Part shown: one piece after another, positions 1 to 40,931 of the stretch | Numbering within the stretch: the stretch's first letter is position 1 | How the letters are laid out: the number at the start of each line of letters is the position of its first letter | The notes under the pieces: generated by a model | What the model was told of the DNA's origin: nothing | Database searches by the model: none | What the model saw: the letters and a program-made list of their open reading frames with translations, nothing else | Position numbers and translations under genes: made by a program | From: Oscillospiraceae bacterium | Lineage (GTDB): Bacteria; Bacillota; Clostridia; Oscillospirales; Ruminococcaceae | Direction: 5' to 3' | Length of the DNA: 40,931 nucleotides | Assembly: GCA_028720105.1 (NCBI GenBank) | Contig: JAQYLI010000009.1 | Coordinates: forward strand, 1-40,931

Positions 1-662
1 CCCGTCCCGACTCGGTGATAGAAGGCTCCAGCGTCCATATGGCAAGGCTTAAGGCAGGAGAATACCTGTGGAAGGAGCACCCCGTTGACGCAGATGTGGT
101 AATAGGCGTTCCCGACAGCGGACTTGACGCAGCACTTGGCTTCTCCAATGCCTCGGGCATACCCTACGGAGTTGGATTTATCAAAAACCGCTATGTGGGC
201 AGAACATTTATCCAGCCCAGCCAGACCGAGCGCACCAATTCGGTGAAGATAAAGCTCAATGTGGTAAGGGAAACAGTCAAGGGCAAGCGAGTTGTTCTTA
301 TAGATGACAGTATCGTAAGAGGAACCACCTCAAGGCGCATTGTAAACCTTATCCGTGAGGCAGGCGCAAAGGAGATACACGTAAGAATTTCCTGTCCTCC
401 CTTCACAAACCCCTGCTACTTCGGCACGGATATCGACAGCAAGGAGAACCTTATTGCCTGCCGTATGTCCATTCCCGAGATATGCAAGGAAATAGGCGCA
501 GACACACTTGGCTATCTCAGCGTTGAAGCGGTAAACAGCCTTACGGGAAATGATAACTGCAAATTCTGCGATGGCTGCTTTACGGGAAATTATCCTGCAC
601 CCGTTCCCAAGGAGATACCCAAGGATAAGTTTGAATTTAAGATCAAGAAATCATCAAAATAA
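1..662 (+). CDS. purF: Amidophosphoribosyltransferase, C-terminal part (5' end outside window)
   Basis: First committed step of purine synthesis: glutamine and PRPP give 5-phosphoribosylamine in the cytosol. The reading frame is already open at base 3 (residues [12 protein letters not shown]), so the N-terminal glutamine-amidotransferase half lies upstream. Visible are the PRPP-binding loop [16 protein letters not shown] and cysteines in CYFG and CKFCDGCF near the C-terminus, which match the ligands of the structural 4Fe-4S cluster in the Bacillus-type enzyme. About 219 residues are present of roughly 470 expected. It is followed 65 bp later by purM on the same strand and is the first gene of the visible pur operon. 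Identification is secure; only the start is missing. Confidence 0.95.
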
Positions 663-727
663 TAATAACCCGAGAGGGCTTTGTCTGCCTTCTCAGACGG
701 AGCAAGGCTCTCAGAAAGGATATTGAT

Positions 728-1762
728 ATGAAAAGTTTTTCCGAAAGCTACAAGGAAGCAGGCGTTGACGTAACCGCCGGCTACAAGGCAGTAGAGCTTA
801 TGAAAGCCCACGTTGCCAGAACGATGACAAAGGGCGTTATGTCGGGAATAGGCGGCTTCGGCGGTCTTTTTGAGCTTGACGTTACAGGCATAAAGAAGCC
901 CGTTCTCGTTTCGGGAACCGACGGCGTAGGCACCAAGATCAAGATAGCGTTTCTCCTGGACAAGCACGATACCGTGGGAATAGACTGTGTTGCAATGTGC
1001 GTGAATGATGTTATCTGCTGCGGCGCAAAGCCCCAGTTTTTCCTTGATTACATCGCCTGCGGAAAGAATTACCCCGAGAAGATAGCTCAGATAGTATCGG
1101 GCGTAGCCGAGGGCTGCGTTCAGGCTGAGTGCGCCCTTATCGGCGGCGAGACCGCAGAGCACCCCGGTCTTATGCCCGAGGACGAGTATGACCTGGCAGG
1201 CTTCACCGTAGGCGTGGTTGACAAGGACAAGATACTCGACCCCACAACTCAGAAGCCGGGAGACGTAATGATCGCCATCAAGTCCAGCGGCGTTCACTCC
1301 AACGGCTTCTCACTTGTAAGAAAGGTGTTCTCCGTAACCGAGCAGAACCTTGCAAGACATCAGTCCGACCTGGGAACAACTCTGGGCGACTGTCTCCTCA
1401 CTCCCACAAAGATCTACGTAAAGGCAGTTATGAGCCTTCTTGACGCAGTTAATGTAAAATCCATCAGCCATATCACAGGCGGCGGTTTCTATGAGAACAT
1501 TCCCCGTTCTCTCCCCGCAGGTCTCTCCGCAAAGATCGAGAGAAACGCAGTACAGGTTCTGCCCATTTTCGACCTTATTGCAAAAACGGGCAAAATTCCC
1601 GAGAGAGATATGTTCAACACCTTCAATATGGGCGTTGGTATGGCAGTTGTGGTTGACAAGAACGACGCAGACAAGGCTATAAGCGCAATCAAGGCAGCAG
1701 GCGAGGAAGCCTATGTAATGGGCGAGCTCGTAGAAAGCGACGAGGGCGTTATCATCTGCTGA
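728..1762 (+). CDS. purM: Phosphoribosylformylglycinamidine cyclo-ligase (AIR synthetase)
   Basis: ATP-dependent closure of FGAM to 5-aminoimidazole ribonucleotide, the fifth purine step. The 344-residue length is normal for PurM. Family motifs are visible: [18 protein letters not shown] at the N-terminus, [13 protein letters not shown] near residue 60, GGETAEHPG near 140, [14 protein letters not shown] near 185 and [13 protein letters not shown] near 245. The ATG at 728 sits 7 nt after a GAAAGGA Shine-Dalgarno site. The upstream gene is purF and the downstream gene is a small membrane protein, followed by purN. Nothing appears broken. Confidence 0.97.
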
Positions 1763-1775
1763 TAAATATGCCGAT

Positions 1776-1806
1776 ATGCGGCTGTGGCAATAGCTTACAG
1801 CCGCAT
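1776..1806 (+). terminator. Inverted repeat after purM, possible attenuator
   Basis: A perfect 10-bp stem (ATGCGGCTGT / ACAGCCGCAT) with an 11-nt loop lies 14 bp after the purM stop and is followed by TTTGATT. The T-run is weak, so it may be a partial terminator or an mRNA-stabilising hairpin inside the operon rather than a true end. Confidence 0.45.
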
Positions 1807-1826
1807 TTGATTAAGGGGCAAATTAT

Positions 1827-2225
1827 ATGAACAATAATAATCTTAAAAAAGCCGTAGCCGCAGGCTCAATTGCCCTTGTATGGTCAATATGCTCGCTGAA
1901 CCTCCCGGGGATAATCGCCGCCATCATAAGCTGGGTAATATACGGCAAGCCGAAAAAGAACGGCGCAAAAGCCGCAGGAGCGCTTTATGTGGTGTCCTTT
2001 ATAGGGAGCGTGATATTTGCCCTACTGCTCCTTCTTGCAGGGGGAATGTTCGGCTTTATAGGCGAGATATTCGGAGCGGCGGAAAACGCTATGACGGGGC
2101 TTTTAAACACAATGGCGGCATTTTCCCTCTTCGGAGACGCACTTTATATAGCCGCAGCGGTGTACAGCTTCAAAGCCTCTGGGGAGATAAGCGACTCCTC
2201 CAATGATAACGGATTTTTTGATTAA
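1827..2225 (+). CDS. Small multi-pass membrane protein of unknown function
   Basis: A 132-residue hydrophobic protein. Predicted membrane segments lie near residues 10-38, 50-75 and 98-115, with a short polar tail SGEISDSSNDNGFFD. Glycine/alanine/isoleucine-rich helices and a KPKK turn resemble DUF4190-like small membrane proteins, but I do not recognise a specific family. It begins with an ATG after an AAGGGGCAAATTAT leader and sits between purM and purN, ending 19 bp before purN. Co-transcription with purine genes is likely from position; a role in purine synthesis is not implied by the sequence. Confidence 0.75.
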   Translation: MNNNNLKKAVAAGSIALVWSICSLNLPGIIAAIISWVIYGKPKKNGAKAAGALYVVSFIGSVIFALLLLLAGGMFGFIGEIFGAAENAMTGLLNTMAAFSLFGDALYIAAAVYSFKASGEISDSSNDNGFFD

Positions 2226-2244
2226 CACGAAAGGCAGTATGCAT

Positions 2245-2871
2245 ATGAAAAATATAGTCGTACTTGTATCGGGCGGCGGAACCAATCTTCAAGCGCTTAT
2301 TGATGCCGAGAAAAGGGGAGAGATAAAGGGCGGAAAAATAACCTGCGTTATATCCTCCAAGGAGGGCGCTTATGCACTTGAGAGAGCTGCTCAGAACGGT
2401 ATAAAGGGCATTGTTCTTCCCCGAAAGGACTATGCCGACAGCCACGAATACAGCAAGGCAATGCTTGAAACCCTACAGGCGGAGAATGCGGACATCATAG
2501 TCTATGCAGGCTTTATGACCATTCTTGACGAGCAGGTATGCAGGGCGTACCCATACAAAATGGTGAATGTTCACCCCGCTCTCATTCCGTCCTTCTGCGG
2601 AAAGGGCTACTATGGGCTTAAAGTCCATGAGGAGGCTCTTGCAAGGGGCGTTAAGGTCACGGGAGCCACCGTCCATTTCGTCACCGAGGTCTGTGACGGA
2701 GGACCCATAATCCTGCAAAAAGCGGTGGAGATACAAAACGGCGACACCCCCGAAATACTCCAGCGCAGGGTAATGGAGCAGGCTGAATGGAAAATACTTC
2801 CCAAGGCAGTTTCCCTGCTCTGTGAAGATAAGATACGCATTGAAAACGGCGTTGCATACGCCGAAGAATAA
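2245..2871 (+). CDS. purN: Phosphoribosylglycinamide formyltransferase
   Basis: Transfers a formyl group from 10-formyl-THF to GAR, the third purine step. The protein is 208 residues. Visible motifs are VLVSGGGTNLQALI at the N-terminus, NADIIVYAGFMTIL near residue 80, the catalytic-region VNVHPALIPSF near 106 and GATVHFVTEVCDGGPII near 138, with the HxSLLP-type histidine seen as HPALIP. Two ATGs lie in frame (2239 and 2245). The second leaves about 10 nt to the GAAAGG site and gives the usual N-terminus MKNIVVLVSGGG, so it was chosen. The next gene starts 117 bp downstream after a structured leader. Confidence 0.95.
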   Translation: MKNIVVLVSGGGTNLQALIDAEKRGEIKGGKITCVISSKEGAYALERAAQNGIKGIVLPRKDYADSHEYSKAMLETLQAENADIIVYAGFMTILDEQVCRAYPYKMVNVHPALIPSFCGKGYYGLKVHEEALARGVKVTGATVHFVTEVCDGGPIILQKAVEIQNGDTPEILQRRVMEQAEWKILPKAVSLLCEDKIRIENGVAYAEE

Positions 2872-2888
2872 ATAATCCGAAAGGAATG

Positions 2889-2982
2889 TTTGAAAATCAA
2901 AGATTTTCAAACCGAGTTTTGTTTTTCAGTCTGCCGACTGAAATTTCCTTACGGAAACCACAAAACTCTCAGGAAAGGAAGG
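2889..2982 (+). promoter_or_regulatory. Structured leader element, copy 1 (before IMP cyclohydrolase)
   Basis: The leader contains four potential stems. The first is a perfect 10-bp hairpin at 2889-2911 (TTTGAAAATC / GATTTTCAAA, 3-nt loop). A closing stem pairs 2914-2922 with 2960-2968 (GAGTTTTGT / ACAAAACTC). It encloses an 8-bp hairpin at 2924-2943 with a TGCC loop and a 5-bp hairpin at 2944-2957 (TTTCC / GGAAA). A Shine-Dalgarno run follows at 2971-2982 and the ATG is at 2989. Nearly the same block precedes the aminotransferase at 8842, and a diverged one precedes the dehydrogenase at 37140. It could be a regulatory RNA, a translation-enhancing leader or a mobile repeat carrying a ribosome-binding site. 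Confidence 0.6.
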
Positions 2983-2988
2983 TAAAAA

Positions 2989-3714
2989 ATGAAAACATTA
3001 TCTCTCGAAAACGAGCTTAAATCAAACGCATACCCCGGCAGAGGAATAGTAATAGGCAGGTCTGCCGACGGAAAGACCGCCGTAACCGCCTATTTTATAA
3101 TGGGCAGAAGCGTTAATTCCCGCAATCGTGTATTCACCGAGACCGAGGACGGCATCAAGACCGAAGCCGCAGACCCCTCCAAGCTTTCCGACCCCCATCT
3201 TATCATCTACTCTCCCGTAAGAGTGCTTGGCAATAAGACCATCGTAACAAACGGCGACCAGACCGATACCATCTACGAGCTTATGGATAAGCAGCAGACC
3301 TTCGAGCAGTCCCTCAGAACCCGTGAATATGAGGACGACGCTCCCAACTACACCCCCAGGATCTCGGGCATTATGCATATCGGAAACGGGGAGTACAACT
3401 ATGCAATGTCAATCCTCAAGTCCGCAGACGGCAATCCCGACTGTCGCGAGAGATTTACATTCAGCTACTCTTCTCCTTTAAAGGGCATGGGACATTTTAT
3501 CCACACCTATATGGGCGACGGAAACCCTCTCCCCAGCTTCGAGGGCGAGCCGAAAAAGGTGGAAATTGGCAACGACAGCATTGACGCATTTGCGGATAAG
3601 CTGTGGAATGCTCTCAATGAGGACAACAAGGTCTCCCTTTTCGTAAGATATATCGACATTGCCACAGGCAAATACGAGTCCAGAATAATCAACAAGTACG
3701 CCAAGAGCGAATAA
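2989..3714 (+). CDS. IMP cyclohydrolase, PurO-like stand-alone enzyme
   Basis: Predicted to close FAICAR to IMP, the last step of purine synthesis. The 241-residue protein begins ELKSNAYPGRGIVIGRSADG and continues with YFIMGRSVNSRNRVF, which matches the stand-alone IMP cyclohydrolase family first known from archaeal PurO rather than the MGS-fold domain of bifunctional PurH. Its position directly before a formyltransferase that lacks that MGS-fold domain supports the assignment. The ATG at 2989 follows an AGGAAAGGAAGG site and a structured leader. The alternative is an uncharacterised Ntn-like fold protein, which is less likely given the context. Family is from memory; no structural check was made. 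Confidence 0.88.
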   Translation: MKTLSLENELKSNAYPGRGIVIGRSADGKTAVTAYFIMGRSVNSRNRVFTETEDGIKTEAADPSKLSDPHLIIYSPVRVLGNKTIVTNGDQTDTIYELMDKQQTFEQSLRTREYEDDAPNYTPRISGIMHIGNGEYNYAMSILKSADGNPDCRERFTFSYSSPLKGMGHFIHTYMGDGNPLPSFEGEPKKVEIGNDSIDAFADKLWNALNEDNKVSLFVRYIDIATGKYESRIINKYAKSE

Positions 3715-3742
3715 ACTTAATAAATAATTGGAGGATAAGAAT

Positions 3743-4921
3743 ATGTCACAGGAAATGCAGTTAAAATACGGTTGCAACCCCAATCAGAAGCCCTCAAGAA
3801 TTTTTATCGAAAACGGCGAGCTGCCCATCGAGGTATTAAACGGCAAGCCCGGCTATATAAATCTTTTGGACGCATTTAACGGCTGGCAGCTGGTACGTGA
3901 GCTTAAAAAGGCAACAGGACTTTGCGCAGCCACATCCTTCAAGCACGTTTCCCCCGCAGGCGCAGCAGTAGGCGAGCCTCTTTCGGACACACTCAAGAAA
4001 ATTTACTGGGTAGATGACCTGGGCGAGCTGTCCCCCCTTGCCTGCGCATATGCAAGAGCAAGAGGAGCCGACAGAATGTCCTCCTACGGCGACTTTATCG
4101 CCCTTTCCGATGTATGCGACGTATGCACCGCAAAGATGATTCAGAGAGAGGTTTCAGACGGAGTTATCGCTCCCGGCTATACCGACGAGGCTCTTGAGAT
4201 ACTCAAGTCCAAGAGAAAGGGAACATACAACATCATCAAAATTGACGAAAGCTACGTACCCGAGCCTATCGAGCGTAAGCAGGTATTCGGCGTTACCTTT
4301 GAGCAGGGCAGAAACGAGCTTGATATCAACAATGCTCTCCTTGAAAATATCGTTACCGACAACAAGAATATCCCCGAGGATAAGAAGAGAGACCTTCTCA
4401 TTTCCCTCATCACCCTTAAATACACCCAGTCCAACTCCGTCTGCTACGTAAAGGACGGTCAGGCTATCGGTATAGGCGCAGGACAGCAGTCCCGTATCCA
4501 CTGCACACGCCTTGCAGGACAGAAAGCCGATAACTGGTGGCTCAGACAGAACCCCAAGGTAATGGCTCTGCCCTTCAAGGACGATGTAAGACGTGCCGAC
4601 CGTGACAATGCAATTGACGTTTACATCGGAGACGAGTACGAGGACGTGCTGAGAGAGGGCGAGTGGCAGAAGGTGTTCACCGAAAAGCCCGAAGTCCTCA
4701 CACGTGAGGAGAAGAAGGAGTGGCTTGCAAAGAATACAGGCGTGGCTCTGGGCTCTGACGCATTCTTCCCCTTTGGCGACAATATCGAAAGAGCGCATAA
4801 ATCGGGCGTTGAGTATATCGCTCAGCCCGGCGGCTCTATCCGCGACGACAACGTTATCGAGACCTGCAACAAGTACAACATTGCAATGGCATTCACAGGC
4901 ATAAGACTTTTCCATCACTAA
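3743..4921 (+). CDS. purH: AICAR formyltransferase (PurH formyltransferase domain only)
   Basis: Formylates AICAR to FAICAR using 10-formyl-THF, the penultimate purine step. The 392-residue protein covers only the formyltransferase module: LKYGCNPNQKPS at the N-terminus, the catalytic Lys-His in SFKHVSPAGAAVG near residue 75, and QSNSVCYVKDGQAIGIGAGQ near 240. The roughly 200-residue MGS-like IMP cyclohydrolase domain of normal bifunctional PurH (about 510 residues) is absent, and the preceding gene supplies a separate cyclohydrolase. The ATG at 3743 has GGAGG 8 nt upstream; the TTG at 3728 lies in that ribosome-binding region and was rejected. The C-terminus ends in AMAFTGIRLFHH, as expected. 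Confidence 0.94.
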   Translation: MSQEMQLKYGCNPNQKPSRIFIENGELPIEVLNGKPGYINLLDAFNGWQLVRELKKATGLCAATSFKHVSPAGAAVGEPLSDTLKKIYWVDDLGELSPLACAYARARGADRMSSYGDFIALSDVCDVCTAKMIQREVSDGVIAPGYTDEALEILKSKRKGTYNIIKIDESYVPEPIERKQVFGVTFEQGRNELDINNALLENIVTDNKNIPEDKKRDLLISLITLKYTQSNSVCYVKDGQAIGIGAGQQSRIHCTRLAGQKADNWWLRQNPKVMALPFKDDVRRADRDNAIDVYIGDEYEDVLREGEWQKVFTEKPEVLTREEKKEWLAKNTGVALGSDAFFPFGDNIERAHKSGVEYIAQPGGSIRDDNVIETCNKYNIAMAFTGIRLFHH

Positions 4922-4928
4922 GATTTTC

Positions 4929-4958
4929 GGGGCAATGGAAATATTTTTCCATTGTCCC
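4929..4958 (+). terminator. Hairpin between purH and the next orf
   Basis: A 13-bp stem with one G-U pair (GGGGCAATGGAAA / TTTCCATTGTCCC) and a TATT loop starts 8 bp after the purH stop. Only TTT follows, so it is more likely a processing or attenuation hairpin within the operon than a full terminator. Confidence 0.45.
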
Positions 4959-4990
4959 TTTGGAGAATATGCATATGGAGGAATGAGCTT

Positions 4991-5380
4991 ATGAAAAATT
5001 GCGGCAATTGCATCACAGATAATTCTTATAATATGGGCAATACTCCTTCTGATGTCAAGCCTGTTCCAGAAAAACATTCTCGCAAAGCTGTCGGTAGGAT
5101 ATCTGAACGAGGAAACCGAAAAGGTGTTTTCATTCCTCTTGTTATCTCGTCGGTCACAACAGGAATACTTCCTTTGACAGTATTCATCTCAAATATGATC
5201 CGGACAAGGCTTACAGCCGGAATGATGGGCACCAATGCACTTTCCGCATTAAGCATTTACTCAAACGTATTAAGTCTCCTCTCATACCTGCTGTACGCAG
5301 CAGCAATAATCACAATTGCCGCATCTGCGGTTTATGCATACGCAAACAATCCCTTGAATAAAACCTCCGAAAGGACTTGA
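4991..5380 (+). CDS. Small membrane protein of unknown function
   Basis: A 129-residue protein with a polar N-terminus (CGNC motif at residues 4-7) and two likely membrane helices, near residues 48-66 and 90-115. The start at 4991 is preceded by GGAGG with 9-nt spacing; an upstream in-frame ATG at 4952 lacks a site and was rejected. It ends 4 bp before purD, so the two are almost certainly co-translated. No family is recognised. A DUF4190-like two-helix architecture is possible. Confidence 0.65.
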   Translation: MKNCGNCITDNSYNMGNTPSDVKPVPEKHSRKAVGRISERGNRKGVFIPLVISSVTTGILPLTVFISNMIRTRLTAGMMGTNALSALSIYSNVLSLLSYLLYAAAIITIAASAVYAYANNPLNKTSERT

Positions 5381-5384
5381 GATT

Positions 5385-6665
5385 ATGAAAATATTAGTAG
5401 TAGGCGGCGGCGGACGTGAACACGCCATCATTATGAAGCTTGCAGAGTCTCCCAAGGTGGAAAAGCTGTACTGCACCCCCGGAAACGGCGGCATTTCCCG
5501 TTATGCGGAGTGCTTTGACGTAAAGGCAACAGATATCGAGGGCGTTGTGGCACTTGCAAAGAAGCTTGCCGTTGATATGGTAGCTGTAGCCCCCGACGAC
5601 CCCCTTGTAATGGGAATGGTGGACGCACTTAACGCCGAGGGCATAATGACCTTCGGTCCCAATAAGGCTGCGGCAATAATCGAGGGCAGCAAGGTTTTCT
5701 CCAAGGAGCTTATGAAGAAATACAATATCCCCACCGCATTTTACGAGGTGTTCTCCGACAGCGAAGCTGCAATCGCATACCTCAAAAAGCAGAACAGCTA
5801 CCCCGCAGTTATCAAGGCTGACGGACTTGCTCTGGGCAAGGGAGTTATAATCGCTCAGAACGAGGAGGAAGCCGTAGAAGCCGTTAAGTCAATGATAGAC
5901 GGCAGACAGTTCGGCGACAGCAGTGCGACCGTAGTTATCGAGGAATTTTTAACGGGTCCCGAGGTGTCCGTCCTCTCCTTCACAGACGGAAAGACCATCG
6001 TTCCAATGATATCCTCAATGGACCATAAGCGCGCCTACGATAACGACGAGGGACTTAACACAGGCGGAATGGGAACAGTTGCACCCAACCCCTACTACAC
6101 CGAGGAAGTGGCAAAGGAGTGTATGGAGAAGATATTCCTGCCCACAATGAACGCAATGAACGCTGAGGGCAGAACATTCAAGGGCTGTCTCTACTTCGGA
6201 CTTATGATAACCCCCAAGGGACCCAAGGTGATCGAGTATAACTGCCGCTTCGGCGACCCCGAAACACAGGTAGTCCTCCCTCTCCTTGACGGCGACCTCT
6301 GCGAGATATTCGAGGCTATCTACAACGGCACCCTTGCAGATGTTGATATCAAGTGGAAAAAGGAGTATTGTACCTGCGTAGTAATGGCATCGGGAGGCTA
6401 TCCTCAGTCATATCCCAAGGGCCTTGAGATGAGCGGAATGGACGATAAGGGACAGGTGGACGGAGCATTTGTCTACCACGCAGGAACAAAGTACGAAAAC
6501 GGTAAGTTCTATACCAACGGCGGACGTGTTATCGGCGTGACCGCAACGGGAGATACACTTCCCGAAGCACTGGAGAGGTCTTATAAGGCGGTGGAGAAGA
6601 TATCCTTTGAGAATGCCCATTACCGTCACGATATCGGTAAGAGAGCAATGGCAGCACTGAAATAA
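5385..6665 (+). CDS. purD: Phosphoribosylamine-glycine ligase (GAR synthetase)
   Basis: Joins glycine to phosphoribosylamine with ATP, the second purine step. It has the normal family length, 426 residues. The N-terminal motif MKILVVGGGGREHAI is followed by ATP-grasp features: PAVIKADGLALGKGVIIA near residue 140, VIEEFLTGPEVSVLSF near 185, NTGGMGTVAPNPYYT near 225 and VIEYNCRFGDPETQVVLP near 282. It starts 4 bp after the preceding stop with GAAAGGA upstream. It is the last visible gene of the operon, and the region after it is an unusual hairpin array. Confidence 0.97.
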   Translation: MKILVVGGGGREHAIIMKLAESPKVEKLYCTPGNGGISRYAECFDVKATDIEGVVALAKKLAVDMVAVAPDDPLVMGMVDALNAEGIMTFGPNKAAAIIEGSKVFSKELMKKYNIPTAFYEVFSDSEAAIAYLKKQNSYPAVIKADGLALGKGVIIAQNEEEAVEAVKSMIDGRQFGDSSATVVIEEFLTGPEVSVLSFTDGKTIVPMISSMDHKRAYDNDEGLNTGGMGTVAPNPYYTEEVAKECMEKIFLPTMNAMNAEGRTFKGCLYFGLMITPKGPKVIEYNCRFGDPETQVVLPLLDGDLCEIFEAIYNGTLADVDIKWKKEYCTCVVMASGGYPQSYPKGLEMSGMDDKGQVDGAFVYHAGTKYENGKFYTNGGRVIGVTATGDTLPEALERSYKAVEKISFENAHYRHDIGKRAMAALK

Positions 6666-6700
6666 TGGTAACGCAAAACTGACAGCGCCCAAAAGGTAAA

Positions 6701-6945
6701 AGTTTCGCTCAAGCCTTATCCAAAGGCTTGCGGGTTTCCAAAGGGCAGAGCCCTTTGGTCGCCCTCCGCAGAGGGCGAAACTCCTTATCCTTGCAAGAGC
6801 TCCGCAAAGGGGTGAATTGAAAACAGTCCTGTGGACTGTTTTCAAGAGGGGAACGCCCTGCGATAGAGGGCGGTCTTGGAACAAGACCAATTCCCCCGGG
6901 ATTGTTAAGGGCTTTGCCCTTAACACAATGCGCCCGTGGCGCATT
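6701..6945 (+). repeat. Array of eight tandem hairpins after purD
   Basis: The 386-bp gap between purD and the next gene holds at least eight consecutive inverted repeats: 6711-6729, 6738-6758 (9 bp), 6759-6778 (8 bp), 6817-6845 (13 bp), 6854-6872, 6872-6888 (7 bp), 6904-6924 (9 bp) and 6926-6946 (9 bp). Outer pairings are also possible: AGTTTCGC at 6701-6708 with GCGAAACT at 6775-6782, and GGGGAA at 6848-6853 with TTCCCC at 6891-6896. No credible gene or T-rich terminator was seen. It may end or stabilise the pur transcript, or be a composite intergenic repeat. Confidence 0.7.
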
Positions 6946-7051
6946 GCTATGGGTTAAGAGCAGTAACAATTCCCATATTGCTTTATGGCACAAACCAGCC
7001 AAAAGTCAATACATATCAGACCAAATTTTTCAAAGAAAGGAAAAACCGCCT

Positions 7052-7465
7052 ATGAAAGCCGACTTTGACTATATCTGGACAGACAAGAAGCGGACTATCT
7101 TCGGACTGCCCATTTCCTTTACAAGATATTTTCTCACCGAGAAGAAATTCATCACCCGAAAGGGCTTTCTGAATATCGAGGAGGACGAGTTCGACCTTTA
7201 CCGAGTAAACGATAAAAAGCTTGTCCTGCCCTTCGGTCAGAGACTTTTCGGCTGCGGCACCGTTGTAATAAACGTGAAGGACGTTGATACACCTCAGAAG
7301 GAGGTAAAGTCCATAAAAGCACCGAGAAATTTTCTCCAGCTCCTTGACGAGCAGGTGGAAAAACAGCGTGACGCCTACAGCATCAGGGGCAGAGATATGA
7401 TATCGGGAGGACGCCCTCCTCACGACTGCGACCATTTCCCCGATGAGGACGATAACGATGCTTGA
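7052..7465 (+). CDS. Bacterial PH-domain (DUF304-like) protein
   Basis: A 137-residue soluble protein. The pattern ISFTRYFLTEKKFITRKGFL, then DEFDLYRVNDKKLVLPFGQR, then VVINVKDVDTPQKEV is typical of the bacterial pleckstrin-homology fold of the YdbT/DUF304 type, here without the usual membrane helices. The C-terminus is acidic (PDEDDNDA). The start at 7052 follows GAAAGGAAAAACC; longer readings into the upstream hairpins were rejected. Its end overlaps the next gene by 8 bp, suggesting translational coupling with the methyltransferase. Biological role unknown. Confidence 0.75.
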   Translation: MKADFDYIWTDKKRTIFGLPISFTRYFLTEKKFITRKGFLNIEEDEFDLYRVNDKKLVLPFGQRLFGCGTVVINVKDVDTPQKEVKSIKAPRNFLQLLDEQVEKQRDAYSIRGRDMISGGRPPHDCDHFPDEDDNDA

Positions 7466-8522
7466 CTTTATCACCGAAAAGGAAAACTCCTGGGACTTTC
7501 TCAAAAAAACCGATCTGCCCATTTTCATCTACGGAATGGGTGACGGTGCTGAGAAAATTCTCAGAGTTTTCGAGCAGTACGGCATATCTGCGGCAGGCTT
7601 TTTCGCCAGCGACGAGTTTGTCAGAGGGCATTATTTCAAGGGACACCTTGTTCACACCCTCTCCCAGATAGAAAATCTCATTGACGATTTTATAATCGTC
7701 CTTGCCTTCGGAGCGGGATATGAAAGCCTTTACCGCCGCATTTCGGAAATGGCAGAGCGGCATACCCTCCTTGCCCCCGACGTTCCCGTTGTGGGCGAGG
7801 GGCTTTTTACCTATGAATACTGCATAGAGAACGCCGAAAAAATTCAGAAGGTCTATGACCTCCTTGCAGATGATATGTCAAAGCGGACATTTGCGGATAT
7901 CATCAATTTCCGAATAAGCGGAAAAATAGACTATCTTCACCGCTGTACTGCGGAAAAATCGGATATATGGGAAAACATCATACCCCTCACCCACTCCGAG
8001 CGTTATATTGATATGGGCGCATACAACGGCGATACTGTAATTGAGCTGTCAGGGCTTACAAACGGGAATTACGAGCATATCTACGCCGTTGAGCCGGATA
8101 CCCGTAATTTCCGCAAGCTTACGAAAAACACCGAGGGAATTGAAAGCATCACCCTTGTAAATGCCGCAGCGTGGAACGAAAACACCGACCTTACCTTTTC
8201 CGACCGTTCGGGACGAAATTCCAAGCTTACAGACGGCAGCGGCGTGAAGCTGAAAACCGTCAGAGGTGTAACGGGAGACAGCCTTTGTCATAACGCCACC
8301 CTTATAAAAATGGACGTGGAGGGAGCGGAGAGCGAGGCGCTTGAGGGCTGCGAAAACTCCCTTAAATCGGGGAGCAGGCTTATCTGCGCCCTTTATCACC
8401 GAAACGGGGATATTTTCGAGCTGCCCCTTAAGGTTCACGAAATAAATCCCGATTTGAAGCTTTATATCAGACATCTTATGTATATACCCGCCTGGGAGAC
8501 TAATCTGTACTGTACGCTGTGA
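7458..8522 (+). CDS. FkbM-family methyltransferase
   Basis: Predicted SAM-dependent O-methyltransferase of 354 residues. The N-terminal third has a Rossmann-like segment, LPIFIYGMGDGAEKILRVF. The C-terminal half carries the FkbM signature: YIDMGAYNGDTVIELS for SAM binding near residue 190, IYAVEPDTRNFRKL, and LIKMDVEGAESEALEG near 280. The substrate is unknown; relatives act on sugars or polyketides. The ATG at 7458 has GAGGA about 8 nt upstream and overlaps the preceding gene by 8 bp; an in-frame ATG at 7443 is less well placed. Confidence 0.85.
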   Translation: MLDFITEKENSWDFLKKTDLPIFIYGMGDGAEKILRVFEQYGISAAGFFASDEFVRGHYFKGHLVHTLSQIENLIDDFIIVLAFGAGYESLYRRISEMAERHTLLAPDVPVVGEGLFTYEYCIENAEKIQKVYDLLADDMSKRTFADIINFRISGKIDYLHRCTAEKSDIWENIIPLTHSERYIDMGAYNGDTVIELSGLTNGNYEHIYAVEPDTRNFRKLTKNTEGIESITLVNAAAWNENTDLTFSDRSGRNSKLTDGSGVKLKTVRGVTGDSLCHNATLIKMDVEGAESEALEGCENSLKSGSRLICALYHRNGDIFELPLKVHEINPDLKLYIRHLMYIPAWETNLYCTL

Positions 8523-8742
8523 TGTATAACAGGTGCGTTATGATTTGATATAAACTGTAAATTCTTCAATTACACCCCTATTATATCTGTCCGCCATACA
8601 AGGACAATTGTGTATAAAGTGAAAACAATTTGACGGACTTTTTTAAAACGCTTGCAAAAGTCCGCCCAATGATATATTATATAATAAGGGAAAAATGCAG
8701 GAGTTACTGCTCCTGTGCTGAAAGATTTTGAAAGGGAGATTG

Positions 8743-8834
8743 TTTGAAAATCAGAGATTTTCAAACCGAGTTTTGTTTTTCGGTCTGCCGACCGGAATTT
8801 CCTTACGGAAACCACAAAACTCTCACGAAAGGAG
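8743..8834 (+). promoter_or_regulatory. Structured leader element, copy 2 (before the aminotransferase)
   Basis: This is the second copy of the leader at 2889. Stems are 8743-8752 with 8756-8765, closing stem 8768-8776 with 8114-offset partner at 8814-8822, hairpin 8778-8797 with the same TGCC loop, and hairpin 8798-8811. Compared with copy 1, the middle hairpin changes A-U to G-C (AGTC/GACT to GGTC/GACC), and a U-A pair becomes U-G, so pairing is kept. GAAAGGAG follows at 8827-8834 and the ATG is at 8842. The rest of the 319-bp gap (8523-8742) is AT-rich with a short CAGGAG/CTCCTG hairpin near 8699-8717. I could not place a convincing promoter in it. Confidence 0.6.
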
Positions 8835-8841
8835 TTTAATT

Positions 8842-10122
8842 ATGTCATTAAAGGATATGAACAAGGCTCAGCTTGAAGCCTTCAGAGACGAGTGTAAAAA
8901 GGAATACGAGGCTTTCAAGGCTCAGGGCTTGAAGCTTGATATGTCAAGAGGAAAGCCCTGCGCAGAGCAGCTTGAGCTTAGTATGCCAATGCTTGATGTG
9001 TTGAACAGCAAATCAAGCCTTATTGACGCAGACGGCGTTGACGTTCGCAACTACGGCTTCCTTACAGGCATTTCCGAGGCAAAAAAACTTTTTGCCGACC
9101 TTTTGGGCGTAACACCCGCAAACATCATCGTGGGCGGCAACTCCAGCCTTACCCTTATGTACGACTCCGTTGCAAGAGCAATGCAGTTCGGCGTTTACGG
9201 CAGCAAGAAGCCCTGGGGCAAGTGCGATAAGGTTAAATTTTTATGCCCCGTTCCCGGCTATGACCGCCACTTCTCCATCACTGAGACCTTCGGCGTTGAG
9301 ATGATAAACGTTCCTATGACCCCCGCAGGTCCCGATATGGATATGGTTGAGAAGCTTGTGTCAAGTGACCCCGAGATCAAGGGCATCTGGTGCGTTCCTA
9401 TGTACTCAAACCCCGACGGCTACACCTATTCCGACGAGACAGTAAAGCGCTTTGCCGCATTAAAGCCCGCCGCAGAGGATTTCAGAATTTTCTGGGACAA
9501 CGCATACTGCATACACCACCTCAAGGACGACCACGACAATATCCTCAACATCTTTGACGAGGCTAAGAAGTGCGGAAACGAGGATATGATATTCGAGTTT
9601 GCCTCAACCTCAAAGATAACCTTCCCCGGCGCTGGTGTTGCGGTAATGGCTGCCTCCGAGAACAATATCGCTCAGATAACAAAGCTCCTCGGTATGCAGA
9701 ACATCAGTTATGACAAGGTAAATCAGCTCCGCCACGTCCGCTATTTCAAGGACGCAGAGGGACTGAAGGCATATATGGAAAAGCACAAGGCTATCCTTGC
9801 GCCCAAGTTTGATATGGTAATAAATATGCTCACCGAAAAGCTGGGCGACCTTGATATCCTCAGCTGGAACGTTCCCAAGGGCGGCTACTTCATTTCCGTA
9901 AACACCTTGAACGGCTGTGCAAAGGAAGTTGCAAGGCTCTGCAAGGAGGGCGGCGTTGTCCTCACAGGCGCAGGAGCCACCTTCCCCTACAAGAAGGACC
10001 CCGAGGACAGAAATATCCGTCTCTCACCCTCCTATCCTCCCGTTGAAGACCTCCGCAAGGCAATGGAGCTTTTCTGCATATGCGTAAAGCTTGCCTCTGC
10101 CGAGAAGCTGCTTGCTGAATAA
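8842..10122 (+). CDS. PLP-dependent aminotransferase, probable aspartate aminotransferase
   Basis: A fold-type I aminotransferase of 426 residues. The N-terminus (LKLDMSRGKPCAEQLELSMP) and the segment VGGNSSLTLMYD are typical of the aspartate aminotransferase group represented by PF12897 (subgroup Ic). The PLP lysine is K258 in FASTSKITFPGAG, with the cofactor-binding FWDNAYCIHHL upstream near residue 215. The likely reaction is aspartate plus 2-oxoglutarate to oxaloacetate and glutamate. Substrate is inferred from family only. The start at 8842 follows GAAAGGAG; an upstream in-frame reading (GTG/ATG from 8728) runs through the structured leader and was rejected. Confidence 0.88.
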   Translation: MSLKDMNKAQLEAFRDECKKEYEAFKAQGLKLDMSRGKPCAEQLELSMPMLDVLNSKSSLIDADGVDVRNYGFLTGISEAKKLFADLLGVTPANIIVGGNSSLTLMYDSVARAMQFGVYGSKKPWGKCDKVKFLCPVPGYDRHFSITETFGVEMINVPMTPAGPDMDMVEKLVSSDPEIKGIWCVPMYSNPDGYTYSDETVKRFAALKPAAEDFRIFWDNAYCIHHLKDDHDNILNIFDEAKKCGNEDMIFEFASTSKITFPGAGVAVMAASENNIAQITKLLGMQNISYDKVNQLRHVRYFKDAEGLKAYMEKHKAILAPKFDMVINMLTEKLGDLDILSWNVPKGGYFISVNTLNGCAKEVARLCKEGGVVLTGAGATFPYKKDPEDRNIRLSPSYPPVEDLRKAMELFCICVKLASAEKLLAE

Positions 10123-10137
10123 GTTTAGTATCAAAAA

Positions 10138-10175
10138 ATGCGGCTGTCTCCGATATTTTTCGGGGACAGCCGCAT
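10138..10175 (+). terminator. Long inverted repeat after the aminotransferase
   Basis: A 16-bp stem with one G-U pair, starting ATGCGGCTGTCTCCGA, begins 15 bp after the stop codon. No T-run follows on the + strand. An A-run precedes it, so it would read as a classic terminator only on the - strand. It also borders the repeat at 10176. Confidence 0.5.
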
Positions 10176-10274
10176 CGTGTCGCTGAACCCGCTTCGTTGG
10201 AAAGGTAGAAATATTTTTCTTGTTTTGCGGTTCGTAACGTAAGTATTGAATCCAAATTCTGTAATTATTTTTTT
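10176..10274 (+). repeat. Intergenic repeat, related to 33612-33712 in inverted orientation
   Basis: The block starts CGTGTCGCTGAACCCGCTTC and contains TTTTTCTTGTTTTG and CGTAACGTAAGTATTGAA. Read on the opposite strand, 33612-33712 matches it along about 100 bp with few differences. The peptides it could encode are probably fortuitous. It shares short blocks (TCGTTG, CGGTAAC-like) with the repeat families at 27453 and 38650. Confidence 0.6.
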
Positions 10275-10284
10275 CAAAAAACAC

Positions 10285-10313
10285 TTGACAAAAGAAATAA
10301 TAAATGATATAAT
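10285..10313 (+). promoter_or_regulatory. Consensus sigma-A promoter for the cation-efflux unit
   Basis: TTGACA at 10285-10290, a 17-bp spacer and TATAAT at 10308-10313 match both hexamers exactly. Transcription would start near 10320, just before the candidate riboswitch. Confidence 0.88.
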
Positions 10314-10339
10314 AGTCAAAATCATAAAACTCTTTGCAC

Positions 10340-10466
10340 TGCATACCAATCTACAGTACAAACTGAACAGACAGGAGCGTTGCTCCCAGTCGGGTCACGA
10401 CAGTGACAGTGGAAATTCACACCCACGGGACAGTAGTTACAAATTACTGGTTTCGGGGGTGTTTTT
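10340..10466 (+). promoter_or_regulatory. Candidate NiCo (czcD) riboswitch with terminator
   Basis: The leader between the promoter and the efflux gene folds into several short helices. They include GGAGC/GCTCC (about 10375-10387), GTCAC/GTGAC (about 10395-10408) and GTGG/CCAC, and end in CGGGACAGT, which can pair back to ACTG near 10361. An overlapping alternative stem at 10429-10462 (ACACCC, CGGGA and CAGTA pairing with TACTG, TTTCG and GGGTGT) runs straight into TTTTT at 10462-10466. The two folds are mutually exclusive, as expected for an ON switch. The repeated ACAG/GGGACAG blocks and the CDF gene downstream fit the Ni/Co-sensing class, but the consensus was recalled, not aligned. Confidence 0.62.
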
Positions 10467-10507
10467 GTATACTCCCGAAACTAACTAACAAATGGGAGGT
10501 CATTATT

Positions 10508-11422
10508 ATGCAGAAAAATGTAAAAGAAACTATCAGCCCCGAAATGAAATTTGAAAAAACAGCGGTAAAGGTGTCCGCTGTAAGCATAGTGGGAAATATC
10601 CTGCTGTCGGTGTTCAAGCTTATTGCGGGAATAATCGCCCATTCGGGAGCAATGGTCAGCGACGCGGTTCATTCCGCTTCGGACGTATTCAGCAGTATCA
10701 TAGTAATAATCGGTGTCAAGCTTTCGGCACGTGAATCCGATGACGATCACCCCTACGGTCACGAACGGCTTGAGTGTGTGGCGGCAATAGTTCTTGCGGT
10801 GGTGCTGCTTATCACAGGGCTTTTCATCGGCGCGGGAGCAGTGGAAAATATCACCTCGGGAAACTACAGCGAGCTTGCAGTACCCGGAGTGCTTGCCCTT
10901 GCGGCGGCGGTCATATCCATTATTGTCAAAGAAGCGATGTTCCATTACACGAAATACTACGCCGTAAAGCTGGACTCTGGAGCTGTAATGGCAGACGCCT
11001 GGCACCACAGGAGCGATGCATTGTCCTCAGTGGGCGCACTTATCGGCATAGCAGGCTCACGAATGGGAATGCCTGTGCTTGATTCCATAGCAAGCCTTGT
11101 TATCTGCCTGTTCATCGTGAAGGCAGCCTATGATATTTTCAAGGACGCTGTTGAAAAGATGGTTGACCATTCCTGCGACAAGGAGACCGAGCAGGCTCTC
11201 AGGAAATGTGTTATGGCGCAGGAGGGCGTTATGGGGATAGATATGCTTTCTACCCGTGTGTTCGGAAACAAGATATATGCGGATATTGAGATAAGCGCCG
11301 ACGGCAGCAGAACTCTCCGTGAAAGCCACGATATAGCCGAAAAGGTTCACAGCGCCATCGAGCAGCAATTTCCCAAGGTAAAGCACATTATGGTCCACGT
11401 TAATCCTGCGGACGGTACATAA
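10508..11422 (+). CDS. Cation diffusion facilitator efflux transporter
   Basis: A 304-residue CDF-family metal/proton antiporter of the cell membrane. Six membrane helices span roughly residues 10-200. The paired metal-site motifs are visible as SDAVHSASD in helix 2 and ADAWHHRSDALSS in helix 5. The C-terminal cytoplasmic domain has KHIMVHVNP. The consensus promoter and candidate riboswitch upstream suggest Ni2+/Co2+ as the cargo, although CDF proteins also move Zn, Mn or Fe. The ATG at 10508 follows GGGAGG; an upstream ORF extension (10403) runs through the leader RNA and was rejected. It converges with the next gene, 11 bp away. Confidence 0.92.
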   Translation: MQKNVKETISPEMKFEKTAVKVSAVSIVGNILLSVFKLIAGIIAHSGAMVSDAVHSASDVFSSIIVIIGVKLSARESDDDHPYGHERLECVAAIVLAVVLLITGLFIGAGAVENITSGNYSELAVPGVLALAAAVISIIVKEAMFHYTKYYAVKLDSGAVMADAWHHRSDALSSVGALIGIAGSRMGMPVLDSIASLVICLFIVKAAYDIFKDAVEKMVDHSCDKETEQALRKCVMAQEGVMGIDMLSTRVFGNKIYADIEISADGSRTLRESHDIAEKVHSAIEQQFPKVKHIMVHVNPADGT

Positions 11423-11433
11423 TGAAAGATCGG

Positions 11434-12105
11434 CTACTTGTCAAGACCGTATTCCGAAAGCAGCTTCTGGACGTCCTTTAACGCCTCCCGCCGCTCCTTG
11501 AAATCGGGGATATATTTTCCCACCAGCTGCCAGAATTCGGGAGAGTGGTCCATATGGACGGTGTGGCAAAGCTCGTGAACGATAACGTAGTCAATAAGCT
11601 CGGGGGCGGCGGCTATGAGCATTCGGGAAAGGTTTATGGTTCTCTGCGCCGAGCAGCTTCCCCAGCGGGTCTTTGCGGAGTTTATGCGGACAGTGGTTAT
11701 TTTAAAGCCCATACGCTCTGCGGCAGAATATGTCCGCGGTATCAGCGTTTCCTTTGCGATAGCCCCGTAAAGCTTTCTCAGATATGGCAGAAGGGCTTCA
11801 AGGGTCATATTTTCGGGAAGATGTATGCAGCCGTCAATATATCCGTAGGGCTTTTGGTGGCTTACAGGGGAGAGCTTTCCGAGAAGGGGCAGCTCATACG
11901 GGGGCTTTGAAAGACGTTCGCTGCGCAGCGCTGTACGCTCCGAAGCGGCAGCGGAGTGCTTTTCTATCCAGTCTGATTTTTCCCTGATAAACTCCTCTAT
12001 CCTGCTTTCCGGGAGACGGTAGGGGGCGCGGACGATGAGCCTTCCGTCCTTTTCAATGGTAAGGGCGAGAGTTTTTCTGCCGCTTCGTATTATCTCGTAT
12101 TCCAA
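11434..12105 (-). CDS. YgjP-like (DUF45) metallopeptidase
   Basis: A 223-residue cytosolic protein of the YgjP/WLM metal-dependent hydrolase family. The zinc motif is HELCHTVHMDHSPEFW near residue 180, preceded by RWGSCSAQRTINLSRML, both diagnostic. The start is TTG at 12105, 10 nt after AGGAG, giving the usual N-terminus MEYEIIRSGRKTLAL. A longer TTG reading from 12138 would begin at the -10 box and was rejected. The exact substrate is unknown; relatives have been linked to peptide or nucleotide hydrolysis. Confidence 0.87.
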   Translation of the reverse strand: MEYEIIRSGRKTLALTIEKDGRLIVRAPYRLPESRIEEFIREKSDWIEKHSAAASERTALRSERLSKPPYELPLLGKLSPVSHQKPYGYIDGCIHLPENMTLEALLPYLRKLYGAIAKETLIPRTYSAAERMGFKITTVRINSAKTRWGSCSAQRTINLSRMLIAAAPELIDYVIVHELCHTVHMDHSPEFWQLVGKYIPDFKERREALKDVQKLLSEYGLDK

Positions 12106-12137
12106 TCCGACCCATCTCCTTATAAAAATCTTATACA

Positions 12138-12165
12138 ATTATATCATATTCCGTCAATTTTTCAA
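12138..12165 (-). promoter_or_regulatory. Promoter for the YgjP-like gene
   Basis: On the - strand, TTGAAA (12165-12160), a 16-bp spacer and TATAAT (12143-12138). The predicted start of transcription supports the TTG start codon at 12105. The 229-bp divergent gap to 12335 holds this promoter and the one at 12255. Confidence 0.65.
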
Positions 12166-12254
12166 CTTGATATATGTAAAATTTGATGAAATGCACTAAA
12201 ACTTTTCCGCCACTTGTACGAATTGGAGAAAATGCGGACAGGCGGTGCTTTTTC

Positions 12255-12283
12255 TTGACTTTTTTGCCCCGTAGGGGTATAAT
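12255..12283 (+). promoter_or_regulatory. Promoter for the 36-residue microprotein
   Basis: TTGACT at 12255-12260, a 17-bp spacer and a perfect TATAAT at 12278-12283, about 50 bp before the small ORF. Confidence 0.8.
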
Positions 12284-12334
12284 ATAAGTGTGAAAAACCA
12301 TTCGAAGATCACGCTTTTAAAGGAGGAGTAGGCT

Positions 12335-12445
12335 ATGAGAAAGAATAACGCTTTGAACATCATTCATTCGATATTTACGGCAATCGAGTTTGCGGCAGTC
12401 TTTTTAATGGCCGCGGTGATAATTGTCTTCGGAATGATAATATGA
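12335..12445 (+). CDS. 36-residue single-span membrane microprotein
   Basis: A short ORF, MRKNNALNIIHSIFTAIEFA onward, ending VIIVFGMII. It has a basic N-terminus and one hydrophobic helix from about residue 8 to 36. An excellent AAGGAGGA site lies at 12320-12327, 7 nt before the ATG. A near-consensus promoter (12255) and a strong terminator (12461) bracket it, so it is a complete single-gene transcript. No homologue is recognised. It could be a toxin of a type I system, a regulator of a membrane protein or a stress peptide; the sequence does not decide. Confidence 0.72.
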   Translation: MRKNNALNIIHSIFTAIEFAAVFLMAAVIIVFGMII

Positions 12446-12460
12446 ATTTAAAGCACACGA

Positions 12461-12487
12461 GCCGTTCCCCCGGGAACGGCTTTTTTT
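12461..12487 (+). terminator. Intrinsic terminator after the microprotein
   Basis: GCCGTTCCC and GGGAACGGC form a perfect 9-bp stem with a 2-nt core, followed by TTTTTTT. Confidence 0.9.
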
Positions 12488-12524
12488 ATGAAGTTTTTTA
12501 CAGATTAAAATTTATAGAAAAACG

Positions 12525-12553
12525 TTGAAATCCGCCAAAAAATGTGGTATACT
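12525..12553 (+). promoter_or_regulatory. Promoter for the 12593-18598 unit
   Basis: TTGAAA at 12525-12530, a 17-bp spacer and TATACT at 12548-12553. Confidence 0.75.
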
Positions 12554-12592
12554 TAGATAAATTATGCGCCTGCGGAGAATGCAGGCAAAGAG

Positions 12593-14410
12593 GTGAGAAA
12601 TACGGAGACAGCGGTATTTGCCGTTACAGGCAGCAAAAGCTTTCACAAGCTGGAGCTTTCTAAAGCCCTGCTCAGATTTGTGGAGTTTGATTTTACATAC
12701 TTCTGGGAGCAGTGCATAGAGGCAGGCAGGAACGCAAGGAAAACAGGCAGGATAGCACGCAATATGGAAAATATGGCGATGAACGCTCTTGTAAAGTGCC
12801 ACCCCTATGTGGAGGCGTGCGCTTCTACGGAGTTTTCTTCCGTTGTTCTCGACTGCATTATCGCTTACATATGCCACTCGGAGGGTATCGGTCTCGAGGA
12901 GCTGTGGGCGAGGTGCATATCTCCCAAAAGCCTGTACGAAAAGGCTATTTTTAACCGCGTCAGCGAATATAAAACGGGCAGAGGAATAAATCAGTGGATA
13001 AATATCGTCCGTATGCAGGAATACGCCCGTTCAAAGATAAAATTCATCTACGAATGTGACTCCAACGTTATGCTCCGTCCCGAGGATTACCGCACACGAA
13101 CAGAATATTTCGACCTTGCTTTCAGCGTTGCGGCAAACGAAACGGGCTGCCCGATGGACAAGCTGCCCTCCGTTAAAATGTACACCCCTTCCACACTTCC
13201 CGACTCGGTGTTTATGATGGGAAGAATGTCGAAAAATATCTACCGCCGTCTGTCGGACGTTCTTCGTGACGCGGAAATGTGGGACGAGAAAACTCTCAAT
13301 GACCACAACCGTGACCAGACCGCTCTTGACGCATTCAGCTATGTGAAGGATATGCCCCGACCGGCGGAGAATGATATGCGATTTGCCCTTGAAGCCGTTT
13401 CCGAGCTGCCCGATACGGTTTATGTTCCCGACAGCTTCAAGGCGATGATAGACCTTGAATTTACACTTATGTCCCAAAAGGGAATTTATATGTCAAAATG
13501 CCCCCGCTGCGGCAGATTTTTCGTTCGTGAACTTGATGAGAGATCTCCCTACTGCCACAGGGTAAATTCCAGCGGAATGACCTGCGCCGAGCAGATAAAC
13601 GAGGAGCTGGGAATTGCGGCAATGAAGCGGGGAGAAGCTCCTGTTACGGAGGAGAAGCCTGTTTCGGAGACTTCCGCTTTAGAAAATGAGCCTGCTGTGG
13701 GAAATGAAAATGCGGAAGAAGCGGCGGCAGAGAACGTATCTCAGCCCGGGTCTGTTTCACAGCCCGAGCCTGCTCCCCAGGTAAAGCCGGAGCCTCCGAA
13801 GCCTGTTATTTTTGATGAAAAGCCGCAGCCTATTGAGATACCAAAGGAACTTGAAAAACGCTGCCAGCGCGTTTACAATATGCTCTACAAGAGGATAGGA
13901 ACGCTTATGACCGAGAAGGAGTTCAGGGAATGGTCGGGATATCTTTCCGACACAAAGCGTGACCTGCGTGAGGGCAATGCGGAGCTGTCCCAGATGGAGG
14001 AATTTCTCGATTACTGGGAAACTGCTGTCAAAAAGCAGTCAAGAAAGAGCCGCAGGCACAAGGAAGATATATACGATACCGCTCCCTATCCCGAAACAGT
14101 TCCCGTTCAAAGGGAGGATAAGTCGGACAATGAGCTTAGCAGTATATTTGACGAGGCTGTAAAGGCAGCGGAGGATAAGGAGGACTCGGGCATATCTCCC
14201 GCAGGAACGGAGGCAGCTCCCGAGGAAAGAAGCTTCAAGCCCTTTAATCCCCCGAAATACAGCACCGTTCTCGAAGCGATGATGGACGGAAAATACAAGT
14301 CTGAGGAGCTTCTCAGCGACAGCTCGGGTGACAGCGCCGCAGACGGTGACATTACCGTCAACGGCAAAAAGATCACTCTCCCAAACTGGGAAAGGATAAC
14401 AAGGGAATGA
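12593..14410 (+). CDS. Large protein of unknown function with a Cys/His zinc-ribbon-like motif
   Basis: 605 residues. The N-terminal half is helical and folded. Near residue 303 is a metal-binding-like motif, CPRCGRFF ... YCHRV ... MTC, resembling that of DUF6076 proteins (from memory). Residues about 340-415 are a Pro/Glu/Ala-rich linker, then comes a helical basic segment near 425-490 and an acidic, disordered C-terminus. The GTG start at 12593 overlaps the strong AAAGAGGTGA ribosome site; the only better spaced in-frame codon is ACG at 12602, so the true start is uncertain. It heads a unit with a second unknown gene and aroK. Confidence 0.7.
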   Translation: MRNTETAVFAVTGSKSFHKLELSKALLRFVEFDFTYFWEQCIEAGRNARKTGRIARNMENMAMNALVKCHPYVEACASTEFSSVVLDCIIAYICHSEGIGLEELWARCISPKSLYEKAIFNRVSEYKTGRGINQWINIVRMQEYARSKIKFIYECDSNVMLRPEDYRTRTEYFDLAFSVAANETGCPMDKLPSVKMYTPSTLPDSVFMMGRMSKNIYRRLSDVLRDAEMWDEKTLNDHNRDQTALDAFSYVKDMPRPAENDMRFALEAVSELPDTVYVPDSFKAMIDLEFTLMSQKGIYMSKCPRCGRFFVRELDERSPYCHRVNSSGMTCAEQINEELGIAAMKRGEAPVTEEKPVSETSALENEPAVGNENAEEAAAENVSQPGSVSQPEPAPQVKPEPPKPVIFDEKPQPIEIPKELEKRCQRVYNMLYKRIGTLMTEKEFREWSGYLSDTKRDLREGNAELSQMEEFLDYWETAVKKQSRKSRRHKEDIYDTAPYPETVPVQREDKSDNELSSIFDEAVKAAEDKEDSGISPAGTEAAPEERSFKPFNPPKYSTVLEAMMDGKYKSEELLSDSSGDSAADGDITVNGKKITLPNWERITRE

Positions 14411-14429
14411 CCCTTTAGGAGATGATGAA

Positions 14430-15080
14430 GTGGATTTTATCAACGAAGCCGCCGCTGTAAACGGGCTTGCCGATGAGATAGTCAAGGGCGGCGTGTGCCT
14501 TTTCAACGCGGTGAAATACATCTACTCCATTGCCGAGGAGAGCTTTTACACCGTTAGCATAAAGGACGCATTCAAGATAGTTTTAAATAACATTACCGAC
14601 ACCGACTCCCTTACTGCCCTGGGACTTCGCATTGACGGGGAAAGCTGCGGCGAGATGATGGGGGAGGAATATGAAAAGGTGCTGCCCCTTATGGTGTACA
14701 GTCTTGCGGTGCGTATCCCTGTGCTTAAAAATCTCAGGGGAGCAAGCGGCCCTATGACAGATGACCAGCTTTACAAGGTCTACAACGCCGTTATGGCAAA
14801 GGGAGCGGAAAATTACAAGGACGCCGTTACCGAGAGCTTTATGGAGATAAAGTATCTTGTGCGCAAGGGCAAAAGGCTGCCCCCGTACAACGCCGACTGG
14901 TTCAAGACATATATATATACCAGCGTCCCCGCTCTTTCGGAGATAACCAACAAGAATATGTTCCTCTTAGGCTTTGCGGACGTGCTGTTTGCAATGTTCT
15001 ACTCCTGCCTGGAGGAAGCGCTTTTTGAGAAGATAAAGGAATATTCCGCCGACGATTTCGGCGAGAGCATTGAGTTATGA
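14430..15080 (+). CDS. Helical protein of unknown function
   Basis: 216 residues, soluble and mostly helical by composition, with no recognised motif. The GTG start at 14430 has AGGAG 8 nt upstream. It lies 19 bp after the 605-residue gene and about 20 bp before aroK, so it is probably co-transcribed with both. A functional pairing with the upstream unknown protein is plausible from adjacency only. Confidence 0.65.
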   Translation: MDFINEAAAVNGLADEIVKGGVCLFNAVKYIYSIAEESFYTVSIKDAFKIVLNNITDTDSLTALGLRIDGESCGEMMGEEYEKVLPLMVYSLAVRIPVLKNLRGASGPMTDDQLYKVYNAVMAKGAENYKDAVTESFMEIKYLVRKGKRLPPYNADWFKTYIYTSVPALSEITNKNMFLLGFADVLFAMFYSCLEEALFEKIKEYSADDFGESIEL

Positions 15081-15099
15081 CAAATAAAGGAGAATGGCT

Positions 15100-15597
15100 A
15101 TGACGATCTACTTATGCGGATTTATGGGCTGCGGAAAAACCACCGTGGGCAGGGTGCTTGCGGATATGATGAGCCTTGAATATACGGATATGGACGCATA
15201 CATCGAGAAAAAGTCGGGTATGAGCATACCGCAGATATTTGCCGAAAAGGGCGAGGACGCTTTCAGGCGAATGGAAACGCAGGCTGTTTCCGAGCTTGGA
15301 AAGGCAGGGGGAATTATTGCCTGCGGAGGCGGTGCAATGCTCAAAGAGATAAACGCCAAGACTGCCGCCGAGTACGGAACGGTGGTCTACATAGACGTTC
15401 CCTACGACACCTGCTATGACCGCATTTCCGGGGACACCAACCGCCCCATTGTTATGGCGAACACAAAGGAGTCTCTCGGGGAAATTTATAACGAGAGAGT
15501 TCCCCTGTATCTTGCTCATTCTCAGGTACGGGCGGACGGTAAAAGATCTCCCGAGGAGATAGCTTCCGAGATAAAAGCTGCTGTTGAAATGAAATAA
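15100..15597 (+). CDS. aroK: Shikimate kinase
   Basis: Phosphorylates shikimate at O3 with ATP in the aromatic amino acid pathway. The protein is 165 residues. The P-loop GFMGCGKTT occupies residues 7-15, the shikimate-binding DMDAYIE is near 30, FRRMET near 57 and the GGIIACGGGAM loop near 75. The ATG at 15100 has GGAG 7 nt upstream. An ATG at 15094 is only 1-2 nt from that site and was rejected. No other aro gene is in the window. Confidence 0.93.
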   Translation: MTIYLCGFMGCGKTTVGRVLADMMSLEYTDMDAYIEKKSGMSIPQIFAEKGEDAFRRMETQAVSELGKAGGIIACGGGAMLKEINAKTAAEYGTVVYIDVPYDTCYDRISGDTNRPIVMANTKESLGEIYNERVPLYLAHSQVRADGKRSPEEIASEIKAAVEMK

Positions 15598-15649
15598 ACG
15601 GACTTCGGATTTTATATAATATTATAGCTTTACAGAAAGGAAAGATCTA

Positions 15650-18598
15650 ATGTCAAAAATATATTCGCTGGGTCTTGACATCGGTTCGACCACAGTAAAA
15701 ACTGTCATTTTAGAGGACGGAAAGATAATTCACGCAAAATATCAGCGCCACTTCTCCAAGGTTCGTGAAACTGCCGCAGAGCAGGTGGCTGAGATAGGCA
15801 GGGAGTTTCCCGACGCAGAGTTTCACCTTGCCATAACAGGCTCCGCAGGTCTGGGACTTGCAAATGCTGCCGCTCTTCCCTTTGTTCAGGAGGTTCACAG
15901 CGCATTTATATCCGTTAAAAAGGACTACCCCGACGCAGACTGCGTTATCGAGCTTGGCGGTGAGGACGCCAAGATAATCTTCCTCACAGGTGGCACCGAA
16001 CAGCGTATGAACGGCTCCTGCGCAGGCGGTACGGGTGCATTTATCGACCAGATGGCGACTCTCCTCGGCATTACCGTTGACGAGATGGACGAGCTTTCTT
16101 CCAAAGCGGAGAAGCTTTATCCCATTGCTTCACGCTGCGGAGTTTTCGCAAAGTCGGACATTCAGCCCCTTTTAAATCAGGGCGCAAGACGTGAGGATAT
16201 TGCCGCTTCAATTTTCCAGTCTGTAGTTGACCAGACCGTTTCGGGTCTTGCGCAGGGAAGGGAGATAAAGGGAAAGGTGCTTTTCCTGGGAGGACCTCTC
16301 ACATTCATCAAGGGACTTCGCAAGGCATTTGTGAACACCCTTCAGCTTTCCCCCGAGAACGCTGTGTTCCCCGAGAATGCACAGTGCTTTATGGCATACG
16401 GCAGCGCACTTTATGCTGCAGAGTCGGAAGAGGAAGTTTTCACTGCAGCAGAGATAGTGGAGAAAATGAGAGCCGCAAAGGTGAATGACGACATCATCAC
16501 AGGCAGACGGCTTTTTGAAAATCAGGCGCAGTATGACGAATTTGTTGCCCGTCACGGCAGGCACGACCTCCCCACCGAGGACATAAACACCTATGAGGGC
16601 GAGGCATACCTGGGCATTGACGCAGGCTCCACCACCACAAAGCTTGTGCTTATTACTCCCGACGGAAAGCTGCTTTATCACCACTATGTTTCAAACAAGG
16701 GTCAGCCTCTTAATGTAATAACCTCTCAGCTGGGTGAGATCTACCGCACTATCGGTGACAGGATAGCTATCCGCGCCTCGGCGGTAACTGGCTACGGCGA
16801 GGATCTTATCAAGGCGGGCGTGGGCGTTGATTACGGTCTTGTTGAGACTGTTGCCCATTACAAGGCGGCTTCATATTTCTGCCCCGATGTTGATTTCATC
16901 ATCGACATAGGCGGTCAGGACATCAAGTGCTTCAAGATAAAAAATCACGCAATCGACAGCATTATGCTGAACGAAGCCTGCTCCTCGGGCTGCGGCTCAT
17001 TTATCCAGACCTTTGCTCAGGCTATGGGCTATGACATTGCCGAGTTTGCAAGGCTGGGACTTTTTGCTGAGCGTCCCGTTGACCTGGGTTCACGCTGCAC
17101 CGTATTTATGAACAGCTCGGTAAAGCAGGCTCAGAAGGACGGCGCTTCGGTGGAGGATATTTCCGCAGGTCTGTCCTCGTCTATCATCAAGAATGCAATT
17201 TACAAGGTAATACGTGCAAATTCAGCCGATGAGCTTGGAAAGAATATCGTTGTTCAGGGCGGCACATTCCTTAATGACGCGGTTCTCAGAGCCTTTGAGC
17301 AGGAAATCGGCAGAGACGTTGTAAGACCTGCCATTGCGGGACTTATGGGCGCATTCGGTGCGGCTCTGTATGCAAAGGAAACTGCCGCTGCCGAAAACAA
17401 GCTGGGCTCCGACCTTATTTCTCCCGAAAAGCTTGCGGAGTTCTCCTTCAAGTCCCGACAGATGAACTGCGGCGGCTGTACCGCAAAATGCTCTCTTACA
17501 ATGATAACCTTCTCCGACGGTCACAAGTTTATCAGCGGCAACCGCTGTGAAAAGGGTGCGGGAATTACCAAGAAGGAAGCGGCTCCCTGTCTTTATGAGT
17601 ACAAATATCAGCTTATCCGAAGCCTTGCGGACAAGGGCGCTCCCGAAAAGCCCATTGCGACCATAGGCATTCCCCTTGTTCTCGGCTATTACGATCAGCT
17701 TGCCTTCTGGACTGCATTTTTCCACAGGCTGGGCTTTAAGACGGAGCTTTCCGCAGAGAGTACAAGAGACCTTTATTTCAAGGGTCAGCACACAATTCCC
17801 TCGGACACCGTATGCTATCCCGCAAAGCTTGCTCACGGTCATATCGTTGATCTGCTTGAGAAAAAGGTGGACGTTATTTTCTACCCCTGCGAGACCTACA
17901 ACATTGACGAGGGACATTCGGACAACAATTACAACTGTCCCGTTGTGGCATATTATCCCGAGCTTTTAAAGGCGAATATTCCCGAGCTTAACGAGGACAA
18001 TTTCCTTTATCCCTATATGGACGTTAACCTTGAGAAGCACATCGTTCAGACGGTATGCAAGGTTTTCGGAAAGTATAACCTTAACAAAAAGGACGTTAAG
18101 GAAGCCTGGAAGCTGGGTATGGACTCCCTCAAGGAATATCACGAGGCTGTTGTTGCAAAGGGCGCGGAGATAATCGCAGAGGCGAGAAAGAAGAATATGC
18201 CCATAATCGTTCTCAGCGGCAGACCCTATCACGTTGACCCCGAGATAAATCACGGCATACATAAGCTTATCACCTCTTTGGGAATGGCTGTTGTCACCGA
18301 GGACGCTGTGTGTCACCTGGCAGAGACTCCCGTGCTTCACGTTCTCAATCAGTGGACATACCATTCAAGGCTCTACCGTGCGGCACAGTATGTGACCACC
18401 CAGCCCGATATGCAGCTTGTACAGCTTGTGTCCTTCGGCTGCGGCATTGACGCTGTTACCACCGACGAGGTGCGTTCCATTCTCGAGCCAAAGGGCAAGT
18501 TCTACACTCAGCTTAAAATTGACGAGATAAGCAATCTTGGTGCTGTGAAAATTCGTCTCAGAAGTCTTGAGGCTGCTATTAAGGCTTCGAGAAGTTAA
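15650..18598 (+). CDS. 2-hydroxyacyl-CoA dehydratase activase-type ATPase, short form
   Basis: 982 residues with two tandem BadF/BcrA-type ASKHA ATPase modules. The first has LGLDIGSTTVKTVILEDGK at residue 7, GSCAGGTGAFIDQMA near 123 and SRCGVFAKSDIQPLLNQGA. The second has YLGIDAGSTTTKLVLITPDG near 323, EACSSGCGSFIQTFAQ near 443 and GSRCTVFMNSSVKQAQKDG. Then come a cysteine cluster (NCGGCTAKC ... NRCEKGAG near 605) and a DUF2229-like region. The Cys in each module could bind a bridging 4Fe-4S cluster, as in HgdC. Relatives I recall are about 1,400 residues; here the protein ends cleanly at a terminator without the last roughly 400 residues. Substrate unknown. Confidence 0.85.
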   Translation: MSKIYSLGLDIGSTTVKTVILEDGKIIHAKYQRHFSKVRETAAEQVAEIGREFPDAEFHLAITGSAGLGLANAAALPFVQEVHSAFISVKKDYPDADCVIELGGEDAKIIFLTGGTEQRMNGSCAGGTGAFIDQMATLLGITVDEMDELSSKAEKLYPIASRCGVFAKSDIQPLLNQGARREDIAASIFQSVVDQTVSGLAQGREIKGKVLFLGGPLTFIKGLRKAFVNTLQLSPENAVFPENAQCFMAYGSALYAAESEEEVFTAAEIVEKMRAAKVNDDIITGRRLFENQAQYDEFVARHGRHDLPTEDINTYEGEAYLGIDAGSTTTKLVLITPDGKLLYHHYVSNKGQPLNVITSQLGEIYRTIGDRIAIRASAVTGYGEDLIKAGVGVDYGLVETVAHYKAASYFCPDVDFIIDIGGQDIKCFKIKNHAIDSIMLNEACSSGCGSFIQTFAQAMGYDIAEFARLGLFAERPVDLGSRCTVFMNSSVKQAQKDGASVEDISAGLSSSIIKNAIYKVIRANSADELGKNIVVQGGTFLNDAVLRAFEQEIGRDVVRPAIAGLMGAFGAALYAKETAAAENKLGSDLISPEKLAEFSFKSRQMNCGGCTAKCSLTMITFSDGHKFISGNRCEKGAGITKKEAAPCLYEYKYQLIRSLADKGAPEKPIATIGIPLVLGYYDQLAFWTAFFHRLGFKTELSAESTRDLYFKGQHTIPSDTVCYPAKLAHGHIVDLLEKKVDVIFYPCETYNIDEGHSDNNYNCPVVAYYPELLKANIPELNEDNFLYPYMDVNLEKHIVQTVCKVFGKYNLNKKDVKEAWKLGMDSLKEYHEAVVAKGAEIIAEARKKNMPIIVLSGRPYHVDPEINHGIHKLITSLGMAVVTEDAVCHLAETPVLHVLNQWTYHSRLYRAAQYVTTQPDMQLVQLVSFGCGIDAVTTDEVRSILEPKGKFYTQLKIDEISNLGAVKIRLRSLEAAIKASRS

Positions 18599-18615
18599 GG
18601 AAATATAGAATTAAA

Positions 18616-18658
18616 GCCGCTCCCGACGTGTGATGTGTCGGGAGCGGCTTTGTGTTTG
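18616..18658 (+). terminator. Intrinsic terminator of the aroK/activase unit
   Basis: A perfect 12-bp GC-rich stem (GCCGCTCCCGAC / GTCGGGAGCGGC) with a 9-nt loop, followed by TTTGTGTTTG. Confidence 0.85.
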
Positions 18659-18659
18659 C

Positions 18660-18803
18660 GGGGGACGACTTGTGACGGCGGGGGACGCCCCGCGGCGAGG
18701 TCGCGCTATTTGTTTGCGTGGGAGGTCAGTTTTGTCTCCGCGCCGATAGGTAAATATCTGCCCGATAAATGGGAATTTGGCGGGTCGTCACCCGCCAAAT
18801 TCC
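18660..18803 (+). repeat. Intergenic repeat with GCGGGTCGTCACCCGC hairpin
   Basis: This part of the 413-bp gap contains GGGGACGCCCCGCGGCGAGG (18682 region), GCCCGATAAATGGGAAT (also seen, inverted and with one change, near 27570) and a perfect 14-bp hairpin with a CGTC loop at 18772-18803. The motifs tie it to the repeats at 27453 and 38650. The remainder to 18936 is AT-rich with no gene seen. Confidence 0.6.
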
Positions 18804-18936
18804 GATTTTCCTACTATTTCCCTCCCGCTCCCAAAGCCAATTATAGCACAAACATTCCCAAATGTCAATCCCTTTTTCAGAAACTTTGTTTCATTGTACA
18901 AAAACATAAGTTTTATTTTATGCAAAATAATAACTA

Positions 18937-18965
18937 TTGACTAATTCCCCGAATAGAGGTAAAAT
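18937..18965 (+). promoter_or_regulatory. Promoter for the oligopeptidase gene
   Basis: TTGACT at 18937-18942, a 17-bp spacer and TAAAAT at 18960-18965. Confidence 0.7.
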
Positions 18966-19011
18966 ATATAATATATGAAACAAAAATCAGCAGGAAAAGG
19001 AGCAAGCGAAT

Positions 19012-20703
19012 ATGAAATTTTCCGAAATGAACTACACCCGCCCCGATATGGAGGAGCTGAAAGCCGCCGCCGAAAAAGCCGCAATGGGCATTGCAAATGC
19101 CCGCACAGCCGAAGAAGCAGCCGAAGCCTACCTTGCATGGGATAAAACAGGCGGCAGCTATAACACAATGTACAGCCTCTGCTATATCCGCCACACCATC
19201 AATACCGAGGACAAATTCTACAGCGACGAAAACGAGTTTTTCGACAATTCAAACCCCACCTTCACCGAGTACGGTCAGTCCGTGGCAAAAGCACTTGCCG
19301 AAAGCAAATTCCGCCCCGAACTTGAAAAAAGGTTCGGCAGAGTGATGTTCATAAATACCGACATATTCCTCAAAAGCTTCTCCCCCGAAATAATTCCCGA
19401 AATGCAGGAGGACAATAAGCTCACCACCGAGTACGAAAAGCTCATCGCCTCCGCACAGATAGATTTTGACGGCAAAAAGCTGACCCTCTCCCAGCTCACC
19501 CCCTACAAACAGTCTCCCGATGACCATATCCGTCATAAAGCCTGGACAGCCGAAAGCGGCTTCTACAAGGAGCACGAAGCCCAGCTTGACCGCATATACG
19601 ATGACCTTGTGCGTGTCCGGAATGCCGAAGCCGTAAAAATGGGCTTTGAGAATTATGTACCTCTCGGCTATCTGAATATGTGCCGCAACAGCTATACCGC
19701 CGAAGATGTGTCCAAATTCAGAGAAGCAGTTGTCAAATATATGGTTCCCGCCGCCGATAAACTCTACAGAGAGCAGGCAGAGCGCCTTGGAGTAAAATAT
19801 CCTCTTAAATATTCCGACACCCCCGTTGCCTACCGTGACGGCAACGCCGTACCCAAAGGCACTCCCGAGGATATCCTTGAAGCAGGCAGACACTTTTACC
19901 ATAACCTCTCCCCCCTCACCGCCGAGTTTTTCGACTTTATGATGGATAACGAGCTTATGGACGTGCTCAGCCGCAAGGGCAAGGCAGCCGGCGGCTACTG
20001 CACCGAGCTTACCGATTTCGAATCCCCATTTATTTTCGCCAATTTCAACGGCACCCAGGGAGATGTGGAGGTCATCACCCACGAAGCAGGCCACGCCTTT
20101 GCCGCATATGTGAACCGCCACAAACGCCCCACCGACAACCAGCTCCCCACCCTTGAAAGCTGCGAGATACATTCAATGACAATGGAATTTTTCGGCTGGG
20201 CAAGCGCCGAGGACTTTTTCGGCGAGGGCGCGCAAAAATTCTGCCGCAAGCACCTGGAAGATGCCATAAAATTCATTCCCTACGGCACAATGGTAGACCA
20301 TTTCCAGCACATCGTCTACGAAAACCCGAAAATGTCCCCCGAGGAGCGCATAGCCGAATGGAAAAAGCTGACAGCAATATATATGCCCTGGATAGACCTT
20401 GACGGCAGCCCCTTCTACGGTGAGGGCAGAGCGTGGCAGAGACAGACTCACATCTATGAACGTCCCTTCTATTACATTGATTACTGCCTTGCCCAGACCG
20501 TTGCCCTCCAGTTCTGGACGATAATGCAGAAGGACAGAAACAACGCCTTTGAGCGTTATATGAAGCTTGTCCGTCTTGGGGGCGAGGAAACCTTTGACGG
20601 ACTTGTAGCCGCCGCAGGACTTGACACACCTTTCGGAGACAAGGCTCTTAAAACCGTTGCCGAAGCGGCGCAGAACTGGCTTGACAGCAATCCCATAAAA
20701 TAA
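19012..20703 (+). CDS. M3-family oligoendopeptidase (PepF-like)
   Basis: A cytosolic zinc metallopeptidase of 563 residues that should cut short peptides. The zinc motif HEAGH starts at H357 in VEVITHEAGHAFAAYVNRH, with the third ligand expected in SCEIHSMTMEFF about 25 residues on. Further family features are the YIDYCLAQTVALQFW segment near 485 and DLDGSPFYGEGRAWQR. The ATG at 19012 follows AAAAGGAGCAAGCGAAT. It is a single-gene unit with its own promoter; no strong terminator was seen before the next promoter at 20754. Confidence 0.93.
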   Translation: MKFSEMNYTRPDMEELKAAAEKAAMGIANARTAEEAAEAYLAWDKTGGSYNTMYSLCYIRHTINTEDKFYSDENEFFDNSNPTFTEYGQSVAKALAESKFRPELEKRFGRVMFINTDIFLKSFSPEIIPEMQEDNKLTTEYEKLIASAQIDFDGKKLTLSQLTPYKQSPDDHIRHKAWTAESGFYKEHEAQLDRIYDDLVRVRNAEAVKMGFENYVPLGYLNMCRNSYTAEDVSKFREAVVKYMVPAADKLYREQAERLGVKYPLKYSDTPVAYRDGNAVPKGTPEDILEAGRHFYHNLSPLTAEFFDFMMDNELMDVLSRKGKAAGGYCTELTDFESPFIFANFNGTQGDVEVITHEAGHAFAAYVNRHKRPTDNQLPTLESCEIHSMTMEFFGWASAEDFFGEGAQKFCRKHLEDAIKFIPYGTMVDHFQHIVYENPKMSPEERIAEWKKLTAIYMPWIDLDGSPFYGEGRAWQRQTHIYERPFYYIDYCLAQTVALQFWTIMQKDRNNAFERYMKLVRLGGEETFDGLVAAAGLDTPFGDKALKTVAEAAQNWLDSNPIK

Positions 20704-20753
20704 AGCTATTTCTCTATCTCAATAATATTATATCGAAAATCAATAAAAATCTC

Positions 20754-20782
20754 TTGACATTTGATAATAGATGTGATATTAT
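20754..20782 (+). promoter_or_regulatory. Promoter for the 20805-25185 unit
   Basis: TTGACA at 20754-20759, a 17-bp spacer and TATTAT at 20777-20782. Confidence 0.8.
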
Positions 20783-20804
20783 AGAGAAAAAGGAGGAATG
20801 ACCT

Positions 20805-21992
20805 GTGGATATTTTTGAAAGCTTGCTTGAAGCATTAAATCAGCTGCTTGGGATAATCATCGCTTTTGCGGTATTGTTTATCTGCTTCATTTTCCCCATA
20901 ATATTAACGGTGAAAAACATTATTCACCTTGTAAAGAAAGATGTGCTCGAAAAGAAAAAGCAGAAATGTACTGTCATCACAATGATAACGGGCATTCTGC
21001 TCAGCGCATTTGATATCGCTTTAATAAGCAGCTATAAGTGGGACGAACCTGTGGTAATAAATGAGCCGAGTGAACTCACCCGGCTCCACGAACCCTTTTC
21101 CTCCGACTATGCTCTGTCCCTGTTCCTGTTTGCCCTTGCGGCGGTGGTGTGCCTTGTTATACTGAGCCGCGGAAAGATCCTGCCGCCCCTCGCCGCCGCA
21201 ATGTGCGTAAGCGGGGTGTACGGGGGAATAATTCTCAGCCTGTTTTTTATTTCCCAGCTTTCGGTAAATCTGCTGGATTTTGACGATGTTTATTTTCTTG
21301 CAATACCCTATCTGATTTTATTCTGCGTAAACTACATCATCATAGCGGCAAGGGTCATAAGGGAAACAATACTTCTCTACACCGCCCATTTTCGCGAAAA
21401 TGACATTGAGCCGAAAAATGCCATTGACAAACATCTTAGGAAAATACTGGAAAAGTTCGCAGGCTGGATATGGTTCCCCATACTCGGCATAATACCCATA
21501 ACGGGGCTGCTAATGATAATCTGCATACTTTTCGGACAGGGTCCCTTCGGAATCATCAAAGCCTTTACCGAGACCTCCGACTGGGCATATTCAACAATGA
21601 TATCGCCGCCCCCCGTTGAATACGAGGGACACTACCTCTGCACCGTTGCGGTAAACGGTCACGAAAAAGTTGTAAAGCCCACCCGTCTGGGAATACGCCA
21701 CGGAGTAAAGATCGGCGTTAATCGACAGCTCTGCGTAGCAAACGCCTTCGAGCAGCTTATCGAGGACAAAGCCCCCCGTTTTCATAAATGGGTGCGGCAC
21801 GTTTACGACAAATACGGCTATCCCCTTTCAAAGCATATCACCACAAAGCTTCGTGCCGACCTTGTATATATCGCAATGAAGCCCCTTGAGTGGCTTTTCC
21901 TCCTGACCTTGTACCTTTTAGACCGTGACCCCGAGAGCCGCATAGCGGTTCAGTACACAGGCAGACACATACGAGAATTTATGAATATATGA
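20805..21992 (+). CDS. Multi-pass membrane protein with conserved C-terminal domain (DUF6688-like)
   Basis: 395 residues. Membrane helices are predicted near residues 10-36, 56-76, 103-123, 126-150, 160-186 and 218-246. A soluble C-terminal domain follows, containing HYLCTVAVNGHEKVVKPTRL, IGVNRQLCVANAFEQLIEDK and RFHKWVRHVYDKYGYPLSK. That C-terminal pattern recalls DUF6688, from memory and unverified. The GTG start at 20805 has AGGAGG 8 nt upstream. First gene of a four-gene unit; function unknown. Confidence 0.75.
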   Translation: MDIFESLLEALNQLLGIIIAFAVLFICFIFPIILTVKNIIHLVKKDVLEKKKQKCTVITMITGILLSAFDIALISSYKWDEPVVINEPSELTRLHEPFSSDYALSLFLFALAAVVCLVILSRGKILPPLAAAMCVSGVYGGIILSLFFISQLSVNLLDFDDVYFLAIPYLILFCVNYIIIAARVIRETILLYTAHFRENDIEPKNAIDKHLRKILEKFAGWIWFPILGIIPITGLLMIICILFGQGPFGIIKAFTETSDWAYSTMISPPPVEYEGHYLCTVAVNGHEKVVKPTRLGIRHGVKIGVNRQLCVANAFEQLIEDKAPRFHKWVRHVYDKYGYPLSKHITTKLRADLVYIAMKPLEWLFLLTLYLLDRDPESRIAVQYTGRHIREFMNI

Positions 21993-22004
21993 AAGGATAA
22001 TTAT

Positions 22005-23393
22005 ATGATAAACGAACTTTCCAAAAAAGCCTCCGAATACACAGACAGCGCAGTAAAGCTTCTCACCGAACTCATAAGCTTTAAAAGCGTAATGGGGGAG
22101 CCCCGAGAAAATATGCCCTACGGCAAGGAATGTGCCGAATGCCTTGCATTTGCGGCAAAGACCCTTTCGGACGATGGCTTCAAGGTGAGAAATTTCGACA
22201 ACCATGCCATAACCGCCGATTTCGGGGAGGGTGAAGCGGAGCTTGGCATTTTGTGTCACCTTGACGTTGTCCCCACCGAGGGACATGAGTGGCACTCCGA
22301 CCCCTTTAAAGCGGAAGTGCGTGAGGGCAGAGTTTACGGCAGGGGAGCCATAGACGACAAGGGTCCTGCCGCCGCCGTAATCACCGCAATGCGAATGATA
22401 CGTGACAGCGGTATAAAGCTGCGTAAAAATTTCCGTCTTATTCTTGGCAGCAACGAGGAAAACGGCTCTGCGGATATGGAATATTATACCAAAAAGGAAA
22501 AATTCCCCCCAATGCTTTTTACCCCCGACGGCAGCTTTCCCGTAATAAACATCGAAAAGGGAATGATACGCCTTGGGATAACAGGCAGCTACACCTCGGG
22601 AAATAAATCACTCCTGTCACTTAAAGGCGGCAGCGTTGCAAATGCGGTTCCCGAAAGAGCGGAAGCGGTCATATCGGGCTTTGGATTTGAAGATATCCGA
22701 AAGCTTTGCAGCGAGAATCAGTCCGAGGGAGTTATATTCTCCGTAGAAAATCAAGAAAATAATACTATTTGTATAAAAACAAAGGGCAAAGGCGCCCACG
22801 CCTCCACTCCCGAACAGGGATATAACGCCCTTACCGCCCTTATCACCCTGCTTTCAAAGCTTCCCTTTGACGGTGACATCTCCGACAAACTCACAGCTAT
22901 GTCACAGCTTTATCCCTACGGTGACAGCGCAGGAAAGGGCATAGGAGTAAGCTGCTCCGACGAGCTTTCGGGCGAACTCACCCTTGTTCTCAGCCTTGCG
23001 GACTGTCACGATGGAGAACTCTCCTTTATGACCGACTGCCGCTTCCCCGTATGCAGGCGCAGTACGGACATTATCCCCGTAATGACAGAAAAGCTTACAC
23101 AGGCAGGACTTTCGGCAGCTGCTTCACTTGTCAGCGAGCCCCACCACGCCGATGAAAACAGCGAAATGATAAAGACGCTCCTCTCCGTTTACGAGGACTG
23201 CACAGGCAAAAAGGGAAAATGCATAGCCATCGGCGGCGGCACCTATGTCCACGACACGGAAAACGGCGTTGCATTCGGCGCCGAGTGGAGCGACGAGAAC
23301 AATATGCACGGTGCCGATGAATTCATTGGCATAGACGAGCTGACGAAGGATATTGAAATATACTGCGAAGCCATTCTGCGGCTTTGTATGTGA
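22005..23393 (+). CDS. M20-family dipeptidase (PepV/Sapep-like)
   Basis: A metal-dependent peptidase of 462 residues, probably cytosolic, acting on dipeptides. Metal and catalytic motifs are LCHLDVVPTEGHEWHSDPF near residue 85, GRGAIDDKGPAAA near 113 and GSNEENGSADMEYY near 150. The lid-domain motif TKGKGAHASTPEQGYNAL is near 260, and GGTYVHDTENGVAFGAEW near 410 carries the last ligand region. The ATG at 22005 follows GAAAGGATAATTAT, 12 bp after the membrane protein gene. Confidence 0.92.
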   Translation: MINELSKKASEYTDSAVKLLTELISFKSVMGEPRENMPYGKECAECLAFAAKTLSDDGFKVRNFDNHAITADFGEGEAELGILCHLDVVPTEGHEWHSDPFKAEVREGRVYGRGAIDDKGPAAAVITAMRMIRDSGIKLRKNFRLILGSNEENGSADMEYYTKKEKFPPMLFTPDGSFPVINIEKGMIRLGITGSYTSGNKSLLSLKGGSVANAVPERAEAVISGFGFEDIRKLCSENQSEGVIFSVENQENNTICIKTKGKGAHASTPEQGYNALTALITLLSKLPFDGDISDKLTAMSQLYPYGDSAGKGIGVSCSDELSGELTLVLSLADCHDGELSFMTDCRFPVCRRSTDIIPVMTEKLTQAGLSAAASLVSEPHHADENSEMIKTLLSVYEDCTGKKGKCIAIGGGTYVHDTENGVAFGAEWSDENNMHGADEFIGIDELTKDIEIYCEAILRLCM

Positions 23394-23408
23394 AAGAGAG
23401 GTTAAACA

Positions 23409-23822
23409 ATGGGTTCATCAGCCTCAAAATATTTTGAGATACCCAAATTTTTCGTGTTCGGAGAAAAGGGTATATTTACAGGCAGCGCTGCCGAAAAGGA
23501 TATGAACTACAAGGTAGTGCCCAACTGCCCCAAGGAGGGGGACAAGACCCTGAGAGCATATCTGTGGTCGGGCAGGAACTGCATTGACAAGTCGGAAAAT
23601 GTGGAAATGCGGGAATTTCCCCTTTCCGAAGAGGGACACGCCGAAATGCTTAAATGGCTTGAGGAGGAATATCTCAGCCGTGAGACCGTCCCCACCTACA
23701 TTGACAAGCAGAGAGCCTACAAGGAGCTTGTCTGCGAGGAATATCTCGACCTTGAGGATTATCTTAATAACCCCGAGAGGATAAAGGAGAGGGTGAAAAG
23801 AGAAGAGAATGAAAAAAAGTGA
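23409..23822 (+). CDS. Acidic protein of unknown function
   Basis: 137 residues, soluble and charged, with a Glu/Lys-rich C-terminal helix. No family recognised. The ATG is 15 bp after the dipeptidase stop with GAGAGG upstream, and its end overlaps the next gene by 14 bp, implying coupled translation of the two unknown proteins. Confidence 0.7.
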   Translation: MGSSASKYFEIPKFFVFGEKGIFTGSAAEKDMNYKVVPNCPKEGDKTLRAYLWSGRNCIDKSENVEMREFPLSEEGHAEMLKWLEEEYLSRETVPTYIDKQRAYKELVCEEYLDLEDYLNNPERIKERVKREENEKK

Positions 23823-25185
23823 CTTCAGACAGCTTTTAGGAAGCGGCTACGGCAGTGCGCTTATTTTTCTGAAAAAATGTGACGACCCAATGGAATATGC
23901 CCGTCAGATAGAATACTGCTGCACCCACAACACCTGCTTTGATATGCAGTGCGAGGGCGACAGGGCGGATTATCTTTTCGAGGCAATTTGTCTTACGGGG
24001 CAGGAGTCCCATTTTCTGGAAAGCATAATGCGCCGCCTTGAAAATGAGCGGAATTTAGACGACTGGGAATGTCAGCAGATGATATCCATTCTTGTGCTGT
24101 ACCGGAGAAAGGGATATTCCGGGGCGGCAGAGTTTCTTGACCGCCTTTTTGAAAGAAAGCTGAAAGAGCTTTCAACCGGAAAGATGCACCCTGACCGCTG
24201 CCGCAGAGACGGCTTTGAAAATCTCTGTACCGTCCTGTCCGATGAGGACGAAAGCTATTTCATGAGAACGGTGAAAAACGTAGGAAAATATCTGACGGAG
24301 TATCCAAATTCGGATATGTTCAGCCTTGATTATTTTTATATGCGTTTTCTGCGTGACAAAGGTAAAGAGTATTCACGAAAGCTTCTGAAAGATGTCCCGA
24401 GGGAATATGTGAAAGCCTTTGATAATGCATTTTATGACCCCGAGCATTTTCTTTTCAGACGATACCCCAAAAACAAGCCCGAAAAGCGCCCCCGTCCCAG
24501 CTTTGACCGCCTTATGGAATGTCTTAACGGAGACGAGGATATAGGAAAAAAGCAGCTGACAACAAGGCTCTTTGCCAAATCCGCCGATGAAGCTGATCTG
24601 AAAAGGCTTGCAGAGCTTATGCTGTCCGAGAAGGACGGAGAAAAGCAGCTTATTATGCTTGGAGCCTTTATTTTCAGACCCTTTCCCCTTGACAGCGGCA
24701 AGCTTTTCAGTATGTATGACAGCGGCAGCGAGGAGCTTCGTGAGAAGCTTTTCTATGTAATGTGCAAAATTTCCGATAATGAGGAGCTTGTTAAAAAATA
24801 TGCGGCGAAGGAGCTTTCAAAGCTCCCCGATAATGCAGACTCGGAGCTTATGGCTGCGGCTCTGGACGCATACGTTTCAAAGGCAAAGGGAGAAGATGTA
24901 AAATATCTGCTGTCCGTTCTTGAAAACGCGGTTTTTGACGAAGGTCAGCTTCATATGCTTTACAGAGATATAGAAAAGGCTTTCAGACGCTATCCCACAC
25001 GAAGGGCAAAGGAAATACTTGCGTACATATATTCCCGAATGAGCTGCACCTTTTGCAGGTATTATGTTATAAAAGCAATGTCAAAGTGCCGCTGTCTTTC
25101 GGATAAAATACTTGATGAAGCCTGCTATGACGCCAATCCCGATACAAGGGCATATGCCGAAAAGCTTTTAGCAAGACGCAAATAA
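23809..25185 (+). CDS. Helical-repeat-like protein of unknown function
   Basis: 458 residues. It is Cys-rich near the N-terminus (EYCCTHNTCFDMQC at about 31-44) and helical throughout. The C-terminal region has a degenerate HEAT-like pattern, for example LDEACYDANPDTRAYAEKLL. No catalytic motif is seen. Overlap with the preceding gene suggests a shared function. Last gene of the unit, followed by a strong terminator. Confidence 0.68.
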   Translation: MKKSDFRQLLGSGYGSALIFLKKCDDPMEYARQIEYCCTHNTCFDMQCEGDRADYLFEAICLTGQESHFLESIMRRLENERNLDDWECQQMISILVLYRRKGYSGAAEFLDRLFERKLKELSTGKMHPDRCRRDGFENLCTVLSDEDESYFMRTVKNVGKYLTEYPNSDMFSLDYFYMRFLRDKGKEYSRKLLKDVPREYVKAFDNAFYDPEHFLFRRYPKNKPEKRPRPSFDRLMECLNGDEDIGKKQLTTRLFAKSADEADLKRLAELMLSEKDGEKQLIMLGAFIFRPFPLDSGKLFSMYDSGSEELREKLFYVMCKISDNEELVKKYAAKELSKLPDNADSELMAAALDAYVSKAKGEDVKYLLSVLENAVFDEGQLHMLYRDIEKAFRRYPTRRAKEILAYIYSRMSCTFCRYYVIKAMSKCRCLSDKILDEACYDANPDTRAYAEKLLARRK

Positions 25186-25189
25186 AACA

Positions 25190-25236
25190 CCGCCGCCCGA
25201 GGATATATCTCTTTCCTCGGGCGGCGGCATATTTTT
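25190..25236. terminator. Bidirectional terminator between convergent genes
   Basis: A 14-bp GC-rich stem (CCGCCGCCCGAGGA with its complement) has ATATTTTT on one side and TGTTTTATTT on the other strand, serving both the 23809 and 25270 genes. Confidence 0.85.
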
Positions 25237-25269
25237 CCGTTTTGTATCTTTCTTTTGTTCAGCACAAGC

Positions 25270-27240
25270 TTAATAATCCAGCGAAATGGTGATATCGGGC
25301 TCGTCGGTGAGCACCGGGGCAGCGGGCTGGGACTCGGTAACGGTGGTTATCTCGGGAATGGAGGTAGTCACCCACGCCGAAGAGAACTCCGTGGTAGTTT
25401 CGGTGGTAGTAACGGTTGTTTCGGAGGGAGCCGTGTTTTCGGGATTTACCGCAACGAAAACGGACAATACCTCGCCTGCTTCCAGGTCGATATATTCGCC
25501 CGGCTCAATGCTGATCCAGGCAACATAATCGTTAAGGGTGTTGTCGGTCTCGTAGGGCTTTTCCTCGTACTTTATTCCGTTTGCGTTGAGGATATCGAAA
25601 TAATCCTTCTTGTTAAGTCCGAAGAACTCGGGAACCACGACCTTTGCAGGACCCATACTTATTTTCAGAGTGACCTCGGTGCCCTTTTCGTAGTTGGAGC
25701 CTTTTTCAATGGACTGCTCGAAAATGATGCCCTTTTCGTACTCGTCGGTGTAAATGTACTCGGGGATAATGGTGAGATTTTCATTAGCCGAGGAGTTTTT
25801 CACCGTATCAAAATTTTTGCCCACAAGGTCGTTCATAATGTAGACCGTAGCTCCGGGCTTGATAGTGGTTTGCTCGGAGGTGCCGTCGGAAACGCCGGCT
25901 GTTTCAATGACCGCAAGAGTGGGAAGAGTTGAGGGGTCAGCCGCTTCTGTGACCGACGCAGGGAGAGAGGTGGTAACGGTTTCGCCCATTTCATTGGTAA
26001 CAGGCATTGTTTCGGTATCGGAAAGGCTCTCGGATGTTGTAGCCTGAGTGATGGCGTTTGTTATCTGGCTGCTGTTGTCGTCAAGGGTCATCATAAGCAC
26101 AGCCATACCCGTAAATGCCACAAAACAGGTAACTATGGCAGCAATGACGAAAACCTTTCGCCTGCTCATACGGTCGTTCTTTTTGACAGGCTTCGGTTCG
26201 GGAGCGGGACCCTTTGTGCTGTGCTGCTTGGGGATAGAGATGGTCTGGGTCTGAGCCGCAGGACGGGGCTTATTGAACTCAGGCTCCTCGAAAAGCTGGG
26301 TAACAAGCTCTGTGACCGTCTGTATGCGAAGCTCTCCCGAAAGGCTCATTCCGTTCATTATGACCTTTGAGACATTGGCGGGAATGTTGTTGTTAAGGCT
26401 CTTGGGAGGGAGCAATGTGTCGTTTGCAAGGCGCTCCATAGCGTTTATGGGAGCAGTGCCCGTCAGTATGCGGTAAAGCAGGGCGCATATGCCGTAAACG
26501 TCTGTCCAGGTGCCCTGCCAGTTGCTTGAGCTGTACTGCTCGGGAGCGGCATATCCGCTGTAAACCTCGGAGGCAAGCTCCGTGTTGGCGGTTCGTGCGT
26601 CGGCAATGCAGAAGCCGATAAGCTTCAGCTCGCCCTTTTCGTCAACTATTATATTTTCGGGAGATATTCCCCTGTGGATAAGACCTGCATTATGGATAAG
26701 GGAAAGGGTGGTGAATATGGGCGGGAACATTTTCTTTACCTCGTCCCAGGTAAGCTCGCCTGCGTGCTCCTTGAGATATTTAGCAAGGTTCATTCCCTCA
26801 ATGTATCTGAAAACCACATATCCCGTGTTGTTGTCCCCGAACATATCAATGGCGGGGTTGATGTGACCGAGAGTCCGCATTTTTGCGAGCATTTTGTTAA
26901 GCTCCACAAATTCGGACATAAATGCCTTGTACTGAGCAACGCAGTTCTGCTTAACGGCAATAACGCTGCTGTCCTTTGCACGGCTGCAAAGGGTATCGGG
27001 CATATATTCACGTATAGTTACCTTTGAAGATGTAACGGTATCAAAGCCTATGTAGTCGGCGCCCTCGCCGTTGAAGCGCAGGAGCTTTCCGACAATGTAT
27101 CTGTCGTTCAGAAACGTTCCGGGGGACAGATATTCGGGCAGTGACGGAACGTCGGGGGAATATCCGCAAAGGGGACATACGCCTTCCGAGTCCTTCGGCT
27201 CCATACAGCCCATACAAAGATTTAAGTTATATTCAGCCAA
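25270..27240 (-). CDS. Membrane PASTA-domain kinase-like protein, predicted pseudokinase
   Basis: 656 residues. Order: zinc ribbon (CMGC ... CPLC, residues 9-26), kinase-like fold (about 45-325), one membrane helix (about 370-392), Ser/Thr-rich linker, then two PASTA-like units (about 478-620) outside the cell. Key catalytic residues are replaced: the ATP lysine is R77 (VTIREY), the HRD aspartate is G191 (HRGISPENI) and the DFG aspartate is G209 (LIGFCIAD), and the glycine loop is degenerate (RFNGEGADYIG). The APE region (AAPEQY) is kept. It therefore probably binds ligands or partners without phosphorylating. The start is TTG at 27240, 10 nt after GAAAGGAG; a longer reading from 27270 was rejected. 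Confidence 0.85.
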   Translation of the reverse strand: MAEYNLNLCMGCMEPKDSEGVCPLCGYSPDVPSLPEYLSPGTFLNDRYIVGKLLRFNGEGADYIGFDTVTSSKVTIREYMPDTLCSRAKDSSVIAVKQNCVAQYKAFMSEFVELNKMLAKMRTLGHINPAIDMFGDNNTGYVVFRYIEGMNLAKYLKEHAGELTWDEVKKMFPPIFTTLSLIHNAGLIHRGISPENIIVDEKGELKLIGFCIADARTANTELASEVYSGYAAPEQYSSSNWQGTWTDVYGICALLYRILTGTAPINAMERLANDTLLPPKSLNNNIPANVSKVIMNGMSLSGELRIQTVTELVTQLFEEPEFNKPRPAAQTQTISIPKQHSTKGPAPEPKPVKKNDRMSRRKVFVIAAIVTCFVAFTGMAVLMMTLDDNSSQITNAITQATTSESLSDTETMPVTNEMGETVTTSLPASVTEAADPSTLPTLAVIETAGVSDGTSEQTTIKPGATVYIMNDLVGKNFDTVKNSSANENLTIIPEYIYTDEYEKGIIFEQSIEKGSNYEKGTEVTLKISMGPAKVVVPEFFGLNKKDYFDILNANGIKYEEKPYETDNTLNDYVAWISIEPGEYIDLEAGEVLSVFVAVNPENTAPSETTVTTTETTTEFSSAWVTTSIPEITTVTESQPAAPVLTDEPDITISLDY

Positions 27241-27305
27241 GGCCCGGCAGCTCCTTTCGGATAAGTTCATACATACGGGAGGGCAGTACGCACTCCCGCA
27301 ATAAT

Positions 27306-27334
27306 ATAATATCAGCCGAGACCGCTTCTGTCAA
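27306..27334 (-). promoter_or_regulatory. Promoter for the pseudokinase gene
   Basis: On the - strand, TTGACA (27334-27329), a 17-bp spacer and TATTAT (27311-27306). A CGGGAG/CTCCCG hairpin lies in the leader near 27273-27298. Confidence 0.78.
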
Positions 27335-27452
27335 TGGGTTTTCCCGAATTGTCAGCCTTTTGTTTTCATCATTTAATCTTTTCCCCCGATTTTGATACCA
27401 TTTTGTTTTCGCTTTGTAACCTTTGAATAAATTTGTACATATTTGGCGGGTG

Positions 27453-27663
27453 GCGGGTGACGACCCGCGGCGACCTCGTTGGGATATTCCGTAAAATCCA
27501 TTTCATTTGTGGCTCGGTAACTTTCAAAAGCATAAGTTCAAACCGCAGACCTGAACTGCTCCCTATATTCCGATTTATCGGGCAGCTTATTTGTACCGTT
27601 ACCGAGCCGATAGTTTGATGTCCGAATAAATTACAGAACGTCTCGCCGCGGGTCGTCACCCGC
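27453..27663. repeat. MITE-like element with perfect 21-bp terminal inverted repeats
   Basis: Both ends carry the same 21-bp sequence in opposite orientation (27453-27473 and 27643-27663; the left end begins GCGGGTGACGACCCGC). An inner pair, GGCTCGGTAAC at 27511-27521 and GTTACCGAGCC at 27598-27608, is also inverted. The 211-bp element codes for nothing obvious. Its right end directly abuts the stop codon of the - strand gene at 27664. The rest of the gap to 27305 shows no gene. Confidence 0.75.
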
Positions 27664-28398
27664 TTAAAATTTTCGTTCTATCTCGTACCCACGGAAAACT
27701 CTTTCCTTGGGCTTTTTTCTTGCCCTGCGCTGAGCGGCTATCTCAAGCATTCGCTGTCTGAATTCCTTGCGCCTTATCTCTCTCCGCTTCTGCTTTTCGG
27801 AGCAGAAAATTATGCGCTGTGCAACTCGCTCCGCATAGAAAAAGCTGTCGGGGAAGGAAGCCACGCTGACATCTTTTCCGCCGTATTCGTCATACCAGTG
27901 ATAGTCAAATTCCGCCCGTCCGTTTTCGTTGCAGGAGTAATCGAGCCAGCTTGCGGGGGCTTCAAAATATCTTGCCTTTCCCTTTATTATGACCCTGCTG
28001 CGTGTGCAGGTCACTTCCTCTACATCTCCAAGATCCATTACCCACAGCCTGCGGTATACGGTCAGTCCCTTTTCTCCGGCAGAGCTTCGGACATATCGGG
28101 ATATGACCATCTGCTCCCCAAGAATTTCGATATAGGTGTATTTCTTATGCCCCGAAAGCCGCAGATTGGTTATCACCGCCACTATGACCGATACGGTGAA
28201 GCTGTAGGCGCAGGTTATGAAAAAACAGGTGATGTACAACCTGAAAAAATCATTGGGCACGCCGGTGCGGCGTATTATCAGCAGGTATATTATGGAAAGC
28301 GCCGTTACTGCCGTAAGTGAGGGAATATTCACCGCAAGCATAAGCTTGTCAAAGCCACGGGACAGCTTCTTCCCGTCGCTGTGTATCATTTTGTGCAA
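27664..28398 (-). CDS. Two-helix membrane protein of unknown function
   Basis: 244 residues. Two membrane helices lie near residues 19-43 and 51-77, followed by a beta-rich soluble region and a strongly basic C-terminus (RRKEFRQRMLEIAAQRRARK). It starts with TTG at 28398, with AAGGAGG upstream, 23 bp after the nucleotidyltransferase stop; it is the last gene of the pullulanase unit. The fold resembles YcxB-like or PH-like membrane proteins only loosely. Function unknown. Confidence 0.68.
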   Translation of the reverse strand: MHKMIHSDGKKLSRGFDKLMLAVNIPSLTAVTALSIIYLLIIRRTGVPNDFFRLYITCFFITCAYSFTVSVIVAVITNLRLSGHKKYTYIEILGEQMVISRYVRSSAGEKGLTVYRRLWVMDLGDVEEVTCTRSRVIIKGKARYFEAPASWLDYSCNENGRAEFDYHWYDEYGGKDVSVASFPDSFFYAERVAQRIIFCSEKQKRREIRRKEFRQRMLEIAAQRRARKKPKERVFRGYEIERKF

Positions 28399-28421
28399 TG
28401 AATGTTCCCTCCTTTGGGAGA

Positions 28422-29180
28422 TTATCCCACTATCCTCAAAAACGCCTCATTAAGCCGCTCCCAGCCGATTTCCTCCCTGTCGGGAATAGCGCTGACAGCC
28501 GCTTCGATATCCGCAAGACGGCTTTCTATAAAATCGTTCAGCACATCAATGCGCCTGCCTGTTCCAAGCTCGGGAGTTTCTGTTTTCTTTCTGAGCAGGT
28601 CGTTTACCGTGTCTTTCAGCGTATCGGGGAGCATTGCTTCGGAAAGCTCGGAAAACAGCATTGGCGGCGGGGTGCCCTTTTTTATTATCCACTCGCAGGC
28701 AAGTATTGGACGGAGGACATAAAAATATTTCTTGAGCCGCACTTCATCGCCCTGAAGATATTCTCTGTAATTTCTCTTTGCCATACTGAGATAATGCCAC
28801 GCTCCGAGTTTGGGGGAGAAACAGTCGTTTATAAGTCCGTCAAGGGACTGCCATTCCTCGGTAGTGCGGTAGACTATGGGGGAGCTGTTCCACTCGAACA
28901 TTGTGGGATTTGACTTGTGGAGCAGTCTCAGAGCCTTGTTTAAGTCCCAGCCGTTTATGTCCCACACGTCGTCAAGCTGCCACTCGATAACATCTCGTGT
29001 TTTGTCAAGCCGCAGATAAAATTCCTTTGGGCGCACGTATATGAAGCGCACATCATAGTCGCTGTCGGGAGACGCAAAGCCCCAGGCTCTGCTCCCCGAC
29101 TCGATACAATGGAGTATGCGGATATTTTCTGCTTTTTCAAGTTCACATAGCTTCTTGTCAAGCTCTTCTTTGAAACCCAT
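28422..29180 (-). CDS. Nucleotidyltransferase of the pol-beta superfamily (RlaP-like)
   Basis: 252 residues. The active-site motif is ESGSRAWGFASPDSDYDVRF (residues 27-46): a GSxxxG helix with the DxD metal-binding pair. Later regions WDLNKALRLLHKSNPTMFEW and AKRNYREYL match the family sometimes linked to RNA ligase (COG3541-like, from memory). Likely to transfer a nucleotide to an RNA, protein or small molecule; the target is unknown. The ATG is 1 bp after the histidine kinase stop, so it is tightly coupled to the two-component genes. Confidence 0.82.
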   Translation of the reverse strand: MGFKEELDKKLCELEKAENIRILHCIESGSRAWGFASPDSDYDVRFIYVRPKEFYLRLDKTRDVIEWQLDDVWDINGWDLNKALRLLHKSNPTMFEWNSSPIVYRTTEEWQSLDGLINDCFSPKLGAWHYLSMAKRNYREYLQGDEVRLKKYFYVLRPILACEWIIKKGTPPPMLFSELSEAMLPDTLKDTVNDLLRKKTETPELGTGRRIDVLNDFIESRLADIEAAVSAIPDREEIGWERLNEAFLRIVG

Positions 29181-29181
29181 C

Positions 29182-30600
29182 TTATTTCTTCATCTCCTGC
29201 TTTACGGGCAGCATAATTACTACAGTCGTGCCCATTCCCTGCTCGCTGAATACCTCAAGGGTGCCGCTGTGCATAGTGATTATCTCGTCAGCCACCGCAA
29301 GACCTATGCCCGAGCCGCGCTTGTTGTGGTTTGCACGGAAGAATTTCGTCTTTATTTTGGGCAGATCCTCGGGGGAGATGCCGCAGCCTGTGTCGCTTAC
29401 CTCTATTTCGATCTTGTTTTCGTCCGCAAGGATAGCCTGAACGGTGACAAGACCGCCCTTTTCGGAATATTTGATGGCGTTGTCTATAACGTTTATGAAA
29501 ACCTGTCTCAGCCTGTTTCTGTCGCCGTAGACCGCGGGCAGATCCTCCGGCTCTGCATAGACAAGCTCAATGCCCTCTTTTTTCGCCTTTTCGGCATAGA
29601 TAAGCACTGCGTCTCCAAGCTCCGCAAGGATATCCACGTTGCCCTTGTTAAGGGTGAATTTGCCGTTTTGCATACGTGAAAAGTCAAGAAGCTCCTCCAC
29701 CATTTGAGAAAGTCTTTCCGTTTCCGAGGTTATGACCCTCATTCCTTTGACAATGGTTTCGCTGTCATCGGGCATTGAGCCAATTGTCTCCGCCCAGCCC
29801 TTTATGGCTGTAAGGGGAGTTCTCAGCTCGTGGGAAACGCCCGAGATGAATTCGTTTCGCATTGCCTCCGACTGTGAAAGCTCATCTGCCATTTTGTTTA
29901 CGATATCGCAAAGCTCGCCTATCTCGTCATCGGACTGCACGGGTATTCTCACCGAGAAATCGCCCCTTGCATACCGCCTTGCGGTGACTCCCAGCTGTCT
30001 TACGGGAATTACGATTGACTTTACAAAATACATTCCCGAAAACATCATCAGAGACAGTATGGCTCCGCATATTACGGCGGCTATGATTATGAGTGCTGCT
30101 ATGTGCCTGTCCACTCTTTCGGTGGAGGCTACAAGGCGGATAACACTGAATTCTCCTGCGGTATCGGGGGTCACTATGCTTATGGCTATGACCTTTTCTC
30201 CCGAGGGCAGCCTGCCCGTGAATGTGCCCGAGCTGCCGCTGTCCAGAGCGTCGTAATAATCCTGGGTAAGCACGTCAAAGGTTGGCGCAAAGCCCGAGGA
30301 GGTCATTGACACCTGTCCGCTGCCGCTTACGGTCATAAGCTCCATTTTATTTTTCTCCGACCAGTTTTCCACGATAGAGCGCACTTCGGAGGTGAAGCTG
30401 GCGGGATTGTCCGCATAATACTGTGATAACATTCCCGAGATCATATTGAGCCTTGAGCTTATGTACTGCTTTGCCGAATTGTAATAGTAGAAATTGATGA
30501 AAACCGAAAACGCCAGCAGCACGCTCATAAGCACGAGAAATATCGCGCCAAGGCTGTTGACAAGCCATCTTCGGGTTATGGTGGCTCTTGACCTTTTTAT
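29182..30600 (-). CDS. Sensor histidine kinase of an OmpR-type pair
   Basis: Membrane sensor kinase. Order: basic N-terminus, TM1, extracellular region of about 115 residues, TM2, HAMP (ARRYARGDFSVRIPV), HisKA with the phospho-His in ISGVSHELRTPLTA (H257), and HATPase motifs VFINVIDNAIKYS, DTGCGISPEDLPK and GSGIGLAVADEI. The conventional start is GTG at 30534, but it has no ribosome site and cuts into TM1. The frame is open upstream and encodes IKRSRATITRRWLVNSLG, typical of this family. The only codon placed 8 nt after AGGGGGG is ATA at 30600, used here as a provisional non-standard start. Lies 17 bp after the response regulator. Confidence 0.85.
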   Translation of the reverse strand: MKRSRATITRRWLVNSLGAIFLVLMSVLLAFSVFINFYYYNSAKQYISSRLNMISGMLSQYYADNPASFTSEVRSIVENWSEKNKMELMTVSGSGQVSMTSSGFAPTFDVLTQDYYDALDSGSSGTFTGRLPSGEKVIAISIVTPDTAGEFSVIRLVASTERVDRHIAALIIIAAVICGAILSLMMFSGMYFVKSIVIPVRQLGVTARRYARGDFSVRIPVQSDDEIGELCDIVNKMADELSQSEAMRNEFISGVSHELRTPLTAIKGWAETIGSMPDDSETIVKGMRVITSETERLSQMVEELLDFSRMQNGKFTLNKGNVDILAELGDAVLIYAEKAKKEGIELVYAEPEDLPAVYGDRNRLRQVFINVIDNAIKYSEKGGLVTVQAILADENKIEIEVSDTGCGISPEDLPKIKTKFFRANHNKRGSGIGLAVADEIITMHSGTLEVFSEQGMGTTVVIMLPVKQEMKK

Positions 30601-30617
30601 TGCCGCCGCCCCCCTGC

Positions 30618-31337
30618 TTATTTCTTCTCGTCAGCTTTTCCGTCGCCGCACCACTTGTAGCCGAAGCCCCATATTGTGGCGATATATTTGGGATTGGAGG
30701 GAACGTCCTCCAGCTTCATTCTGAGCCTTCTGATGTTTACGTCCACTATCTTGTCGTCACCGAAATAGCCGTCGCCCCAGATGTGATTTAGTATGCTTGT
30801 GCGGTCAAGAGCGGTGTTCTGATTATTCATAAAGTACTCAAGTATCTGATATTCAACCTGCGTAAGCTCGATGTTTTCCCCGTTCTTTGCAACGGTCCTG
30901 CTCTTTGTGTTGAGGGAGAAGGGTCCCGAGGTGATTATGGGGGATTTTTCCTCCTTCACAAAGGACATACTTACCCTGCGGTAAACGGCGTCGATACGTG
31001 CCGTAAGCTCCGAGGGGGAGAAGGGCTTGGTTATGTAATCGTCGGCGCCCAGCATAAGTCCGCTGACCTTGTCCATCTCCTGAGTCTTTGCGGAGAGCAT
31101 TATTATGCCTATGGTGCTGCTCTTTTTTCTCAGCTCCTTGCAGACCTGGAAGCCGTCAATGCCCGGCATCATTATGTCTAAGAGAGCAATATCAAAATTG
31201 CCGTTTTCCTCGTTAAAGACTTCGAGAGCCTTTTCGCCGCAGTTTACATCTACCACGTCATAGCCTGCTCTTTTCAGATTTATGACCACAAAGTCTCTTA
31301 TAACGTCTTCGTCCTCGCAGACAAGTATTCTTTTCAT
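30618..31337 (-). CDS. OmpR/PhoB-family response regulator
   Basis: 239 residues. The receiver domain has an acidic pocket at E8-D9, phosphoacceptor D54 in ALLDIMMPG, the conserved Thr/Ser in IIMLSAKT and K in YITKPFSP. The C-terminal winged helix has VEYQILEYFMNN and the recognition segment NRTSILNHIWG-like DRTSILNHIWG, ending FGYKWCG. Paired with the kinase downstream. It starts with ATG after GAAAGGACGG, 23 bp after the pullulanase stop, so the two are probably co-transcribed. Target genes are not visible. Confidence 0.93.
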   Translation of the reverse strand: MKRILVCEDEDVIRDFVVINLKRAGYDVVDVNCGEKALEVFNEENGNFDIALLDIMMPGIDGFQVCKELRKKSSTIGIIMLSAKTQEMDKVSGLMLGADDYITKPFSPSELTARIDAVYRRVSMSFVKEEKSPIITSGPFSLNTKSRTVAKNGENIELTQVEYQILEYFMNNQNTALDRTSILNHIWGDGYFGDDKIVDVNIRRLRMKLEDVPSNPKYIATIWGFGYKWCGDGKADEKK

Positions 31338-31360
31338 TTTGAATTTCCGTCCTTTCTTTA

Positions 31361-33301
31361 TTATTCCTGTTCGCTGTACGGTCTGCCCAGCACCATTACG
31401 GAATATGGATTTATATTATAATCGCCGGTTACGGTGTAAAGAGGGGTATTGCCTGCTCTTTCGCCGTCAATGTACACATTCAGCTCCCCGAATGCGTGAA
31501 GAGTGATGGTATCGGGTGATGGATTAAGAAATACCACGATCTCTTCGAGGCTGCTGTCGCCGTAAAGCCCGAAGCCTACCACTCTTTTGGGGAGACGGTC
31601 GAAAAATTTCATATTCCTGCCGATGTCCTCCACGGTGGACATTCTCAGGGCGGTGTGGGCTTTGCGGAACTCTATCAGCCCCTTGTAATACTCGAAAACG
31701 TCCCTATACTCTGTTTTTCTGTCCCACTTCAGGCTGTTTACGATATCGGGGGAGTGGTAGCTGTTGTGGTCGTATGCGCCGCCGGGGAGTGGCTTTGACC
31801 GCAGAAACTCCTGTCCTGCCTGTATGAAAGGTATGCCCTGGGATAGGAAGACCATTGCCGCTGCCATTTTATCCATCTGCTTTCTTACTTCGATGGAGTC
31901 GGTGGGATTTGTGTAGGCAAGCTTGTCCCAAAGGGTAAGGTTGTCGTGGGCTTCAACGTAGTTTACGGTCTGGCAGGGGGATATTGCCCAGGAATATTTG
32001 TCAAGATTTGGTATCTGAGGGTGGGGGATACGTCCGCACATGATCTCTTTCACGTAATCCTCAACGCCCTGTGCTCCGTTAACATAGCCCTTGCTGCGGT
32101 TCTCAAAGTTATTGCCCTTTACGGTGTCTCTGAAATCATCGCTGAAATAGGCGATATTCGGGGTGTGGCGGGCGTTCAGCTTCATACATCTCTTTCCGTC
32201 GGAAAGGGGAGAGTCGCCCCCTGTCCAGCCCTCGCCGTACATAATTATGTCGGGATTTATGGCGTGGAGACGTTCGTATGCTTCGTTGATCGTATCAATA
32301 TCATAAAGACCCATAAGGTCAAAGCGGAAACCGTCAATTTTATATTCCGTTGCCCAGTAGACAAGGCTGTCAATGATGAATTTTCTCACCATAAACCGCT
32401 CGGTCGCCACCTCGTTGCCGCAGCCCGAGCCGTTGGAGAAATATTCCCCGTTTGCGCCCCAGAGACGGTAGTAATATTTGGGGAAGGTCTTGTTGAAGGG
32501 AGAGTCGGCTGTGGCGTAGGTATGGTTATACACCACGTCCATTACCACCTTTATGCCCTGGCAATGAAGGGCGTGGACAAGCCTTTTGAACTCCGCCACT
32601 CTTGCCCGTCCGTCATAGGGATTGGTGGAGTAGGAGCCTTCGGGGAGGTTGAAGTTTAGCGGGTCATAGCCCCAGTTGAACTGAGGTTTATGAATCTCGG
32701 ACTCGTCTACGGTCTGATAGTCAAAGCTTGGCATAAGGTGAACGTGGGTGATGCCCAGCTCCTTTAAGTGGTCTATGCCGATGCTGTCTCCTGCGTTATT
32801 TATAAGTCCTTTTTCCACAAAGGCGAGAAATCTTCCCTTATAGCAGAAATTGCCGCTTTTGTCAATGGAAAAATCCCTGACGTGCATTTCGTATATCACT
32901 GCGTCGGCATAGGAGTCCATAGGCTTGGGGTGATAGTTATGCCAGCCTGCGGGATTGGTTTCCTCAAGGTCGATGACCATTCCCATTGCGCCGTTTACCC
33001 CTGCGCTGCGGGCGTAGATGTCGATAGTTTCCTCCACAATGTCGTCGTGGCGTATCTCGTAGGTGTAGTATACCCCGTTAAGGTCGCCGTGAGCAACCTT
33101 TTCCCACACGCCCATTTTACTTTTCTCCATTGGCATACGGCGGTAGGGCTTTTCATCGGTGCAGGTCCTGTACAGAAGTACGGCTGCGTCATTGGCAAGG
33201 GGTGACCAGACCTTGAAAACCGTTTTGTCCTTTGAATAATTTGCCCCAAGATCGTCCCCTGTGTAGGCGTATTTTTTATCTACAGCGCTGAACATTTGCA
33301 T
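31361..33301 (-). CDS. pulA: Type I pullulanase
   Basis: Debranching enzyme that cleaves alpha-1,6 links in pullulan, starch or glycogen. 646 residues with no signal peptide, so cytosolic. The N-terminal CBM48-like part (TVFKVWSPLANDAAVLLY) precedes a GH13 barrel with the pullulanase marker NWGYDPLNFNLPEGSYS near 205, nucleophile D328 in DGFRFDLMG, acid E357 in MYGEGWTGG and the third Asp in VEAHDNLTLWDKLA. Two ATGs are possible (33301 and 33295); AAGGA spacing allows the first. Heads a five-gene - strand unit. Confidence 0.93.
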   Translation of the reverse strand: MQMFSAVDKKYAYTGDDLGANYSKDKTVFKVWSPLANDAAVLLYRTCTDEKPYRRMPMEKSKMGVWEKVAHGDLNGVYYTYEIRHDDIVEETIDIYARSAGVNGAMGMVIDLEETNPAGWHNYHPKPMDSYADAVIYEMHVRDFSIDKSGNFCYKGRFLAFVEKGLINNAGDSIGIDHLKELGITHVHLMPSFDYQTVDESEIHKPQFNWGYDPLNFNLPEGSYSTNPYDGRARVAEFKRLVHALHCQGIKVVMDVVYNHTYATADSPFNKTFPKYYYRLWGANGEYFSNGSGCGNEVATERFMVRKFIIDSLVYWATEYKIDGFRFDLMGLYDIDTINEAYERLHAINPDIIMYGEGWTGGDSPLSDGKRCMKLNARHTPNIAYFSDDFRDTVKGNNFENRSKGYVNGAQGVEDYVKEIMCGRIPHPQIPNLDKYSWAISPCQTVNYVEAHDNLTLWDKLAYTNPTDSIEVRKQMDKMAAAMVFLSQGIPFIQAGQEFLRSKPLPGGAYDHNSYHSPDIVNSLKWDRKTEYRDVFEYYKGLIEFRKAHTALRMSTVEDIGRNMKFFDRLPKRVVGFGLYGDSSLEEIVVFLNPSPDTITLHAFGELNVYIDGERAGNTPLYTVTGDYNINPYSVMVLGRPYSEQE

Positions 33302-33339
33302 AACCCTTTCCTTTTTTGAAATATAACAATATTACTTTT

Positions 33340-33368
33340 ATTATATAACATTTTTCGGATTTTGTAAA
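33340..33368 (-). promoter_or_regulatory. Promoter for the pullulanase unit
   Basis: On the - strand, TTTACA (33368-33363), a 17-bp spacer and TATAAT (33345-33340). Confidence 0.75.
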
Positions 33369-33543
33369 GTCCCAATTTAAGGCGCTTTTTCTGTGCATTG
33401 AGACGATAAAATCGTGTCTCTTAAAAAAATATTCCGGGATTTTTTGTGCATATATACGAAATTTATTTTGGCAGGAAGTTTCGTTTAAAAAATGCCCGAT
33501 ATTTTGAGACAAATGCGCTATAGCAATATTACGGACAGAACAT

Positions 33544-33575
33544 AAAAAATCCGTCCTGCCATATGACGGGACGGA
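33544..33575 (-). terminator. Terminator-like hairpin on the purB strand
   Basis: A 9-bp stem (TCCGTCCTG / CGGGACGGA, loop CCATATGA) is followed on the - strand by TTTTTT. It lies about 180 bp beyond the purB stop. A 23/26 matching copy stands at 33717-33742. Confidence 0.65.
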
Positions 33576-33742
33576 ACAGTCTGTGGAAAAAGCTTAAAGC
33601 TTGAACCAAATAAAAAAACTGATTACAAGATTTGGCTTCAATACTTACGTTACCGAGCCACAAAACAAGAAAATTATTTCTATTTTTGCAACGAGGTGGC
33701 TTCAGCGACACGCTGATCCGCCCTGCCATATGACAGGACGGA
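33576..33742. repeat. Intergenic repeat flanked by two near-identical palindromes
   Basis: Palindromes at 33550-33575 and 33717-33742 (23 of 26 bases identical) flank a block whose 33612-33712 part is an inverted relative of 10176-10274 and contains GTTACCGAGCC. The 452-bp gap between pullulanase and purB otherwise holds the pullulanase promoter and AT-rich DNA; no gene is seen. Confidence 0.6.
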
Positions 33743-33753
33743 AACTCATTTTA

Positions 33754-35190
33754 TTATACGTTTATCTCGGCGGACTCGTGGGTAAGGTCTTTGTACTTTT
33801 CAAGCACGGGCTTTACGCACTCCTCCAGGAACTCAGTGACCTGCTCGGAGCTTCTTCCCGTATAGTTTTCGGGAACGAGGACTGCTTCGATATCCTCACG
33901 CTTGAGACCGAAGGAGGGGTCTGCAAGGATACGCTCGATAAGGTCGTTTTCGAGACCCTCTTCCTTCACCTGCTTGCCGGCTTCCATTGCGTAGGTGCGT
34001 ATCTTCTCGTGAAGCTCCTGACGGTTGCCGCCCTTCTTAACGGCGTCCATCATAATGTTTTCCGAAGCCATAAAGGGAAGCTCTCTCATTATTCTCTGGC
34101 GTATTACCTTGGGATATACAACGGGATTTGCGGTCACGTTTATCATAATGTTAAGAATAGCGTCGCAGGCAAGGAAGCCCTCGGCAACGGAAATTCTCTT
34201 GTTTGCTGAGTCATCAAGAGTTCTCTCGAACCACTGTGTGCCCGAGGTGAATGCGGGGTTAAGAGTGTCGATGATAAGGTATCTTGCAAGGGCGGTTATT
34301 CTCTCGCAGCGCATAGGATTTCTCTTGTAGGGCATTGCGGAGGAACCGATCTGATTTTTCTCAAAGGGCTCTTCCATTTCCTTGAAGTTCTGGAGTATTC
34401 TCATATCGTTGGCAAACTTCATTGCGGACTGGGCGATATTTCCGAGAGTATTTACTATCTGTGAGTCTATCTTTCTGGAATAGGTCTGACCCGAAACGGG
34501 TACAACAGCGTCAAAGCCCATTTCCTCGGCGATCATTCTCTCAAGCTCCTTGACCTTTGAGGAGTCGCCCTCGAACAGCTCCTTGAATGAAGCCTGTGTG
34601 CCTGTGGTGCCCTTGGAGCCTAAAAGCTTCAGGTTCTTTATTCTGTACTCAAGCTCGTCAAGGTCCATAAGCAGCTCGTTTATCCAGAGAGTTGCTCTCT
34701 TGCCCACAGTGGTGAGCTGGGCGGGCTGGAGGTGGGTGTATGCCAGAGCAGGCATATCCTTATACTTCTCGGCAAAGTCGGAAAGCTGTGCGATAACGGT
34801 GACAAGCTTCTTGAGGATTACCTGCATTGCGTCTCTCATAACGATGATGTCGGTATTGTCGCCCACGTAGCAGGAGGTTGCGCCAAGGTGGATTATTCCT
34901 GCTGCCTTGGGGCACGCCTGTCCGTAGGTGTAGACGTGAGCCATTACGTCGTGGCGAACCAGCTTCTCACGCTCTGCGGCGCACTCGTAGTCGATATTGT
35001 CGATATTTGCCTCAAGCTCGTCCACCTGCTCCTGTGTTACGGGGAGACCGAGCTTCATTTCCGCTCTTGCAAGAGCCACCCAGAGACGGCGCCAGGTGGT
35101 AAATTTCTTGTCGGCGGAGAAAATATACTGCATTTCCTTGCTTGCATACCTTGTGCAGAAGGGGGATTCGTAGGTGCTTGTATCCTTCAT
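33754..35190 (-). CDS. purB: Adenylosuccinate lyase
   Basis: Removes fumarate from SAICAR and from adenylosuccinate, so it serves both IMP and AMP synthesis. The 478-residue length suits the family. Motifs: GIIHLGATSCYVGDNTDI with the catalytic His region near 100, TYTHLQPAQ-like YTHLQPAQLTTVGKR near 155, and the signature GSSAMPYKRNPMRCE near 287 with the mobile-loop serines. It stands alone, away from the pur operon, with its own consensus promoter. The ATG follows GAAAGGATGTAAATAACA. Some clostridial PurB are slightly shorter; nothing is missing here. Confidence 0.96.
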   Translation of the reverse strand: MKDTSTYESPFCTRYASKEMQYIFSADKKFTTWRRLWVALARAEMKLGLPVTQEQVDELEANIDNIDYECAAEREKLVRHDVMAHVYTYGQACPKAAGIIHLGATSCYVGDNTDIIVMRDAMQVILKKLVTVIAQLSDFAEKYKDMPALAYTHLQPAQLTTVGKRATLWINELLMDLDELEYRIKNLKLLGSKGTTGTQASFKELFEGDSSKVKELERMIAEEMGFDAVVPVSGQTYSRKIDSQIVNTLGNIAQSAMKFANDMRILQNFKEMEEPFEKNQIGSSAMPYKRNPMRCERITALARYLIIDTLNPAFTSGTQWFERTLDDSANKRISVAEGFLACDAILNIMINVTANPVVYPKVIRQRIMRELPFMASENIMMDAVKKGGNRQELHEKIRTYAMEAGKQVKEEGLENDLIERILADPSFGLKREDIEAVLVPENYTGRSSEQVTEFLEECVKPVLEKYKDLTHESAEINV

Positions 35191-35229
35191 TGTTATTTAC
35201 ATCCTTTCGGGGCTTGAAATTATGTTACT

Positions 35230-35258
35230 ATTATATCACATATCGGCAGGAATGTCAA
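35230..35258 (-). promoter_or_regulatory. Consensus promoter for purB
   Basis: On the - strand, TTGACA (35258-35253), a 17-bp spacer and TATAAT (35235-35230), both exact. No purine riboswitch core was seen in the short leader. Confidence 0.88.
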
Positions 35259-35274
35259 ATAAATGTATTATCGT

Positions 35275-35342
35275 AAAAGCGCCGGACGGTCTGACGGACG
35301 CGCAGATATTGATTGTGCAGTATGTTCAATCAGACCGCTTTT
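35275..35342. repeat. Orphan inverted repeat in the purB/foldase divergent gap
   Basis: GGTCTGA (35288-35294) pairs with TCAGACC (35330-35336), extended by AAAAGC (35275-35280) with GCTTTT (35337-35342) across a 7-nt bulge. It resembles a terminator on both strands but no gene ends here. Nothing else was seen in the 325-bp gap apart from the two promoters. Confidence 0.4.
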
Positions 35343-35408
35343 TGTATTCGGCAAATTGATAAAATCAACGGAAGTGAAAATCAGAATATCAAAATTTATA
35401 AAAATCTG

Positions 35409-35437
35409 TAGACATAAGGCGATGATTATGGTATAAT
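35409..35437 (+). promoter_or_regulatory. Promoter for the foldase-like lipoprotein
   Basis: TAGACA at 35409-35414, a 17-bp spacer and TATAAT at 35432-35437. Confidence 0.75.
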
Positions 35438-35515
35438 ATAATGTATCTATGAAATTGCCCGAATATACGGGCAGTCCGTTTGTACGGGCAGACTGAAAGG
35501 ATTGGTCAAATTAAA

Positions 35516-36922
35516 ATGTCAAAGCTTAATATAAAGAAGATCGCGGCGCTGGGCTGTGCGGCAGCTATGCTCGGTTCTCTTACCGCCTGCGGTGAAAAAA
35601 CTACCTGGGGCGCAGTTATCGACGGAGTTCAGATACCTGCAGGCGTGTTCATCTATTACCTTGAGTCCGCTCATTACGAGGCTCAGCAGAAGCTTTCCGA
35701 GCAGAATTCGGCGGCAGGTGCAGACCTGAGCCCCGAGGGTGCGGCGGCTCAGTCCTCCGAGACTGTTACACTGCCCCTTTTCTCCTCTCAGATCGACGGT
35801 GTGGACGCTAAGCAGTGGATATATGACGAGGCTACAAAGTCTATGCAGGAATATGCCGCTGTGGAGGCTAAGTTTGCCGAGTACGGTCTTGCTCTCACCG
35901 ACGAGGACAAGGAGAGTGCTCAGGTCTATATCGACCAGATGTGGGAATATGCAGGCGAATATTACACAGCTATGGGTATCAGCGAAAGCTCCTACAAGTC
36001 TATTTTCCTCAATTCCTCCAAGAAGCAGAAGCTGTTTGAGACAATTTATTCCGAGGGCGGCGAGAGAGCCGTTTCCGATGACGAGATAAAGACTTATCTT
36101 GACGAAAATTACGCTCTTATCAATTATATCGAGGTTGAGCTTAAAGACGGCGAGGGCAATCTTCTCAAGTCCGAGGGCAAGGCTGAGCGTATGGAAATGC
36201 TGAACAGCTACATCGAACGCTATAAAAACGGCGAGGATTTCGACGAACTTAACGCCGAGTATGTGACTTATTACGATAATCTCAAGAAGGCTGCGGAGGA
36301 GGCTGCCGCTGCGGAAGAAGCTGCAAATGCCGAGACCTCCGATGAAACAGCCGCAGTGACCGAGGTTTCCCGGTCCACTGCCGAGGCTCCTCTTGCAGGG
36401 GAGGGCGACGAGCTTACCGACAGTGATGAGGAAACTCCTGCTGAGACCGAGGCTCCTGCCGATGATGAAACAGCTGAGGAAACAACCGCTCCCTCTGAGG
36501 AAGATACCGCCGAAGAGACGGAAGCTTCTGCCGAAGAAACAACGGCTCCTGCCGAGACTGCCGCTGTTTCCGCCGAAAATCAGGACGTTACTGTGGGCGC
36601 GGTCAATTCCAATATGACCGTGATCGAAAAGGCGGACAAGACTGTTCCCTGTGCAGAGGTCGCTGAAAAGGTTTTTGACGGTATGAACAAGGGCGACATT
36701 GAGATAGTGGAGACTGCTGACGGCGAGCATTACTATCTTGTTCTGAAGCTTGATATCCTTGAGGACGGCGAGTATTTCACCACTGCAAAGGACTCTCTCC
36801 TTTCCGAGATGAAGTATGACGAGTTTGAGGGCGTTGTTTCGGATTGGACTGCTTCCCAGAGCGTTTCAAAGAATGACGCTGCTTACAAGAGATACGACCC
36901 CCAGAAGATGTTCGGCGAGTAA
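35516..36922 (+). CDS. Foldase-like lipoprotein (SurA/PrsA type) with acidic insert
   Basis: 468 residues. A lipoprotein signal peptide with lipobox LTAC puts the lipid cysteine at C25, so the protein sits on the outer face of the membrane. The folded N-part (GAVIDGVQIPAGVFIYYLES, then helical SurA-N-like segments to about 255) is followed by an Ala/Glu/Thr-rich low-complexity stretch (about 258-357) and a short C-part resembling the end of a parvulin domain (VFDGMNKGDIEIVETADGEH). The catalytic core of a parvulin is not evident, so isomerase activity is uncertain. The ATG lies 15 nt after GAAAGG, an unusually long gap. A terminator follows. Confidence 0.75.
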   Translation: MSKLNIKKIAALGCAAAMLGSLTACGEKTTWGAVIDGVQIPAGVFIYYLESAHYEAQQKLSEQNSAAGADLSPEGAAAQSSETVTLPLFSSQIDGVDAKQWIYDEATKSMQEYAAVEAKFAEYGLALTDEDKESAQVYIDQMWEYAGEYYTAMGISESSYKSIFLNSSKKQKLFETIYSEGGERAVSDDEIKTYLDENYALINYIEVELKDGEGNLLKSEGKAERMEMLNSYIERYKNGEDFDELNAEYVTYYDNLKKAAEEAAAAEEAANAETSDETAAVTEVSRSTAEAPLAGEGDELTDSDEETPAETEAPADDETAEETTAPSEEDTAEETEASAEETTAPAETAAVSAENQDVTVGAVNSNMTVIEKADKTVPCAEVAEKVFDGMNKGDIEIVETADGEHYYLVLKLDILEDGEYFTTAKDSLLSEMKYDEFEGVVSDWTASQSVSKNDAAYKRYDPQKMFGE

Positions 36923-36937
36923 TTTATAATTTTTAAA

Positions 36938-36972
36938 CTCCGCAGAGAAGCGATTTTCTGCGGAGCTTTTTT
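36938..36972 (+). terminator. Intrinsic terminator after the lipoprotein gene
   Basis: A 9-bp stem (CTCCGCAGA / TCTGCGGAG) is followed by CTTTTTT. Confidence 0.88.
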
Positions 36973-37009
36973 ATTACGTAAATCCGGCGTAAAATCTTTT
37001 ATAAAATAC

Positions 37010-37038
37010 TTGAAAATTTTTCCGTATCGTGTTATTAT
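37010..37038 (+). promoter_or_regulatory. Promoter for the iron alcohol dehydrogenase
   Basis: TTGAAA at 37010-37015, a 17-bp spacer and TATTAT at 37033-37038. The expected leader of about 95 nt contains the third leader element. Confidence 0.72.
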
Positions 37039-37062
37039 ATATAATAATATATATAGACTTTC

Positions 37063-37128
37063 GAGCTTTGTTTTTTGTTCTGTCCGCAGGCATTTCCCTG
37101 CGGAAAACAAACACCTCTCGGGAAAGGA
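37063..37128 (+). promoter_or_regulatory. Structured leader element, copy 3 (before the alcohol dehydrogenase)
   Basis: A diverged copy of the leader at 2914 and 8768. The order GAG-TTTGT / ACAAA-CTC closing stem, short middle hairpin (CTG-TCCG-CAG) and TTTCC / GGAAA hairpin (37093-37106) is kept. The GGAAA hairpin loop changes to CTGC. The first TTTGAAAATC hairpin is absent. A GGGAAAGGAC ribosome site follows and the ATG is at 37140. Confidence 0.5.
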
Positions 37129-37139
37129 CGATCATATTT

Positions 37140-38315
37140 ATGTACGATTTTGTATATCATAATACCACGAAGATCATTTTCGGCAAAAATTCGATGGAGA
37201 GTATCGGCAGGGAAGCCGCTCTTTACGGCAAGGCTATGCTGGTTTTCGGCGGCGGCTCCGTAAGGGAAAACGGCGTTTATGACAAGACCGTTGCTTCTCT
37301 TAAAGAAAACGGTGTGGACTACTGCCAGCTGTGGGGCGTAAAGCCTAATCCCGGGATCAGCAAGGTCAGAGAGGGCATCAGTATGGCAAGGAACGAGGGA
37401 GTTTCCCTTATTCTTGCGGTGGGCGGCGGCAGCGTTATCGACACTGCCAAGGCAATTGCCGCAGGCGTGCCCTACGAGGGTGACCCCTGGGACTTTTACG
37501 GCAGCGCAAAGGCTCCCGAAATTGCTCTTCCTGTGGGAGTTGTTCTCACAATTCCTGCGGCAGGCTCGGAATGTTCTATGTCCTCGGTCATAAGCAACGA
37601 GGAGACCTGCGAAAAGCTAGGCTGTACCGCCGAATGTTTCCTTCCCCGCTTTGCGGTGATGGATCCTCAGAATACATACACCCTCCCTGCCTATCAGACT
37701 GCCTGCGGCGCTTCGGATATGCTGGCTCATCTGATGGAGAGATATTTTGTAAGAACCGAGTGCTGCGACCTTACCGACAGGCTCATTGAGGGAGCGGCTC
37801 AGACGGTGATTGAATTTGCTCCGAAGGCTCTTGCTGACCCCGAAAATTACGATGTAAGGGCTGAGCTTATGTGGACGGGCTGTATCGCTCACTGCGACAT
37901 TCTCGACCGCGGCAGGGGAGAAAACGGCAGAGGCGGAGACTGGGCTTCACATCAGCTTGAACATCAGCTTTCCGCATTTTACGACATCGCTCACGGAGCA
38001 GGGCTGGCGGTCATTTTCCCTGTGTGGCTTAAATTCGTTTCGGAAAAGGACCCTTCCAAGCCTGCACAGTTCGGCAGACGGGTTTTCGGGATTACGGGAC
38101 TTTCGGACGGGGAGACTGCTTTGAAAATGATATCCTGTCTTGAGGACTTCTATCGCGCGCTCTCTCTTCCCGTGAAACTGTCGGAAATAGGTATCGGCAG
38201 CGAAAATTTTGACGAAATGGCAAAAAGAGCCGTTCTTGCTAAGCGCGGAAAGCTGGGTTCATACGTAAGGCTTACCGCTGAGGACGTTAAGCAGATTTAT
38301 ACACTTGCAAAGTAA
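37140..38315 (+). CDS. Iron-containing alcohol dehydrogenase, butanol dehydrogenase-like
   Basis: NAD(P)H-dependent aldehyde reductase/alcohol dehydrogenase of 391 residues. The nucleotide-binding motif is LAVGGGSVIDTAKAIA near residue 95. Metal-binding region residues are seen in CGASDMLAHLMERYF near 195 (Asp and His) and SHQLEHQLSAFYDIAHGAGLA near 265 (two His). Close to the BdhA/YqhD-like group. A role in regenerating NAD(P)+ in fermentation is inferred. The longer in-frame reading from 37029 crosses the promoter and leader and was rejected. Confidence 0.92.
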   Translation: MYDFVYHNTTKIIFGKNSMESIGREAALYGKAMLVFGGGSVRENGVYDKTVASLKENGVDYCQLWGVKPNPGISKVREGISMARNEGVSLILAVGGGSVIDTAKAIAAGVPYEGDPWDFYGSAKAPEIALPVGVVLTIPAAGSECSMSSVISNEETCEKLGCTAECFLPRFAVMDPQNTYTLPAYQTACGASDMLAHLMERYFVRTECCDLTDRLIEGAAQTVIEFAPKALADPENYDVRAELMWTGCIAHCDILDRGRGENGRGGDWASHQLEHQLSAFYDIAHGAGLAVIFPVWLKFVSEKDPSKPAQFGRRVFGITGLSDGETALKMISCLEDFYRALSLPVKLSEIGIGSENFDEMAKRAVLAKRGKLGSYVRLTAEDVKQIYTLAK

Positions 38316-38431
38316 TTTTTATTCCTTGCGGATAATAGATCACAACCGGTTTATGGGTCAAAATGGAAGCACTTTCTGTGAAAAAACGGCAATATGCTGT
38401 TTCATTTCACTTTCAGTTTGCTTTCACATAA

Positions 38432-38459
38432 TTTACACATTGGCGGGGTATTATATAAT
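38432..38459 (+). promoter_or_regulatory. Promoter for a candidate small RNA
   Basis: TTTACA at 38432-38437, a 16-bp spacer and TATAAT at 38454-38459. No gene starts nearby; a structured stretch and a terminator follow. Confidence 0.65.
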
Positions 38460-38465
38460 CGTACT

Positions 38466-38648
38466 CAGAAATGAGTATGAATTTCATTTCAAGCTTTTAT
38501 CAAGACTGTGTTTACCCCTCACAGCCTTATAAAAGAACCCCCTAATTTTTGCCTGCCGCAGTTTTACCCCGACTGCGGCAGGAAATCCCCCATAATCCTA
38601 TATCATGATCTTGCCCCCGCAGCTTTTTGGCTCGGGGGCGCTTTTTTT
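38466..38648 (+). ncRNA. Candidate structured small RNA
   Basis: About 183 nt between a good promoter and a strong terminator. Stems: ACTCA-GAAA-TGAGT near 38463-38476; CTTTTAT / ATAAAAG enclosing CTGTG / CACAG (about 38494-38534); a perfect 10-bp hairpin CCTGCCGCAG / CTGCGGCAGG (about 38551-38582); and the terminator GCCCCCG / CGGGGGC with TTTTTTT. A 24-codon ORF starts near 38472 but has no ribosome site. It matches no RNA family I can name. Confidence 0.5.
38613..38648 (+). terminator. Terminator of the candidate small RNA
   Basis: GCCCCCG and CGGGGGC, with inner AGC/GCT, form a GC-rich stem followed by GCTTTTTTT. Confidence 0.88.
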
Positions 38649-38649
38649 C

Positions 38650-38940
38650 GCGGGTGTCGACCCGCAGCGAAGTCACGCCGGCGGGTGTCGACCCGCAGCG
38701 AAGTCGCGCCGTTATATTATGAGGGACTGAAATATCATTCCGCGCCGTTAGGAATATTGGTATTATTTTACCAAACTAACCGCCGTTACCGAGCCGCTAT
38801 ATAATACAGTAAGACTTACCCACGCACCAATCTCAAGCGGGGCAAGCCCCGCTTCGGTCAACATCAACTATCGTTACCGAGCCGTCAAGTAATAAAATCC
38901 CTAAAACTCACCCACGTAATCGCCGCGGGTCGTCACCCGC
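38650..38940. repeat. MITE-like element related to 27453-27663
   Basis: The left end is a 31-bp unit repeated in tandem (38650-38680 and 38681-38711, 30 of 31 identical, beginning GCGGGTGTCGACCCGCAGCG). The right end, 38920-38940, is identical to the 21-bp right end of the 27453 element and is inverted relative to the left end (19 of 21). Inside are two GTTACCGAGCC copies (38785 and 38873), each followed by CTTACCCACG or CTCACCCACG, and a 9-bp hairpin at 38835-38854. No gene is seen. Confidence 0.72.
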
Positions 38941-38961
38941 AGAAAGGTTTGATAATTTTTT

Positions 38962-40236
38962 ATGGAATATGTCGCGATAATTGTGCTGCTTGCACTTTCG
39001 GCTTTTTTTTCGTCAGCGGAAACAGCGTTTTCCTCAGTTAATAAGATACGTCTCAAGCACGAGGCGGCGGAGGGAAATAAAAAAGCCGAGAGAGCGCTCA
39101 GGATAGCCGAGGACTATGACAAAACAATAACCACCATTCTGGTGGGCAACAATATAGTGAATATTTTCTCGGCTTCTCTTGCCACGCTTATCTGTACCAC
39201 CCTCTTTGCGGATAAATACGGAACGGGAACGGCGGCTGCCATCTCCACCGTTGCAATGACTCTGTTGGTGCTGATATTCGGCGAGATACTGCCAAAGAGC
39301 CTTGCCAAGCAGCACGCCGACAGTATGGCGCTTGCCATATGCGGGCTACTCAGGTTCTTTATCGTAATTCTTACGCCTGTGACCGTTGTTTTCGGCGCTT
39401 TGCAGAAGCTTGCGTCAAAGCTTTTCGGAAAGGGGAGCGGCGCACCCTCCGTCACCGAGGACGAGCTGAAATACATAATCGACGAGATCGAGGAGGAGGG
39501 CGTGCTGGAGGAGCAGGAAAGCGACCTTGTCCGCTCCGCTCTTGAGTTTGACGACAAGAGCATATCCGAGGTGCTTATCCCGAGAGTCCGAATAACCGCT
39601 GTGGAAAGGCACGACAGCATTGACCATATCAGAGAGGTCTTTTTCAGTGAGCAGTATTCCCGTATGCCCGTTTATGAGAAAAATATCGACAATATTATCG
39701 GCTTTATCCACGAGCGCGACTTTTTCAAGCTGACCGTAAGCGGTGAGAAATCCGACGGCATTGAGAGCATAATCCACGAGCTTATTTATATTACCGAGTT
39801 TGCCACGGTTTCCGAGGTCCTCTCACGTATGCAGAAGGAAAAGATTCATATGGCGATAATCAAGGACCAGTACGGCGGTACTTACGGTATGGTGACGATG
39901 GAGGACCTTATCGAGGAGCTTCTGGGCGATATTTACGATGAGACCGATGAGGAGGAACATTCCTGCGTTAAGCTTTCGGATAATGTTTACGAATGTGCCG
40001 CTGAGCTTAATGTAAGCGATTTTGAGGAATATGCGGAGCTTCCCGAAAATACCATTGAGACTGAAAGCTACACTATGGGCGGCTGGGCAATGGAGATATT
40101 CGGGCGGATACCCGTTTCGGGCGATATTGCAAGAAGCGGCAGATTTGTTATTGAGGTGCTTGAGGCAGAGGATAACAGGATAATTCGGCTTAAAGTCACG
40201 GTTGACGACAAAGCGCCCGATGTTGATGAAGAATAA
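38962..40236 (+). CDS. CNNM/CorC-family (HlyC-like) membrane transporter
   Basis: 424 residues. The N-terminal DUF21 domain has three to four membrane helices (about 2-22, 60-85, 90-112 and 125-150) with SAFFSSAETAFSS and FGEILPKSLAK, both typical. Two CBS domains (about 205-325) follow, with RMPVYEKNIDNIIGFIHERD and HMAIIKDQYGGTYGMVTMEDLIEELLGDI. The C-terminal CorC/HlyC domain ends near 415. Probably Mg2+/Co2+ export or sensing. The ATG follows GAAAGG by 14 nt, a long spacing. The ribosome site abuts the repeat ending at 38940. Confidence 0.92.
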   Translation: MEYVAIIVLLALSAFFSSAETAFSSVNKIRLKHEAAEGNKKAERALRIAEDYDKTITTILVGNNIVNIFSASLATLICTTLFADKYGTGTAAAISTVAMTLLVLIFGEILPKSLAKQHADSMALAICGLLRFFIVILTPVTVVFGALQKLASKLFGKGSGAPSVTEDELKYIIDEIEEEGVLEEQESDLVRSALEFDDKSISEVLIPRVRITAVERHDSIDHIREVFFSEQYSRMPVYEKNIDNIIGFIHERDFFKLTVSGEKSDGIESIIHELIYITEFATVSEVLSRMQKEKIHMAIIKDQYGGTYGMVTMEDLIEELLGDIYDETDEEEHSCVKLSDNVYECAAELNVSDFEEYAELPENTIETESYTMGGWAMEIFGRIPVSGDIARSGRFVIEVLEAEDNRIIRLKVTVDDKAPDVDEE

Positions 40237-40242
40237 TTTTAA

Positions 40243-40277
40243 CCGTACCGCAGATAAAAGTGCGGTACGGTTTTTTT
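40243..40277 (+). terminator. Terminator after the CNNM gene
   Basis: A perfect 10-bp stem (CCGTACCGCA / TGCGGTACGG) with an 8-nt loop, followed by TTTTTTT. Confidence 0.92.
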
Positions 40278-40291
40278 ATTTCTGTTTATAA

Positions 40292-40326
40292 TAAAAAACG
40301 GCTTCGGAATTTCTTCCGAAGCCGTT
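40292..40326 (-). terminator. Terminator for the surface-protein gene
   Basis: On the - strand, a 12-bp stem (ACGGCTTCGGAA and complement, loop GAAA) is followed by TTTTTTAT. It lies 20 bp beyond the stop codon at 40346. Confidence 0.88.
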
Positions 40327-40345
40327 GCTGTATTAAGTTATGATA

Positions 40346-40931
40346 TTAGTTCTCGTACTTGCTGCCGTCGTACTTTCTTCTTGCAGCAAATGCCAGAACA
40401 GCTGCGGATGCAACTGCTGCGAAAGCTGCCATATGGAGGGGTGTGCGGTTCTCACCTGTCTTAGGGTTGGCGACCGCGGAATCGGTGAGGGGAACATCGG
40501 GATCCTCCATTTCAATGAAGTCTCCAAGGGGTACGTCGGGGTCTTCGACTTCGATATAATCACCCAGAGGTACATCGGATTCGGAAACCTCGATATAAGG
40601 AACTGTTGCAGTATCGGTTATATCGGAAGCTTCGGAGGTCTCAATTACCTCGGAAACAGCAGGTGTCACAGGTGTTACGGAAACCGTGGGTGTTACTGAA
40701 ACTATGGGAGTTTCGGGAACAACAGGAGTCTCGGGAACAACAGGAGTCTCGGGAACAACGGGAGTCTCGGGAGCAACAGGAGTCTCGGGAACAACGGGAG
40801 TCTCGGGAACAACGGGAGTCTCGGGAACAACGGGAGTCTCGGGAACAACGGGAGTCTCGGGAACAACGGGTGTCTCGGGAACAACAGGTGTTTCGGGAAC
40901 AACAGGAGTCTCGGGAACAACGGGTGTCTCG
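40346..40931 (-). CDS. Sortase-anchored surface protein, C-terminal part (5' end outside window)
   Basis: The frame is open through the window edge; 194 residues are visible. Order: about 12 copies of PETPVV, a Thr/Val/Pro transition, three DVPL units ([12 protein letters not shown] type), the sorting motif NPKTGE, a hydrophobic helix ([16 protein letters not shown]) and a positive tail ([11 protein letters not shown]). This is the layout of a cell-wall-anchored protein; the NPKTG variant suggests a class other than the LPXTG sortase A type. The functional N-terminal domain and the sortase are outside the window. An internal GTG start at 40669 is not the true start. Confidence 0.85.
40714..40931 (-). 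repeat. 18-bp tandem repeat coding for PETPVV
   Basis: Twelve full 18-bp units (consensus on the + strand GGGAACAACGGGAGTCTC) run to the window edge, differing mostly at silent positions; the fourth changes one Val to Ala. The number of units may vary between strains. Confidence 0.92.

Follow-up and report, generated by a model that had tools for sequence, protein, structure and literature searches.

REP elements are hairpin-bearing, orientation-specific repeats that are mobilized by RAYT/Y1 (IS200/IS605-type) transposases, leave no clear target duplication and lie mostly 3' of genes. Other small repeats can also be compared with what we describe here. The BOX, RUP and SPRITE repeats of pneumococci are MITE-like small interspersed repeats, as set out in the part of the source used here (PMC3049150). 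In marine Beggiatoaceae, TAACTGA heptamers form 7-nt direct repeats at a place overlapping the expected Shine-Dalgarno sequence (SD), and an SD is also present in only about 10% of the TAACTGA regions, according to the excerpt drawn on (PMC4679880).

We analyzed a stretch of 40,931 nucleotides from an Oscillospiraceae bacterium (the window), in which a similar block precedes several genes. We favor, with a probability of roughly 0.7, the reading that this block belongs to a new family of small, dispersed, MITE-like structured elements that strongly prefers the spacer between SD and start codon and does not mark a regulon. The element has spread through one clade of a genus of gut Oscillospiraceae, in one orientation and before many unrelated genes. 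Like BOX, RUP and SPRITE in the excerpted account, it is typically <200 bp long, has many copies per genome, is structured when transcribed and has a narrow taxonomic range, and it has the modular inner part of BOX (PMC3049150). In contrast to BOX and RUP, it has no evident terminal inverted repeats or target duplications, and neither a preference for SD-start spacers nor a carried SD is described for BOX, RUP or SPRITE in that excerpt (PMC3049150). The TAACTGA repeats, as excerpted, share its mostly uniform orientation, its location immediately upstream of start codons and its lack of a functional gene pattern; the likeness is one of position only, since the present element is a folded unit of ~95 bp that adds a second SD and does not displace the native one (PMC4679880). 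Our literature search, mainly outside subscription journals, found no paper on such elements among the matches listed.

Copies in the window and their predicted fold

Three copies and the genes that follow them were placed in the window as follows.

2879..2885, + strand: native SD of the IMP cyclohydrolase gene (GAAAGGA), 5' of copy 1
2888..2982, + strand: element copy 1 (model R1, 115.3 bits, E 4.3e-18; parts from the MFE fold), with a 5' hairpin at 2888-2912, an outer stem pairing 2914-2922 with 2960-2968, inner hairpins at 2924-2943 and 2944-2957, and then the SD tail
2971..2979, + strand: second SD, borne by copy 1 (AGGAAAGGA), 9 nt 5' of the ATG at 2989 and unpaired in the fold
2989..3714, + strand: IMP cyclohydrolase (PurO-like) gene, 3' of copy 1 (NCBIfam NF003167, E 3e-14, and TIGR01922, E 4.3e-13, both below the curated cut-offs)
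8731..8739, + strand: native SD of the aminotransferase gene (AAAGGGAGA), 5' of copy 2
8742..8836, + strand: element copy 2 (R1, 110.8 bits, E 3.0e-17; parts from the MFE fold), with a 5' hairpin at 8742-8766, an outer stem pairing 8768-8776 with 8814-8822, two inner hairpins and an SD tail
8827..8834, + strand: second SD, borne by copy 2 (GAAAGGAG), unpaired in the fold
8842..10122, + strand: aspartate aminotransferase (type Ic) gene, 3' of copy 2 (NCBIfam NF053594, 661.9 bits, above the cut-off of 435)
37063..37131, + strand: degenerate copy 3, which lacks the 5' hairpin (R1, 30.3 bits, E 0.04 over the genome), with a hairpin at 37084-37103 and an SD tail at 37122-37128
37140..38315, + strand: iron-containing alcohol dehydrogenase gene, 3' of copy 3 (best NCBIfam match NF011717, E 2.5e-80, below its cut-off)

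Copies 1 and 2 are near-identical, and each ends in a ribosome-binding site just 5' of its gene. In the MFE RNA fold of both, a GAGUUUUGU/ACAAAACUC stem encloses two hairpins, an additional perfect 11-bp hairpin (from 2888 and from 8742) stands 5' of this stem, and the core of the downstream SD is left unpaired. The fold of copy 1 reaches -35.6 kcal/mol (z -3.7, with none of 200 shuffles as good) and that of copy 2 reaches -33.5 kcal/mol (z -2.3, 7 of 200 as good). Copy 3 has a fold of its own at -25.3 kcal/mol (z -2.4, 3 of 200 as good) from which the GAG...CTC stem is absent; its likeness to the family lies in the 3' tail and one GC-rich hairpin. At the orthologous site in G018, a close relative, the SD tail is preserved and there is no stem. 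Thus the first-pass annotation, which had proposed a repeated block 5' of three genes with a shared stem around two hairpins, is right about copies 1 and 2, with the interval of copy 1 correct to within one base; copy 3 is a degenerate match whose own fold does not show the stem.

Across the family, the common architecture is a 5' hairpin followed by an outer stem, usually around two hairpins, and, in the genus of the window, by a 3' SD tail. The inner part is variable and contains none, one, two or three hairpins of varying length. Most elements measure 60-115 bp, typically 95.

The pairing covaries. A structure-blind MAFFT alignment of 18 copies, evaluated at 33 pairs, has changes on both sides in 10 pairs and 40 cells, against 6.3 and 14.7 when shuffled; by one of the five covariation measures, the number of pair types, this set does not exceed its shuffles (82 of 500 as high). 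When 69 matches are fitted to the model, a fit that leans towards structure, both-side changes appear in 25 of the 33 pairs and 207 cells (shuffled, 10.3 and 50.2). In this second set 95.5% of the cells are paired, no slid control comes close, and all four helices contribute. Covariation in a genome-wide alignment had been named beforehand as a test of the structure, and it is abundant; the compensatory change noted earlier in the middle hairpin of copy 2 is real and general in both sets. The paired cells are mostly Watson-Crick, and G-U cells are about twice as frequent as A-C cells (41 versus 22), a mild sign of constraint on the transcribed strand. The near-perfect palindromes and the Watson-Crick excess fit a role at the level of DNA equally well, so the element may fold as DNA or as RNA.

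Distribution of the element

A BLAST search of the window's own genome (G000) gave 22 matches. R1, a covariance model built from 18 copies, gives 34 rows there: 26 sense copies and eight weak rows (E 0.1 to 0.9) that overlap or adjoin known copies, seven of them on the opposite strand, the pattern of a palindromic hairpin. Among 61 genomes (its own and 60 relatives, each a single assembly per species and some incomplete), R1 finds seven carriers, all of the same genus. The six other carriers hold 49 matches: 20 in G018, 11 in G004, 10 in G011 (array units included), four in G012, three in G002 and one in G007. The genus set contains 75 copies, which remain from 92 matches after 17 on the opposite strand of a copy are removed; in it the start of copy 3 was moved from 37033 to 37047, and 74 of the 75 were scored for position, one being at a contig end.

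A second model, R2, was made from 69 matches and applied more widely in two large searches with stricter filters, in which weak matches are lost. At E <=0.001 it matches 16 of 197 genomes of the family, the window's own included; the 15 further genomes come from 11 other genera. At E <=0.0001 in an order-wide sample, it matches 4 of 295 genomes, again including the window's own, and two of the three others lie in the family and one outside it. A scan of named genomes provided 57 stretches, in which R1 finds 15 copies (E <1e-9) in five MAGs and one weak match (E 0.04) in a sixth. With regard to a phage-borne origin, the exact motif occurs in 11 stretches of viral contigs, and none of these has an R1 match at E <=0.1.

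Copies in other genera have the same architecture with a sequence of their own. For example, in G219, G076, G153 and others, they mostly follow an SD-like stretch and precede a start codon (by eye), and most G219 copies apparently have a further small hairpin between the second SD and the start codon (also by eye). The copies of G233, G223, G155 and G104, and part of those of G134 and G117, lack the SD and are not before start codons. Of 66 matches in the wider family, 60 were used for scoring: 41 of these precede the start of a 40-codon ORF (36 with ATG), some of them, as in G233, perhaps by chance, and anti-SD duplexes of <=-6 kcal/mol lie just 5' of 31, compared to 3 to 12 in the windows further upstream. 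Flanks are alike within a genome for L283 and L329 (in G155, which also holds the SD-less copy L328) and for L280, L307 and L308 (in G117), so these SD-less copies may travel with a longer repeat. The simplest history would be that a structured dispersed element gained an SD tail and thereby became tolerated in SD-start spacers.

Position between the native SD and the start codon

Within the genus, most copies stand directly before a gene. Sixty-five of the 74 scored copies are in the sense orientation with a start codon <=45 nt downstream that opens an ORF of >=40 codons; the start is ATG for 62 of these, and one of the 65 is an array unit (L174:701, TTG). The nine others are five array units of G011 and the copies L067, L019, L166 and L063, where an ATG follows and the ORF is <40 codons long. 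The gene 3' of the L063 copy (in G002) may be broken, since its ORF starts out resembling an acetyltransferase and runs into two stops after 29 codons. Random positions or orientations relative to genes, named in the first-pass annotation as grounds for abandoning an RNA leader, are thus not what the genus presents; in the wider family they are partly found, among the SD-less copies of several genera.

The sequence just 5' of the element also resembles an SD. Over the 74 copies, the 16 nt that adjoin the element on its 5' side pair with the anti-SD at a mean of -6.5 kcal/mol, compared to means of -2.2 to -2.6 kcal/mol in four windows further upstream. A duplex of <=-6 kcal/mol is present just 5' of 40 of the 74 copies and in 8 to 10 of 74 in each of the windows further upstream. 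This strong pairing, together with the SD in the tail, indicates that most copies are flanked by two SDs. The distance from the SD to the element is about 3 to 10 nt, and both junctions are imprecise.

Orthologous sites without the element tell which of the two SDs is native. We collected orthologues of two window genes and, with one joined query of 36 gene starts, of the genes at 32 further copies; 40 sites, chosen (mostly as the best) among the matches listed, were aligned. In these 40 and six more sequences from the window genes, R2 finds nothing better than E 0.04, with two weak matches (L249 and L230). The IMP cyclohydrolase orthologues of G002, G004 and G006 lack the element and have GAAAGGAC adjoining the start codon; the SD of G006 corresponds to that left of the element, and G002 and G004 score as ties. 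Similarly, the element-free aminotransferase alleles of G004 and G006 have GAAAGGGAGAAT just 5' of the ATG and were scored left, and G002 was a tie. The G004 gene reads GAAAGGGAGAATATTATG, and in G000, G018 and G012 the same gene has a like SD, then the element, then a second SD, and then the ATG. In another pair of alleles, G000 reads gaaggagaaaatataaATGGCAGAA and G018 reads gaaggagatat-[element]-aATGGCAGAA. Over the 32 loci that were scored, the element-free SD matches the 5' side at 20, ties at seven and matches the 3' side at five; two more loci could not be placed. By eye, the start had been mis-assigned by the script at three of the five 3'-side loci (L023, L027 and L151), and at the other two (L052 and copy 3) the relatives keep parts of the element. 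Element-free sites thus show that the usual place of the element is the spacer 3' of the native SD, which remains upstream while the element contributes another.

We propose that a copy would enter between the SD and the start codon and would thereby cut the gene off from its ribosome-binding site. In this genus, the 3' end of the element would act as a ready-made SD with its spacer (GAAAGGAATGGTCATAA), and ribosomes could use this new SD. Since the tail brings a replacement, the gene can probably still be translated. The fold would keep the element's own sequence out of the way and the new SD open, and the old SD would stay upstream, possibly as a standby site for the ribosome. The second SD is probably the one in use. 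The element is present before genes of the SecA, tRNA-synthetase and PdxS families, which argues that translation continues. A mobile element that lands between SD and start codon would be expected to do some of the worst damage, yet this is where most copies of the genus are found, with genes that mostly look intact. If the proposal is right, it shows a small element evolving to be tolerated at start sites, the paired filled and empty alleles are a natural experiment on standby sites and SD spacing, and the case warns against annotating such leaders as regulons or riboswitches.

Turnover, mobility and alternative explanations

Close relatives share few of their copies. Among the matches listed, the loci of the 26 copies of G000 are filled in G018 at six, degenerate at one, without stems at 16 and without an orthologue at three; in the other direction, of the 20 copies in G018, 12 are absent from G000, six are shared and two were not placed. 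Sixteen of 26 loci being stemless in a close relative (among the matches listed) indicates that copies turn over fast. At two of the 16 sites (L233 and L241) an apparent SD tail survives in G018, and to judge from the sequence these are perhaps remnants left by deletion. In addition, G011 contains head-to-tail tandem arrays of ~90-bp units without the SD tail, at the following positions.

L173, 3-418: array of the SD-less variant
L174, 701-877: array of the SD-less variant
L171, 470-563: array of the SD-less variant

At L173, a unit can be read as an ORF of 30 codons with its TGA overlapping the ATG that follows (by eye), and the array stops shortly 5' of a DegV-like gene.

The genes behind the copies are unrelated, as the first-pass annotation had it. 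Of 26 downstream genes, 20 were scanned against Pfam, the three window genes were assigned by NCBIfam, and those at L018, L019 and L052 were left out. Pfam families were found in 18 of the 20 proteins, all different in kind, and none in two. The families include FeoB, SecA, PdxS, a class I tRNA synthetase, a GH10 hydrolase, a sulfate permease and DivIVA.

Of the earlier suggestions, these results favor that of a mobile repeat supplying a ribosome site, through the element-free orthologous sites and the low sharing between close relatives, and further through the tandem arrays, the unrelated downstream genes and the SD in the 3' tail. The element behaves like a MITE-type small repeat, with many short, similar copies at unrelated loci and empty sites in relatives, yet by eye its two ends are not inverted repeats of each other, and no terminal inverted repeats and no regular target-site duplication (L022 and L023 being possible exceptions) were seen. 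Likewise, no fixed target tetra- or pentanucleotide was found by eye at the left end, where the 5' junctions and the distance to the SD vary. We infer that copies move as DNA and that their target is an SD-like, purine-rich sequence. One copy departs from the usual position: at L011 the element follows GGAAAGATAA and is still 5' of the gene's real SD (by eye). This purine-rich stretch other than the gene's SD favors a sequence target, although a single case is thin. The observed position can come from an SD-like DNA target or from selection against copies at other sites, and its strictness could also reflect selection for function instead of targeting.

The element could be aimed at translation-initiation regions, with its own SD letting the host gene survive and the SD-less copies representing an ancestral, untargeted form. 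An SD-like sequence might then be recognized in DNA, or through a transcript or ribosome-bound intermediate, which would result in entry in one orientation. We regard this more specific proposal as tentative and somewhat doubtful. The mobilizer class that was searched, Y1 transposases (PF01797), occurs in two of 20 genomes of the genus, the carrier G011 and G017, and is absent from the six other carriers (G000, G018, G004, G012, G002 and G007), several of whose assemblies are incomplete. The present element resembles REPs in its hairpins, its orientation specificity and its lack of a clear target duplication, and differs from them in that six of seven carriers are without Y1 and in its SD-spacer position, as opposed to the 3' location of REPs. 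A satellite of a Y1 transposase (REP/RAYT or an IS200/IS605 derivative) was considered and is unsupported.

The sense orientation directly before start codons (65 of 74), the conserved fold with its compensatory changes and the SD inside the element would also be expected of a cis-regulatory RNA, a riboswitch or protein-binding leader whose stem-loops sense a signal, expose or hide the second SD and control a regulon at translation. We consider this unlikely. The downstream genes have no pathway in common, 16 of 26 loci have no element in the close relative (among the matches listed), copies 1 and 2 fold with the core of the second SD left single-stranded, and none of the copies attains the gathering score of an Rfam family. 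With inner hairpins that differ in number and length between copies, a conserved pocket cannot be seen. The single match at gathering score in the whole window is a NiCo riboswitch at 10353-10435; at E <=1, positions 2700-3100 have only TD-2, on the minus strand with 22.1 bits against a cut-off of 48.7. Seven loci of the family gave six Rfam matches, all below cut-off, the best being ncS025 (E 0.0083) and TD-2 (E 0.12), over copies and on the minus strand. The riboswitch-like control of carbon and nitrogen metabolism that had been suggested thus finds no support in the mixed genes, the Rfam scores or the loci, most of which are not conserved, and a riboswitch or regulon was set aside for want of both an Rfam match over threshold and gene coherence. 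Position and orientation are equally what one would expect if selection had kept a copied enhancer of translation or mRNA stability, in which a structured leader with a fresh SD raises expression, and the copies before SecA-, PdxS- and aminotransferase-family genes agree with it. We suspect that this is improbable too, if marginally less so than regulation: loci turn over fast between close relatives, and beneficial selection alone would not clear neutral insertions elsewhere, whereas the only scored copies of the genus without a 40-codon-ORF start are the five array units and the four with shorter ORFs.

It is very improbable that the element encodes a leader peptide, with the native SD driving a short ORF translationally coupled to the gene. 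At many 5' junctions an ATG or TTG does arise, suitably spaced from the native SD, and the L173 array units with their ATGA overlaps (by eye) have the form of such ORFs. However, in 61 copies (those remaining once L171, L173, L174, L067, L019 and copies lacking a clear ATG were set aside), frames from the 5' end of the element stop at scattered places, and the frame is open into and in phase with the gene in eight. The frames are not conserved, and the lengths of the inner loops differ by amounts that are not multiples of three. The first-pass annotation had already found no conserved in-frame peptide, and the leader peptide was ruled out on these frames.

Other features of the window and its genome were seen in passing. 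The NiCo riboswitch (Rfam RF02683, 60.4 bits, + strand) is 5' of an ORF that, from its translation, looks like a cation-efflux transporter. Two ORFs of the window, at 10024-10344 (- strand) and 33601-34209 (+ strand), have in common the translated stretch EPQNKK.IS.F.T...QRH, which suggests another dispersed repeat. Lastly, a second, palindromic dispersed repeat of 165 bp is nested inside one copy of the element (L021 2826-2990, - strand, contig C13). Six copies in the genome are close to full length, and two of the six lie at contig ends; of the three other further copies, one lies ~9 nt from an ATG-started ORF on the opposite strand and one lies ~18 nt from a TTG-started ORF.
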